From assembly GCA_016218825.1 (NCBI GenBank), contig JACRCV010000083.1:1-52777 (forward strand): a stretch of DNA of 52,777 nt, given 5' to 3'. The notes beneath the pieces were generated by a model. It did not search any database. It was not told the DNA's origin and saw only the letters and a list, made by a program, of their open reading frames with translations. The stretch comes from Deltaproteobacteria bacterium (GTDB lineage: Bacteria > Myxococcota > XYA12-FULL-58-9). Below are positions 1 through 52,777 of the stretch, in pieces. Each line of letters opens with the position of its first letter. Within the stretch, counting starts at the first letter, position 1. The position numbers and the translations under genes were made by a program.

Positions 1-140
1 CGCCGGCCTCGTCGGTCCGGCGGCGCCATGGAGGCAGGTCACGCGGGGGGGTCAATGCTCCTGGGAAACTCCGGGCCCAGGGGGGTCAATGCTCGTGAGA
101 AACTTCAGGCGAGGGGGGTCAATGGTCGTGAGAATCGACA
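1..140. mobile_element. Terminus of an IS21-like insertion sequence (right end only)
   Basis: Three imperfect copies of a unit containing GGGGGGTCAATG(C/G)TC(G/C)TG lie with TCAATG at 52, 86 and 119, a period of 33 to 34 bases. Read on the minus strand the outermost unit begins TGTCGATTCTCACGACC at 140. A TGT terminus followed by several short subterminal repeats is typical of IS21-family ends. Homology to a CheB domain starts immediately after base 140. The transposase genes lie outside the window. Family assignment is from end structure only. Confidence 0.6.
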
Positions 141-2434
141 GGGTCCTGCACCTGCTCGCACCCGTGGCGCCGCGCGGCCTGCGCCTGCCGATCGACTTCT
201 TCTTCCGAGCCCTGGCCGACGACCAGAAGGACCGGAGCATCGGCGTCATCCTCTCTGGCATGGGCTCGGACGGCACGTTGGGCCTGAGGGCCATCAAGGA
301 ACAGGCGGGTGCGGTCTTCGTGCAGGCGCCCGCCTCGGCCAAGTACGACGCGATGCCCAGGAGCGTCATCGACGCCGGGCTCGCCGACGTCGTCGCGCCT
401 GTCGAGGAGCTGGCCGCCAAGGTCGTCGCGTACCAGGCGCACGCGCCCCGCGCCGCGAAGCCCGAGCTGCCGCTCGCCGGCAAGACCCAGAGCGCCATCG
501 AGAAGGTCTGTGTGCTCCTGCGCAGCCAGACCGGCCACGACTTCTCGCTCTACAAGCGGAGCACCGTCTACCGCCGCATCGAGCGGCGCATGGCTCTGCA
601 CCAGCTCGACAGCATCGCGAGCTACGTGAGGTTTCTCCAGGAGAGCTCGCAGGAGGCGCAGCTCCTCTTCAAGGAGCTGCTCATCGGCGTGACCAGCTTC
701 TTCCGCGATCCGGATGCCTGGGAGCACCTCAGGAAGAAGGCCATCCCCGAGCTGCTCCTTGAGCGCCCAGGCGGTGGGGCGCTGCGGGCGTGGGTGCCGG
801 GATGTTCGACGGGCGAGGAGGCGTACTCCCTGGCCATCGTCTTCAAGGAGGCGCTCGCGCAAGTCACACCGGCGAAGAGCTTTTCCTTGCAGATCTTCGC
901 CACCGACCTCGACAAGGACTCCATCGACAAGGCGCGCCAGGGTCTCTATCCAGAGAACATCGCGGGCGACGTCTCGGCCGAGCGCCTGCGCCGGTTCTTC
1001 GTCAAAGGCGACCACGGCTACCAGGTGGGCAAGGAGATCCGCGAGACGATAATCTTCGCCCCCCAGAACCTCATCATGGACCCGCCCTTCACCCGGCTCG
1101 ACATCCTCTCGTGTCGCAACCTCCTCATCTATCTGGCGCCCGAGCTACAGAAGAAGCTCCTGCCGCTCTTCCACTATGGCCTGAATCCCGGCGGCATCTT
1201 GTTCCTGGGGAACGCGGAGACCATCGGCGGTGCCGCTGACCTCTTTGCCCCGCTCATTGGCAAGACGCGGATCTACCGCCGTCGCGAGATCGGTCTGCGC
1301 ACCGAGCCGGTCGAGTTCCCTGCCTCGTTCTTCCCAGGGCAGCCGCGCGAAGCGGAGGCATCTTCTGCCCAACCCGCCGCGCGCTCGTCGGCCCAGAACT
1401 TACAGTCGCTTGCAGACCAGTTGCTGCTCTCGCGCCTCTCGCCGGCGGCGGTGCTCACGAACGACAAGGGCGACATCCTCTACGTCAGCGGGAGGATCGG
1501 CAAGTACCTCGAGCCCGCCGCGGGCAAGGCCAACTGGAACATCTACGCCATGGCTCGCGAGGGCCTGCGCTACGAGCTCGGCGCCGCGTTCCAGAAGGCG
1601 CTGCGGGAAAAGAGCCACGTCACGCACCGCGGCGTGAGGGTGGCGACGGATGCGGGCGAGCAGACCGTGGACATCGCGATCGAGGCCATCCAGGAGCCCC
1701 CGGCGCTGCGGGGGATGGCCATGATCGTGTTCACGGACGTGCCCACGCCTACCGAGGCCAAGCCGACGCCGAGCGCCACCAAGACCGCCGCCGCACCCTC
1801 CGCGCTCGCTCGGAAGGATCTGGAGCTCCGGCAGGCGCACGAGGAGCTCCAGACCACGCGCGAAGAGATGCAGACCTCGCAGGAGGAGCTCCGCTCGGCC
1901 AACGAGGAGCTGCAAAGCACCAACGAAGAGCTGCAGAGCACCAACGAGGAGCTGACCACCTCCAAGGAGGAGATGCAGTCCTTGAACGAGGAGCTGCAGA
2001 CGGTCAACCATGAGCTGCAGACCAAGGTGGACGAGCTGTCGCGGACCAACAACGACATGCGCAACCTGCTCGACAGCACGGACATCGCCACCCTGTTCCT
2101 CGACGACGCCCTCAACGTGCGGCGCTTCACCGCCCAGATGTCCAAGATCATCAAGCTGCGTTCGAGCGACGTCGGGCGGCCCCTGAGCGAGCTCGCTTCG
2201 GACCTGGACTACCCCGGGCTCGGCGAGGACGCGCGCGAGGTGCTGCGGACTCTGAGCGCCAAGGAGAGTCCGATCATCACCCACGACGACCGCTGGTTCT
2301 CGGTGCGCATCATGCCCTACCGCACGCTGGACAACCGCATCGACGGCGTGGTCATCACCTTCGTCGACATCACCGCCGCGAAGAAGCTCGAGGCGACGCT
2401 GCGCCAGGATGCGGCCCCGGAGGCGAAGACGTGA
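89..2434 (+). CDS. CheB(truncated)-CheR-PAS hybrid methyltransferase / signalling protein
   Basis: This is a chemotaxis-type CheB-CheR fusion whose N-terminus is cut off. Residues about 18-115 are the C-terminal part of a CheB methylesterase, including the catalytic Asp in GMGSDGT (D61), but the upstream Ser and His are missing, so esterase activity is not expected. Residues about 130-395 are a CheR methyltransferase with SAM motif GCSTGEE (238-244) and NLLIYL (344-349). After a PAS-like region there is a long coiled coil (about 573-657) of EEL heptads, then a second PAS-type domain to about 775. CheR domains methylate receptor glutamates; in such hybrids the PAS and coiled-coil parts probably relay signals. 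The ATG at 89 lies inside the IS21-like end. The stop overlaps the next kinase gene start, so the two are co-translated. Confidence 0.85.
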   Translation: MLVRNFRRGGSMVVRIDRVLHLLAPVAPRGLRLPIDFFFRALADDQKDRSIGVILSGMGSDGTLGLRAIKEQAGAVFVQAPASAKYDAMPRSVIDAGLADVVAPVEELAAKVVAYQAHAPRAAKPELPLAGKTQSAIEKVCVLLRSQTGHDFSLYKRSTVYRRIERRMALHQLDSIASYVRFLQESSQEAQLLFKELLIGVTSFFRDPDAWEHLRKKAIPELLLERPGGGALRAWVPGCSTGEEAYSLAIVFKEALAQVTPAKSFSLQIFATDLDKDSIDKARQGLYPENIAGDVSAERLRRFFVKGDHGYQVGKEIRETIIFAPQNLIMDPPFTRLDILSCRNLLIYLAPELQKKLLPLFHYGLNPGGILFLGNAETIGGAADLFAPLIGKTRIYRRREIGLRTEPVEFPASFFPGQPREAEASSAQPAARSSAQNLQSLADQLLLSRLSPAAVLTNDKGDILYVSGRIGKYLEPAAGKANWNIYAMAREGLRYELGAAFQKALREKSHVTHRGVRVATDAGEQTVDIAIEAIQEPPALRGMAMIVFTDVPTPTEAKPTPSATKTAAAPSALARKDLELRQAHEELQTTREEMQTSQEELRSANEELQSTNEELQSTNEELTTSKEEMQSLNEELQTVNHELQTKVDELSRTNNDMRNLLDSTDIATLFLDDALNVRRFTAQMSKIIKLRSSDVGRPLSELASDLDYPGLGEDAREVLRTLSAKESPIITHDDRWFSVRIMPYRTLDNRIDGVVITFVDITAAKKLEATLRQDAAPEAKT

Positions 2435-4653
2435 GCAAAGCAAAGCAAAGCAAAGCAAAGCACATGCCAACTGACGCCGCCAAGCTACGCCGCCTCGCGG
2501 AAGAGCGGCTGAGAGAGAAGCCCCCTGCCGAGGTTGGCCAGGCAACGCTGCCCACGCTCGAAGACGCGCAGCGCCTCGTCCACGAGCTTCAGGTCCACCA
2601 GATCGAGCTGGAGCTGCAGAACGAGGAGCTCGAGGGGGCGCGGGACGAGGCGGAGGCGGCGCTCGAGCGCTACACCGAGCTCTACGACTTCGCGCCGGTC
2701 GGCTACGTCACGCTCGGCCGCGACGGGACGATCCGGAAGACGAACCTCGCCGGGGCGCGCATCTTGAGGGTTGATCGCTCGCGGCTGGTCGGAGGGCGTT
2801 TCGGTCTCTTCGTGGCCAATGACTCCCGCGCGAGGTTCAACGCATTCCTCGAGAGCGTCTTCGAGAAAGAAGGCAGAGAAGCCTGCGACGTGGCCATTCG
2901 TACCGAGAGTGATGAACCGCTCTGGACGCACCTCGAAGGCGTGGCGTCGGAGGACGGGCAGGAGTGCCGTGCCGTCTTGACGGACATCACCGAGCGTCAG
3001 CGGCTCGAGGAGATCCTGCACTTCCGCATGGCGCTCTTGGAGTTCGCCCCCACGCACACCCTCGAGGAGCTCATCCAGAAGACGCTGGACCAGCTCGGTG
3101 CGTTGACCGGCAGCCCGATCGGCTTCTACCACTTCGTCGAGCCTGATCAGACGACGATCTCGCTTCAGGCCTGGTCAACGCGGACCATCAAGGAGTTCTG
3201 CTCGGCCGAGGGGCTGGGCCGGCACTACCCGCTCGACCAGGCGGGGGTCTGGGCTGACTGCGTGCGCGAGCGACGGCCGGTGATCCACAACGACTATGCG
3301 ACGCTGCCGAACCGCAGGGGGCTCCCCGAGGGGCACGCCAAGGTCATTCGCGAGGTGGTCGTGCCGATCATGCGGCAGGCCCGCATCGTGGCTGTCGCCG
3401 GCGTCGGCAACAAGCCGACCGAGTACACCGATCGCGACGTCAAGGTCGTCTCGTTCCTCGCCGACGTCGCGTGGGCGATGATCGAGCGCAAGCGCGCCGA
3501 CGAGGCGCTGCGCGAGGCGGACCGCAACAAGGACCAGTTCCTGGCGATGCTCTCGCACGAGCTCAGGAACCCGCTCGCGCCGGTGCGCAACAGCCTCTAT
3601 GTGATGGATCGCGCGGCGCCAGGCAGTGGGCAGGCCAAAAGAGCGCGAGCGGTCATCGACCGGCAGGTGGGCCAACTGACGCGCCTCATCGACGACTTGC
3701 TCGACGTGACGCGGATCGCCCGAGGCAAGGTTCGCCTGGAGCGCGAGCCGTTCGACCTGCGCGAGGTTGTGCTCCGCGCCGCCGACGATCATCGCCCCGC
3801 CTTCGCGGCGAACGGGCTCACGCTCACGGTGAGCGTGCCCGACGAGACCGTTTCGGTTGACGGCGACCGATCGCGGCTCATGCAGGTGGTAGGCAACCTT
3901 CTGAACAACGCGGCGAAGTTCACCCAGCGCGGTGGCCGAACGCGCATCGTCTTGCACCGCGATGCGCAGGCCGCCCAGGCGGTCATCCGTGTGCGGGACA
4001 CCGGCGCGGGGATCGCACCAGAGATGCTGCCGCGCTTGTTCGACGCCTTCGTGCAGGCGGACCGCACGCTCGATCGCAGTCGGACCGGCCTTGGCCTCGG
4101 GCTCGCGTTGGCCAAGGGTCTCGTCGAGGTACACGGCGGCTCGATCGCGGTGCACAGCGACGGACTCGGCCAAGGGGCCGAGTTCACGATCCGGCTGCCG
4201 TTCGGGGAGGGTGCGCCGGCGGCCGCGACGGTTGCCGGCGAGGCCAGAACCCGAGCCCCGCGGCGCGTGCTCGTCATCGAGGACAACGTCGATGCCGCCG
4301 ACAGCTTGCGCGAGGCGCTCGAGCTCGAGGACCACGAGGTCGCGGTCGCCTACGACGGCCCGGGGGGCGTCCGGATGGCGCGTGAGCTCAGGCCTGAGGT
4401 CGTGCTCTGCGACATCGGCCTGCCGGGCATGGACGGCTACGAGGTGGCCCGGGCGTTTCGCAGCGACGCGGCACTGCGCTCGACTCACCTCGTGGCCTTG
4501 ACCGGGTACGCGCTGCCCGAGGACGTAGCCAAAGCCAAGGAGGCGGGCTTCGATGCGCATCTCGCGAAGCCGCCGACGATGGAGAAGATCGAGGAGGCCC
4601 TTGCGGTACCCAGGGAACCCACCTCGCTCGATCTCGATCCGAGGGCACGGTGA
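2431..4653 (+). CDS. PAS-GAF hybrid histidine kinase with C-terminal receiver
   Basis: A soluble sensor kinase of 740 residues. A short coiled coil (about 45-75) leads into a PAS domain (about 80-185), a GAF_2-type domain (about 195-350), a HisKA dimerisation domain with the phosphoacceptor His in LSHELRNPLAP near residue 375, a HATPase_c domain with NLLNNAAKF and DTGAGI motifs, and a receiver domain from about 611 with the phospho-Asp in CDIGLPGMDG near 660. No membrane segment is visible, so it probably senses a cytoplasmic signal. The GTG at 2431 overlaps the upstream stop; an in-frame ATG lies at 2464 after a pentanucleotide repeat. It probably acts with the CheB-CheR hybrid. Confidence 0.9.
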   Translation: MSKAKQSKAKHMPTDAAKLRRLAEERLREKPPAEVGQATLPTLEDAQRLVHELQVHQIELELQNEELEGARDEAEAALERYTELYDFAPVGYVTLGRDGTIRKTNLAGARILRVDRSRLVGGRFGLFVANDSRARFNAFLESVFEKEGREACDVAIRTESDEPLWTHLEGVASEDGQECRAVLTDITERQRLEEILHFRMALLEFAPTHTLEELIQKTLDQLGALTGSPIGFYHFVEPDQTTISLQAWSTRTIKEFCSAEGLGRHYPLDQAGVWADCVRERRPVIHNDYATLPNRRGLPEGHAKVIREVVVPIMRQARIVAVAGVGNKPTEYTDRDVKVVSFLADVAWAMIERKRADEALREADRNKDQFLAMLSHELRNPLAPVRNSLYVMDRAAPGSGQAKRARAVIDRQVGQLTRLIDDLLDVTRIARGKVRLEREPFDLREVVLRAADDHRPAFAANGLTLTVSVPDETVSVDGDRSRLMQVVGNLLNNAAKFTQRGGRTRIVLHRDAQAAQAVIRVRDTGAGIAPEMLPRLFDAFVQADRTLDRSRTGLGLGLALAKGLVEVHGGSIAVHSDGLGQGAEFTIRLPFGEGAPAAATVAGEARTRAPRRVLVIEDNVDAADSLREALELEDHEVAVAYDGPGGVRMARELRPEVVLCDIGLPGMDGYEVARAFRSDAALRSTHLVALTGYALPEDVAKAKEAGFDAHLAKPPTMEKIEEALAVPREPTSLDLDPRAR
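2434..2461 (+). repeat. Pentanucleotide tandem repeat (AGCAA, about 5.6 copies) at a translation start
   Basis: The sequence reads AGCAA five times without interruption and then AGCA. It lies between the GTG at 2431 and the in-frame ATG at 2464 of the hybrid kinase gene. Because five is not a multiple of three, gain or loss of one unit would put the GTG start out of frame while leaving the ATG start intact. Confidence 0.85.
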
Positions 4654-4896
4654 CCGCGCAGCCCAAGAGCCAATCCCGCGAGTCCTTGCTCGCCAGCGTG
4701 GTGCGGACCTGTGCGGTCGAGCCAGATGTGCGGGCCACGCTCGCCCGTGCCGCTCCTCGGCCAGAACCATGGTGCCATCGATAATGCGGCCCGCAATGTC
4801 AAGCAGCGCCGTCCAGGTGGGGCGACCGGCGCATCGCCCGTGATTTCGGCAACCTGGACGCGGCGATGCCGATACTCGGACCGGTAGGAGGTCGTC

Positions 4897-5331
4897 ATGG
4901 ACGTTCTGGACAGCTTGGTCGCATCAACAGCGTCGTCCGGCAATCCACCCGCGGTCGCGGTCGTTCCACCGGCCACCGTAGGGAGCGACAAGCGCTCGCG
5001 CGTCTCCTGGGAGACCGCGGCCCTGCGTGTCGAGCAGGGAGCGGCCGCAGCGCCGGTGAGTCGTCTGGCTGCCGCGGCGGAGCGCGTCTCCATGGCCATG
5101 GAGCGGACGATTAGATTGGGCGGATGGACCGGCTGGCACCGCAACGAGTGGGAGTCGGTGCTCAAGGATGCCGCGCTCACCGCGGGCGTCGGTTTGCAGA
5201 TGGAGGCGCTCGAAGACCATTGGTGGCGCGGGACGACCTATCGGCTCGTGGTGTCAGGGCCGCGAGCTGCGGTCGAGCGCTATCAGGACTGGTTTGCGCG
5301 ACAAACCAGCGCCTGGCTGCGCAGCCGATAG
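4897..5331 (+). CDS. Hypothetical protein, 144 residues
   Basis: I do not recognise this protein. A strong ribosome binding site, AGGAGG at 4886-4891, sits 5 bases before the ATG, which supports a real gene. The N-terminal third is rich in Ala, Val, Pro and Thr and looks disordered. The C-terminal half (about 70-144) looks folded, with Trp-rich stretches such as WTGWHRNEWESV and DHWWRGTTYRLVV and an aromatic amphipathic tail. No signal peptide or membrane segment is visible. It stands alone between two kinase genes and ends 67 bases before the convergent kinase gene. The 243 bases upstream of it contain no gene I can support. Confidence 0.6.
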   Translation: MDVLDSLVASTASSGNPPAVAVVPPATVGSDKRSRVSWETAALRVEQGAAAAPVSRLAAAAERVSMAMERTIRLGGWTGWHRNEWESVLKDAALTAGVGLQMEALEDHWWRGTTYRLVVSGPRAAVERYQDWFARQTSAWLRSR

Positions 5332-5398
5332 ATGAACCAGCCGCTGGCGGGGATCTCAACCTGTTGCCTATTCGAATCCCTCTCGCGCCGCCATCTCA

Positions 5399-8137
5399 CT
5401 ACTCCGCGCCCACCCGCCGGAAACCGCGCCGCGTGCCGCCGCGCCCGGGCCGGCCGCGCTTCTTCCGCTGCCTGCCGGCGATCTGCGCCGGCCGCCGCCG
5501 GCGTGCCTTGCCGCCACCGCCCTCGGCTTTGTGGACCGCGCCGCGCACCGCCTCGATGACCGCGTCGATCGGCCCGTCCTTGGTGAGGTAGGCGACCGCA
5601 CCGGCCTTGCGCATCGCGACCGCCATGTCAGCCTCGTCGTGCATCGACAACCCGACCACCCGCACCCCCGGCAGCTCGGCGCGAATGATCCGCGTCACGT
5701 CGACGCCGGACGCGTGCGGCATGCCGACGTCCATCACCACGACGTCGGGCCTGAGCGTACCGCAGAGCTCGAGGGTCTCGAGGCCGTCGCCGGCTTCGCC
5801 GACAACCTCCATGTCCAGCTGTTCGGCGAACACCCGCGCCAGTCCCTCCCGCATCACCGGATGGTCATCGGCGATCAGAATCCGGATCCGGTCACCCGCT
5901 TGGTAGCCACGCGGAGCGCCGCCCGCCTGCGGTCGCTGGACAACACGCGGCACCGCGAGGCTGGCCGCCGGGGCCAAGACCGGCTCGACCGTCGTCGCCA
6001 GCGCCAACGAGGTCATCAACGTGAACCGACTCCCACGGCCCGGGGCGCTGTCGATCTGCAGCGCGCCCCCGAAATGGCTCAGACGCTCGCGAATGTGAAA
6101 CAAGCCAAAGCCGGCGCCGCTCGCCGGCCCGACATCGAGCGCCCCGACGTCGAATCCGGCGCCGTCGTCGGCGACCGTGAGGAGCAGACGATCCTGCGGC
6201 CCCCGCGCCAGCGTCACCGCGGCGCGCCTGACGCCGGCGTGCTTGACGACGTTGAACAGCAGCTCGCGCGTCGCCTCGAACAGCACCAACCGCAGCGCCT
6301 CGACCCCGGGCTCGGCATCGGCGTCGGCCTGCACCGTGACCTCGAGACCGTGCTTGTCCCGCATCCGACCGGCGAGCCACTCGAGCCCGGCGCCGAGCCC
6401 CTTGGCGTGCAGCGCCGGCGGGCTCAGCTCCGCGGTCAGCGACCGTGACGCCTGGATCGCCTCGTCGAGGACGCCGACGACGCGTTGGATCGTCGTCCGC
6501 TGCGCGCGGCTGCGGAGCTTGTCCTCGATCGCCGCGATCCCGAGCTTGGCGCCGACCAGGAGCTGCTGCAGATGGTCGTGTAGCACCTTCGCGAGGCGCT
6601 CGCGCTCGCGATGCTCGGTCGCGCCGAGCTCGACGGCCAACGCCCGGAGCTGCGCGGTGCGCTCCTCGGCGAGCCGCAACGCCTGATCCCGCTCCCCCTG
6701 GGCGCGCAACGCCAAGATCCCGAAGGCCAGGTCGTCGGCGAGCTCCGTCAACAGCGTCACCTGACTGGTGCCGAACGCATGCGGGCGGTCGGCGTAGATG
6801 CTCAGCGCCCCGAGGACCTTGCCGCCGGCCTTGAGCGGCAGCGCGACCGACGAGCGATAGCCGCGCCGCTCGGCGTCCTGGCGCCACGGCGCGAGCGCGG
6901 CGTCGACGCAGAAGTCGTGGCACACCCGCGGCGCACCGGTGCGGATGCAGGTCCCGGTCGGCCCGCGACCGCGCTCCCGGTCGGCCCAGGTGATCTTCGC
7001 CTGCTCCAGGTAGCCGTCCTCGAAGCCGATCGCCGCCACCGGCCGAACGGTCTTGTGCTCGTCGTCCTCGGCGTACCCGACCCACACCATGAGATAGCCG
7101 CCGAGGTCGCGCACCGTCTTGCAGATCTCGGTCGCCAACGTCAGCTCGTCGGTCGCCCGGACCACCGCCTCGTTGCAGGCGCTGATCATCCGCAACGTCC
7201 GGTTGACCGCGGTGACCTCGGCGGTGCGCGCCTGCACCGTCGCCTCGAGGTTGTCGTGAGCGCGGCGCAGCGCCTCCTGGGCGCGGCGGTGCTCGGTGAC
7301 GTCGGCGAAGCTGACGACCGCGCCGACGATCCCGTCCTTGCCGTGGATCGGCGCCGAGCTCGTCGACAGATGCAGCACGACGCCGTCGGCGCGGCTCTTC
7401 GTCTGGCTGACGCCGCGGACCGTCTCGCCCCGGAGGGCGCGCTGCCCGGGCGTGTCTTCCGGCCGCACCGGAACCCCGTCCTCGTGCTCGATCTGCAGGC
7501 CGCGGATCCGATCTGCCAACGGTCGCTCCAGCCAATCGACCGGCACCCCGAAGGTCCGCGAGAACGCCGGGTTCGAGCGCACCACGCGGCCGGCGGCATC
7601 GATCACCAACACCCCGTCCGCCATCGAGTCGATCACCGCGTCGAGCTCCGCGGCCCGTCTCGACGCCTCGATCTGAGCCCGCTGCAGCGCCGCCTCGGCG
7701 AGCTTTCGCTCGGTGATGTCGCGCAGGATGACCTGGACCGCCTGGCCCTCCCGATCCGCGAACTGGGAAGCGACGACCTCGACGTCGCACATCTCGCCGT
7801 CCAAACGGAGGATCTTCTCCTCGATCCGCGGCACCGGCTCACCGGCACGGACGTGACGCAGCCGCTCCCGGATCACGGGGTGGACGTCGGGGTGAAACAA
7901 GTCCCAGATCGGCCGGCCGACGAGCTGCTCGACTTGTTGGGCCCGAAACAGACCCAGCGCGGCGGAGTTGACGAACGCCACCTTGTCGCCGCGGTTGATG
8001 AAGATGGCGTCCGGCGACAGCTCGACCAGCGACCGGCAGCGCGCGTCGCTCAGGGTGAGCTCGACCTCGGCACGGGCCACCCGCGCGGTCGCGAGCTTCT
8101 CGCCCTCCACCTCAGTCGGGTCGCGCAATGGCGCCAT
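5399..8137 (-). CDS. PAS-PAS-GAF histidine kinase (HisKA_3) fused to a NarL-type receiver
   Basis: A cytoplasmic hybrid kinase of about 912 residues. Two PAS domains (about 30-150 and 165-290) precede a GAF domain (about 330-470). A HisKA_3 dimerisation domain with the phosphoacceptor His in KVLHDHLQQLL (near 518) and a HATPase_c domain with ADDGAGFDVG follow. A receiver (about 750-870, ILIADDHPVMREG, phospho-Asp in VVVMDVGMP) closes the protein. The last 40 residues are Arg/Lys/Gly-rich and there is no HTH, so output must pass to another protein. I chose the ATG at 8137 because GAGGAG precedes it by 4 bases; an in-frame ATG at 8221 would add 28 Arg/Trp-rich residues and lacks a binding site. 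The LuxR-type regulator at 9535 is a plausible partner. Confidence 0.88.
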   Translation of the reverse strand: MAPLRDPTEVEGEKLATARVARAEVELTLSDARCRSLVELSPDAIFINRGDKVAFVNSAALGLFRAQQVEQLVGRPIWDLFHPDVHPVIRERLRHVRAGEPVPRIEEKILRLDGEMCDVEVVASQFADREGQAVQVILRDITERKLAEAALQRAQIEASRRAAELDAVIDSMADGVLVIDAAGRVVRSNPAFSRTFGVPVDWLERPLADRIRGLQIEHEDGVPVRPEDTPGQRALRGETVRGVSQTKSRADGVVLHLSTSSAPIHGKDGIVGAVVSFADVTEHRRAQEALRRAHDNLEATVQARTAEVTAVNRTLRMISACNEAVVRATDELTLATEICKTVRDLGGYLMVWVGYAEDDEHKTVRPVAAIGFEDGYLEQAKITWADRERGRGPTGTCIRTGAPRVCHDFCVDAALAPWRQDAERRGYRSSVALPLKAGGKVLGALSIYADRPHAFGTSQVTLLTELADDLAFGILALRAQGERDQALRLAEERTAQLRALAVELGATEHRERERLAKVLHDHLQQLLVGAKLGIAAIEDKLRSRAQRTTIQRVVGVLDEAIQASRSLTAELSPPALHAKGLGAGLEWLAGRMRDKHGLEVTVQADADAEPGVEALRLVLFEATRELLFNVVKHAGVRRAAVTLARGPQDRLLLTVADDGAGFDVGALDVGPASGAGFGLFHIRERLSHFGGALQIDSAPGRGSRFTLMTSLALATTVEPVLAPAASLAVPRVVQRPQAGGAPRGYQAGDRIRILIADDHPVMREGLARVFAEQLDMEVVGEAGDGLETLELCGTLRPDVVVMDVGMPHASGVDVTRIIRAELPGVRVVGLSMHDEADMAVAMRKAGAVAYLTKDGPIDAVIEAVRGAVHKAEGGGGKARRRRPAQIAGRQRKKRGRPGRGGTRRGFRRVGAE

Positions 8138-8272
8138 GCAGCTCCTCGACTCGGGCGGCAAAAGCCACGACAGCGCGGCCCAGACCAGACCCCGCCAGTG
8201 GCGACGACGCCCGTGGCGCACATCTAGCGGCTGGGTCCGAATGCGTCAAGGACAACACCAGGAGCGGCCCGC

Positions 8273-8348
8273 TCACGGGGGACGCAGAGCCGCGCCACAA
8301 CGCCTTGTTTTCGCCGAGGATCTTCTCGCGGCGGGCGGTCCCCCGTGA
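8273..8348. repeat. Perfect 11-bp inverted repeat flanking 54 bases, intergenic
   Basis: TCACGGGGGAC at 8273-8283 is the exact reverse complement of GTCCCCCGTGA at 8338-8348. The 54 bases between hold no open reading frame of note. The element lies in the 295-base gap between the divergent-facing 5' end of the hybrid kinase gene (8137) and the 3' end of the sigma factor gene (8433). It could be a structured RNA, a long-stem terminator or a small mobile repeat; nothing else in this gap is recognisable. Confidence 0.5.
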
Positions 8349-8432
8349 ACGGTGACCCGCAAGCTCTGCAGCTGCCGAGCGCGCGCCGTGCGCTCGACGT
8401 CGCCGAGCGGCGCCGACAGCGCGCTCACAGGC

Positions 8433-9353
8433 TCAGGCCGCTGCATGAACCCCGCGGGCCTGCAGTCGGGCCCGCACCTTGGTGAGCAGCGCGCCCTCGA
8501 TCTGCCGCACCCGCTCCCGCGACACGTGCAGCTGTTTTCCGATCTGCTGCAGGGTCTGCGGTGGGTCGGCGGTCAGGCGGTGCTTCAAGACGTAGATCTG
8601 CTTCGGGGTCGCGCCCGGGGTGACCTCGCGGACGCCGCGGCGTACCAGGGCGCCGACCTCACGCCGCGAAACGATCTCCTCGGCGTCGGGCGTGTCCGCG
8701 GCGAGGCGGTCGACTCGGCTGAGGCTGGGGTCGTCGCCGATCGCTTGGTCGAGCGACGTGTCCCGCGCCGCGAGACGCGTCTCCATCATCTGGACGTCAG
8801 CCTCCCGCACCCCGAGGCGGCGCGCGAGCTCCGCCGGCGGCAGCGGCGCGCCTCGACCGGCTCCCACCTCGCGCTCGGCGATCGCGGCGCGGAGCGTGAA
8901 GAACAGCTTCCGCTGCGCCTGCGTCGTCCCGACCCTGACCAGCGAGAACTCGCGCATCGCGGCCAGCCGCATGTAGGCGCGGATCCACCAGACGGCGTAC
9001 GACACCAGGCGGTAGCCGCGAGTGGGGTCGAAGCGCTTCACCCCGGCCATCAACCCGAGGTTCCCCTCTTGGATCAGATCGAGCAGCGGCACGCGGTAGC
9101 CGCGAAACTCCTGCGCGATCTTGACGACGAAGCGCAGGTTGGCGTTGACCAGCTGTTGCGCGTAGCGCATCTCCCGGGTCTCGACGTACTTCCGCGCCAG
9201 GGCCTGCTCCTCCTCGACGGACAACAGCGGAAACCGGCCGATCTCGGCCATGTAGCGCAGGACGATCGGGTCATCGCAAATCCCGGGACCGGCCGCACGA
9301 CGCTTCGCCGCCTTCGACCCGCGGGCCGACGTCTCTTGCGTTGTCATGTTCAT
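8433..9353 (-). CDS. RNA polymerase sigma factor, RpoH (sigma-32) type
   Basis: A group 3 sigma-70-family factor of about 306 residues, which directs RNA polymerase to heat-shock or stress promoters. Region 1.2 (DDPIVLRYMAEIGRFPLLS) is followed by region 2 with LIQEGNLGLMAGVKRFDPTR and the SYAVWWIRAYM stretch of region 2.4. The motif QRKLFFTLR nearly matches the RpoH box QRKLFFNLR. Region 4 carries a C-terminal HTH (TLQQIGKQLHVSRERVRQIE). I start at the ATG at 9353, preceded by GAGGGGAGAAAC; an ATG two codons later is equally possible. Housekeeping sigma factors are much longer, so this is an alternative factor and probably not the only RpoH-like protein. Confidence 0.9.
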   Translation of the reverse strand: MNMTTQETSARGSKAAKRRAAGPGICDDPIVLRYMAEIGRFPLLSVEEEQALARKYVETREMRYAQQLVNANLRFVVKIAQEFRGYRVPLLDLIQEGNLGLMAGVKRFDPTRGYRLVSYAVWWIRAYMRLAAMREFSLVRVGTTQAQRKLFFTLRAAIAEREVGAGRGAPLPPAELARRLGVREADVQMMETRLAARDTSLDQAIGDDPSLSRVDRLAADTPDAEEIVSRREVGALVRRGVREVTPGATPKQIYVLKHRLTADPPQTLQQIGKQLHVSRERVRQIEGALLTKVRARLQARGVHAAA

Positions 9354-9534
9354 GTTTCTCCCCTCGGTTCGTATCGGAGACCGGATCGCCGTCACACCTC
9401 GTGGGTACTGTTACCGAGGCGCTTCCTCAATCGGACGGCGCCGGTTTTCCGGGTAGGGAGATGGGCGAGGCAGGCCTAGGAAGGCGCCTAATGGCCGGGG
9501 CACGAAACGCGGCAGTCGGTGCGAAGACGGGGCG

Positions 9535-10242
9535 CTAGCGCTCGATGGGACGCTTGCCGGCGGCCGGCTCGCGCTGCATCCACATGAAGGCCTGCTGGTG
9601 CAGCTCGGTGCCGTTCGCGACGCTGAGCTTCTTCTTGATGTTCTCGCGGTGGGTGTGCACGGTCTTGACGCTCAGGTGGAGCTTGGCGGCGATGTCGCCG
9701 GTCTCGTAACCCTGGCCGATGAGCTCGAACACCTGGAGCTCGCGGTTGCTGAGGGTCTCCACCGGTGAGGCGCTGGTGGTCGGCTGGCCCATCACCGCAC
9801 GCCGCAGCAGGCGCGCCGACATCCGGTCGCTGAGATAGACCTCACCGGCGAGCACCCGCCGGATCGCGGTCATGACCTCCTGAATCGGCCGCTCCTTCAT
9901 GATGTAGCCCCTGGCGCCGGCCCTAAGCGCGCGCTCGGCGTACAAGGACTCGTCGTGCATCGACAACACCAGCACCGGCAGCTTGGGATACGTCGCCTTC
10001 AGCCCTTCGAGGAAATCGAGACCGCTCGCGCCCTCCAACGACAGATCGAGCACCAGCACGTCCGGCTTGGTGTCCCGTAGGGCGTCGCGGGCGCTCGCCG
10101 CGTCCTCGGCCTGACCGCACACCTTCAGGTCATGGTTCTGATCGATGAGCTCGGCAAAGCCCTGGCGCACGACCGGATGATCGTCGACCACCAGCACCTT
10201 GGCCGCTGACTTCTTCGCTGCTGTCGATCTTCCCGTCGGCAC
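9535..10242 (-). CDS. NarL/FixJ-family response regulator
   Basis: A 235-residue transcriptional regulator. The receiver domain starts at KVLVVDDHPVVRQG (about 15), has the phospho-Asp in VLVLDLSLEGASG (near 63), and ends with KERPIQEVM. A LuxR-type HTH follows (LSNRELQVFELIGQGYETG, then KTVHTHRENIKKKL). The start is GTG at 10242 with GAGGGGTGAAAC in front of it. Regulators of this kind pair with HisKA_3 kinases, and such a kinase lies 1.4 kb downstream on the same strand with the sigma factor gene between them. No DNA target can be deduced. Confidence 0.92.
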   Translation of the reverse strand: MPTGRSTAAKKSAAKVLVVDDHPVVRQGFAELIDQNHDLKVCGQAEDAASARDALRDTKPDVLVLDLSLEGASGLDFLEGLKATYPKLPVLVLSMHDESLYAERALRAGARGYIMKERPIQEVMTAIRRVLAGEVYLSDRMSARLLRRAVMGQPTTSASPVETLSNRELQVFELIGQGYETGDIAAKLHLSVKTVHTHRENIKKKLSVANGTELHQQAFMWMQREPAAGKRPIER

Positions 10243-10429
10243 GTTTCACCCCTCGACAAGACATCCGCTGCGACCGCCCGACGCGGGCCCAATAGCCGTC
10301 GCAGGTGCGCCCTATCATAGCCACACCGAACACGGAAGCGCCCCGCGTCCCCCATGATTCCGCGCCAGGGCCGGCGCGCGATGCGGGCCCCGGTTGCGCC
10401 GCCGGCGCCCGAGTGACATCTTGACGTCC

Positions 10430-10843
10430 ATGACGACGGTGAAGACCACCACGGCCCAGATCGACCTGTTCTTGGCCTCGAAGGCCTTCGCGGTCGCCGG
10501 TGCGTCCGTGGACCGCGCGAAATACGGCAACAAGGTGCTCCGCGCCTACCAGCAGAAGGGTCGCAAGGTCGTGCCGGTGCACCCCCGCGAGAAGAGCATC
10601 GAGGGCCTCGCGACCGTGGCGAGCGTCCTGGAGTTGCCGGCGGAGGTGCAGGCGCTGTCGATCGTCACGCCCCCTGCGGTCACCCTGCAGGTCATCGAGG
10701 CGGCGGCGAAGATTGGCATCAAGAACGTCTGGATGCAGCCGGGCGCCGAGAGCCCCACCGCCATCGACGCGGCGCTCGCCCACGGCATGAACGTGATCGC
10801 CGACGGGACCTGCGTGTTGGTTGTTCTCAAGTTCCACGAGTGA
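10430..10843 (+). CDS. CoA-binding (YccU-like) protein
   Basis: A single Rossmann-fold CoA_binding domain, 137 residues. The glycine motif AVAGASVDRAKYGNKVLR sits near the N-terminus, PVHPREKSIEG follows, then NVWMQPGAES, and the protein ends with the family's DGTCVLVV segment. The domain resembles the N-terminal CoA-binding part of succinyl-CoA synthetase alpha and is usually found as a stand-alone cytoplasmic protein of unknown physiological role. The ATG at 10430 is used because the domain begins right after it; a further upstream start would add 12 residues. It is transcribed away from the response regulator gene. Confidence 0.85.
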   Translation: MTTVKTTTAQIDLFLASKAFAVAGASVDRAKYGNKVLRAYQQKGRKVVPVHPREKSIEGLATVASVLELPAEVQALSIVTPPAVTLQVIEAAAKIGIKNVWMQPGAESPTAIDAALAHGMNVIADGTCVLVVLKFHE

Positions 10844-10916
10844 CGGCAGAGACCGGCGGGAGACACCGATGGTCGCGTTGTTCATCGCCGGACTCACGAT
10901 TGCAGGAGGGGAACCG

Positions 10917-11396
10917 ATGCCACTGATGTTGACGTCGAAGAGCTTCGCCGCTCACGCCGAGATCCCGGCGCTGCACACCTGCGAGGGGAGCGACGTCTCG
11001 CCGGCGCTGGCCTGGGGCGGCCTCCCGGCCGGGACCGCGAGCCTGGCGTTGATCGTCGACGACCCCGACGCGCCGGACCCGAAGGCCCCGAGGATGACCT
11101 GGGTCCACTGGGTGCTCTACAACCTGCCGCCCACCGCGACCGGCCTCGCCGAGGGTGTGCAGTCAAAGGACCTGCCAAAGGGCACCGGCGAGGGACAGAA
11201 CGACTGGAAACGGACCGGCTACGGCGGCCCATGCCCGCCGATCGGCAGGCACCGCTACTTCTTCAAGCTCTATGCGCTGAAGGCGGTGTTGCCCGATCTC
11301 GGCAAACCCACCAAGGCGGCGCTCGAGAAGGCGATGGAAGGCAAGATCTTGGCGAAGGTGGAGCTCGTCGGCACCTATCAGAAGAAGGGCTCCTGA
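10917..11396 (+). CDS. YbhB/YbcL-family PEBP-like protein
   Basis: A phosphatidylethanolamine-binding-protein (Raf kinase inhibitor-like) domain filling nearly all 159 residues. Family landmarks are SPALAW, the ligand-site motif DDPDAPDP, TWVHWVLYNLP, GYGGPCPP and GRHRYFFKLYAL. Bacterial members bind small anionic ligands, but their function is not settled. The ATG at 10917 has AGGAGGGG 5 to 7 bases upstream, which decides it over the in-frame ATG at 10869. The gene lies 73 bases after the CoA-binding gene and may share its transcript. Confidence 0.9.
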   Translation: MPLMLTSKSFAAHAEIPALHTCEGSDVSPALAWGGLPAGTASLALIVDDPDAPDPKAPRMTWVHWVLYNLPPTATGLAEGVQSKDLPKGTGEGQNDWKRTGYGGPCPPIGRHRYFFKLYALKAVLPDLGKPTKAALEKAMEGKILAKVELVGTYQKKGS

Positions 11397-11439
11397 AGCC
11401 CCGAACCACCGCGCCCTGCCCGCGGCGACGCCGCTCTCT

Positions 11440-12129
11440 TCAATCGTTCGGCTGGTTGTCCGTGACGCTGCCGACGACTCTGACCCGCCCGCCCAGCATC
11501 TTTTCGCCAGCGACGCTTCGCAGCCCCGGCGCGCTCTTGGTCGCGCGCCGCACCGCTCGCGCCGCCGGCGTCTGCGTCAGGCCCTGCAACGCGAGCGCGA
11601 GGCCGTCGACCCGCAGGAGGTGCCCGAGGATCGCGATCCCATGGTCGCCGCCGTGGCCGGTGATCCGCAAGGCGCTGCCCACCGGCACCAGGATTTCGTC
11701 ACGGCCGACGGTCACGTGGTCGGCCTTGACGGCCATCACCCGACCGCCTGCCAGGTAGAGCTCGGCGATTTGCCAGTCGCCAACCGTGACGCCGACGCCC
11801 GCGAGCGTGCCCAGCCGGGTGCCGTTCTGGGTGGTGACAAACAGACCGAGCAGATCGCGAACCGTGCGGTGACTGTCGTCGACGCCGTCCTCCACCGCTC
11901 GCGCCGCCGCCTCGCTGTCGATGAAGACGACGTCGCGACCGAACGCCACGACCGCGCTCGCCGGGACGGCCTGCTCCGGCGTCAGCCGGGAGTGCCTGAA
12001 GGTCAGGGTCGCCATGCTGCTTGTCATCGGGTCGATGAGCACCCGCTCGACGAAGCCCAAATGGGCGCCCTCGCTACGCGAGATGACCATGATGCCGCTG
12101 ACCTCGGACAACCGCACCGTTTCGCTCAT
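11440..12129 (-). CDS. PRC-barrel-like domain protein
   Basis: A soluble protein of 229 residues with two related segments. The first (MSETVRLSEVSGIMVI, then GFVERVLIDP) and the second (RDLLGLFVTTQNGTRLG, then GGRVMAVKADHVTVG) both have the pattern of PRC-barrel beta domains, which occur in RimM and the photosynthetic reaction centre H subunit. The C-terminal 50 residues are basic. GGAGGGCGGC in front of the ATG at 12129 selects this start over longer in-frame options. Its partner is unknown. It converges on the PEBP gene with 43 bases between stops. Confidence 0.65.
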   Translation of the reverse strand: MSETVRLSEVSGIMVISRSEGAHLGFVERVLIDPMTSSMATLTFRHSRLTPEQAVPASAVVAFGRDVVFIDSEAAARAVEDGVDDSHRTVRDLLGLFVTTQNGTRLGTLAGVGVTVGDWQIAELYLAGGRVMAVKADHVTVGRDEILVPVGSALRITGHGGDHGIAILGHLLRVDGLALALQGLTQTPAARAVRRATKSAPGLRSVAGEKMLGGRVRVVGSVTDNQPND

Positions 12130-12345
12130 GCCGCCCTCCGTCGTTGTGCGCTTGCGGCGCTCGAATCCCCTCGAGGCACGCATCGACAACTCGAGCGTCG
12201 GTGCTCGAGATCGTGTGCCCGTGAACAACGTCATCGTTTATGCCAGTGGCGGCGACCGCCGAGAATCGGGCCGGCTCCGGTTCTCGGCTAGGAAAGCGTC
12301 CGAGCCCTCGCAGATGCCGGGGCCGGCGCGTGCTATATTCGGCGG

Positions 12346-14976
12346 ATGACACCGCGAAGCACGTCGGCGACTGCGCGGGGCGCGGCGGGTCGGGGCGTCG
12401 TCCTCCTGGTGGTCCTCGCGGTGGTCGCCTGTCGCCCGCCGGCGCATCTCATACTGACGGTCGAGGACCCGCAGCAGCTCTGCGGCGATTGGGCGACCCT
12501 CGCGGTCGGCACCGACCCGACGACGCTCGTCGAGGTCACGCCGACGCGCCACGATCTGCCGGTGACCGTCACCGTCACGCTGCCGAGCGCCGACGAGCGG
12601 ACGCTCTGGGGGGAGGTGCGCGACGCCCAGGGCCTGCCGCTGGGGCGCGGCACGACCGCGGCCCGCTTCGAGCGCCGCGGGACGCCGACGGCGACGATCG
12701 CCCTCGGCCGGCCGTGCGCGGCGGACCAAGGGTGCGACGACCAGTCGTTTTGCACCGGGGTCGAGCTCTGCGTCGACACGATCTGCACGGCGGGGACCGG
12801 TCCCTGCGCCGCGAGCTTCGACTGTGTCAGCGTCAGCTGCGTCGAGCTCGGCGCCGGGGCCGGGAGCTGCGCGGTGGTCGCCGACCACGCCCTCTGCCCC
12901 ACGGGCGCCTACTGCAACCCGGTGCAGGGCTGCCTGCCGGGCAGAGGCTGTCACGACGCCGGCGACTGCGACGACGGCTACCGCTGCAACGGCGACGAGC
13001 AGTGCATCAACCTTGTCTGTGTCGGCGGCACGCCGCTCGCCACCGACGACGGCATCCCCTGCACCCTCGACGGTTGCAGCGAAGACCTCGGGGTGTTCCA
13101 CGCGCCGCAGCCGGCCTTCGACGGCGTCCCCTGCGGTGCGAGCGCTTCGGCGCGTCGGATCTGTCTGGCCGCCGGCGGCGGTTGTGTGACGTCGCGGTGC
13201 GGCGACGGCTTCGTGGACGCCGGCGCGACGCCACCGGAGGCGTGTGACGACGGCCCGGCCAACGCCGACCCTTGGGCGCTCGATCGCCGCTGCAACGCGT
13301 CCTGCGCCGGCTGGGCGCCTTACTGCGGTGACAACCAACTGGATGTCGGCTACGAGAGCTGCGACGACGGCGACAGCCGCGACACCGGCAACGGCTGCAG
13401 CGCCACCTGCCAGGACGGCCACGTGTGCGGCGACGGCGTGCAGCAGATCCTGTTCGAGGACTGCGACGACGGCGACGCCGACGAGTGCAACGGCTGCCGC
13501 ACCGACTGCGCCCGCGGTTGCATCTGCGCGGCACCGAACCCGTGCGCCGGAGCGAATTGGTGCGACGCCGGCCGGTGCGTGCCGTGCGCCGCGACCGCGC
13601 ACTGCGGCCCGAGCTGCGTTGCCTGCGCTGGAGAGACGCCGGTCTGTGGCGGCGCGAGCGTCGGCTGCGAGTGCGAGGCGAGCCCGGCGCCGCACGGCTC
13701 CTGCAGCAAAGGCGCGGTCTGCAGCGGTGGGGCCTGCTGTGCGTGTGACACCCTGACGAGCTGCGGCCAGGACTGTCTGAGCTGCGGCGGCACGACGCCC
13801 TTGTGCGGCGGCGCCGAGAGCGGCTGCGTCACCGCCGATTGTGCCGGGCTCGCCGACTTCACCTTGTGCGCGCCCTCGGGCGCGCCGAGCCGCGCCTACA
13901 ACATCTGCATCGCCGGCAGCTGCGAGTCGCCCGGCTGCGGTACCTCTGCCTGCAACCCGCCCTACCCGAGCTTCGCGCGCGCCGACCTCGAGCCGGCGTG
14001 GCAATACCCGGACACCAACGAGCGCGTCTGTTACAGCGACAGCGCGCCGATCGCTTGTCCGGCGAGCGGCGCCACCTTCTACGGCCAGGACGCCCAGTAC
14101 GGCTGGGACACCCACTCCCCGCCCAATCCCCGCTTCGCCCGGGTCGAGGACGTCGTCGGCGAGCCTGCGGTCCAGGACTCCGTGACCGGAATGGTGTGGC
14201 AGGGCTGTCTCGGGGGGCTCGCCGGCAGCGGCTGCACCTCGGGGGGCGCGTATCTCCAGTCCTGGTCGGTGGCGGTCGGTTATTGTGACAGCCTGGTCTG
14301 GGGCGGCTATGCCGATTGGCGGCTCCCGGACTTCCACGAGCTCTTCTCCCTCGCCGACCTCGGGCGCTACATCCCGGCGCTGGACGCGGCGGCGTTTGCC
14401 GGCATGCCGACCGATGTCCAGATCTGGAGCGCGACGACCTCGGCGACCGACCCCCTGAACGCATGGGCCTTTTGGGTGTTGGACGGCTACAGCTTCGAAT
14501 ACCTCAAGAGCAACGCCCACTCGGTGCTCTGTGCGCGCGGCGCGCCGCCGGTGGGTGCCGCCGCCGCCCGCTTCACCAGGAGCGGCGCGACCCCGGTGGT
14601 GACCGACGCCAAGACCGGCCTGATGTGGCAGGGCTGCGTCGACGGCAAGACCGGCTCGACCTGCACCGGCACCGCGGCGAGCCCCACCTGGCAGGCGGCG
14701 CTCACGTACTGCGAGGGTCTGTCGTGGGCCACCTACACCGACTGGCGCCTGCCGAACCTGACCGAGCTCTGGAGCATCGTCGACACCCGGCTCGCGAGCC
14801 CGGCCATCGACCCGACGGCGTTCCCGCAGACCCCGACCGCCGGCCACTGGACGGCGTCGTCCCACTACGCCGACTCGGGACAGTCGGCGTGGACCGTCGA
14901 CTTCGCGAATGGCGGCAGCGACCGTCCGGGTAAAGGGAACCCCGCGCACGTGCGCTGCGTGCGGCTCAAGCCCTGA
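12346..14976 (+). CDS. Large Cys-rich lipoprotein with DUF4215-like repeats and two DUF1566-like domains
   Basis: An 876-residue secreted lipoprotein. The signal peptide (VVLLVVLAVVAC) ends in a lipobox Cys at about residue 29, predicting an outer-membrane or surface protein. Residues about 120-560 hold dense Cys-containing repeats, including the CDDGD and CGDGVQ patterns of Myxococcus-type Cys-rich repeats (DUF4215). Two C-terminal DUF1566-type domains follow, each with the signature GYADWRLPDFHELFS or YTDWRLPNLTELWS, plus MVWQGC/LMWQGC motifs. Such proteins are common on deltaproteobacterial surfaces with no known reaction. A TATATT box at 12334-12339 lies just before the ATG and may be a -10 element giving a very short leader. 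Confidence 0.88.
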   Translation: MTPRSTSATARGAAGRGVVLLVVLAVVACRPPAHLILTVEDPQQLCGDWATLAVGTDPTTLVEVTPTRHDLPVTVTVTLPSADERTLWGEVRDAQGLPLGRGTTAARFERRGTPTATIALGRPCAADQGCDDQSFCTGVELCVDTICTAGTGPCAASFDCVSVSCVELGAGAGSCAVVADHALCPTGAYCNPVQGCLPGRGCHDAGDCDDGYRCNGDEQCINLVCVGGTPLATDDGIPCTLDGCSEDLGVFHAPQPAFDGVPCGASASARRICLAAGGGCVTSRCGDGFVDAGATPPEACDDGPANADPWALDRRCNASCAGWAPYCGDNQLDVGYESCDDGDSRDTGNGCSATCQDGHVCGDGVQQILFEDCDDGDADECNGCRTDCARGCICAAPNPCAGANWCDAGRCVPCAATAHCGPSCVACAGETPVCGGASVGCECEASPAPHGSCSKGAVCSGGACCACDTLTSCGQDCLSCGGTTPLCGGAESGCVTADCAGLADFTLCAPSGAPSRAYNICIAGSCESPGCGTSACNPPYPSFARADLEPAWQYPDTNERVCYSDSAPIACPASGATFYGQDAQYGWDTHSPPNPRFARVEDVVGEPAVQDSVTGMVWQGCLGGLAGSGCTSGGAYLQSWSVAVGYCDSLVWGGYADWRLPDFHELFSLADLGRYIPALDAAAFAGMPTDVQIWSATTSATDPLNAWAFWVLDGYSFEYLKSNAHSVLCARGAPPVGAAAARFTRSGATPVVTDAKTGLMWQGCVDGKTGSTCTGTAASPTWQAALTYCEGLSWATYTDWRLPNLTELWSIVDTRLASPAIDPTAFPQTPTAGHWTASSHYADSGQSAWTVDFANGGSDRPGKGNPAHVRCVRLKP

Positions 14977-15115
14977 GCTTCGCTGCGCCTCTGGTCCCGG
15001 CGGCGGGCCCCTCGACGCCCGGCGCCTCCTCTCGGCCGCACGAGAGACCCGCGGCCCTCAGGATCCCTTCGAGAGCATTGACCAAACTCCGCGGCGGCGG
15101 TTTACTGAGGGCGCG

Positions 15116-15274
15116 ATGACCGCACCCCGCCAAAACGATCCCCAGGCCGAGCGCTATCCGACCAACTACCTGTTCATCAAGAAGTCGCGCCGCGGGTACC
15201 TGCCGTGGCTGGTCGCGACGATGGTGGTGGCGCTCGCCGGCGCCGGCGCGATCTTCTGGCTCCTGAGGCGGTGA
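15116..15274 (+). CDS. Small single-pass membrane protein, 52 residues
   Basis: A short gene with one clear transmembrane helix near its C-terminus (LPWLVATMVVALAGAGAIFW) after a polar N-terminal half (TAPRQNDPQAERYPTNYLF) and a basic patch KKSRRG, which predicts N-in topology. The stop codon shares one base with the ATG of the following Ser/Thr kinase, so the two are translationally coupled. No family is recognised. The coupling suggests it is an accessory or membrane partner of that kinase. Confidence 0.65.
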   Translation: MTAPRQNDPQAERYPTNYLFIKKSRRGYLPWLVATMVVALAGAGAIFWLLRR

Positions 15275-16584
15275 TGACCGCGACTCCGGCTGTCAGGCGC
15301 AACACCACCCCGCAGCCGAAGCCCGGCGACCCGAGCGGCGCCCCGGCCGGGCTGCAGCAGGTCGCGCACTACCAGATCCGCGAGACCCTGGGCTTCGGGG
15401 CCCTCGGCACCGTGTACCTCGCCTGGGACACCAAGCTGAACCGCAGCGTCGCGGTCAAGGTGCTCGCCGACGACGTCAAGGACGCGAACCTCCGCCAGCG
15501 CTTCCACCTCGAGGCGCGCGCCATCGCGGCCCTGAAGCACCCCAACATCGTCAGCGTCCTCGACTTCAGCGACCAGGACGCGCCGCTGCAGTTCATCGCC
15601 CTCGAGCGCCTCGAGGGCCGCTCGATCTTCGACTTCCTGTGCACCTACGGCCCGCTGCCGGAGCAGGTGGCCCTGTGCGTCGCCCGCGAGGTCGCCGCAG
15701 CGCTCGAGTATGCGCACTCGCAGAACGTGGTGCACCGCGACATCAAGCCCGACAACGTCGTCCTCGAGGGCGAGCGGGTCGTGATCATCGACTTCGGCGC
15801 GATGCGGCTGACCGACAACCACCAGTGGATCCCGGAGACCGACGTCGACAAGGCGCCGATGGCGGTCGGCACGCCCGGCTTCATGGCGCCCGAGCAGCTG
15901 GTCCGCACCGAGGTCGACCACCGCGCCGACCTGTTCGCGGTCGGCGCGCTGCTGTTCAACGCCTGCACCGGCAGACGCCCCTACGAGGCGACCTCGACCT
16001 CGGCCGAGGAGATCCACGCCGAGGCGCGGCGCGGGCGTTACCGTGATCCGCGGGATTTTCAGCCGCTATTGACGCCGGGGTTCTGCGACCTGGTCGGCGC
16101 CTGTTTGGCGGTGAAGCCCGGCGATCGTCCGAACTCGGCCGCGGCGCTGCGCGAGCACATCGAGGCGCTGCTGCGGCAACACGGGATCACCGACGTCAAG
16201 CCGGTGCTGCAGCAGTACGTCCGGGCCCCGAGCCTCGACCTGGCCTACGACCTTCGCACCATCGACACCCTCACCAACGAGCTCAAGCTGGCGCTGGTGC
16301 GCGACCTGCAGCGCGCGATCCGCGACCAGAACGCCGAGCGCGTCACCCAGGCGACCCGGCAGCTGCGGCGGGTCGAGCACTACTTCGCCGCCAACGACAA
16401 GAGCCGGTCGGCGCGCGCCGAGCGGCCGCGCTATCTCATCAACCGACCGGTGCGCCGCCTGCGCTGGTTCGTGCTCGGGATCGCCGCGGCGCTGGCGGTG
16501 GTCACCGTGCTCCTCTTCAGCCGGCCCGCGGTCTTCGGCCACTTGCACGACGCCCTCGTCCGCCTCGCCGCCCGATGGGGTTGA
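15274..16584 (+). CDS. Membrane-anchored eukaryotic-type Ser/Thr protein kinase
   Basis: A Pkn2-type protein kinase of 436 residues. The kinase domain begins around residue 33 (YQIRETLGFGALGTVYLAWD) and has the invariant Lys in VAVKVL, the catalytic loop HRDIKPDNVVL, the metal Asp as DFG in IIDFGAMRL, and GTPGFMAPEQL for the activation and P+1 loops. A helical region follows (about 300-400). One transmembrane segment near the C-terminus (LRWFVLGIAAALAVVTVLLF) leaves only about 20 residues outside, so it has no sensory ectodomain. Translation is coupled to the 52-residue membrane protein upstream. The short glycine loop GFGALGTV is normal for the family. Confidence 0.92.
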   Translation: MTATPAVRRNTTPQPKPGDPSGAPAGLQQVAHYQIRETLGFGALGTVYLAWDTKLNRSVAVKVLADDVKDANLRQRFHLEARAIAALKHPNIVSVLDFSDQDAPLQFIALERLEGRSIFDFLCTYGPLPEQVALCVAREVAAALEYAHSQNVVHRDIKPDNVVLEGERVVIIDFGAMRLTDNHQWIPETDVDKAPMAVGTPGFMAPEQLVRTEVDHRADLFAVGALLFNACTGRRPYEATSTSAEEIHAEARRGRYRDPRDFQPLLTPGFCDLVGACLAVKPGDRPNSAAALREHIEALLRQHGITDVKPVLQQYVRAPSLDLAYDLRTIDTLTNELKLALVRDLQRAIRDQNAERVTQATRQLRRVEHYFAANDKSRSARAERPRYLINRPVRRLRWFVLGIAAALAVVTVLLFSRPAVFGHLHDALVRLAARWG

Positions 16585-16739
16585 CGGCTTCCTGGCTGGG
16601 CCACCCCCGGGCGTCGATGCCGGACGCGCGCGTCACGATCGCGGTAGAGAACGACGCGGTTTCTTGGTATGCGATCGAGGTGGGATAACGCTGCCGCCCA
16701 CCGTGGTCGGATGACTGCGGGCAGCCTCGGGAGGATGGA

Positions 16740-17903
16740 ATGCCGATGGATCGCACCGGCGGTGTGACCGCCAAGCTCGACACCCAGACCGTCGTCGACC
16801 AGTTCCGCAAGCAGCTCGCGGACTTTGCCGAGGACGGCGCGCCGCTGCTCTCGGCGACCGAGGCGGCCGACCTCGCGACCAAGGGCAAGGCGATGCTCAA
16901 CAGCGCCCGCGACCCGGGCAGCGCCGCGCTCGGCATGCGTCAGGTGCTCGCCGACTTCGAGCGCGGCCTGCAGATGGCGAGCATGATGCCGTCGTTCACC
17001 CGCGACGAGGTGGTCGACAGCGCCGGCGACAAGCACCTCGCCAAGCTCGACGCCGTCTTCGCCAACGTCGTCGCCCGCGGAGGCTACACGCCGCCGACCT
17101 CGGTCAGCGCCGACAGCGAGTTCGCCAAGGGCGTGCACAGCATCGACCGGCTCGACAAAGGCCAAGGGCTGGTGCCGCTCACCCCCCGCATGCTCTTCGA
17201 CCACATCGACGCCGAGATGGCCGGCCTCGACTGGACCGGCCTCAAGGGCGCCGCCGCCGGCACCCTCAAGCGCACGGCCATGCAGCGCGCCGAGGTGCTG
17301 CTCGCCTACGTCAACGGCCAGATCGCCGCCGACGGCATGACCGGCGCCATCGCTCGCACCCTCTACGCCGAGCTGCTCACCGGCAAGATGTCGCCGGAGC
17401 GCAAGCAGGAGATCGAGGCCGTTCCGGCGACCGACCGCCGGCAGGCGGCGGCGGCTATCCAGAAAGAGCGGCAAGCGCATCGGGCGAGCAACGGCTACGC
17501 GGCGCATCGCTACGCCGAGGTCCTGGAGGCCTGCGCCACGATGCTGGGGGTCGACGCGGCCCCGCGGCCGGCGGTGGACACCGCGGCGGTGCGGGCGAGC
17601 GCGGTGCGGTTCGTCAACAAGGAGATGCGCACGGAGCTCGCCGACCAGGGCGCGACCCTCGACGCCGGGCGGGTGAAGATCATCGACCTGCCGCAGGCCG
17701 CCGACCGCAAGAACTTCGAGGAGTTCCTCGGCCTGTTCGCCGGCAAGACTCGGTCCTTGAGCCCGGACGACTACGCGTTGGCGCGCGTGCCGCTGACCGG
17801 GGCCGGCGCCGACGATGGCTTCTCGGTGCTGCTCGAGCGGCGCGACTTGAAGTGGACCCCGGTGGGGGTGCTCGAGAAGGTCATTCGGCTCGGGTCGCTC
17901 TGA
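16740..17903 (+). CDS. Hypothetical protein, 387 residues, helical
   Basis: I do not recognise a family. GGGAGG at 16729-16734 supports the ATG at 16740. The sequence is mostly predicted-helical, Ala/Asp/Arg-rich, without signal peptide, membrane segment or obvious catalytic motif. Local features are a DKGQGLVPLTPRMLFDHID segment (about 140-158) and an amphipathic RRQAAAAIQKERQAHRAS helix (about 235-252). It starts 155 bases after the Ser/Thr kinase gene on the same strand, so it could be a substrate or partner of that kinase, but only gene order supports this. Confidence 0.6.
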   Translation: MPMDRTGGVTAKLDTQTVVDQFRKQLADFAEDGAPLLSATEAADLATKGKAMLNSARDPGSAALGMRQVLADFERGLQMASMMPSFTRDEVVDSAGDKHLAKLDAVFANVVARGGYTPPTSVSADSEFAKGVHSIDRLDKGQGLVPLTPRMLFDHIDAEMAGLDWTGLKGAAAGTLKRTAMQRAEVLLAYVNGQIAADGMTGAIARTLYAELLTGKMSPERKQEIEAVPATDRRQAAAAIQKERQAHRASNGYAAHRYAEVLEACATMLGVDAAPRPAVDTAAVRASAVRFVNKEMRTELADQGATLDAGRVKIIDLPQAADRKNFEEFLGLFAGKTRSLSPDDYALARVPLTGAGADDGFSVLLERRDLKWTPVGVLEKVIRLGSL

Positions 17904-17911
17904 GGTCGCCG

Positions 17912-18442
17912 TCACCTCCGCGTGCTTCGTCGTGCCAGGAGCTCGCGGAGCCGCGCGACGATCACCTCGGCCGGCGCCGGCTGACTGTTGTCGATCTCCA
18001 AGTCCCAGGGCAGCTCCACCCGCGCCGCCCGGTCGTTGATCTCACCGACGCGGTCGTCCGAGACCGGGATGTGGGCGCTCTGATCTCGACCCCGGACCCG
18101 CGCCAGGCAAACCGCGAGCGGCGCGCGGATCGCGACCAGCAGGACCTCGTACTTCGATCGCAGGGTCTCGAGGAACCCCGGGAAGGCGGTGGCGGCGCCG
18201 GTGGATTCGATGACGAGACCGCTCTCGGTGCAGAGCGCCGCGTCCACCGCGACGCCGACCTTGGCGTAGCCCTCGGCGTCGAGGGCGTCGCCCGTCAACC
18301 GTGAACCGCGGATGTTCTCCAGGAAGATGGGTTCGACCCGGAGGAAAGGGAGCCCCAGCTCCTTGCCAGCGAGCGTACCGATGAAGGTCTTGCCGCTGCC
18401 TTTCGGCCCCACCAGAACGACGACCCGCTTGGCTGCGGCCAT
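17912..18442 (-). CDS. Small P-loop kinase-like protein (shikimate kinase / AAA_18-like fold)
   Basis: A 176-residue P-loop protein. The Walker A motif GPKGSGKT (about 12-19) opens a nucleotide-kinase fold; LGLPFLRVEPIFLENIRG resembles the substrate-side region of shikimate-kinase-like enzymes; LVIESTGAATAF corresponds to strand 3 with a possible acceptor site; and VRGRDQSAHIPVSDDR looks like a lid region. The protein is too divergent for a substrate to be named, and its hydroxyl or metabolite acceptor is unknown. It converges on the 387-residue protein with only 8 bases between stops. Confidence 0.7.
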   Translation of the reverse strand: MAAAKRVVVLVGPKGSGKTFIGTLAGKELGLPFLRVEPIFLENIRGSRLTGDALDAEGYAKVGVAVDAALCTESGLVIESTGAATAFPGFLETLRSKYEVLLVAIRAPLAVCLARVRGRDQSAHIPVSDDRVGEINDRAARVELPWDLEIDNSQPAPAEVIVARLRELLARRSTRR

Positions 18443-18524
18443 CCGCGCTCTGTATCACGCCCGCTGAAACCGGTGCCAGAGGCCGCCGGCGACCGATGGG
18501 TCGTCCGGTCGTGCCGACACGGAC

Positions 18525-19901
18525 TCAAGGACCGCACTTGTTCTGGATCTCGTGCGCGCAGTATTCGTTTGGGTCGCAGTCGTTGTTGTAGACGCAGGCG
18601 CCGGCGCTCACGTGCGTCGTCGGGTCGCGACAGAGCATCACGTCGACCGCGGCGCAGACGCCGGAGAGGCAGTCGGCGCCACCGCTGCAGAGCCGGCCGG
18701 CGGTTAGCAGGCAGGTGCCGCCCGGAGCACAGCGGAGGCCGCCGGTGTCGGTCGCACAGTCGGGGTCGACGGTGCAGGCGTCGCCGACGCCGCCGACGCT
18801 CCGGCATTGGGCGTCGCGGCACTCGAGGTAACCTACCGAGAACAGCGAGTAGAGCAGACAATCCAAGCTGAGCCCGCAGGGCACGGAGCAGACGCCGGAT
18901 AGACAAGAGCCGGCGGTGCAATCCGGATCGCTGTCGCAGGCGGCGCCGAGAGCCTGCGCCACGCATTGGCCCCCGAGGCACCCTTGAGAGCACTGGTGGT
19001 CGACGGTGCATGGGTCGCCGACCTGACCGTAGCTGCAATACCGGTCGTGGCAGGTGAGCGGCGCGGCGCAGTCGTCGTTGTTGACGCAGGGATCGTGGGC
19101 GGCGCCGTCGGTGCACCGGCCACCGACACAGCCGCCGGCGGTGTCGCAGTCGGCGGCGCTGCGGCACAGCGGCAGCTCGCAGGTCGAGAGGCCGCCGCAG
19201 TTGCCGCTCGCGCAGTCGGCGTTGTCGACACAACGGTCGCCCCGTTCACCGGACACGCAGGTCGCGTCGGCGCAACGGCCCGAGGCGCACACCGCGTCTT
19301 CGCCGCAGTGGCCACCGACCGCGACGCCGCCCTTGATACACTGGTTGGACTGCTCGGCGCAGATCCAGATCTCGAGGGCGCCTTGGGGGTTGTGGCAGCC
19401 GACGTCCGGCGAGCAGGATTGGAAGGGCACGCTCTGACACACGCCGCTCGCCGCGCAGCCACCGCTCGCGCAGTGGCGGTTCTCGAGGCACGCCTCGCCC
19501 GCCTGCCGGGCGCCTTCCGGGTAGCAGGTCGCGACCGTGCGGCCGTCGAAGGCGGCGCAGAACAGGCCGGCGCCGCACGCGTCGATGCCGAGCTGCGGGC
19601 AGCAGAGCTCGCTCAACGTGCTCGTATGACAAGCCGCGGTGGTCGCGAGGACGCACCGCAGATCGTACGGGTCGCTCGGGTCCGCCCAGGTGTAGCCCGC
19701 CTCGCAGGTAGGGACGCCTTCCTGAAGGCGGCAATGCGCCGCGCCGCCACAGGTCTCTGCCGGATCGCCCTGGCCGCAGCCAACGAAGCCGCAGAGCACG
19801 AGGACAGCTCCCGAGTCGAACAAGAGCCGGCCGTTTGGCCGCAGGATGGTTCGAGTCATCGCGCAGCCATACAGCGTCGCGCGCCGGACCTGTGAGGACA
19901 T
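18525..19901 (-). CDS. Cys-rich secreted lipoprotein
   Basis: A 458-residue exported protein. Near the N-terminus a hydrophobic stretch (SGAVLVLCGFVGCGQG) ends in a lipobox Cys. The rest is a series of short disulphide-rich modules with repeated CxxxxxCxxGxC patterns such as CASGGCAASGVC, CASGNCGG and CVGGRC, typical of surface proteins in Myxococcota-like genomes. There is no enzymatic motif. The start is ambiguous: the ATG at 19901 has GGAG 7 bases upstream, whereas the ATG at 19859 would give a more usual signal-peptide length. It is a second Cys-rich lipoprotein in the neighbourhood, unrelated in detail to the 876-residue one. Confidence 0.75.
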   Translation of the reverse strand: MSSQVRRATLYGCAMTRTILRPNGRLLFDSGAVLVLCGFVGCGQGDPAETCGGAAHCRLQEGVPTCEAGYTWADPSDPYDLRCVLATTAACHTSTLSELCCPQLGIDACGAGLFCAAFDGRTVATCYPEGARQAGEACLENRHCASGGCAASGVCQSVPFQSCSPDVGCHNPQGALEIWICAEQSNQCIKGGVAVGGHCGEDAVCASGRCADATCVSGERGDRCVDNADCASGNCGGLSTCELPLCRSAADCDTAGGCVGGRCTDGAAHDPCVNNDDCAAPLTCHDRYCSYGQVGDPCTVDHQCSQGCLGGQCVAQALGAACDSDPDCTAGSCLSGVCSVPCGLSLDCLLYSLFSVGYLECRDAQCRSVGGVGDACTVDPDCATDTGGLRCAPGGTCLLTAGRLCSGGADCLSGVCAAVDVMLCRDPTTHVSAGACVYNNDCDPNEYCAHEIQNKCGP

Positions 19902-20044
19902 GTGTCCGCTCCGGCGACGACGACCAGCCACGACCTCGTCGGGCCCGACCCCGGCTTCGCCGGCAGCGCCACGCCGGTCGCTATGAAGAACATGAGGAAA
20001 CCACACCGAAAAGTGTCATATGGCACCTACGGGAGTTAGGGACG

Positions 20045-20401
20045 ATGCGGCGATTCGACTGTCAATCCTGCGGCGCCTGCTGCTGCAACACCGAGCGCAA
20101 CCGCAGCATCGGCAACCGCGCGTACATCGAGGTGACGCGCAGCGAGCGCCTGTACCGCCTGCATCGTGAGCAGCTCCGGGGACTGGGCTTCCGCGATGAG
20201 CGCGGGCTGTGGCACTTGCGGCTGGTCGGCGAGGAACAACGCTGCATCGCTCTCGACGGGCAGATCGGCGTGCGTGTCGCGTGCACGATCTATCCCCAAA
20301 GGCCCGGCGGCTGCAAAAAGGTCCAGCCTGGCGACGACGAGTGCATGGAGGCACGGCGGTCGAAGCGCGTTGGGCTCGCTGCCGGCCTGCGCAAACAGTG
20401 A
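20045..20401 (+). CDS. YkgJ-family cysteine cluster protein
   Basis: A 118-residue protein with the N-terminal motif CQSCGACCC (residues 6-14) followed by CIALDGQIGV, RVACTIYPQRPGGCKKV and a terminal Cys in DDECMEA. The spacing of these cysteines matches YkgJ/CxxCxxCC proteins, thought to bind zinc or an Fe-S cluster. The biochemical role is unknown. The ATG at 20045 places the cluster at the N-terminus as in the family. Confidence 0.85.
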   Translation: MRRFDCQSCGACCCNTERNRSIGNRAYIEVTRSERLYRLHREQLRGLGFRDERGLWHLRLVGEEQRCIALDGQIGVRVACTIYPQRPGGCKKVQPGDDECMEARRSKRVGLAAGLRKQ

Positions 20402-20435
20402 GCCCCCAATGCGCCTTGACAGGGTCAGATCGTAG

Positions 20436-20451
20436 TCGAATAATTATTCGA
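20436..20451. promoter_or_regulatory. Perfect 16-bp palindrome just upstream of a DUF4143 ATPase gene
   Basis: TCGAATAATTATTCGA is a perfect palindrome ending 2 bases before the ATG at 20454. There is no ribosome binding site, so the transcript may be leaderless and the palindrome an operator. Comparable AT-rich palindromes lie at the starts of the two other DUF4143 ATPase genes in the window. Confidence 0.6.
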
Positions 20452-20453
20452 GT

Positions 20454-21788
20454 ATGATTCAACAACCATCGAGACTCGACTACCCCTCCTGCGTCGCGGC
20501 GCTGCGACGACGACTCGAGGAACCGGCCCCAGGGCGGATCCAGCTCGTCACCGGTCCCCGTCAGGTCGGCAAGACTTACCTCCTCCTCGAGCTGCAAGAG
20601 GAGCTCGGCACGCGCGCTATCTACCTCGCGGCAGATGGCCCCGAGGCTTCGCTCCCCGGGGCCTGGGAGCGGCTGTGGTCTGCGGCAGAGGAGCTGGCGG
20701 CCAAGGACTCTCCGGCGGTCGTCCTCCTCGACGAGGCGCACCTCTTCTCCGACTGGGCCGCACGGCTCAAAGGCGAATGGGACCGGCTGCGAAGGAAGAA
20801 GATCGCCGTGCACGTCGTCGCCACCGGCTCTTCGGCGCTGCGCCTCCAGCACGGCTCGAAGGAGAGCCTGGCCGGTCGGTTCGAGCGGCTCACCCTCACG
20901 CACTGGTCGGCCCACGCACTCGCGGCGACGTTCAAACTCACCGACACCGTCGCCGCCGACGCGCTCGTGAGCACCGGCTCCTACCCTGGAGCCTTTGCCC
21001 TACGGCAGGACCAACCCCGATGGTCGGCTTACGTGCGTGACGCCATCATCGAGCCGGCGATCGGTCGCGACATCGTGGCGCTCGCGAATGTCCGCCGCCC
21101 TGCCCTGTTGCGCCAGGTCTTCGGCGTCTGCGTGTCGTCTCCGGCTCAGGTCGTGTCCCTGCAGAAGATCCAGGGTCAGCTCCAGGACGCTGGTGCGCTC
21201 GAGACCGTCGCGCACTACCTGGCGCTGCTCGAGGACGCCTACCTCGTGGCGGCTCTACCCAAACACGCAAGCACGCCAACGCGTCGGCGCGCCGCACCTC
21301 CCAAGCTCGTGGTGCTGAACAACGCCCTTCTCGCCGCGGCCGACCCGCGCGGTGTCCCCGCTCGTTTTGGCGCCTGGGTCGAGAACGCCTGTCTGGCGCA
21401 CGCCGTGAATGCCGGCGAGGTGGTGACCTACTGGCGCGAGGAGCCGTTCGAGGTCGACATGGTGCTCGACGGGACCTGGGGGAAGTGGGCGGTCGAGGTG
21501 AAGACCGGGCAGTTCGGAGCCAGCGACTTGACCGGTCTGATGGAGCTCACGCGTCGGTCACCCGCGTATCGGCCGCTCGTCCTGTGCGATGAGGATCGGC
21601 GAGCGGTTGCTGAGCGACTCGGGCTGGGGGCGATGAGTTGGCGGCAGTTCCTGGTTGAGGGGCTGGCCGGCGGCTGCAATGACGCAGCTACCAGCCGACG
21701 GCATCCAGCTCCCGCCACGACACGACTCGCACGTCGGAGCGACGCTGGCCCTTGGCGCCGCCGTAGACGACGCGGCACTCCGGCGTAG
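20454..21788 (+). CDS. AAA-type ATPase with DUF4143 nuclease-like C-terminus
   Basis: A 444-residue protein of the ATPase/DUF4143 family. Walker A is GPRQVGKTY (about 34-42), Walker B AVVLLDEAHLF, sensor-1 VVATGSSALRL. The C-terminal domain holds a PD-(D/E)xK-like pattern, VDMVLDG followed by AVEVKTG. Family members are widespread in archaea and bacteria and often occur in accessory regions, with no established reaction. The last 45 residues are an Arg/Ala-rich tail that overlaps the 3' end of the convergent DUF4143 gene by 101 bases and is probably read-through rather than conserved protein. Confidence 0.85.
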   Translation: MIQQPSRLDYPSCVAALRRRLEEPAPGRIQLVTGPRQVGKTYLLLELQEELGTRAIYLAADGPEASLPGAWERLWSAAEELAAKDSPAVVLLDEAHLFSDWAARLKGEWDRLRRKKIAVHVVATGSSALRLQHGSKESLAGRFERLTLTHWSAHALAATFKLTDTVAADALVSTGSYPGAFALRQDQPRWSAYVRDAIIEPAIGRDIVALANVRRPALLRQVFGVCVSSPAQVVSLQKIQGQLQDAGALETVAHYLALLEDAYLVAALPKHASTPTRRRAAPPKLVVLNNALLAAADPRGVPARFGAWVENACLAHAVNAGEVVTYWREEPFEVDMVLDGTWGKWAVEVKTGQFGASDLTGLMELTRRSPAYRPLVLCDEDRRAVAERLGLGAMSWRQFLVEGLAGGCNDAATSRRHPAPATTRLARRSDAGPWRRRRRRGTPA

Positions 21789-22863
21789 CGCGGCCACCCT
21801 TCGCCTCGAACATGCTGCTCACGCGCCGGAGCGGGGCGAAGAAGTCGTCGGCGACGGTCTCGCCGGACTTCACCTCGGCGAGCACGACGGCCGAGGGAGA
21901 CTCGACGACCAGGTCGACCTCCAGGCCCTTGTGATCCCGGAAGTAGAACAGGTCGGGCGCGAGCCCGTGGTTGACGCGCGCCTTGTAGGCCTCGGCGACC
22001 ACGAAGCTCTCGAACAACGCACCCCGGAGTGGATGATGCACCAGGTCCGAGGGCTGTCGCAGGCCGAGGAGGTGACAGGCGAGTCCTGAGTCGAAGAAGT
22101 GGAGCTTGGGGGCCTTGGTGAGCTGCTTCTTCAGGTTCCGATGCCAGGGCGGCAGGCGAAACAGGATGTAGCTCGCCTCGAGCACCGATAGCCACGCGCG
22201 CGCCGTGTTGTGGGAGACGCCGCAGTCGCCTCCGAGCGCCGACAGGTTCAGGACCTGTCCGGTGTGACCGGCGCACAGCCGCAGGAACGTCGTGAACGCC
22301 TGCAGATCCCCAACGTTGAGCACCTGCCGCACGTCCCGTTGCACGTAGGTCGTCAGGTAGTCGGCGAGCCATCGGTCAGCGGGCACGTGCCGGTCGTGGA
22401 TCCGCGGGTAGCCCCCCGCCCAGACGGTCGCCCACAGCTCGTCGGGGTGTTTGGGAAAGCGCCGGAGCTCCTTGAGGCTCGCAGGCAGGAGCGTCAGCAC
22501 GGCGGTCCGTCCCGCCAACGACTGGGCGACGGCCGCAGTGAACGCCAGGTGCTGCGACCCGGTCAGCACGAATCGACCGGGCGCGGGATTGTCGTCGACC
22601 TCGCCCTGCAGGTAGCTGAGGAGGCCCGGCGCGTGTTGGATCTCGTCCAGGATGGCGCCGGCGCGATGCTCGGCCAAAAAGCCCTTAGGATCCTGTGTCG
22701 CGTATTCACGCACGTCGAGCGCCTCGAGTGTCACGTATTCCTTCTTCGGGAAGGCTGCTCGGCACAGTGTGGTCTTGCCCGACTGCCGTGGGCCGGTCAG
22801 GGTGACGACCGGGTACTTCCTGGCCGACGCCTTGAGGACTGCACGGAGATCCCGCTCGATCAT
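21688..22863 (-). CDS. AAA-type ATPase with DUF4143 nuclease-like C-terminus
   Basis: A 391-residue member of the same family as its convergent neighbour, clearly divergent from it. Walker A is GPRQSGKTT (about 24-32), Walker B AGAILDEIQHA, sensor-1 FVLTGSQHL. The middle domain has the DYLTTYVQRDVRQVLNVGD segment common to DUF4143 proteins. The C-terminal domain has LEVDLVVES followed by LAEVKSGE, the D...ExK nuclease-like pattern. The ATG at 22863 lies about 25 bases from a palindrome. Having two paralogues tail-to-tail suggests separate acquisitions, not a tandem duplication. Confidence 0.87.
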   Translation of the reverse strand: MIERDLRAVLKASARKYPVVTLTGPRQSGKTTLCRAAFPKKEYVTLEALDVREYATQDPKGFLAEHRAGAILDEIQHAPGLLSYLQGEVDDNPAPGRFVLTGSQHLAFTAAVAQSLAGRTAVLTLLPASLKELRRFPKHPDELWATVWAGGYPRIHDRHVPADRWLADYLTTYVQRDVRQVLNVGDLQAFTTFLRLCAGHTGQVLNLSALGGDCGVSHNTARAWLSVLEASYILFRLPPWHRNLKKQLTKAPKLHFFDSGLACHLLGLRQPSDLVHHPLRGALFESFVVAEAYKARVNHGLAPDLFYFRDHKGLEVDLVVESPSAVVLAEVKSGETVADDFFAPLRRVSSMFEAKGGRATPECRVVYGGAKGQRRSDVRVVSWRELDAVGW

Positions 22864-22884
22864 GGCCGCTCCGCCGTTGGCATA

Positions 22885-22908
22885 GTTTGTAAGTCTAACT
22901 TACCAAAC
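22885..22908. promoter_or_regulatory. AT-rich inverted repeat upstream of the DUF4143 ATPase gene at 22863
   Basis: GTTTGTAAGT-CTA-ACTTACCAAAC is an inverted repeat whose 15-base core GTAAGTCTAACTTAC (22889-22903) is perfect outside the 3-base centre; the right arm has one extra C. It lies 22 to 45 bases before the start codon, where a repressor site would be expected. Confidence 0.6.
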
Positions 22909-23051
22909 CTGCCACCGCCCGTCCACCGCCGGGCTGAGCCTTCATGGAGCGCGAGCCGGCCTGGGCTCGCCATTCTAGAACCCTCGGCACGAGCTCGAGC
23001 GCTGCATCGAGCTCCGCGCCGAGCCTCGAGAGATCCGCCAGGTAGGGGTCC

Positions 23052-24404
23052 TCAGTGCAGTACCGCATCGAGAATGCGGTCCGCGTCATCCCACCCGGTC
23101 TCGTCTTGGACTTCCCGACAGCGCCGAAGAATGTCGCCAACGGCCGGGCCGGGGGCGATGCCGCGGGCGAGCACGTGACGGCCAAGCACAACGTCGACAG
23201 GTGCCACGTGTGACACGTCGAGAGCGCGCGCTCGTTCGAGAAAGGCGTCGCCCTCGGGGTAGAGGCCGGCCACCGCCTCTGGCGTCGTTCGACCGAGATG
23301 GTCGGCGCGCGCGACGCGTTCCAAGAGCAGCATCGTCGCTCCAGCCGCCTCGAGCTTGCGAGCGAGCCGACGGAACGCCTTGTCCGAAGCGTTCTGGTCG
23401 ATGAGCATGGTCGGCGCCAGGTGATGCTCGACCAGGACCGCGGCGGCAGCCGTCAGCTCGTTCGACGCCTTGAGGCGCTCCAAGAACGCCTGGGTGAGTC
23501 GCGCACCTTCGGGCTCGTGGTTGAGAGACCGGATGTGATCGGCGTCGATGCTCGTCGTCGTCGCCTTCCCGAGATCATGGCACAGCGCCGCCAGCATCAA
23601 GGTGAGGTCGTCGGGTCCTCCGTCTTCGAGCTTCGCCGCTCGGTCCACGACCATGAGCGTGTGTGTCCAGACGTCGCCTTCCGGGTGCCAGACGGGGTCT
23701 TGGCGCAAGCCCACAAGGCATTCGAGCTCCGGGAAGTAGCGCAAGAGCCGTGTTTCTCGCAGGAGCTCCAGGCCGATCGACGGCTTGTTGGACTTCAGCA
23801 GCAGCTTCTCGAGCTCGCCAAAGATGCGCTCGGCCGACAGCTCGCTGAGATCCAATGCAGCACACAGGGCCTTCAACTCTGGGTCCGGCCGCATCTCGAA
23901 GCGGGCCGCGAACTGCGCAACCCTCAATCCCCGCAGCGGGTCGTCGCCGAAATATCGGGGGTCGGTGGCCCTCAGGACCTTCGCCTCCAGGTCCTTGCGA
24001 CCACCGTGGGGATCGAGGAGCTCACCGGTCAGGGGATCGAGCGCCATGCTGTTGATCGTGAGGTCCCGACGTCGTGAGGCGTTGGCGTAGTCGAGCAAAG
24101 GATCGACGCTGACCTCGAAGCCCTTGTGGCCGGTGCCTGTCTTGAAGTCGAGGCGTGGAAGAGCGAAGTCGACCCCGAGACCTTTGACCTGGAGTACGCC
24201 GAAAGACCGACCGATCGTGATGACTTCGCCGTGACGCGCGAGAATTCGCTCCAGCTCGTCGACGGTGACCCCGTAGATTTCGAAATCGAGGTCCTTGTTG
24301 TCGCCTCCGAGGAGCTGGTCGCGCACGTAGCCGCCAACGAGTAGAGCTCGACCACCGCGAGCGCGAATGTCGCGGGCGATGGCGAGTACGCTCTCCGGTA
24401 TCAT
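23052..24404 (-). CDS. CCA-adding / poly(A) polymerase family nucleotidyltransferase with HD domain
   Basis: A 450-residue class II nucleotidyltransferase, which adds CCA to tRNA 3' ends or tails RNA. The head has LLVGGYVRDQLLG (GG..RD motif) and the metal Asp pair in NKDLDFEIYG; the RRRDLTINSMALD motif follows at about 130; and RNA- and nucleotide-binding helices contain DDPLRGLRVAQFAARF. A C-terminal HD domain has LAALCHDLGKA. Presence of the HD domain fits bacterial CCA-adding or cca-type enzymes; which activity it has cannot be told from sequence alone. I start at the ATG at 24404 because the conserved fold begins there. Confidence 0.9.
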   Translation of the reverse strand: MIPESVLAIARDIRARGGRALLVGGYVRDQLLGGDNKDLDFEIYGVTVDELERILARHGEVITIGRSFGVLQVKGLGVDFALPRLDFKTGTGHKGFEVSVDPLLDYANASRRRDLTINSMALDPLTGELLDPHGGRKDLEAKVLRATDPRYFGDDPLRGLRVAQFAARFEMRPDPELKALCAALDLSELSAERIFGELEKLLLKSNKPSIGLELLRETRLLRYFPELECLVGLRQDPVWHPEGDVWTHTLMVVDRAAKLEDGGPDDLTLMLAALCHDLGKATTTSIDADHIRSLNHEPEGARLTQAFLERLKASNELTAAAAVLVEHHLAPTMLIDQNASDKAFRRLARKLEAAGATMLLLERVARADHLGRTTPEAVAGLYPEGDAFLERARALDVSHVAPVDVVLGRHVLARGIAPGPAVGDILRRCREVQDETGWDDADRILDAVLH

Positions 24405-24435
24405 GGCGACCCTATAGCTTCGCCTGCTCTCGCTG

Positions 24436-26013
24436 TCAGCCTTCGCGCCTACTCCCCATGGGCAGCACGAGCCTCTGCAGAGCGCCGATCGCCTCGACGA
24501 AATCCTCGTCGTGGCTCGCGACCACGAGGCCACCCGGCCACGCACGGAGCGCCGCTCCCAGGGCAGCCCGTCCGGCGAAATCCAGTGCGAAGCTCGGCTC
24601 GTCGAGAACGAGAACCTCGACTGCCGGCTGGCGACGGCACAGGCAAATCAACGCGGCGCGGACGCGCTCCCCGGGGCTCAGCGACGCCATCGGCCTCTCG
24701 GCAAGGGCGAGTGGGAAGTGATGCGCTACGATCACCGCCGCCGTCTCCTCGGCGGAGCCGCCCGCCGACATCCGTAGCAGGTGCTCGAGGAGGCTCTCGT
24801 CGAGCATCCAATCCGTGCCGCCCTGCGCGATGGAGCCAATGCTGGCACGGTCTCGTCGAGCAGAGCCTCCGGTCACGGCATGCTCACCGAGCATGACGCG
24901 TAAGAGCGTGGTCTTGCCGGCACCATTCGGCCCGACGACTGCCAGGCGTTCGCGGCCCAGATGCAGTGTGACGCTCGAGAAGAGGACACGCCCACCGATC
25001 TTCACGGCGACCTCGTCCAGGGCGATGAGGGGGGACGGTCCAGGCTCGGGCAAGAACGGCATGAGCAGCTCGAGGGGCAGGTCTACGGCGAGCGCCCGAC
25101 GAGCGGCCTTGGCCCAAGTGCGCACCCCGCTGATGCGCGCCTCGCGGATCCCGTTGATGCGTCCCTGCTTCTCCTGCGCGTAGCTGCGCTTCTGGTTGAG
25201 ACGCACGCGCGGCGTGGCCCGGCCCAGCTCCCGCACGCGGCCGAGATGCTTCTTGCGCTCGCGCCGCAGCCGGAACTTGTCACTGTGCTTCTCGCGCTCC
25301 AACAGAACGTTCAGGCGCTTCACGTACCGGCTTTGGCTCAACCGCTCCTCTCTCTCGAGCACAAGGTCGAGCTCGGTGAGGCTCCCCGCATAGTGCCGAC
25401 ACCCCGATTCGGCGACGACCACGAAGTCGTGGAACTGGGCCAGGAGGGCTCGATCGTGCGACGCCACGACGAGCCCTTGCTGCCAACGGCCAAGCCAATC
25501 GATGAGCCAAGTGCGACCGGCCTGGTCGAGGCTCTCGGTCGGCTCGTCCAGCAGGAGTAGCTTGGGCCGCGCGACCTTGGCGGCAACGAGGCATAGCTTG
25601 CGGATCTCGCCCCCACTCAACCCCGACACCCGCTGGAGCTCAGTCACATCCGGAAGGCCGGCAGCGCGAAGCTCGGCGGCAAGAACCTCGGCCGCAGTCC
25701 GAGTCCGCTGAGCGCTGGCGAGCAAGGTCGCAAGCCAGCGCTGTGGCCCGTCCTGATGGAGCTGTTGGGGAACGAGCACCGACTCGACTGTGAGCCGGAC
25801 ATGTCCTCGCGTCGGCGCCGCGGCCCCGGACAGAACGGCGAGAAGCGATGACTTCCCCACACCGTTGTGCCCGATGAGAGCCACCCGTTCCCTCCCCAGA
25901 GTCATCCGCAGGCCCCGGAACAGCGGCCTCCCGGTCGGCGAGTCGATATCCAAACCAACAGCCTCGAGTAGCGCCGAGGCCGGGGCCCCGGTATCACGTA
26001 TCGTGCTGCTCAT
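24436..26013 (-). CDS. ABC-F family ATPase (ribosome-protection type)
   Basis: A soluble protein of 525 residues with two ABC cassettes and no membrane domain. Cassette 1 has GHNGVGKSS and signature LSGGEIRK followed by LLLLDEPTESLD; cassette 2 has GPNGAGKTT, a modified signature LSPGERVR and LVLDEPSFALD. The interdomain linker is long, basic and helical (about 230-310), as in antibiotic-resistance ABC-F proteins that enter the ribosomal E site to release drugs or stalled nascent chains. The ATG overlaps the hflX stop (ATGA), so translation is coupled to a GTPase that splits or rescues stalled ribosomes. The drug or cause of stalling is unknown. Confidence 0.87.
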   Translation of the reverse strand: MSSTIRDTGAPASALLEAVGLDIDSPTGRPLFRGLRMTLGRERVALIGHNGVGKSSLLAVLSGAAAPTRGHVRLTVESVLVPQQLHQDGPQRWLATLLASAQRTRTAAEVLAAELRAAGLPDVTELQRVSGLSGGEIRKLCLVAAKVARPKLLLLDEPTESLDQAGRTWLIDWLGRWQQGLVVASHDRALLAQFHDFVVVAESGCRHYAGSLTELDLVLEREERLSQSRYVKRLNVLLEREKHSDKFRLRRERKKHLGRVRELGRATPRVRLNQKRSYAQEKQGRINGIREARISGVRTWAKAARRALAVDLPLELLMPFLPEPGPSPLIALDEVAVKIGGRVLFSSVTLHLGRERLAVVGPNGAGKTTLLRVMLGEHAVTGGSARRDRASIGSIAQGGTDWMLDESLLEHLLRMSAGGSAEETAAVIVAHHFPLALAERPMASLSPGERVRAALICLCRRQPAVEVLVLDEPSFALDFAGRAALGAALRAWPGGLVVASHDEDFVEAIGALQRLVLPMGSRREG

Positions 26014-27380
26014 TGCTCCGCCTCCGCGAGGGCCTTCTCGAGCTGAGTCAGGACCATGGCGTCGGCGTCCAGATCGAAGCGGACCCCCGTCGCCTCGGGC
26101 TCGGCCGCGATCACGCGGCACTTCGAGTAGACCAACGACATCGCCCGGGTCGCCGCGTACGGCACGAGCAGACGCACGTGGCGACCACCCCTCACTGCCC
26201 TGATGAGCGCGTCTCGCAGTCGCGTCACCGCCTCAGCGTCGTGACCGCACAGCGTTGCATGCTCGTGACCCTGGGCTGCCTCGTTGAGCGTGTCCTCGGC
26301 AGCCGGCGTGCCGAGTCGGTCCGCCTTGTTGAATACGTAGAAACGGGGAATGGCATCCGCCTTCAGCCGCGACAGAAGCTCGTGCGTCGTCGCGAGGTGC
26401 ATCCGCCACTCGACGTCGGAGACGTCGACGACCACCGCCAGGAGTGAGGCCTCGCGCGCTTCGGCAAACGTCGACTCGAAGCTCGCGAGCAGCCGCGCCG
26501 GCAGCCTGCGGATGAAGCCGACGGTGTCGCTCAGGAGGACATCACCGCCATGACGGGTCAGAGACCGTGACGTCGTGTCGAGCGTCTCGAACGGCATGTC
26601 GCGCGCGGACAGCGCCGCACCGGTGAGGCCATTCATCAGGGTGGTCTTGCCGGCGTTGGTGTAACCGACGAGGGCAATGCGACGGCAATTGGAGCGGCTG
26701 TTCCTTTGCGTTTCGGCGGCGCGCAGCTCCTTGCCGAAGGCATGGCGCAGCGCTTCGAGGCGCGCGTCGAGTTGTCGCGCCAGAAGCTCCGAGGCTGTTT
26801 CGCCTGGGCCACGGCTGTTCACGGCGCCGCCTGTTTGTTGGTCCATGACGAGGCCCACGCCCCGGATCCGCGGCCGCAGATACTCGAGCTGGGCAATCTC
26901 GACCTGGATCCGCGCCTTGGGGGTGCGGGCGTGGCGGAGGAAGACGTTGAGGATGACCCCTTCCCGGTCGCGTACCGACAGACCCGTCGCCTCTTCGATG
27001 TTGCGCGCCTGGGAGGCACTCAGCTCGGCGTCGACGACCAGCACGCGCGCGCCTTTCGCGGTCGCGCGCGCGCCGATCGCCTCGCATGTCCCGCGACCGA
27101 TGAGGGTGCGGGGGTCGAGCCGCCTGAGCTCGCGTGTCTCGCAACCCACGACCACGTTCCCGAGGGCGTGGGTGAGAGCCAGGATCTCGGAGAGCTGCGC
27201 CTCTCTCTCGTAGCTCTCGCGCCACTGGCCGACGCTGACGACGTAGCAGGCCGTCTCTTGTCGGGGTTCGCTGGCGCGGTCGCTGCGGTCGCGCCAGTGG
27301 GCCACGATCTCCTCCCAGCGACCGTCGTCGCCGAGTGGGACTTCGCGATGTTCTTCAACAGGGTCGGAGTTGATCTTCAT
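26010..27380 (-). CDS. hflX: GTPase HflX
   Basis: A 456-residue Obg/HflX-class GTPase. The N-terminal HflX domain carries LIGRGTCEAIGARA, MDQQTGG and RGPGETASELL motifs. The G domain has G1 GYTNAGKTT, G2-like TLDTTSRS, G3 DTVGFI and G4 NKAD. HflX binds the 50S subunit, splits ribosomes stalled by heat or antibiotics, and in several bacteria contributes to macrolide/lincosamide resistance. The gene is first in an operon with the ABC-F gene, which overlaps its stop by 4 bases. About 160 bases of leader with a short open frame and several hairpins precede it, suggesting regulated expression. Confidence 0.93.
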   Translation of the reverse strand: MKINSDPVEEHREVPLGDDGRWEEIVAHWRDRSDRASEPRQETACYVVSVGQWRESYEREAQLSEILALTHALGNVVVGCETRELRRLDPRTLIGRGTCEAIGARATAKGARVLVVDAELSASQARNIEEATGLSVRDREGVILNVFLRHARTPKARIQVEIAQLEYLRPRIRGVGLVMDQQTGGAVNSRGPGETASELLARQLDARLEALRHAFGKELRAAETQRNSRSNCRRIALVGYTNAGKTTLMNGLTGAALSARDMPFETLDTTSRSLTRHGGDVLLSDTVGFIRRLPARLLASFESTFAEAREASLLAVVVDVSDVEWRMHLATTHELLSRLKADAIPRFYVFNKADRLGTPAAEDTLNEAAQGHEHATLCGHDAEAVTRLRDALIRAVRGGRHVRLLVPYAATRAMSLVYSKCRVIAAEPEATGVRFDLDADAMVLTQLEKALAEAEQ

Positions 27381-27540
27381 GGCAGCACCTGTCCGAGCCG
27401 CGGCGGTGGCATCGCATCGACGCCACCAGTGCGGTCGGAGTCAGCTCGGCGCCAGGACGCATCGCGACCTGAGAGGCGTGCGGCGCTCCGGCGAGCCTAC
27501 GTGTTCGAGTCAGAACGAGAAGAGTTGACTCGCGACCGGG

Positions 27541-27564
27541 CTACTTGAAGGTGAACAGGATCAT
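27541..27564 (-). CDS. Putative seven-residue leader peptide of the hflX operon
   Basis: A short frame, ATG-ATC-CTG-TTC-ACC-TTC-AAG-TAG, encodes MILFTFK. A weak purine-rich binding site (GAGGGTGGGTG) lies in front of it. It ends 160 bases before hflX and lies just downstream of a good sigma-70-type promoter. Upstream of its start the RNA can pair CACC with GGTG around CCGAGG, and downstream an exact CGAGTC/GACTCG stem is possible. Short hydrophobic leaders in front of resistance genes commonly act as drug-sensing stalling peptides; that role here is inference. Confidence 0.45.
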   Translation of the reverse strand: MILFTFK

Positions 27565-27612
27565 GGCACCCACCCTCGGGAGAGGAGGTGAACGGAATGG
27601 CGGCATCATAAC

Positions 27613-27642
27613 ATCATAACCCCGTCCGACAGGATCTTCAAC
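27613..27642 (-). promoter_or_regulatory. Sigma-70-like promoter of the hflX-ABC-F operon
   Basis: On the minus strand TTGAAG (-35), a 17-base spacer and TATGAT (-10) occur in that order, running from about 27641 to 27613. A second TATGAT-like copy follows the first by a few bases. The predicted start point lies about 45 bases before the leader ATG at 27564. Confidence 0.6.
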
Positions 27643-27732
27643 GATGCGCGGTCCTGACGGTCCTGACCCATCCCCTGAAGTCGGCCCCGTTGTGGCAACC
27701 GCTGCTCCGGCCGGTGGGCACGCCCCGAAATG

Positions 27733-27751
27733 GGTGCCTGGCACCGTTCCG
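27733..27751. repeat. REP-like hairpin repeat, copy 1 (GGTGCCTGGCACC)
   Basis: GGTGCC-T-GGCACC is a perfect hairpin, followed by GTTCCG. The same 19 bases with one substitution occur at 31566. A degenerate copy, GGTGCCAGACAC, is at about 29649. Together they suggest a dispersed palindromic repeat family. Nothing else in 27643-27783 is recognisable. Confidence 0.55.
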
Positions 27752-27783
27752 TGGGCCAACCTGGAGCCTGTGTCAGGACCGCG

Positions 27784-28344
27784 TCACGGCGACCGGGGAA
27801 TGGCGCACGTCTCGAGCTCCTGCTGGGCATCGGCACGTTGCATGCGGAGCTCGGTGATCGCGTTGGCGAGCCGGGCACGGTCGGGCGAATCCTTGGCCGT
27901 GGCTTGGAACTCGGCGGTCAAGTATTGGAGCTCGACATCGAGGGTGCGGACAACCCCTGCCAGGGCGCGGCGCTTCTCGGATGCTGGGTTGTCCTTGCCG
28001 TAGCAGAGATCGAGGATGAGCAACTTCCCACGGTCAGGGCCTGACGCCTCGTCCATCCTGCCGTCATGATCCATGTCGCGCAAGCACTGGAAGTTATTAC
28101 CATATCTACTATGGCCCTCCTCGGGCCACACGTAGTGGCTGGGCTGGTGCCAGGTGCGATCGACGAGCCGCTCCGTGCTGTCGGTGCCATGACACATGTC
28201 GGTCAGGAGCAGCTTCTTGGCTGACGACTTGGCGACGTTGATGACGCCGGCGTTCTTGCCGATGCCGCTGTGGTCGCCGTCCTCCTTGAACCACCGGTCA
28301 TAGGGCGGTGCGGGAAGCTTGGTCTCGTCGGTCTTGCGGATCAT
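27784..28344 (-). CDS. Hypothetical protein with internal duplication and an EF-hand-like loop
   Basis: I do not recognise a family. GAGGAGG lies 5 bases in front of the ATG at 28344, so the gene is likely real (186 residues). Two stretches look duplicated: KKLLLTDMCHGTDSTE near residue 45 and GKLLILDLCYGKDNPASE near 107. A segment RDMDHDGRMDE resembles a calcium-binding D-x-D-x-D loop. The C-terminal 70 residues are helical, ending in LRMQRADAQQELETC. No signal peptide is visible, so a calcium site, if real, would be cytoplasmic. Confidence 0.6.
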   Translation of the reverse strand: MIRKTDETKLPAPPYDRWFKEDGDHSGIGKNAGVINVAKSSAKKLLLTDMCHGTDSTERLVDRTWHQPSHYVWPEEGHSRYGNNFQCLRDMDHDGRMDEASGPDRGKLLILDLCYGKDNPASEKRRALAGVVRTLDVELQYLTAEFQATAKDSPDRARLANAITELRMQRADAQQELETCAIPRSP

Positions 28345-28444
28345 GGGTGCCTCCTCGGAGCAAGGGCCGCCCCTTGGCGGCCTCGCGGTTGTTATCGGCG
28401 AGGCGCGGGTGAGGTTGCGCGTCATGTCGGAGCGCGGCATCGTC

Positions 28445-28813
28445 TCACCACAAGAGGCCAACATGCCCGCCCGCCCTGACCGTCGCCAAGAACGGAGGCG
28501 TTCTTGTCGCCGCCAACTCCTTCATTCTTGGTAGAGCCTCAACGAAGGCCTGTGCCATGGCCTCGCCGGGCATGTTGCCGCCGGTCAGGACGAAGGCACG
28601 CACCTTGGCTGCCTTGAGGGCTGCGTGCTCGTTGGCCCGATAGCGGATCCTCCTGTCCTTGGAGAGAACGATCCAACCCTCGGTACCGGCCCGCGTGAGC
28701 CAGACCTCGTCAAAGGCGTCTTGTGTAAACACATCGTCGTGGACGATGACCTTCTCGCCTCGCTGCCGGAGTGCTTGGGCAACGACCCTGCCGCCAAGGC
28801 TGCGGTCGACGAG
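28445..28813 (-). CDS. PIN-like toxin, VapC45-type, with no canonical start codon
   Basis: The frame encodes a PIN-like (DUF5615-type) domain: DRSLGGRVVAQALRQRGEKV, then DEVWLTRAG, VLSKDRRIR and FVLTGGN. Proteins of this type are candidate RNA-cleaving toxins paired with DUF433 antitoxins. The domain begins at the very stop of the upstream antitoxin gene (28815-28817), yet no ATG, GTG or TTG in frame exists until GTG at 28732, which would remove 27 residues including the first acidic position. Either a non-standard start or +1 ribosomal movement at the antitoxin stop is used, or the gene has lost its start. I annotate the full domain to 28813. Confidence 0.65.
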   Translation of the reverse strand, partial: LVDRSLGGRVVAQALRQRGEKVIVHDDVFTQDAFDEVWLTRAGTEGWIVLSKDRRIRYRANEHAALKAAKVRAFVLTGGNMPGEAMAQAFVEALPRMKELAATRTPPFLATVRAGGHVGLLW

Positions 28814-28814
28814 C

Positions 28815-29528
28815 TCAGGCTGCGGCGCTGGTGCGCTTGAGCTCGCAGCGGAGGGCCTCTTCGATTTCCTCGCTCGTGCGATGGTAGTCCTCGACTAGCT
28901 CGGCAATGGTCTCGCCGGCTTTGTACCTCTCGGCGATCACCGCCGTGGGGATACCGGTGCCGACCAGAACCGGCCGGCCGAACGAAACCCGCGGGTCAAT
29001 CTCGACGGCCTTGGGCTCGTTGGCATCTCCCCGCCATCGCGTGAACGGATACAGCTTGATGGGCACGCCCGCAGCATCACGGCTGACGCGCTCGAGGTGA
29101 GCCTCTAGCATCATCATCATGGCCACCTGGCCCGCGTCCGTGACCTCCACGAGCTGACCGAGCTTCTCGACGAAGACGCTCACGCCGTCCGTGGCAAAGA
29201 GGTGGTCGGCGAGGGGATGGGATGAAGGGAAATGGCGGCGGAGGCATTGCAGCGCCTTGCGGATGGTCTGGAGCGGGACGTTGTGTTGGCGTCTGAGGGC
29301 ACCCAAGACGTGGGCCTCGACGAGGTTCACGAACGAGAGGATCGGGGTCTTCGGGTCAGGGAGCCTCAGGATGGCCTTGAACGGCGGCTTGTCGCCCTGC
29401 CGCTGACCGAGCGCCCAGGCTCGCAGCGTCGCTGTGGGCAGCCCAAGGTAGTGGGCTCCCTCCGCGACGGAGTACGCGGGAAGATAACGCCGGTCGGACT
29501 GCCCCGATGTCGCCTTGGCGGTGGTCAC
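28815..29528 (-). CDS. VapB45-like antitoxin: MerR-like HTH plus DUF433
   Basis: A 237-residue protein close to the length of the M. tuberculosis VapB45 antitoxin as I recall it. The N-terminal part (about 12-40, SVAEGAHYLGLPTATLRAW) is MerR-like, followed by a helical LQTIRKALQCLRRHF region and VFVEKLGQLVEVTDAGQ. The C-terminal DUF433 domain (about 160-225) has VSFGRPVLVGTGIPTAVIAE and GETIAELVEDYHRTSEEIEEALR. The GTG at 29528 is the first start that does not run into opposite-strand sequence; no binding site is evident. It presumably represses its own operon and neutralises the PIN toxin downstream, whose frame touches its stop. Confidence 0.78.
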   Translation of the reverse strand: MTTAKATSGQSDRRYLPAYSVAEGAHYLGLPTATLRAWALGQRQGDKPPFKAILRLPDPKTPILSFVNLVEAHVLGALRRQHNVPLQTIRKALQCLRRHFPSSHPLADHLFATDGVSVFVEKLGQLVEVTDAGQVAMMMMLEAHLERVSRDAAGVPIKLYPFTRWRGDANEPKAVEIDPRVSFGRPVLVGTGIPTAVIAERYKAGETIAELVEDYHRTSEEIEEALRCELKRTSAAA

Positions 29529-29708
29529 GGTGAGAAAGTAACACACCACCAAGATCTGGGGAACAGAATGGTCGGACACGGAATCGTCGGCTTCATCCAG
29601 CTCGATTTTGGGGTATCGATGCCCCGCCACCACGATCGCCAGGGAGATGGTGCCAGACACTTCTGTTGGGGCATTCCCGAAAACGGACAGGCATGGGAGA
29701 GTTCGTTC

Positions 29709-30616
29709 GTGACATCCCCCGATCGGATTTCCCACGCGCTGTACCAGGAAGCGGAGAACACCGAGGCCGCCGGCGCGCGCGTCGATCCTGTGGTCGTCGA
29801 GGACTTCCTGAGGAGTGCCGCGCTGCGCGGGGAGTTCAGGGTCCTGCTCGTCCGGATGACGGGCCTGCTGCTCTATCTCACCTGGCTCGTCGCCGCCTGT
29901 CGCGAGGGCCTTCTCGGAGGCTCTGCCAAGAGGCGCGGCGGCGGCTCGGCACCTACGTCTCGGACGAGGTCGCCGAGCAGGTCATGAGCAACGCCGAGCG
30001 CCTCGCCCCCGGCGGCGAGCGCCGCGAGGTGGCGGTGCTCTTCTCGGATCTGCGCGGATTCACGAGTTACGCCGAGCGGCTCCCACCCGAGCGGCTGGTG
30101 CAGGAGCTGAACGACTATCTCGCGGCGATGGTGGAGGCGGTGCACGGCCAGGGCGGCACGGTCGACAAGTACATCGGCGACTCGATCATGGCGGTCTTAG
30201 GCCTGATGGGCTCGGACCCGGAGGACGCCGCGCGGGCGATTCGGACGGCGGATTCGATGCAGCGTGCCCTCGCGCGACACAACGCCGACCGCGCATCGCG
30301 CCGGCTCCCGCCGCTGAAGCAAGGCATCGGGGTGCATTTCGGCCAAGCCATCGTCGGCAACATCGGGACTGAGAACCGGCTGCAGTTCACCGTCGTCGGC
30401 GACGTCGTGAACACCGCGAGCCGCCTCAAGTCCGCGACCAAGTCGGAGGGCGCCCCGGTCCTCGTCTCGGCCGCCGCGGTCGAGGCCGCGCGACGAGCGT
30501 CGGCGGACTTGCCTCCCCTCCGGCCGCACGGCGAACTGCGATTGCGCGGGCGGGACTCGGCCATCGCGACGTTCACGCTCGTCACCGGCGACGCCACGGG
30601 GACCGAGAGGCCGTGA
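29709..30616 (+). pseudogene. Class III adenylate/guanylate cyclase, frameshifted and missing its sensor part
   Basis: Two frames belong together. From GTG at 29709 (GGGAGAG 7 bases upstream) one frame encodes about 75 residues ending in a hydrophobic helix (LLVRMTGLLLYLTWLVAAC). Around 29925-29950 coding moves to the +1-shifted frame, which gives a complete cyclase catalytic domain to 30616: VAVLFSDLRGFTSY with the first metal Asp, YIGDSIMAVLG with the second, GIGVHFGQAIVGNIG, and FTVVGDVVNTASRLK with the transition-state Asn. The CHASE2-like or multi-helix sensor expected between them is absent. The catalytic domain itself looks intact and could be made from ATG at 29983. Confidence 0.72.
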
Positions 30617-30777
30617 TGGAGCGAATTCAAGTCCTCGCCCTCCAAGAGACGCATCACCGCCTGGGACTTCCTAGCACCGTCAATCCACACGGTTTCGGGT
30701 CTTCGCCCTCGCGACCGTTCCTACCAGACACCCGGGATGAGCCGATAAGCCGGTCAGGCCCTCGTTGCTGTCAGACT

Positions 30778-30787
30778 ACATCGATGT
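30778..30787. promoter_or_regulatory. Palindrome in a putative promoter spacer of the MerR/HicB-like gene
   Basis: ACATCGATGT is a perfect 10-base palindrome between a TTGCTG (-35-like) and a TATCTG (-10-like) with 17 bases between them. The -10-like box is 8 bases before the ATG at 30801, so the transcript would be nearly leaderless. MerR-family regulators typically bind between -35 and -10, so autoregulation is plausible. Confidence 0.4.
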
Positions 30788-30800
30788 TATCTGTACCAAT

Positions 30801-31436
30801 ATGAAGGAATCGGGCTTTGGTTCCAGGTTCGTCCTCGGGCTCACCGGCGTCACCTACCGCCAGCTGGACTACTGGGCCAGAACTCGTCTGGTTGGCGCGT
30901 CGCTCCGGCAGGCGGCCGGGCGCGGTTCGCGCCGAGTCTATTCGTTCGAGGACCTGCTCGCGTTGCGCGTCGTGTCGCGCATGCTTGACGCGGGCGTCTC
31001 CCTTCAGGCCGTGCGGCGCGCGGTCGAGTACCTCCAGAAGCACCACTCGCGCCCCCTCACGACGCTTCGTCTGGTTGCCAAAGGCAAGCGCGTCTTCGCG
31101 CTCGCAGAGGATACTTCCAAGGCGATCGAGGCCACTGCCCACGGTCAGGTCGTCATCAGCATCGCTGTCGAGCCTATCGTACGCACGCTTGAGGCCGACG
31201 TCGCCAAGCTCAGCGCGCCTCGCGAGCTCGACATTCGTGTGAGGGGCCGGTCGCATCGCGTCGTGATCACCCCCGACCTCCAAGCCGGCGGCTACACCGC
31301 CGAGGTGCCGAGCCTGCCCGGTTGCCTCACAGAAGGCGACACGATGGCCGAAGCCAAACAGATGGTGCGAGAAGCCATCGCGCTTTGGATCGACGCCTCC
31401 GCGGCGACGTCCCGCAAGCGCGCCCGCGCGCTCTAG
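30801..31436 (+). CDS. MerR-type HTH fused to a HicB-like antitoxin domain (orphan)
   Basis: A 211-residue two-domain protein. The N-terminal MerR-like HTH (about 8-80: LTGVTYRQLDYWART, SRRVYSFEDLLALRVV) is followed by VFALAEDTSKAIEATAHGQ, which resembles the same position of the VapB45-like protein 1.3 kb away. The C-terminal 60 residues are a HicB-type domain: VVITPDLQAGGYTAEVPSLP and GCLTEGDTMAEAKQMVREAI. HicB normally neutralises the small HicA RNase, but no hicA-like frame is adjacent. It may be an orphan antitoxin or a transcriptional regulator. ATG at 30801 is preferred over a start 12 codons earlier. Confidence 0.8.
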   Translation: MKESGFGSRFVLGLTGVTYRQLDYWARTRLVGASLRQAAGRGSRRVYSFEDLLALRVVSRMLDAGVSLQAVRRAVEYLQKHHSRPLTTLRLVAKGKRVFALAEDTSKAIEATAHGQVVISIAVEPIVRTLEADVAKLSAPRELDIRVRGRSHRVVITPDLQAGGYTAEVPSLPGCLTEGDTMAEAKQMVREAIALWIDASAATSRKRARAL

Positions 31437-31565
31437 CCTTCCATGGGGCGGATGGCTGGTATTGTTGCTCCTCGGCTGATTCGTGCGCTGGTGCGTCTTG
31501 GGTGGGCTGTCGACCGGGCAAGCGGCACTAGCCACCACGTTCTGGTCAAGCCTGGCCCCGAACTA

Positions 31566-31619
31566 GGTGCCTAGCACCGTTCCGGCACCCTGAGGAGGGG
31601 TGCCCGGCACCCTGAGGAG
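31566..31619. repeat. REP-like repeat copy 2 with an adjacent 16-bp direct repeat
   Basis: GGTGCCTAGCACCGTTCCG at 31566-31584 is the second copy of the hairpin element seen at 27733. Immediately after, CCGGCACCCTGAGGAG occurs at 31582-31597 and again at 31604-31619, and GGGTGC-CCG-GCACCC at 31598-31612 forms another perfect hairpin. The rest of the 279 bases from 31437 to 31715 holds nothing I recognise. Confidence 0.6.
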
Positions 31620-31715
31620 CGAACGACGCGCAGGGAATGTCACGCAACATTCGCCGGTGGGGCTCGATAACGATGGAAAGCGCAAACAACTGCGAACACG
31701 CAAAGGGGTTGTGCT

Positions 31716-32345
31716 ATGGGTTTCGCATCTGGTTCGTGCATGGGTGGCGGGTTTGGCGATCCTGACTATCTGGGCGGAGGCTATGACACCTACCGTTCGC
31801 GGAGTCCGGTTCGGACCGAGCGCGCGAGCTCGACTGAACGAAGCTCGACCAACGGAGTGAGTCGGACCAAATGGTCGCGCTCGTACGAGATCGATCTGCC
31901 GCAGAAGAAAGTCACGAGCGGCGTGGTCGACGGCCTCGTCAAGCGGTCGATCAGCTACCAGGAGCACGGCGACCTCACGGTCCAGAAGGTGACGGCCACG
32001 TCGGTCCGGGAGCTCAAGGCCGAGTGGTGGCGCGACGACTGCAACACTCTGACCGAGGCGGAGGGGCTAAGGATCCTGAGCTTCCTTGAGGGGCAGGTGA
32101 AGGCCGGCTTTACCCTCAAGCGCGCGGATTGGAACGACGGGTCGACCGAGACGAGTGGCTCGTTTCTGTTCCTGCAGAAGCCGGGTGCTGCCAAGGCGAC
32201 GCTGATTGACGTGACTACCTTCGCCGAGGCGAATGTCCGTCGCTCGAATTCCGGCTCTCGCTCCGGCAGTTACTACGATGATCTCCGCGATGCCCCGGGT
32301 GGGATCTTCGCCGAGATCAATCGTCGCGCGGGCGGCAACATCTGA
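31716..32345 (+). CDS. Hypothetical protein, 209 residues
   Basis: I do not recognise a family. AAAGGGG lies 7 bases before the ATG. The first 50 residues are Gly/Ser/Arg-rich and disordered-looking (FGDPDYLGGGYDTYRSRS). The middle part (about 50-165) looks folded, with KWSRSYEIDLPQKKV, VTATSVRELKAEWWRDDC and TSGSFLFLQKPGAA, the last resembling a beta strand with a hydrophobic core. The C-terminus is Ser/Arg-rich again. No signal peptide or membrane segment is visible. Confidence 0.55.
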   Translation: MGFASGSCMGGGFGDPDYLGGGYDTYRSRSPVRTERASSTERSSTNGVSRTKWSRSYEIDLPQKKVTSGVVDGLVKRSISYQEHGDLTVQKVTATSVRELKAEWWRDDCNTLTEAEGLRILSFLEGQVKAGFTLKRADWNDGSTETSGSFLFLQKPGAAKATLIDVTTFAEANVRRSNSGSRSGSYYDDLRDAPGGIFAEINRRAGGNI

Positions 32346-32566
32346 GGGCCTACCCGTCGGCTTCGTCGACCTGTCGTTAGCCGCGACCTCATCCGCGCCA
32401 CGCAGGTGCCGGTGCTCGACACGCTGAACACCTTCATGCCGTTCATCACCTTGTTCTTGTATGACGGCACTACCCTTGTCGGTGGCGCACTGGAACCACC
32501 ATTCGGCGACTGCGCACTCGCGGCGCTTGCGGACAGGAGCAGGACGGCGAGAACGGATCTTGTCAT
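32273..32566 (-). CDS. Small secreted protein with Sec signal peptide
   Basis: From ATG at 32566, with GGGAGG 6 bases upstream, the frame starts with a clear signal peptide (MTRSVLAVLLLSASAASAQ) with an A-x-A cleavage site, so the mature product is periplasmic or secreted. The mature part has APPTRVVPSYKNKVMNG and a Ser/Arg-rich tail of low-complexity character that overlaps the 3' end of the convergent gene by 73 bases. The tail may be a frameshifted or read-through end. Function unknown. Confidence 0.5.
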   Translation of the reverse strand: MTRSVLAVLLLSASAASAQSPNGGSSAPPTRVVPSYKNKVMNGMKVFSVSSTGTCVARMRSRLTTGRRSRRVGPQMLPPARRLISAKIPPGASRRSS

Positions 32567-32656
32567 GGCGGCCTCCCTGGGGCACCGCGGTATCACGAGG
32601 CGAGGGCGGCCGCCAGCACTGCGACGCACAGGACGCCTGCGCGCGCCACGCTCACC

Positions 32657-33049
32657 TCACTCGGCCGGAATGGTGACACTCCCGAGTGGGTGAGTCGTCC
32701 CGTCTGGGTCCTTGTACGCGACGCTGAAGGTGCCCGTCGTCTGGCGATGGACAAGGATCTCGGTAGGAATCGGTGGGTCGTCAGCGACTAACTTCTGGTA
32801 CAGCGTGACGTACATGCTGCTGGCCTCAACAGACACCGCGACTTTGCTCAGCTCTTGCGCCGAGTCGCCTTTGGCCACCGACGCCGTGAACGGAATCACC
32901 ACGTCATCGCCCCGATGACTCGGCAGACCGAGCACGATGGGCGACACTCTCTCGTACGGAACAGGGCTCGACGCGGCCGCGTTCATGAAGGTGGCGCAAC
33001 CACCAAAGACAACAGCGGCAACCAATACCTTCGCCCGGCACGTGCTCAT
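32657..33049 (-). CDS. Small putative lipoprotein
   Basis: A 130-residue exported protein. The N-terminus has a hydrophobic segment and lipobox (KVLVAAVVFGGC) at about residue 18, predicting lipid attachment. The mature domain has alternating beta-type sequence (VVIPFTASVAKGDS, SSMYVTLYQKLV) and ends with TGTFSVAYKDPDGTTHP and VTIPAE, suggesting a small beta-sandwich. ATG at 33049 is chosen to place the signal peptide at the N-terminus; a GTG at 33079 is also possible. It follows the other small exported gene on the same strand by transcription order. Confidence 0.55.
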   Translation of the reverse strand: MSTCRAKVLVAAVVFGGCATFMNAAASSPVPYERVSPIVLGLPSHRGDDVVIPFTASVAKGDSAQELSKVAVSVEASSMYVTLYQKLVADDPPIPTEILVHRQTTGTFSVAYKDPDGTTHPLGSVTIPAE

Positions 33050-33152
33050 GCGGCTTCGTAGCACGGCTTTCGATCGCACGGATAGGCCTGTCAGCGCCCC
33101 GGGAAGCGGTTCCAGACGCCGCTCACGTCCGAGTTTCCCACGGCGGTGACGC

Positions 33153-34316
33153 TCAAGCCTTGCCGAGCTCCCCGTCGAGCTCCCGCATCAGCTCCTGCCA
33201 TGGGAGGACGTCGACGTGCGAAATCCGGCGCTTTGCGTCGCCGAGGTAGGCGACGACCGAGCGGTGGCGTTTCCCGTAGAATTCGCTGAAGCGCGCGAGG
33301 CCGCGGCAGTCAGACGGCCCGACGTTGCGCGATGCTTTGCACTCGACTGCCCAAAGGATGCCGTGTCCCTCGAGGATGAAGTCCACCTCGGCGCCGTGCT
33401 CTGTGCGATAGCTGCTGACCCGAACCTCCGCGTCACGCCCGATGACGAGCGCTGAGATCTGGGAGTGGAGCAGGTGCTCGAAGAGTATGCCGATGCGATC
33501 GGCAGCGGGGGTGAAGCTTCCGAGTAGCGCGTTCAACACACCGTTGTCGAGAAAGTAGTACCGCGGATGCTGCACCAGGCGACGTCGCTCACTGTTGGCA
33601 AACGGGTCGCATCGCTGCACCACCAGTGTCTCCTCGAGGATCTCGAAGAAGCGGACCGCGGTCTGACGCGGGACCATGGCCTCGCTCGCGAGCTTCGAGA
33701 GGTCGAGGTAGCTGCCGGCGCATGCAGCGGCGACGCGGAGGAAGCGGGCGAATCCTTCGATGTTTCGAGTGAGGGCTTCGGCCTGGATCTCCTCCTTCAG
33801 GTAGGTGGCGGCGTAAGATCGGAGGGTCTTCTTGCGCTCGCGCTCATCGGGCTCGGAGTAGATCCCCGGGAGCGTACCCGTCGATAACGCCTGGGTGGTG
33901 TCCATGGCGAAGTCGCACTCTGCGGTCGAGAGAGGGCCAAGCCCATAGGTGTGCACGCGCCCTGGCAGCAGGTTCGCTCGACCGCGACGCAGCTTGCGCG
34001 CGCTCGAACCGGTGAGGAGGAAGCGCGGAGGGGAAGGCTCGTCGAGGATGGCTTGGACCGTATTGAGGACGCGCGGCAGCCGTTGCACCTCGTCCAGAAA
34101 CACCGTCTTGGGTCGTGACGCTGCGAGTTGTTCCTCGAGCGCCCTTGGGTTCTGGGCGAGCTCGAAGAAGGTAGCCTCGCGAGCCAGATTGATCTCCAGG
34201 TCCGGCCGCATCGCCCGCATGAGCGTGGACTTCCCGGTTTGTCGTGGACCCAGGAGAAGGACGGACTTCTTGGACCGGCGGATCGATTCCGCAACGAGGC
34301 GGGGGAATGTAACCAT
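33153..34316 (-). CDS. AAA-type ATPase with DUF4143 nuclease-like C-terminus
   Basis: A 387-residue third member of the DUF4143 group. Walker A is GPRQTGKST (about 23-31), Walker B KTVFLDEVQRLP, sensor-1 FLLTGSSARKL. The middle has YAATYLKEEIQAEALTRN. The C-terminal domain has AEVDFILEGHG then AVECKASR, the D...ExK-like pattern. The ATG at 34316 lies inside a short palindrome. It is closest in local motifs to the first copy (both GSSA) but clearly distinct from both others. Confidence 0.87.
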   Translation of the reverse strand: MVTFPRLVAESIRRSKKSVLLLGPRQTGKSTLMRAMRPDLEINLAREATFFELAQNPRALEEQLAASRPKTVFLDEVQRLPRVLNTVQAILDEPSPPRFLLTGSSARKLRRGRANLLPGRVHTYGLGPLSTAECDFAMDTTQALSTGTLPGIYSEPDERERKKTLRSYAATYLKEEIQAEALTRNIEGFARFLRVAAACAGSYLDLSKLASEAMVPRQTAVRFFEILEETLVVQRCDPFANSERRRLVQHPRYYFLDNGVLNALLGSFTPAADRIGILFEHLLHSQISALVIGRDAEVRVSSYRTEHGAEVDFILEGHGILWAVECKASRNVGPSDCRGLARFSEFYGKRHRSVVAYLGDAKRRISHVDVLPWQELMRELDGELGKA

Positions 34317-34324
34317 GTGGTTAT
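34311..34324. promoter_or_regulatory. Palindrome spanning the start codon of a DUF4143 ATPase gene
   Basis: TAACCA-TG-TGGTTA is a perfect inverted repeat with a 2-base centre that covers the start codon at 34314-34316. A wider GTAA/TTAC symmetry extends it. A bound protein would block initiation or transcription of this gene. Confidence 0.5.
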
Positions 34325-34432
34325 ATTACGCTGTATTTTAACCGCAATCAATCGCGGCCACTGCGCAGGCCCTCTCGGCAGCGCCCCGGGGGCGGCGTAA
34401 CGGCTCAGGGCTTCCGGAAGAGGTACACCCCA

Positions 34433-34960
34433 TCACCCACCGTAGAGCGCGCGGAGCTTCGTGCCAAGCAGCTCCTCGATGGCGTAGGTCGTGACGGCCG
34501 CGCGCCCGGTGAACCACCGGCTGTCGACGACGACCTCCTTCTGGACGAGCCCCAGGACCGTGAAGTGCTCGCGGGTGTTGATCTCGACTTTCAGACGCAT
34601 GGGTGTCACCGGCAGCGACTCGGAGTCGAAGCGGTAGTAGTAGGTGATGCGGCCCGCTCCCTGTTTGGTCTTGGGCTTGCCCAGCCAGGGATTGAGGCAT
34701 CCGTGGAGCGCCGACATGAGCCCCCCCGCCGGACCGGCCTCGACCTGTACGAGGTCGATGTCCTCGGAGTAGCGGCCTGGAGGGTCGAAGTAGAGCTTGT
34801 GCAGCGCCGTCCCGCCGCGAAACGCCAGCGCCTTGTTGAGCACCGGCTCGGAGAAGATGTCGATCAATGCTCTGGACAGCACGAGGTCCTGCTCGACTTG
34901 CGTGTCGAGCGGCCACGGTGCGCGCGCTCGCCAGGCTGTGATGTGCGCTCGCGGGATCAC
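34433..34960 (-). CDS. AbiEii/AbiGii-type nucleotidyltransferase toxin, C-terminally truncated
   Basis: A 175-residue toxin-type nucleotidyltransferase. The catalytic core is intact: FRGGTALHKLYF with the GG motif, then RYSEDIDLV with the DxD. The family partner AbiEi lies directly upstream with a 4-base ATGA overlap. AbiEii proteins normally run to about 300 residues; here the frame stops soon after the conserved EELLGTKLRALY, at which point the C-terminal helical half should begin. A deletion or recombination near 34433-34440 probably removed it. The toxin is therefore likely impaired. Confidence 0.82.
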   Translation of the reverse strand: MIPRAHITAWRARAPWPLDTQVEQDLVLSRALIDIFSEPVLNKALAFRGGTALHKLYFDPPGRYSEDIDLVQVEAGPAGGLMSALHGCLNPWLGKPKTKQGAGRITYYYRFDSESLPVTPMRLKVEINTREHFTVLGLVQKEVVVDSRWFTGRAAVTTYAIEELLGTKLRALYGG

Positions 34961-35772
34961 CCGGTGCCCTCGTCAGGCTCGACCTCGGCGTTGACCAGCA
35001 CGCGCCACTTCTCGTCCTTCGGCAGGCCGCGGATGACGCGAGTCGGACGCAGCGGCACCACGCGAGCGCGGCTCTTTCCGATCCACCGCGCCAGCTCACC
35101 CGAGACGCCCCCGCCACCGATGCGATCGAGGAGGTAGCCGAGCCTCTGGGCGGTGGCGCGCTCGCCTTCGCTACGAGCCACCTTGGCGAGGCGAGGACCG
35201 TCGAGTCTTTCCACCAGCTCGGAGAGCACGGTCGCCACGTTGCCGAGACCGCCGCTCGCCTTGGGGTAGCGCACCAGGTCGAGCGCAGTCGCCTCCGGGG
35301 TCGACACCGCCATCGCGCCGGTGTCGGTCTTTCTGCTCTCGGTCGGGGTCGCCTTGACGCCGCGCTTCACTACGAATCGCAGGCGCGCTCGCCCGGCGAG
35401 CATCATCGGCAGCGGTGCCGAAGTGACGATCTGGAACTCCTGGGGCTGTTGATGCGCGGCACCGTGGATCGCGGCGGCACTGAGCAGACCCACGTAGTAC
35501 GGTTGACCGACGAAGGCCATGAGGTCGTGGACGAACCAGGCGGGCGGCGGCGATCCGGCGCTCTGGTACTCCAGGGGCACGATCACGAAGAAGCCCTCGC
35601 GCGGCGAGCACAGCCGGTCGGCGAGCACCAGACGCCGCGCCGCCTTCTGCAAGGCGTCACGTCTCAGGCCGGTGTCCCGCTGGGCCTCTCGGGCGGTGAG
35701 GACGTAGCGGCCGGACGCCTGGAGACGGTCGACTAGCTCAGACAAGCTGGGATGGGCGGCTTTCATCTGCAT
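34957..35772 (-). CDS. AbiEi-type antitoxin
   Basis: A 271-residue antitoxin of the type IV AbiE system. A winged HTH (about 15-65: YVLTAREAQRDTGLRRDALQKA) is followed by the AbiEi_1 domain (about 65-200) with FVHDLMAFVGQPYYVGLLSAAAI, HGAAHQQPQEFQIV and ATALDLVRYP. It represses its own operon and prevents toxin action. The ATG at 35772 starts near an inverted repeat that is a good operator candidate. Its stop overlaps the toxin start. Confidence 0.88.
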   Translation of the reverse strand: MQMKAAHPSLSELVDRLQASGRYVLTAREAQRDTGLRRDALQKAARRLVLADRLCSPREGFFVIVPLEYQSAGSPPPAWFVHDLMAFVGQPYYVGLLSAAAIHGAAHQQPQEFQIVTSAPLPMMLAGRARLRFVVKRGVKATPTESRKTDTGAMAVSTPEATALDLVRYPKASGGLGNVATVLSELVERLDGPRLAKVARSEGERATAQRLGYLLDRIGGGGVSGELARWIGKSRARVVPLRPTRVIRGLPKDEKWRVLVNAEVEPDEGTG

Positions 35773-35780
35773 CGTTTTCT

Positions 35781-35805
35781 TAAACAGACATCTGGTGTCC
35801 GTTTA
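35781..35805. promoter_or_regulatory. AbiEi operator-like inverted repeat
   Basis: TAAACAGACA-TCTGG-TGTCCGTTTA is an inverted repeat with 9 of 10 arm bases matching. It starts 9 bases upstream of the antitoxin ATG, on the shared intergenic region with the divergent hsdR gene. AbiEi proteins bind inverted repeats at their own promoters; this also could affect the hsd promoter. Confidence 0.6.
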
Positions 35806-35899
35806 GCACAACGCCGCAGAAGGATCTACGAGATCCACCCGGCCCGAGGTTCTTGATAGGGTGCACAGAGTTTTCTGGAACGGGGGCAATAGGGCTGGA

Positions 35900-38587
35900 A
35901 TGTCGAAGCGGTCACACGAGCCCGAGTGGCGCACGCGCAAGGAGCGGATCGACCCCCGCCTAGACGCCAAGGGCTGGGCCAAGGCCAACCCCGGCGTAGC
36001 GCGCATAGGCGCGAGCCGCGTCGAGGAGCTGGAGACTGACCACGGCCCCGCCGACTACGCGCTCGCAATCGACGGCGCGGTCGTCGGCATCGTCGAGGCC
36101 AAGAAGCTGACGGTCGGTCCCCAGGGCGTCCTCACCCAGGCGGTGCGCTACGCCCGCGGCCTCACCACGAGCCGCTTCGACTTCGACGGCTGCAAGGTGC
36201 CGTTCCTGTACTCGACCAACGGCGAGGTCATCTGGTTCCACGACATTCGCAACCGGCTGAACCGCTCCCGCAAGGTCGCCGACTTCCACACGCCCGACGC
36301 CATGCGCGAGCTACTGGGTCGGGACTTCGACGGCGACTGTGAGGCCCTGCTCGCTCTGGCCCAGACCAGTACGCGCCTGCGCCCCTATCAACTCGCCGCC
36401 AACGCCGCCGTCGAGAAGGCCATCGCCGAGCGCAAGCGCCACATGCTCGTCGCGATGGCGACCGGCACCGGCAAGACCTTCACGCTCGTCAACCAGGTCT
36501 ACCGGCTCATGAAGGCTGGAGTCGCGCGCCGCGTGCTGTTCCTGGTCGACCGTCGCGCGCTCGCGGCGCAGGCGGTGCGCGCCTTCGCATCCTTCGAGGC
36601 CGAGCCAGGCCAGAAGTTCACCCAGCTCTACGAGGTCTACTCGAACCGCTTTCAGCGCGAGGACTTCGGCGACGACGACAAGTTCGACCCCAAGCTCATC
36701 CCCCAGCGCTACCTGGAAGCACCGAAGCCCAGCGACTCGTTCGTCTACATCTCGACCATTCAGCGGGTGGCGATCAACATCCTGGGGCGCGACGCGGTGC
36801 CGGGCCTGCCCGGTAGCACCGACGAAACCCTGGACGAGGACGCCGGCAAGCTCGACATCCCGATCCACGCCTTCGATGTCGTCATCGCCGACGAGTGCCA
36901 CCGCGGCTACACGTCGGCCGAGCAGTCGGTCTGGCGCAGCACCCTCGATCATCTCGACGCCATCAAGATCGGCCTGACGGCGACGCCGGCCCAGCACACC
37001 ACCGCCTACTTCCAGCACAAGGTGTTCGACTACGGCTACGAGCAGGCTGTCCGCGACGGCTACCTCGTCGACTACAACGTCGTCACCATCAAGTCCGACG
37101 TGCGGATGAAGGGCGTGTTCCTTGCCGAGGGCGAGCAGGTCGAGCGCGTCGATCCAGAATCCGGCATGACCCAGCTCGACCTCCTCGAAGATGAGCGCCA
37201 CTTCGAGACCACCGAGATCGAGGCCAAGGTCACGGCCCCTGACTCCAACCGGAAGATTCTCGAAGAAGTGAAGAAGTACGCGCTGGAACATGAGCAACGC
37301 TTCGGTCGTTTCCCCAAGACCCTGATCTTTGCGGTCAACGACGTGGCCCACACGTCGCACGCCGACCAGCTCGTCGACCTGGCGCGTGACGCGTTCGGGC
37401 GCGGCGATGCCTTTGTCCAGAAGATCACCGGCAAGGTCGACCGGCCGCTCCAGGCGATCCGCGAGTTTCGCAACCGCCGCGAGCCCGGCGTCGTCGTGAC
37501 GGTCGACCTGCTCTCGACCGGCGTCGACATCCCCGATCTGGAGTTCATCGTGTTCCTGCGGCCGGTGAAATCCAGAATCCTGTTCGAGCAGATGCTGGGG
37601 CGCGGCACCCGCAAGGGCGAACAGCACAAGGACAAGTCGCACTTCACCGTGTTCGACTGCTTCGACGGCACCTTGTTCGCCTACTTCAAGAACGCGACCG
37701 GCATCACGGCCGAGCCCATCGAGCGCAGCTCCCGGACCATCGTCGAGATCATCGAGGATGTCTGGAGCAACCGCGACCGCGACTACAACATCAAGTGCCT
37801 GGTGAAGCGGCTGCACCGCATCGACAAGGAGATGGCGGCCGAGGGGCGCGAGCTGTTCGCCGCGCACGTTCCAGACGGCGACCTCGCCCGCTACGCCCGG
37901 GGCCTCCCCGCGGCGCTCAAAGCCCCGTTCGCCGAGAGGATGGGCGCGCTGCGCAACCCGGGCTTCCAGAATCTGCTGGTCTCGTACCCGCGGCCGACCC
38001 GCGTGTTCTACGTGGCTCACGGCGCCGTCGATGAGGTCAGCTCGGCCTGGCTCGTGCGCGACGGCAACGGCGTCGAGTACAAACCGGATGACTACCTCGC
38101 GGCCTTCGAGCGCTTCGTCCGCGACAACCCCGACCACATCGAGGCGATCCGGGTGCTCCTCGATCGCCCCAAGGACTGGGGAACCGAGCCCTTGACCGAG
38201 CTGCGCACCAAGCTCGCCCAGGCCCACCAACGCTTCACCATCGAAAACCTACAGCGCGCCCACGAGGTCCACTACCACAAGGCCCTGGTCGATCTGATCT
38301 CGATGGTGAAGCACGCGGCCGACGAGACCAAACCTTTGCTCACCGCCGCCGAGCGCGTCGAGCGAGCCTTCAAGAAGCTGACGGCCGGCGAGACCTTCAC
38401 GCCTGAGCAACGGGCGTGGCTCGATCGCATCCGCGAGCACCTGATCCAGAATTTGTCGATCGAGCCGGACGACTTCGACATCGTGCCCGTGCTAGAGCAA
38501 GCCGGCGGCTACGGCGCGGCCAAGCGGGTGTTCGGCAAGCGCCTCGGCGGGCTCCTGCGGGACCTCAACGCGCTGATCGCCGCATGA
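35900..38587 (+). CDS. hsdR: Type I restriction enzyme R subunit (HsdR)
   Basis: An 895-residue motor/nuclease subunit. The N-terminal PD-(D/E)xK nuclease is visible as AIDGAVVGIVEAKK (D near 57, ExK near 65). The SF2 helicase follows: Walker A MATGTGKTFT (about 187), DECHRGYTS (about 330), LTATPAQ (motif III) and GRGTRKGEQHKDKS (motif VI). The C-terminal domain is of EcoEI type and binds the M subunits. HsdR translocates and cuts DNA when HsdM/HsdS find unmodified sites. The ATG at 35900 is used because the conserved domain starts there. hsdM starts 13 bases after the stop. Confidence 0.95.
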   Translation: MSKRSHEPEWRTRKERIDPRLDAKGWAKANPGVARIGASRVEELETDHGPADYALAIDGAVVGIVEAKKLTVGPQGVLTQAVRYARGLTTSRFDFDGCKVPFLYSTNGEVIWFHDIRNRLNRSRKVADFHTPDAMRELLGRDFDGDCEALLALAQTSTRLRPYQLAANAAVEKAIAERKRHMLVAMATGTGKTFTLVNQVYRLMKAGVARRVLFLVDRRALAAQAVRAFASFEAEPGQKFTQLYEVYSNRFQREDFGDDDKFDPKLIPQRYLEAPKPSDSFVYISTIQRVAINILGRDAVPGLPGSTDETLDEDAGKLDIPIHAFDVVIADECHRGYTSAEQSVWRSTLDHLDAIKIGLTATPAQHTTAYFQHKVFDYGYEQAVRDGYLVDYNVVTIKSDVRMKGVFLAEGEQVERVDPESGMTQLDLLEDERHFETTEIEAKVTAPDSNRKILEEVKKYALEHEQRFGRFPKTLIFAVNDVAHTSHADQLVDLARDAFGRGDAFVQKITGKVDRPLQAIREFRNRREPGVVVTVDLLSTGVDIPDLEFIVFLRPVKSRILFEQMLGRGTRKGEQHKDKSHFTVFDCFDGTLFAYFKNATGITAEPIERSSRTIVEIIEDVWSNRDRDYNIKCLVKRLHRIDKEMAAEGRELFAAHVPDGDLARYARGLPAALKAPFAERMGALRNPGFQNLLVSYPRPTRVFYVAHGAVDEVSSAWLVRDGNGVEYKPDDYLAAFERFVRDNPDHIEAIRVLLDRPKDWGTEPLTELRTKLAQAHQRFTIENLQRAHEVHYHKALVDLISMVKHAADETKPLLTAAERVERAFKKLTAGETFTPEQRAWLDRIREHLIQNLSIEPDDFDIVPVLEQAGGYGAAKRVFGKRLGGLLRDLNALIAA

Positions 38588-38600
38588 GGGAGAGTTGCGC

Positions 38601-40043
38601 ATGACGGATGTCGTCCAAAAGCTCTGGGGCTTCTGCCACACGCTGCGCCACGACGGCATCGACTACGGCGACTACATCGAGCAGATCACGTTCCTGTTGT
38701 TCTTGAAGATGGCCGACGAGAAGGCCATCGAGCTGCCGAAGAAGTGCGACTGGCCGGCGCTGCGCGACAAGTCCGGAACGGCGCTCACCGACCACTACGT
38801 CGACACGCTGCGCACGCTCGGCAAGCAGCCCGGCATCTTGGGCGACATCTACGCGGGCGCCCAATCGCGCTTCAACAACCCGGTGAGCTTGAAGAAGCTC
38901 GTCGGCGTCATCGACGAGACGGAGTGGAGCGCGCTCGGCGTCGACATCAAGGCCGCTGCCTACGAGGGCTTGCTGGAGAAGGCCGCCAGTGAAGGCAAGA
39001 AGGGCGCGGGCCAATACTTCACGCCGCGGGTGCTCATCCAGTCGATCGTGCGATGCATGAAGCCCGACCCGCGCTCCCGTCCAGATTTTTCGATCACCGA
39101 CCCCGCGTGCGGGACCGGTGGCTTCCTCGTCGCCGCCTATGAGTGGCTGATCTCCGAGACTAGACGCGGCGCACTGGAGCGCGATGTCGCCAGGCGCACC
39201 AAGACCAAGACCTACTTCGGCGAGGAGCTGGTGGCGCGGCCCCGGCGGCTCGCGCTGATGAACCTGTACCTGCACGGCATCGAGCCGCACATCCGCCTCG
39301 GCGACGCCATCTACGAGGCGCCCGAGCGCACCGCCGCGTTCGACTGCGTGCTGACGAACCCGCCGTTCGGCACCAAGGGCGCCAACCAGAACCCCGAGCG
39401 CGAGGACTTCACGGTCGCGACCTCGAACAAGCAGCTCAACTTCATCCAGCACATCCTCACGATCTTGAAGCCCGGCGGGCGCGCGGCGGTCGTGCTTCCC
39501 GACAATTGCTTGTTCGCCGACCAGGCCGGCGAAGTGTTCAAGATCGTCACCGAGGAGTGCGACCTGCACACGGTGCTGCGGCTGCCCCGCGGCACGTTCA
39601 CGCCGTACAGCCAGGGCGTCAAAGCCAACGTCGTGTTCTTCACCAAGGGCTATGCGACGGAGAAGGTGTGGATCTACGACGCCCGCACCAACGTGCCGGG
39701 CATCACCAAGAAGGACCGGCCGCTCGCCCCCGAGCACTTCGCGGAGTTCGACAAGTGCTACGGCGCCGACCCGAACGGCAAGGCCAAGCGCAAGGCGTCG
39801 GACAGCAAGCAGGACCGCTGGCGCTCGTTCGGCATCGCCGAGGTCAAGGAGCGTCAGTTCAAGCTCGATGGGTTCAAGTGGCTCAAAGAGGAGTCGCTGG
39901 AGGACGCCGACGACCTGCCCGAGCCCGAGGAGCTGGCGACGGAGGCGATCGGTGAGCTGGAGGGAGCCGTCGCTGATCTCCAGCGCGTCGTCGCGATGCT
40001 GGAGAACCCCGAGGCGGGGGCGCGGCCGGAGAGGACGGCGTGA
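38601..40043 (+). CDS. hsdM: Type I N6-adenine methyltransferase (HsdM)
   Basis: A 480-residue modification subunit. The HsdM_N helical domain (about 1-130) begins with VQKLWGFCHTLRHDGIDYGD. The N6_Mtase core has KKGAGQYFTPRVLI, the SAM motif DPACGTGGFL (168-177) and the catalytic TNPPFG (252-257). The C-terminus is a charged helical tail. GAGGGAGAG lies about 6 bases before the ATG at 38601. It forms the M2S enzyme with HsdS, which starts at the 4-base GTGA overlap with its stop. Confidence 0.95.
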   Translation: MTDVVQKLWGFCHTLRHDGIDYGDYIEQITFLLFLKMADEKAIELPKKCDWPALRDKSGTALTDHYVDTLRTLGKQPGILGDIYAGAQSRFNNPVSLKKLVGVIDETEWSALGVDIKAAAYEGLLEKAASEGKKGAGQYFTPRVLIQSIVRCMKPDPRSRPDFSITDPACGTGGFLVAAYEWLISETRRGALERDVARRTKTKTYFGEELVARPRRLALMNLYLHGIEPHIRLGDAIYEAPERTAAFDCVLTNPPFGTKGANQNPEREDFTVATSNKQLNFIQHILTILKPGGRAAVVLPDNCLFADQAGEVFKIVTEECDLHTVLRLPRGTFTPYSQGVKANVVFFTKGYATEKVWIYDARTNVPGITKKDRPLAPEHFAEFDKCYGADPNGKAKRKASDSKQDRWRSFGIAEVKERQFKLDGFKWLKEESLEDADDLPEPEELATEAIGELEGAVADLQRVVAMLENPEAGARPERTA

Positions 40044-41641
40044 GCGGCGCGGCCATCGAGAACGCCGCCGTCGAGGTTGATGGCGAGCTGCCGGAGGGGT
40101 GGACGCACGCAACGCTCGGCGGCGTTGCCGACGTGCAGCTCGGCAAGATGCTCGACAAGGCCAAACGTATCCGCGGGCAACGGCTGCCGTACCTGCGTAA
40201 CGCCAATGTCAGGTGGGGCCGTTTCGATCTCGGCGATCTGGAGGAAATGCCGTTCGAGGACCACGAACTCGAACGCTATGGGTTGAAGAATGGGGACCTG
40301 CTTGCGTGCGAGGGCGGGGAACCAGGGAGATGCGCGATCTGGGACGGTGGTCCCACCGACATCAAGTACCAGAAGGCGCTCCTCCGCGTGCGGCCGTCGT
40401 CGGGGGTCGTCGCCAAGTGGATCATGTTTCAGCTCCGGCACGACGCGCTCGGTGGGCGCCTGGAGACGTACTTCACGGGCAGCACGATCAAGCATTTTCC
40501 GCGCGAAGCCGCGCTTCGGTACCGACTTGTGCTGGCACCCCTCCCCGAGCAACGCCACATCGTCGCCAAGGTCGAGGCACTGTTGGCCCAGGTGAACGCG
40601 AGCCGCGAGCGGCTGGCGAAGGTCCCGGCGCTCCTCAAACGCTTCCGCCAGTCGGTCCTGGCGGCGGCGTGCTCGGGGCGATTGACCGAGGAGTGGAGGG
40701 CGGCCCATGGGTCGCAGCGCGAGGCTGCGTCAGACCTGGCGGCCTTTCGCGAAGCCCGGAGGTTGCGTCATGAGGCTGCGGCCAAGACCGGCAAGCGACG
40801 GATCGCGCGGCCTACGTTCTTGGAGGAGATCGAACACGACCAGGAGGTTCTGCCCGAGTTGGAGGAGATCCCTGCTGGTTGGACACTGGTTGCAGTCGGC
40901 AACGCATGTGAGCGCCTGCAATACGGAACCTCGGACAAGGCAGACGACGAGGCTAGGGGCGGCGTGCCCGTTCTTCGCATGGGGAACATCCAGGATGGCC
41001 GGCTTGACCTTGGCGACTTGAAGTTCATGCGGGAGACGCACGAGCTGCGATGTTTCCGCCTGTGCCACGGGGACGTGATCTTCAACCGGACCAACAGCCC
41101 GGAACTCGTAGGCAAGGCAGCGCTCGTCGACGTTGAGCAACCACTGCTGTTCGCGTCCTACTTGGTCCGCGTCCAGACGGCCGCCGAGATCCTGGACCCC
41201 GCCTACCTCACGTATTGGATCAACTCTGCCCTGGGGCGCGTCTGGGCCAGGCGAATCCGAACGGATGGTGTCAGCCAGTCGAACATCAACGCAACCAAGC
41301 TTGCCGAGATGCCTTTGCCCCTCCCACCGCTCGGTGAGCAACGGGAGATCGTCCGCCGCGTCGCCACATTGTTCAGGCTCGCCGACACCATCGAGGCGCG
41401 CGTCGCCGCTGGCACTGCCCGCGCCGACAAGCTGACCCAGGCGGTCCTCGCCAGGGCTTTCCGCGGCGAGCTGGTCCCGACCGAGGCCGCGCTGGCGCGG
41501 CGCGAAGGGCGAACGCCTCAACCAGCAATAGCCCAGTCCAAGCCCGAGCCCACAACCGCTCGTCGGACTGAGCGAAGCACGAAAGTGCGCGCCCGGGGCG
41601 CGCGTCGCCATCTTTCTCGAAGCAGCGGGATCAGCTCATAG
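40040..41641 (+). CDS. hsdS: Type I specificity subunit (HsdS)
   Basis: A 533-residue specificity subunit with two target-recognition domains, each followed by a conserved helical spacer. TRD1 (about 20-170) begins LPEGWTHATLGGVADVQLGK and ends at LPEQRHIVAKVEALLAQ. TRD2 (about 285-460) begins IPAGWTLVAVGNACERLQYG and ends at LGEQREIVRRVATLFRL. TRDs each read one half of a bipartite site; the site cannot be deduced. GTG start overlaps the hsdM stop. The last 50 residues are an Arg-rich tail of unclear origin. Confidence 0.93.
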   Translation: MSGAAIENAAVEVDGELPEGWTHATLGGVADVQLGKMLDKAKRIRGQRLPYLRNANVRWGRFDLGDLEEMPFEDHELERYGLKNGDLLACEGGEPGRCAIWDGGPTDIKYQKALLRVRPSSGVVAKWIMFQLRHDALGGRLETYFTGSTIKHFPREAALRYRLVLAPLPEQRHIVAKVEALLAQVNASRERLAKVPALLKRFRQSVLAAACSGRLTEEWRAAHGSQREAASDLAAFREARRLRHEAAAKTGKRRIARPTFLEEIEHDQEVLPELEEIPAGWTLVAVGNACERLQYGTSDKADDEARGGVPVLRMGNIQDGRLDLGDLKFMRETHELRCFRLCHGDVIFNRTNSPELVGKAALVDVEQPLLFASYLVRVQTAAEILDPAYLTYWINSALGRVWARRIRTDGVSQSNINATKLAEMPLPLPPLGEQREIVRRVATLFRLADTIEARVAAGTARADKLTQAVLARAFRGELVPTEAALARREGRTPQPAIAQSKPEPTTARRTERSTKVRARGARRHLSRSSGISS

Positions 41642-41671
41642 CGCACAGGATCGTCGACCTCGATTGTTCTT

Positions 41672-41701
41672 GTTTTCCGTCCTCAAATGAGGCATGAAAA
41701 C
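41672..41701. promoter_or_regulatory. Bipartite inverted repeat between hsdS and the next gene
   Basis: GTTTTC-CGT-CCTCA-AA-TGAGG-CAT-GAAAAC is an inverted repeat with two perfect arms (6 and 5 bases) separated by a 3x3 internal mismatch. It lies 30 bases after the hsdS stop and 37 before the next start, and could be an operator of the downstream XRE-type regulator or a terminator; there is no long T run. Confidence 0.55.
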
Positions 41702-41738
41702 CGGAAGTTGACCCCACCGCGCCGGAAGGAGTGCCCAC

Positions 41739-42374
41739 GTGCAAGCAAGAGTCTATGAAAATACGTCGGATGTTGCGACTCGCCTCGGTGAACTTGGGCT
41801 CACGGAGGATCAGTTGCGCCTGTCTGTCGAGGCGGGGCTGTCTGCGCGAAACACCTGCACCAAGAACGACCCACCCGTGTTGCCGGGCGTCTTGATGTGG
41901 GGCCGCACCATGAGGGCAGTGAGAGAGAACCTCGCGCCAGCTGGCTGGGTCGGAAACGACGATGGCAACTACTCGGTCACGTTGAGCGCAGACGGCCGCA
42001 TGGCGATAGGAGTCGCAACGGGCGACGAGGGCACGGGTGTGATCGCACACATGCCGCGCACCAAGTATCCGAAAGGTCCTGCAACCCATGCGGCAGTGGC
42101 GCGAAACGCCCAACTGGACTTGTTCTTGCCTGCGGAGCCGGATCGAAAGCCGACCGAATCCGCCGGCCCGGTGACTTGGCTGCTGTTGATTGCCTGCGTC
42201 GGCGATCAAGTTCGTGCCGAGCTGTCCTGTCCAGCGGGCATTGGTGACGACGGCCGCGTCGAGGCGTGGAAGGAGCGCATCGTCCTCGCCCCTGTCAAAC
42301 TGGGAACCCCGGTTCCGCCCGATTTCGACCCCGGACCCGAGATTGATGTGGATGTGATCCGGCGGCTGCCGTAG
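41739..42374 (+). CDS. Hypothetical protein upstream of an XRE-ImmA gene
   Basis: A 211-residue protein I do not recognise. GTG start at 41739 has AAGGAG 8 bases upstream. The N-terminus is helical (DVATRLGELGLTEDQLRLS); a GWVGNDDGNYSVTLSADGRM segment and MAIGVATGDEGTGVIAHM look like beta strands in the middle; the C-terminal part has AWKERIVLAPVKLG and an acidic end. It ends 13 bases before the XRE-ImmA gene and so is probably in the same operon. A partner role to the peptidase (substrate or antitoxin-like) is possible but unsupported by motif. Confidence 0.65.
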   Translation: MQARVYENTSDVATRLGELGLTEDQLRLSVEAGLSARNTCTKNDPPVLPGVLMWGRTMRAVRENLAPAGWVGNDDGNYSVTLSADGRMAIGVATGDEGTGVIAHMPRTKYPKGPATHAAVARNAQLDLFLPAEPDRKPTESAGPVTWLLLIACVGDQVRAELSCPAGIGDDGRVEAWKERIVLAPVKLGTPVPPDFDPGPEIDVDVIRRLP

Positions 42375-42387
42375 CGAGAGGAGTGTC

Positions 42388-43476
42388 ATGTTCACACCCT
42401 CGCGCCTGACGCTGGCACGCAAGCGCCGAGGCTGGAGCAAGACCAGACTCGCCGAGGCGGTCGGCGTGACCACCCGCGCCATCGCCGCGTTTGAGAGTGG
42501 CGATCTCGCTCCGTCCGACGAGCGAGTAGCCGACATGGCCCGGGTATTGGGGTTTCCCAGGCCGTTCTTCGGTGGGCCGGACCTCTCCGAGCCTACGCCT
42601 TCAACCGCCAGCTTTCGAGCGTTGAAGTCCATGACCGCCGGTCAGCGCGACTCGGTGCTCGCCGCTGGCGCCCTCGCGATGGACTTGTGCCGATGGATTG
42701 ACGAGCGCTTTCAGTTGCCCGCCGTCGACGTGCCGAGCCTGCGTGACACGGACCCCGAGACCGCTGCCGCGACGCTCCGCTCACACTGGGGGCTCGGCGA
42801 GCTGTCGATCCGCAATGTCGTCCACCTACTCGAATCGCGTGGCGTGCGGGTGTTCTCGCTCGCCGAGGACTGCCACGAGGTCAATGCGTTCTCGCTGTGG
42901 CTCGACAGCACGCCGTTTGTGTTCCTGAACACAGCCAAGTCCGCCGAGAGCAGTAGGTTCGATGCCGCCCACGAGCTGGCGCACTTGGTCTTGCACGCCC
43001 ACGGGGGTCCAAGAGGTCGGGACACGGAACTGGAAGCCGACCGCTTTGCATCCGCGTTCTTGATGCCGCGCTCAACGGTCCTAGCACTGGGGCAACGGTG
43101 GCCCGGCGTCGATGATCTCATCCAAGCGAAGCGAAAGTGGGGCGTCTCGGTGGCAGCCCTCGCTCATCGCCTTCATGGTGTTGGGCTCGTTACGGACTGG
43201 CACTATCGAACGCTGTGCATCGACATTGCGCGCCGCGGGTTCAGGACAAGTGAGCCGAACACGATTCCACGGGAGACCTCGCAGGTTTTCGCCAAGGTGT
43301 TCTCTGCGCTGAGGGCAGAGGGCATGGGCAAGGAACAGGTGGCCCAGGCACTTTGCCTGAGCAACGATGACCTCGATGCGCTCGTGTTCGGGCTCGTGAT
43401 CTTGACCGTGCGTGGCGGGCAGAATCCGGCCGGACGTTCCGAGCACCGCAAGCGAAGCCCCCTGCGGCTTGTTTGA
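42388..43476 (+). CDS. XRE-family HTH fused to ImmA/IrrE metallopeptidase
   Basis: A 362-residue regulator-peptidase. The HTH (about 5-60) contains LARKRRGWSKTRLAEAVGVT. The ImmA/IrrE peptidase has the zinc motif HELAH (about 195-199) and the third ligand region ELEADRFASAFLMP. Proteins of this type cleave or sense repressors during stress or phage/ICE induction. The 80 C-terminal residues (VSAL...AQALCLSNDDLDALVF) form a helical extension of unknown use. The neighbouring type I genes and the upstream 211-residue gene place it in a defence-type cluster. Confidence 0.88.
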   Translation: MFTPSRLTLARKRRGWSKTRLAEAVGVTTRAIAAFESGDLAPSDERVADMARVLGFPRPFFGGPDLSEPTPSTASFRALKSMTAGQRDSVLAAGALAMDLCRWIDERFQLPAVDVPSLRDTDPETAAATLRSHWGLGELSIRNVVHLLESRGVRVFSLAEDCHEVNAFSLWLDSTPFVFLNTAKSAESSRFDAAHELAHLVLHAHGGPRGRDTELEADRFASAFLMPRSTVLALGQRWPGVDDLIQAKRKWGVSVAALAHRLHGVGLVTDWHYRTLCIDIARRGFRTSEPNTIPRETSQVFAKVFSALRAEGMGKEQVAQALCLSNDDLDALVFGLVILTVRGGQNPAGRSEHRKRSPLRLV

Positions 43477-43583
43477 GGCTGGACGGACACGCTGGCCGCC
43501 GCGAGTGTGACATAGATGTGGACGTTCATCGCCGCTTCGACTTGGGCTGGGAGATCGCTTCGCCCCTCGCCGACTTGGCTCGA

Positions 43584-43996
43584 TCACAGGCCGTCCAGAA
43601 ACCCGTTGATCGCCTTGACCAACTCGGCCCGGCGGTACGCCAGGAACCTGGGGTAGTTGTCGAGCTGCCAGAGCGCTTGGTCGAGTGGCACGCACTGAGC
43701 GACCAGCGCCTCCTCGCCCCGCTCCTTCACGACGCCCGGCAGGTACTCTGACGGCGGGGTGTGCGAGAACCAGCGGTTGGTCCCGCCGCCGATGAATGCC
43801 CGGTTGGCGATCTCGTTGACCTCGCACCGCCCATGAACGTCGCGTATCCGAGCCCGCGGGAAGATGTGGTGGGATTGGAGGACGTGCTGCCGGCCACGGT
43901 GCAACAGCGAGACCGCCAACCCTGTGCGCCGGGAAGAGGTGCCACCCACTTCGCGAAGAGGCGAATGACGCGCTGAAGCCGCGACAGGTGCGCCAT
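43584..43996 (-). pseudogene. Remnant of an HNH / DUF1524 (DUF262-type) nuclease
   Basis: Only the 3' part of the gene is present. From ATG at 43996 one frame gives MAHLSRLQRVIRLFAKW, then coding moves by one base to a frame with HVLQSHHIFPRARI (HNH-type SHHIFP), NRAFIGGGTNRWFSHTPP and LVKAINGFLDG to the stop at 43584. This matches the C-terminal DUF1524 half of DUF262/GmrSD-like or similar nucleases. A frameshift and loss of the N-terminal two-thirds show decay. Confidence 0.6.
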
Positions 43997-44107
43997 TCCT
44001 AGCAATTTCCGGCAAGTGCAGTTGTGGCGAATAACGCACGCAGAGCCGCCCACCACCCGCGGCGTCCTCTCCCCGGCCGCCCCCGCACCCTGGCCGCCCC
44101 TCACACC

Positions 44108-44215
44108 CTACCGCCTGGTCTTCGCCATCTTCTTCATCGCGTCGTGACGATCCTCGACGTCGATAGTGTTGTAGCGCTCGAGCATCGCGAGCGTCTTGTG
44201 ACCGGTGATCTGCAT
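44108..44215 (-). pseudogene. C-terminal remnant of a tyrosine recombinase (integrase)
   Basis: The 35-codon fragment MQITGHKTLAMLERY then NTIDVEDRHDAMKK ends at TAG. GHKT..M..RY is the box II signature of tyrosine recombinases, including the late His and the nucleophilic Tyr. Sequence upstream of 44227 no longer resembles an integrase. It lies 256 bases from the tRNA-Leu fragment, as expected for an integrase next to its attachment site. Confidence 0.75.
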
Positions 44216-44312
44216 GAGCCCTGACTCCGGCCCGCGAGCGGCAGCGGCGTGGACCGCCCCACACCGCCCTGGTCAGCCAAGGCCACACCGCCGCGCCAGG
44301 GCGGCCAGAGGG

Positions 44313-44337
44313 TGAGGCGCGCGGGTGGCGCGCCTCA
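44313..44337. repeat. Perfect 10-bp GC-rich hairpin in the degenerate att region
   Basis: TGAGGCGCGC-GGGTG-GCGCGCCTCA is a perfect inverted repeat with a 5-base loop, between the integrase remnant and the tRNA-Leu fragment. No T run follows. The rest of 43997-44470 holds no gene apart from the integrase remnant. Confidence 0.6.
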
Positions 44338-44470
44338 GACCCCGCAGGCGGCGGCAATGATGGGACCGGCGACCATTGAGGAGCCGCCGAGGAGGCCGAG
44401 CGCGACAGCGCGAGCCCGGCGAAGGCCCGCCGCGAAGGCCGCAGGCCGAGCGGGGCGCCCAAGGATTGAT

Positions 44471-44529
44471 TGGTGCCGAGGGCGGGAATCGAACCCGCAC
44501 GCCCTTGCGGGCAGGGGATTTTAAGTCCC
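44471..44529 (-). other. 3' part of a tRNA-Leu(UAA), attachment-site scar
   Basis: Read on the minus strand the sequence gives an anticodon loop CTTAAAA (anticodon UAA), the 3' strand of its stem, a long class II variable arm (GCCC-GCAA-GGGC), a full T arm with GGTTCGATT, acceptor CCTCGGC, discriminator A and encoded CCA. The D arm and 5' acceptor strand (expected GCCGAGG) are absent: the match stops inside the 5' strand of the anticodon stem. Such a 3' fragment is the usual scar left at one end of an element integrated into a tRNA gene. Confidence 0.75.
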
Positions 44530-44654
44530 ATATCGGGGTCGGTAAAGGGGGTCACTCCATGTTGTTCGATGTGTCCCCATGCCCTGCCGAACGAGGCTTT
44601 GCGCGATTTGCGATGTGACACCCAAGTCCCCTGAGACACCTGGTTTGACCGCGG

Positions 44655-44675
44655 TTTGGTCACATTTCGGTCACA
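44655..44675. repeat. Direct repeats possibly acting as integrase arm sites
   Basis: GGTCACA occurs at 44658-44664 and 44669-44675, 11 bases apart, within TTTGGTCACA/TTTCGGTCACA. They lie about 130 bases from the tRNA fragment and on the right-hand side of it, a place where arm-type sites could be. Evidence is spacing only. Confidence 0.3.
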
Positions 44676-44715
44676 GTAGTTTCGCCGCCGCCACGGCACA
44701 GGTGAGCCCAACGCC

Positions 44716-45351
44716 TCAGAGGCCTTGGATCTCCTCGGCCTTCGCCCAAAAGACCCCTATCACCTGGTCGTCAGGGAACTGCTCTTTCATGTGCCGCCTG
44801 CCCGCCTCGAAATGGGCCCCGCTGGTAAGGATGTCATCCAGGATGCAGATGCAGCGTCCCGTCGATCGTCCCCATCGCTGCCGCTCGATTTCGACTACCG
44901 CCAAAGAGCGGTAGCAACCCTCGGCACTGCGCATCCCGCCATCGTGGTACGACCCTGAATCGACCCGCGTTTCCAGCACCGCCGACACAACGACGTTGGC
45001 ACAGCTCGACGCGATACCCGCGGCAACCCGCTCCAAACGGTCGTCATGTTCCGCGTGACCCTTTGGCCGAGATGGCGGCATCGGCACCACCAGAAACTGG
45101 AAGCCGACGTTGTGCGTGAAGAAGGCGGACGCCTCCTCTGCGAATCGTTGGATGGCTTGTCTCTTGTAGCCGAGCGGGCCTGGCCCCGAGGTTGGAGCGT
45201 GTTTCAGGTTGATGACGAGCTGATTGGTGTCGGAGTAGGAGAAGCCTTGCCTGACGGTGTAGGTGCGCGCGTAGAAGATGTTCTTGGAAACGTGGTCGGG
45301 ACAGTGGACGAGCTTGATCGACTCGTCGGCCTTGCGCCACCGAAGGGTCAC
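44716..45351 (-). CDS. Phosphoribosyltransferase-type protein, ShosT-like
   Basis: A 211-residue PRTase-fold protein. The PRPP-binding loop is visible as CICILDDILTSGAHF (about 165-179); VVPMPPSRPKGHAEHDDRL near 88 resembles a PRTase substrate loop; and the N-terminus has KLVHCPDHVSKNIFYAR. It overlaps the 3' end of a DprA-like gene by 4 bases. PRTase/DprA pairs of this form are known as ShosTA, an anti-phage toxin-antitoxin in which the PRTase protein is the toxin. The assignment rests on the pairing and motifs. Confidence 0.75.
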   Translation of the reverse strand: MTLRWRKADESIKLVHCPDHVSKNIFYARTYTVRQGFSYSDTNQLVINLKHAPTSGPGPLGYKRQAIQRFAEEASAFFTHNVGFQFLVVPMPPSRPKGHAEHDDRLERVAAGIASSCANVVVSAVLETRVDSGSYHDGGMRSAEGCYRSLAVVEIERQRWGRSTGRCICILDDILTSGAHFEAGRRHMKEQFPDDQVIGVFWAKAEEIQGL

Positions 45352-46280
45352 GCCGCAGCGCCCAGAGCCTCAAGAATCTCAGAGCCGTCCTTCACCCGCA
45401 CGGCACCGCGCCCGAGGTATTCCTCAGGCCACTTCAGGCCAGCATCGAAACATGAGTCCAGAATGAACAGCTTCCGCCGCTGTTGAATCGCAGCTTTCGC
45501 CTGAAACAGCGTTCCGCTCGTCTCAGACGCCTCCACGATGATCGTGGCATGGCTCAGCGCCGACATCGTCTTGTTGCGCTCAGGGAAAAACGCGCGATTC
45601 CCGCGCCAGTCGCGTTGTGATGCCAGATAGAATGGGACCTGTGTGACGACTAGGAAGTCCCTGGCAATCCTCCGCTGTAGCTCCTCGTTTGACTTCGGAT
45701 AGGACCCGCTCAAGGGCGTCCCGATTACGGCGATGGTCCGCCCACCGGCGTCGATCGCGGTCTGGTGCGCCGCAGTGTCGATGCCCTCGGCCAACCCGGA
45801 CATCACCGTGAGGTCGTGCTTCACCAAGAGCTGCACGAGCTTTCGGGTGCGCTTGATGCCCGCCTCGGTGGGTTGCCTGGTGCCCACGACCGAGACGGCG
45901 CGAGACGACAGGAGGTCGAGCACCCCCTGGTAGTAGAGCACTTCGATGGGGTACTGGGCGTCACGCAGTCGATTCGGATACTCAAAGTCGCGGTAGAACA
46001 GCGCGGCGTACTCCATGAACGGGAGGATGTCCCGCAGCCTATCCCTTACGGCCTCAACCTCCGGGTTGGCGATGCCCTCACGGGCGGCGACAACTGACGG
46101 CAGCGCGTGCTCGTGCCGGTCAAAGAGATCCGCGAGCCGCTTGACCGTCGTGAAGCGATTCCACAGCGCCTCGTATGCAGAGATCTCCCAGACCGGCTCA
46201 AACACCGGGGGATCGATGACCCCGCCCGAGACACCTGGCAGTTGTGCCTGGTGCTGGCCCAGTTTCAGCTCATTCGCCAT
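45348..46280 (-). CDS. DprA-like protein, ShosA-like partner
   Basis: A 310-residue protein with a Rossmann-fold DprA/Smf domain: SVVGTRQPTEAG (about 127), LTVMSGLAEGIDTAAHQTAI, GRTIAVIGTPL and RNKTMSALSHATIIVEAS. Chromosomal DprA is followed by a winged-helix domain; here a C-terminal ILEALG tail suffices and a helical N-terminal part (about 15-120) replaces other modules. The ATG at 46280 with GAGG 8 bases upstream is preferred over the ATG at 46304. It overlaps the PRTase gene by 4 bases. Confidence 0.8.
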   Translation of the reverse strand: MANELKLGQHQAQLPGVSGGVIDPPVFEPVWEISAYEALWNRFTTVKRLADLFDRHEHALPSVVAAREGIANPEVEAVRDRLRDILPFMEYAALFYRDFEYPNRLRDAQYPIEVLYYQGVLDLLSSRAVSVVGTRQPTEAGIKRTRKLVQLLVKHDLTVMSGLAEGIDTAAHQTAIDAGGRTIAVIGTPLSGSYPKSNEELQRRIARDFLVVTQVPFYLASQRDWRGNRAFFPERNKTMSALSHATIIVEASETSGTLFQAKAAIQQRRKLFILDSCFDAGLKWPEEYLGRGAVRVKDGSEILEALGAAA

Positions 46281-46383
46281 CGGTGTTGCCTCGGACGTTA
46301 CCATCCATGTCTGACATCCTGGCCTTCCGCACTTGGACAATGCCAAGCATCCGCCCGATTGCCAACGGGGTACGTTCGACCCC

Positions 46384-47121
46384 CTACCAATCCGCCCTCG
46401 GCCCAAACGCCATCAACTCTGCCCGCCGCTCATCATAGTCCGGCAGCACCCGCCCGAGTAGGCTCCAGTATGCCCGGCTGTGGTCCTTGTGGACGAGGTG
46501 GCAAAGCTCATGGGCTACAACGTAGTCCACGAGGCGCATCGGGGCTTGGATGATGCGCCAGTTGAACCGCACCACGCCGCGCTGGTCACAGCTCCCCCAC
46601 CGCTTGCGCTGATCCTTCACCACCACCGCGGGCATGGGCACGCCAACCTTGCGTCGCCACACCTCCACGCGCTCTGGGAGCCGCTGGGCCGCTCGCCCGA
46701 TGAGCCACCGCCGCAGACCCTCGGACGCCTCGCGGGCGGCCTCAACGGGCCCCCCGCCGCGTGTGACGGCCACCACGAGCCACCCGCAGTCCATGCGCGC
46801 GGGACCGGGCTCGACGGCGGGCAGCACCCTCAGCCGGTAGTGCCGCCCGAGATAGAGCACGGACTCGCCGCTCACGAATTCTCTGGCCGGCTGGGGCGCG
46901 TGCAGCCGCCCAACCATCCTCAGTCGCTCCACGATCCACGACGCTTTGCGATGCACGAGCCGGTCAAGTCTGGAAACGGCCACATCCTCCGGCGCGGTGA
47001 GGAGCACGCCCAGGCCGGGGTCAACGGCCACCGACACCGTGGCGCGTCTTGAGCTGCGCCGGACCTGGTAGGGGATCTGGGTCCGGCCATACTGCACCAC
47101 CGACCGCTCCGCGGCGATCAT
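46384..47121 (-). CDS. YgjP-type M48-like metallopeptidase (DUF45)
   Basis: A 245-residue zinc metallopeptidase-like protein. The N-terminal beta part has RRSSRRATVSVAVDPG and LYLGRHYRLRVLP; the C-terminal part has QRKRWGSCDQRGVVRFNWR and the zinc motif HELCH in VVAHELCHLVHKDHS (His near 205). YgjP-type proteins are often found with type I restriction genes; their substrate is unknown. The ATG overlaps the hsdR stop by 4 bases, so it is the last gene of the hsd operon. Confidence 0.87.
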   Translation of the reverse strand: MIAAERSVVQYGRTQIPYQVRRSSRRATVSVAVDPGLGVLLTAPEDVAVSRLDRLVHRKASWIVERLRMVGRLHAPQPAREFVSGESVLYLGRHYRLRVLPAVEPGPARMDCGWLVVAVTRGGGPVEAAREASEGLRRWLIGRAAQRLPERVEVWRRKVGVPMPAVVVKDQRKRWGSCDQRGVVRFNWRIIQAPMRLVDYVVAHELCHLVHKDHSRAYWSLLGRVLPDYDERRAELMAFGPRADW

Positions 47122-50100
47122 CGTGCAGTTCTCGCCTTAGCCAGGTCCACCATCCCCGCCGCCAGGCGCTCCACGTCATCGCCGGCAAACCCCGCGGCCC
47201 TGAGCTGCCGCTTGATCTTGCTGCGCATCTCCCGTTGCACGTCGTCCTTGACGTGCCAGTCCAACACGTCCAGGTCGCCCGCCATCGCCTCCGTCACGAG
47301 CGATGCCAAATCGCGGTTGGCGACGTTGTACGGGGCGCGCGCCTCAGCCGCTTGCACGGGCCTGGCCATCTCCAGCACGCCGTAGACCGCATACCCCAAG
47401 TCTGAGAGGCCCATGTCGTGAGCGGTATCGTGTACGCCGCCGATGTCCCTCACGATGGCTTTGAGCAATTCGAGTTGCTGGGCCGCCGATAGCCGCTGGG
47501 CCCGGCGCTGCTTGATGATCTCCTCCAGCCGCTCACGCAAAGTCTGGAAGAATGCCGGGTTCTCATCCAGGTGGACCGTGATCTCGTGCCGGACGGCGTG
47601 CTCCATCTCACTGGCCCTGGCCTCATCCGACTTGAGGTGCTTGAGCTTGCTCTCAAAATCCTTGGAGAAAAGCGGCACCTCTTTCACCAGAATCCGGATG
47701 CCATCAGCTTGCACGGCTTGCTCGATCAACTCCCGCACCTTGGCACCGCAGTCGGAGATGTCGAGACGGGGGTCATGGTAGCGCGCCCGCGCCGCCTGCC
47801 GAATCTTCCCAAGCCATTTGAGGTCGCCGATGAACCGAAGGGCCCGCGGGTCAGGCAGCATCATGTCCATCGACTGACTGAAGCGCCGGAAGGCCTGGTC
47901 GAAGTCGGCTCGCACGTCCTCGGGCTCAAGCACGGCCACGCATTCGTGCAGGTCGCTCTTGTCGGCGACCTTCTGGAAGTACCGCAGGGCCGCTTGGTGG
48001 CGTTGCTCAAGCCGCGGCAGCTCATCGGCCTTGGCGGTGAGCGCCCCTTTCACGTCGGTAGACGAGAAGATGGCGAGCGCCGCCTGGAGGTCATCGCTCA
48101 CGCCCCAGTAGTCGATGACCAGGCCGTAATCTTTGCCCGCGGCAGTGCGATTCACTCGGGCAATCGCCTGGAGGAGCGTGTGCTCCTTGAGCGGCGAGTC
48201 CAGGTACATGACTTGCTCAGCCGGCGCGTCGAAGCCGGTGAGGAGCATGTCGCAGACGACCAGGATGCAGAGCGGATCGTCTTTGTCCTTGAACCGCTCG
48301 ATGAGCCGATCCTGTTGGTCTTTGCGTAGGTGCCACTTGGCGAGCCGAGCCTCATCGTCGTTGGTGCCCGACATGATGAGCGCCGACTCGGGCGCGTGCA
48401 GCCGATTCAACGTCTCTTTGAACGTCGCGGCCACGTCGCGGCTCACCGCCACCACCTGGGCCTTGAAGCCGTTGGGCCGGATGAACTTCTGGAAGTGGTC
48501 GATCAGGTCGAGGCAGATCAACTCGATACGCCGCGGGGCACCGGCGATGGCCTCCTCGGTGGCGTAGCGCCTTTTGATTGCCGCCCGCTCATCCTCCGAG
48601 CGATCGACAAACACGCGGTCAAAGATGGCGTCCAGGTTGTTGCCGATGATGCGCAGCTCGGGGAGGCGGGCCTCGTAGTAGATCGGGACCGTGGCCTTGT
48701 CGGCGACCGCTTGCTCGATGGTGTAGGTGTCGATGTACGAGCCGAAGGTCTGGAGCGTGCTGCGATCATTCTTGTCGATCGGCGTGCCGGTGAAGCCCAG
48801 AAAGCAGGCGTTGGGCAACGCTCGGCGCATGTTGGCGGCCAGCCCCTTGTACTGACTGCGGTGGCACTCATCCACCAGCACGAAGATGTCCCCAGCCTCC
48901 GATAGAACGGGGTGCTCCTCGCGCTCGCCACGCTTGGATTTGTCGCGGCCACCGCGGGACGTTGCATCCTGGAACTTCTGCACCGTGGTCATGAGGGTTT
49001 TGCCGGTGGGGTGAGACAACAGCTCGCGCAGGTTGGCAACCGAGGTAGCGCGCTCGGGGTTCGGGAAGCCGCAGTTTTCAAACGTGGTCGTGATCTGACG
49101 GTCGAGATCGCGCCGGTCGGTGACGATGGCGATCGTGGGGTTTTGGAGGCTCGGGTTGCGGCGGAGCTTGAGCGCGATCCAGAGCATCGAGAGCGACTTG
49201 CCCGAACCCTGGGTGTGCCAGATGACGCCACCGCGCTCGGTGGGCTTCTTGGCCTTGGCGATGCGATCGAGGGCGCGGTTGACGGCGATGTACTGCTTGT
49301 ACCGGCACACCTTGCGCACGGTGCGGCCATTCTCAGTCTCGAACACCACGAAGTTGCGGAGGATGTCGAGAAGGTTGGCCGGCGACAGAAGGCCCGCGAG
49401 CAACGTGTCCTGGACGGTGAAGGTGCGGCCCAGCTCACGCTCAAGGTCATCCTTGGCCCGCGGAAAGGTGGTCGGCCATTCGTAGAAGAACCGCTGCACC
49501 GTGCCCACGGTGCCGTAGACCGCGTGCTCACCGCAGGCGGCGATGATGAGCTGCACGGGCTCGAATAGCTTGGGTGCCCCTTGCCCGCGGAAGCTCGCGT
49601 CAGCCTCTTCGTAGCGCACGAGCTGGCCCGTGGCGTCGCCCTGCCACTTGTCGCCTACGGTGGGGCTTTTGCACTCCATGATGGCGAGCGGGATGCCGTT
49701 CACGAGCACCACCACGTCGGCGATGATGTGCTTGCTCGTGCCCAGCACCTTGAACTGCCGGGTGACCACGAATTCGTTGGCCTTGATGTTGTCGAAGTCG
49801 AAGAAACGGACCGAATGGCCCTTTTTGCCGCCGCCGCGATCTTGCTCCAGTGCGATGCCGTAGGTCAGCGCGGTATGCACCTTCTCGTTGGCCTCGATGA
49901 GGCTCGTGGCACTGACGTTGGTGACGGTGCGGATGGCCTTCTTGACGTTGGCATCGGTCATCCACGGGTTGAGCTTCTTGAGCGCCCGGCTCAGGCGGCC
50001 TTCGATCACCACTTCTTTGAAGCTCTGCCGCTCGGCCTCCATCGCCTCGGGCTTCACGTAGGCGTACCCCAGGGACTCCAACAGCTCGATGGCCGGGCGC

Positions 50101-50144
50101 TCCGAGAGGCTGGCCTCATCCCAGTCGCGCCCGGGGCGGGTCAT
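47118..50144 (-). CDS. hsdR: Type I restriction enzyme R subunit (HsdR), second system
   Basis: A 1008-residue R subunit. The N-terminal nuclease has IIADVVVLVNGIPLAIMECK (D143, ExK 157-159). The helicase has Walker A HTQGSGKSLSM (about 311), DECHRSQYKG (about 426), FTGTPIDKND, and LLQAIARVNRTAAGKDYG (motif VI). The C-terminal part is helical. It differs in length and motifs (HTQGSGKS vs MATGTGKT) from the other HsdR in the window, so it is a different type I subfamily. It overlaps both neighbours: the AlbA_2 gene stop by 4 bases, the ygjP start by 4 bases. Confidence 0.95.
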   Translation of the reverse strand: MTRPGRDWDEASLSERPAIELLESLGYAYVKPEAMEAERQSFKEVVIEGRLSRALKKLNPWMTDANVKKAIRTVTNVSATSLIEANEKVHTALTYGIALEQDRGGGKKGHSVRFFDFDNIKANEFVVTRQFKVLGTSKHIIADVVVLVNGIPLAIMECKSPTVGDKWQGDATGQLVRYEEADASFRGQGAPKLFEPVQLIIAACGEHAVYGTVGTVQRFFYEWPTTFPRAKDDLERELGRTFTVQDTLLAGLLSPANLLDILRNFVVFETENGRTVRKVCRYKQYIAVNRALDRIAKAKKPTERGGVIWHTQGSGKSLSMLWIALKLRRNPSLQNPTIAIVTDRRDLDRQITTTFENCGFPNPERATSVANLRELLSHPTGKTLMTTVQKFQDATSRGGRDKSKRGEREEHPVLSEAGDIFVLVDECHRSQYKGLAANMRRALPNACFLGFTGTPIDKNDRSTLQTFGSYIDTYTIEQAVADKATVPIYYEARLPELRIIGNNLDAIFDRVFVDRSEDERAAIKRRYATEEAIAGAPRRIELICLDLIDHFQKFIRPNGFKAQVVAVSRDVAATFKETLNRLHAPESALIMSGTNDDEARLAKWHLRKDQQDRLIERFKDKDDPLCILVVCDMLLTGFDAPAEQVMYLDSPLKEHTLLQAIARVNRTAAGKDYGLVIDYWGVSDDLQAALAIFSSTDVKGALTAKADELPRLEQRHQAALRYFQKVADKSDLHECVAVLEPEDVRADFDQAFRRFSQSMDMMLPDPRALRFIGDLKWLGKIRQAARARYHDPRLDISDCGAKVRELIEQAVQADGIRILVKEVPLFSKDFESKLKHLKSDEARASEMEHAVRHEITVHLDENPAFFQTLRERLEEIIKQRRAQRLSAAQQLELLKAIVRDIGGVHDTAHDMGLSDLGYAVYGVLEMARPVQAAEARAPYNVANRDLASLVTEAMAGDLDVLDWHVKDDVQREMRSKIKRQLRAAGFAGDDVERLAAGMVDLAKARTAR

Positions 50145-51031
50145 GGGCTCACTGCCTTCAGCCGCTGGAGGACGTGCTCGGCGGCGATGACCACCTGCGG
50201 GGCAATTTCGGCGATCAGAGACTTTGGGCTCGTTCGTGTCCCAGAGTAGCTGCGGTCCCGAGGCATGAGGGCGAACGCCGCCAGCGGGGCCAACGCTGTA
50301 TCGAGCCTCGACCCATGCTCGATGAGCAAGTGCAGCTCGTTGACCAGCAACGGGTCGCCGCCTATCTCTCCAAACAGCGGCACGATGGCCGTCTTGATCT
50401 GAGCCACGTCGATGCGCGTCAGCAACACGTCGGTGTCGGGAACATTGGCGTGGGCCAGGATGTTCAGGTGTTTCGCGACTTCAAGAATTCGTGCCACCTC
50501 GGCTTTGAGCCACAAGAGGTCCTGGCGCTTGCGGCCGGCCTCCAGGAACGACAGACGCACTTCATCGTAGGACATGGGCTCAGTGCCCCGGTTCGTTCGC
50601 CTGCAAAACCAGAGTCGGCCATTGTTGTCCCGCACCCCATGCGGCTTCCGCTTGCTCTCAGGGACGTGGACGACGTGGACCACCTTGCCCGAGTCTAGAG
50701 GCAGCGGTGGATTGAGGAACGTCCACTCGACAGACGGCTCCGCCTGAGCTGGAAAGCTCCCAAAGTGCTCTGGCAGCTCCAGGGTTGAATCGACACCGAC
50801 CAGCCGGTCCGTCAAAGCTAGTTCTCGGTCGTCGCGCACGCCGAAGATGAGGAATCCCCCGCTTGCGTTGGCGAAGGCTGCACACGTCTGGACGAGCCGC
50901 GCCTTGCCGCCGGCATCGTCGGGATGGGGCAACATCTCTTTGAAGTCGAAGCGGTCTGACTCGAACGCTCCCTGGGACAGCAGCTCTCGAATCGCATCGA
51001 GCGTCCATCCGCCGAGGGATTCCGGGATCAT
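50141..51031 (-). CDS. AlbA_2 domain (putative ATP/RNA-binding) protein in a type I operon
   Basis: A 296-residue protein. The AlbA_2 domain (about 25-150) has SDRFDFKEMLPHPDD and ANASGGFLIFGVRDD, then VVHVVHVPESKRKPHG and RTNRGTEPMSYDE. Such domains (Schlafen-like) occur in transcriptional regulators and RNA-binding proteins and often stand between hsdS and hsdR. The C-terminal 120 residues are helical. It overlaps both neighbours by 4 bases. Its role may be control of restriction, unproven. Confidence 0.82.
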   Translation of the reverse strand: MIPESLGGWTLDAIRELLSQGAFESDRFDFKEMLPHPDDAGGKARLVQTCAAFANASGGFLIFGVRDDRELALTDRLVGVDSTLELPEHFGSFPAQAEPSVEWTFLNPPLPLDSGKVVHVVHVPESKRKPHGVRDNNGRLWFCRRTNRGTEPMSYDEVRLSFLEAGRKRQDLLWLKAEVARILEVAKHLNILAHANVPDTDVLLTRIDVAQIKTAIVPLFGEIGGDPLLVNELHLLIEHGSRLDTALAPLAAFALMPRDRSYSGTRTSPKSLIAEIAPQVVIAAEHVLQRLKAVSP

Positions 51032-52314
51032 GCGGCCTCGCCCCCCCGCAACGACACCCGGACGCGGCCAGTGAGCAGTGCGGACGAGAGCGCAACCTTG
51101 AGCTGCGACAGACTTGCTTGATTCCGGGTGCTCACGTCAACGAGGCTGCCAATAACACGCAGATTGTCGGCGATCTCCCTTTGCTCGCCAACGGGCGGCA
51201 CCGCTACAGCCAAACTCCGCATCCTGGTTGGGTTGATGTTCGACTGACTCACACCCTTGGTAGCGATTGCCTTCAACCTCCTTTGCATGTCTGGCGCGGC
51301 CAACCGAGCGTGAAGCCATGCGGGGAAGCATCTCTCGCGGTTGGTTCGGAGGCGGAGCAGGTAGCTCGCGTATGAAAGCTGTCGTTCCGTGGTCACCAGT
51401 GCGACTTTGCCGACCAGGTCGACGCTGTTGGTGCGGTTGAACAAGATGTCACCGACGCGCAAAAGCACCTTGCCTTGGTCTTGATCTTCCAGGTCCGCGA
51501 ATCTCAGCTCCGTCAGGTCCAGTTGATCGTTCCTGATATTCCCCATGCGAAGCACCGGGACAAGCGCCGAGTCGGCAGAGAGCGGGCAGTTCACGCCGTA
51601 GGTGCAAGACTCCAGGAGCGAGCCAATCGCCATCACCTCCCAACTCGCCGGTACCCTACCGATTTCGGTCTGCTTGAACTTGGTGTGCCGCCCCGGCATC
51701 CCGCGGTTCAGGAGTTGGTGCATCAGCCCCTTCTTGACCACCTGCACCTGCTCGATCACGGCCTCGGCCTTGACGATGGCGTCGTCCACGGACGACAAGA
51801 TGGCCGCGATCTTGCGTTGCTCGCGGATCGGGGGCACGGGGAGATGTATCTCTGATGTGAACTTCTGGTTGAGAGTACGATTGCGGCCCGCGCCACCCGG
51901 CGAGGCATCACCAAGCAACCTGATACCCAGCCGGCTCTGGAAGAACCGGCGCAGAAACCCCACGTCCACAAGATCATCATCGGTGGGCACGAACATCGGG
52001 AAGCGGTGGGAGGCGATCATCCCTTGTTCTCTATCGCTGGTTACTGCCACAGCCCCCTCCCACGCGAACACGATGTTGAACACGAGGGATCGCGGGACGA
52101 CTGCAAATACACGTTTGTCACCCAAGGCCGCGCCAGTGACAGGCTCCTTGTGGAAGAGTCCCTTCCCGTGGGAGCGGATGCCAATCTCGCGGTAGACGGC
52201 ATTGGGTTCCACACGGACGGCCGTTGTAGCTCGTTGCAGCACCGTGCCGAGCTGCATGACTTGCCAGTCCCTCGGTATCGGTCCAACGGCGGACGGCACC
52301 CGGTCAGCCGGCAT
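51028..52314 (-). CDS. hsdS: Type I specificity subunit (HsdS), second system
   Basis: A 428-residue specificity subunit. TRD1 (about 10-180) starts at IPRDWQVMQLGTVLQRA and ends with IREQRKIAAILSSVDDAI; TRD2 (about 220-390) starts with VPASWEVMAIGSLLESC and ends with VGEQREIADNLRVIGSLV. The two helical spacers are conserved in position. The ATG at 52314 has AAGGA 8 bases upstream; TTG at 52320 is an alternative. It overlaps the hsdM stop by 11 bases. It is unrelated in TRD sequence to the other HsdS. Confidence 0.9.
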   Translation of the reverse strand: MPADRVPSAVGPIPRDWQVMQLGTVLQRATTAVRVEPNAVYREIGIRSHGKGLFHKEPVTGAALGDKRVFAVVPRSLVFNIVFAWEGAVAVTSDREQGMIASHRFPMFVPTDDDLVDVGFLRRFFQSRLGIRLLGDASPGGAGRNRTLNQKFTSEIHLPVPPIREQRKIAAILSSVDDAIVKAEAVIEQVQVVKKGLMHQLLNRGMPGRHTKFKQTEIGRVPASWEVMAIGSLLESCTYGVNCPLSADSALVPVLRMGNIRNDQLDLTELRFADLEDQDQGKVLLRVGDILFNRTNSVDLVGKVALVTTERQLSYASYLLRLRTNRERCFPAWLHARLAAPDMQRRLKAIATKGVSQSNINPTRMRSLAVAVPPVGEQREIADNLRVIGSLVDVSTRNQASLSQLKVALSSALLTGRVRVSLRGGEAA

Positions 52315-52639
52315 ATCCAAGATCCTTGAGATATTTGTTCATCACTCGCTCGGCCTCACCGCGCTCCTTTTCCAGCACCCGGAGCATCTTGACCGCGCCG
52401 GCAACGTCGATCTCCTCTTCGGCCTCGGCTGTTTCAACGTACCGTGAGATGTTGAGGTTCCAGTCGTTCTTCTCGATCTCGATGACCGGGACCATGCGGG
52501 CGTAACGCTCCACGCTTCTGCCGGCGTGGAAAGTCTTGGCGATCTTCTTCACATCTTCATCACGCAAGTAGTTCTGGGTCGTGCCCTGATGAAACTCCCG
52601 CGAGCCGTCGATGAACATCACCTTGCCCTTGCGGCTCGG
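52304..52639 (-). pseudogene. 3' fragment of hsdM, cut by an insertion sequence
   Basis: The last 111 codons of a HsdM gene: RKGKVMFIDGSREFHQG, NYLRDEDVKKIAKTFHAG, and a C-terminal helical tail with VMNKYLKDLGYAG. The N6_Mtase catalytic core (TSPACGTG/NPPF) is missing from the window. Directly upstream at 52640 the sequence changes to an IS end, so the gene is interrupted. The remaining part may lie beyond the IS, outside the window. Confidence 0.8.
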
Positions 52640-52777
52640 GTAAGCGTTCACGCCCTCATGCCGCCGCGAGCATGACGTGATCTTGGTCAGGGAGCAACGA
52701 CGGAGCTGCGGAGCCAGTCAACTGCGCGGTGCAGGCCGCGGTGATGAACTCGAGCACATTGCGCTCCTGCTGGCGCA
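52640..52777 (-). mobile_element. End of an IS66-like element in hsdM
   Basis: The plus-strand sequence from 52640 begins GTAAGCGTTCACGCC, of the GTAA type that I recall for IS66-family termini. Only 16 bases in, the stop codon (52656-52658) of a transposase C-terminus occurs, which fits the compact right end of such elements. The rest of the element lies to the right of the window. Family assignment is tentative. Confidence 0.55.
52656..52777 (-). CDS. Transposase C-terminal tail (IS66-like), partial
   Basis: The frame reads RQQERNVLEFITAACTAQLT then APSLLP and ends LAAA. The RxxRxVLxFL...A....G..APSLLP pattern is that of the C-terminal tail of transposases I associate with IS66-type elements. 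Its 5' part is outside the window. It is transcribed toward the hsdM fragment. Confidence 0.5.
   Translation of the reverse strand, partial: RQQERNVLEFITAACTAQLTGSAAPSLLPDQDHVMLAAA

Follow-up and report, generated by a model that had tools for sequence, protein, structure and literature searches.

Islands that integrate into tRNA genes are well described, and the closest known systems share several features with the locus described here. The tDNA islands recognised by Islander, over a length range of 2-200 kb, show a regenerated tRNA gene with an integrase gene, a displaced 3′ fragment of the tRNA that lies at the opposite end in the same orientation, and an anticodon-type core (PMC4383910). 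By the Islander definition, a tandem array requires a separate tRNA fragment and a separate integrase gene for every member. Phage Boilgate has a 43-bp tRNA core with five differences, and strand exchange occurs before the first of these (PMC10865867). Arm-type sites that flank the core on each side, as found in Boilgate-type mycobacteriophage att sites, are standard for lambda-type integrases (PMC2951348, PMC10865867). In attL of the KplE1 integrase IntS, the tRNA 3′ end lies near the integrase gene, and the integrase promoter region overlaps the attachment site (PMC2951348). The same layout, with mismatched common cores and arm sites, is on record (PMC4383910, PMC10865867, PMC2951348).

The locus described here is an ordinary tRNA-borne genomic-island junction, a known kind of structure. 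An intact tRNA gene at one end, a displaced tRNA end fragment and a tyrosine integrase gene inside are all found, as in the Islander islands, but here the ends are on two contigs, insertion sequences interrupt the element and the interior is partly unread. The core differs from that of Boilgate in being 59 nt long with 3 mismatches, two of which form a compensated variable-arm pair, and the element has defence cargo and an unrelated host. In comparison with KplE1, the integrase is a different one and the arm sites are putative.

The stretch of DNA analysed (the window, 52,777 nt) makes up all of contig C62 in an assembly of 6.54 Mb and 121 contigs that is about 96.5% complete. A 59-nt 3′ fragment of tRNA-Leu(UAA), GGGACTTAAAATCCCCTGCCCGCAAGGGCGTGCGGGTTCGATTCCCGCCCTCGGCACCA (minus strand, 44529-44471), extends from the anticodon stem to the CCA and is without a 5′ half. 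Neither ARAGORN nor Rfam detects a complete tRNA in the window. The initial annotation had reported such a 3′ piece lacking its 5′ half; the piece is real, and its end is 1 nt off the count given there. Compared with the intact tRNA-Leu(UAA) of the genome, the fragment is identical at 56/59 positions (E 1.7e-20), and thus it is not a chance similarity. The identity begins in the anticodon stem and ends at the CCA. A genome search with the fragment gives three matches: the fragment itself, C64:55381-55439 (95%) and a tRNA-Leu(CAA) on C118 (81%). No further tRNA-Leu(UAA) fragment is present in the assembly, and the exact fragment sequence is absent from the viral contigs searched.

The only intact cognate tRNA-Leu(UAA) gene found in the genome is at C64:55353-55439. 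An intact gene with the same last 59 bases had been predicted to the right of the window; the gene does exist, with the agreement at 56 of the 59 bases and its location on contig C64. The three differences are in a variable-arm base pair, on both sides (the fragment has C-G, the intact gene A-T), and at one T-loop position. A complete tyrosine integrase gene of 340 aa (C64:55572-56594; PF00589, E 1.3e-20; phrog_1 integrase, E 1.4e-49) starts 133 bp past the tRNA CCA and is read in the same direction. Next come genes for a 275-aa protein that matches no family, an MT-A70 methyltransferase and a 411-aa protein that likewise matches no family; the last of these is interrupted by the insertion sequence that ends the contig. 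The polarity on both contigs, which are unjoined, is consistent with a 3′ fragment downstream of the tRNA and in the same orientation. The earlier proposal that the fragment marks the distal end of an element to its right holds, and an intact tRNA-Leu(UAA) with an integrase is present on C64.

A link between the two contigs is given by a 17-nt motif, ACTGTGACCGAAATGTG, which is found between the C64 tRNA and the integrase gene, 73 nt from the CCA, and also just to the right of the window fragment, 131 nt from it. Relative to the tRNA, the two copies share one strand. Even at a tolerance of up to 2 mismatches, the 6.54-Mb assembly has exactly two occurrences, one beside each junction, and the reversed motif, used as a control, has no match in the genome. 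In further controls, the longest shared word was 14 across 2000 dinucleotide shuffles of both flanks and 16 in 3000 random pairs of 300-nt pieces from both contigs. The motif is most likely an arm site that would be bound by the N-terminal domain of the integrase. Since it is confined to the two att sites, the integrase end on C64 and the distal end in the window are assigned to one island. C64 and C62 would then be physically joined as one element; there is no end overlap between them, and they are unjoined in the assembly.

Both contigs terminate in multicopy insertion sequences. The one at the window end, presumably IS66-like from its tip sequence, cuts the hsdM gene of the right-hand system, and its short reading frame has no Pfam match. 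The end of C64 is a different insertion sequence, which is present at ten contig ends. This second, commoner element begins about TGATTCGCCCGTAAAAACCCC and is located at C64:59571-59710 and at nine other contig ends. The flanks of the window-end insertion sequence were examined across the window, C1, C8, C119, C35, C65 and C100. Comparison of target duplications that could serve for joining, at four right ends and three left ends, gave no match, and the absence of a common target duplication hints at rearrangement between insertion-sequence copies.

The fragment is very probably the distal attachment junction of one tyrosine-integrase island inserted in tRNA-Leu(UAA). The island would have arrived with a tRNA 3′ half of its own, and recombination at the integrase end would therefore have rebuilt a working tRNA, while the old 3′ half of the host would have been displaced to the other end, in the window. 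From C64:55440 the island would continue through at least two insertion sequences and an unread gap to position 52777 of the window, and from there leftward to 44530, with hsdM'-hsdS-AlbA_2-hsdR-YgjP-ShosA-ShosT as cargo. DNA to the left of 44471 would be outside the island, in chromosome that already held an older, partly decayed defence cluster. By analogy with Boilgate, the crossover may be placed in the anticodon stem-loop, within the first 18 nt; with exchange at this place, the fragment would be the former 3′ half of the host gene, and the working gene would have its 3′ half from the island. It is quite possible, though we put this forward tentatively, that the island allele overwrote the 3′ two thirds of the only detected UAA-reading tRNA-Leu gene of the host, and that the fragment is a fossil of the host original. 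The island allele would then include the compensated variable-arm base pair and the T-loop change. Relatives do not decide the ancestral state at the three differing positions because the variable arm changes too fast.

The genes from the fragment rightward are all on the minus strand and code for ShosT-like, ShosA-like and YgjP-like proteins, HsdR, AlbA_2, HsdS and the C-terminal part of HsdM (Table 1). The N-terminal part of hsdM is found nowhere in the assembly, and HsdR is not found in viral contigs. With 4.3 kb on C64 and 8.2 kb on C62, the island seen so far is at least 12.5 kb; this size is a lower bound, as the interior between the two insertion-sequence-ended contigs is unread. The view of the right-hand block as an island, taken in the initial annotation, is borne out by the fragment, the cognate tRNA, the integrase and the presence of ACTGTGACCGAAATGTG at both ends. 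Inverted repeats of 44-47 nt are present between the two hsdS genes of the window (41254-41297, 51225-51268 and nearby). The two proteins are 38% identical, and the repeats are likely shared conserved regions.

Table 1. Features of the window on either side of the tRNA-Leu(UAA) fragment
Feature	Position	Strand	Basis
AbiEii toxin, truncated	34433-34960	-	171/260 profile positions
AbiEi antitoxin	34957-35772	-	Profile match
hsdR-hsdM-hsdS operon	35900-41641	+	Profile matches
RmrA-like regulator, HTH and M78-peptidase	42388-43476	+	RmrA E 4.6e-154
Remnant of a tyrosine-recombinase C-terminus (about 40 codons, with GHKT box and catalytic Tyr)	44108-44230	-	Alignment to full-length recombinases
Displaced tRNA-Leu(UAA) 3′ fragment, very probably the att junction at the distal end of the right-hand island	44471-44529	-	56/59 match to C64 tRNA
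Second 11-bp copy of the putative arm motif, TGTGACCAAAC, tandem to the first	44654-44664	-	2 mismatches to TGTGACCGAAA, 11-bp spacing
Probable integrase arm-type site ACTGTGACCGAAATGTG, island side of fragment	44661-44677	-	Exact copy on C64
ShosT-like protein	44716-45351	-	PADLOC ShosT E 9.5e-31
ShosA-like (DprA-family) protein	45348-46280	-	PADLOC ShosA E 3.8e-84; PF02481 E 5.3e-54
YgjP-like metallopeptidase	46384-47121	-	PF01863 E 7.1e-55
Type I restriction HsdR	47118-50144	-	HSDR_N, SWI2_SNF2, TIGR00348 E 2.2e-169
AlbA_2 (Schlafen-like) protein	50141-51031	-	PF04326 E 1.8e-13
HsdS specificity subunit	51028-52257	-	PF01420 E 3e-14
hsdM C-terminal part, cut by insertion sequence	52304-52639	-	N6_Mtase positions 237-310 only
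Multicopy insertion-sequence end, GTAAGCGTTCACGCC tip, closing contig	52640-52777	.	137-138 bp also ends C1, C8, C119

To the left of the fragment, about 240 bp beyond it and on the same strand, is the remnant of a tyrosine recombinase, PESGLMQITGHKTLAMLERYNTIDVEDRHDAMKKMAKTRR (minus strand, 44230-44111, with the stop codon at 44110-44108). An integrase C-terminus of 35 codons had been noted at this position; it is present, with recognisable homology over about 40 codons. The remnant shows 40-52% identity to full-length tyrosine recombinases. Those of its closest relatives that adjoin a tRNA occur in either orientation, at tRNA-Met, -Arg, -Pro, -Ser, -Phe or -Thr, and thus the remnant cannot be assigned to tRNA-Leu. 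It was not found in the plasmids and phages searched, and it looks like a relic of another, older element. A split integrase of the Mx8 type, in which the integrase frame runs across the attachment core and integration displaces the C-terminus, was considered and rejected: between fragment and remnant the reading frame is broken by a stop and is devoid of integrase motifs, and the C64 integrase is full length. Farther left, the AbiEii protein ends in TKLRALYGG and a stop, with about 90 C-terminal residues missing, and for this reason the AbiE pair is probably broken.

The initial annotation had regarded the left block as a second island in tandem. In such an array, the left block (AbiE, hsdRMS, RmrA) would be another tRNA-Leu island with its integrase reduced to 44108-44230, and the fragment would be the shared junction. 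The remnant is indeed just left of the fragment and shares its strand, the arrangement to be expected of an integrase gene that follows a tRNA end, and the block is rich in defence genes and has a lower GC content than DNA left of 20 kb. However, the genome has no third tRNA-Leu(UAA) fragment, nor does the window have one of 17-25 nt; there is no third copy of the arm site; and nothing ties the remnant to tRNA-Leu. In the left block itself, a tRNA fragment, a copy of the arm motif and an integrase gene are all absent, and there is only the 40-codon remnant, where every island of a tandem array has both a fragment and an integrase gene. The direct repeats that could bound the block are short and imperfect, none of them convincing. 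Thus the tandem proposal is unsupported, and we consider such an array unlikely. It is conceivable that the block is a former tandem partner that lost both ends. The simplest reading is that it would be part of the chromosome, where an older defence cluster is decaying and another element has left a relic. A search for synteny between the left half and the tRNA-Leu neighbourhood of relatives gave no more than a paralogous sigma factor and other matches as weak.

The 3 differences in 59 are normal for such cores, yet they allow the fragment to be from a different, related insertion. The fragment would in that case be the distal end of an earlier island with an integrase of the same family, and the C64 integrase would belong to a later island whose distal end is in an assembly gap. 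The mismatches, the lack of linkage between C62 and C64 and the completeness of about 96.5% are compatible with two such islands, but they should have left at least a second fragment and at least a third copy of the motif, and the genome has exactly one of each junction. Two successive islands are therefore quite improbable. Other rearrangements could conceivably also yield a lone 3′ fragment, that is, a chance or non-mobile tRNA pseudogene unlinked to the flanking defence genes, a proposal favoured by no tool result. The exact att-type endpoints, the integrase at the cognate gene and the unique motif at both ends speak against it, and with the motif search it is largely refuted; its probability is very slight. 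One island with its ends on C64 and in the window is the reading retained here.

Comparisons with a same-genus genome, an order-level relative and another member of the phylum also speak for this reading. In a genome of the same genus (G001), three genes upstream of tRNA-Leu(UAA) match the upstream genes of C64, one of them at 71% across 407 aa, and the tRNA has no integrase gene behind it. The downstream lipoprotein gene of G001 has no counterpart in the present genome (G000), and thus the exact empty site was not recovered. A conserved 90-aa gene directly precedes tRNA-Leu(UAA) in G001, and likewise in G004 by a weaker match. On C64, two large minus-strand genes (937 and 713 aa; C64:50239-55268) lie between this gene and the tRNA, and they are a separate insertion upstream of the tRNA. 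In an order-level relative, a relative of the C64 integrase (46% over the N-terminal 193 residues) is found about 90 bp behind tRNA-Leu(CAA). A complete 12-kb island at tRNA-Leu(UAA) is present in a genome of the same phylum (G054, C9:68453-80608; L074, L075), with the fragment 12 kb downstream. The tRNA and the polarity are the same, and the identity runs from the anticodon loop to the 3′ end, whereas its integrase is a different protein that is located mid-island and not beside the tRNA. Thus, in another part of the phylum, the tRNA-Leu(UAA) site serves an unrelated island. In G002, a contig stops inside tRNA-Leu(UAA) just past the anticodon region (C245:34439-34494; L070), as if the 3′ half were repeated, and it is possible that this tRNA gene also bears an island.

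If the fragment is the host original and its left flank is chromosome, sister genomes without the island would carry a tRNA 3′ half with C..G and T, followed by ATCAATCCTTGGG. Where an assembly is broken by insertion sequences, a short motif common to the two attachment junctions can link island ends that lie on different contigs. With the exact edge of the defence island fixed, the ShosTA-like pair and the second type I system become assignable to a mobile element, and not to the chromosome.
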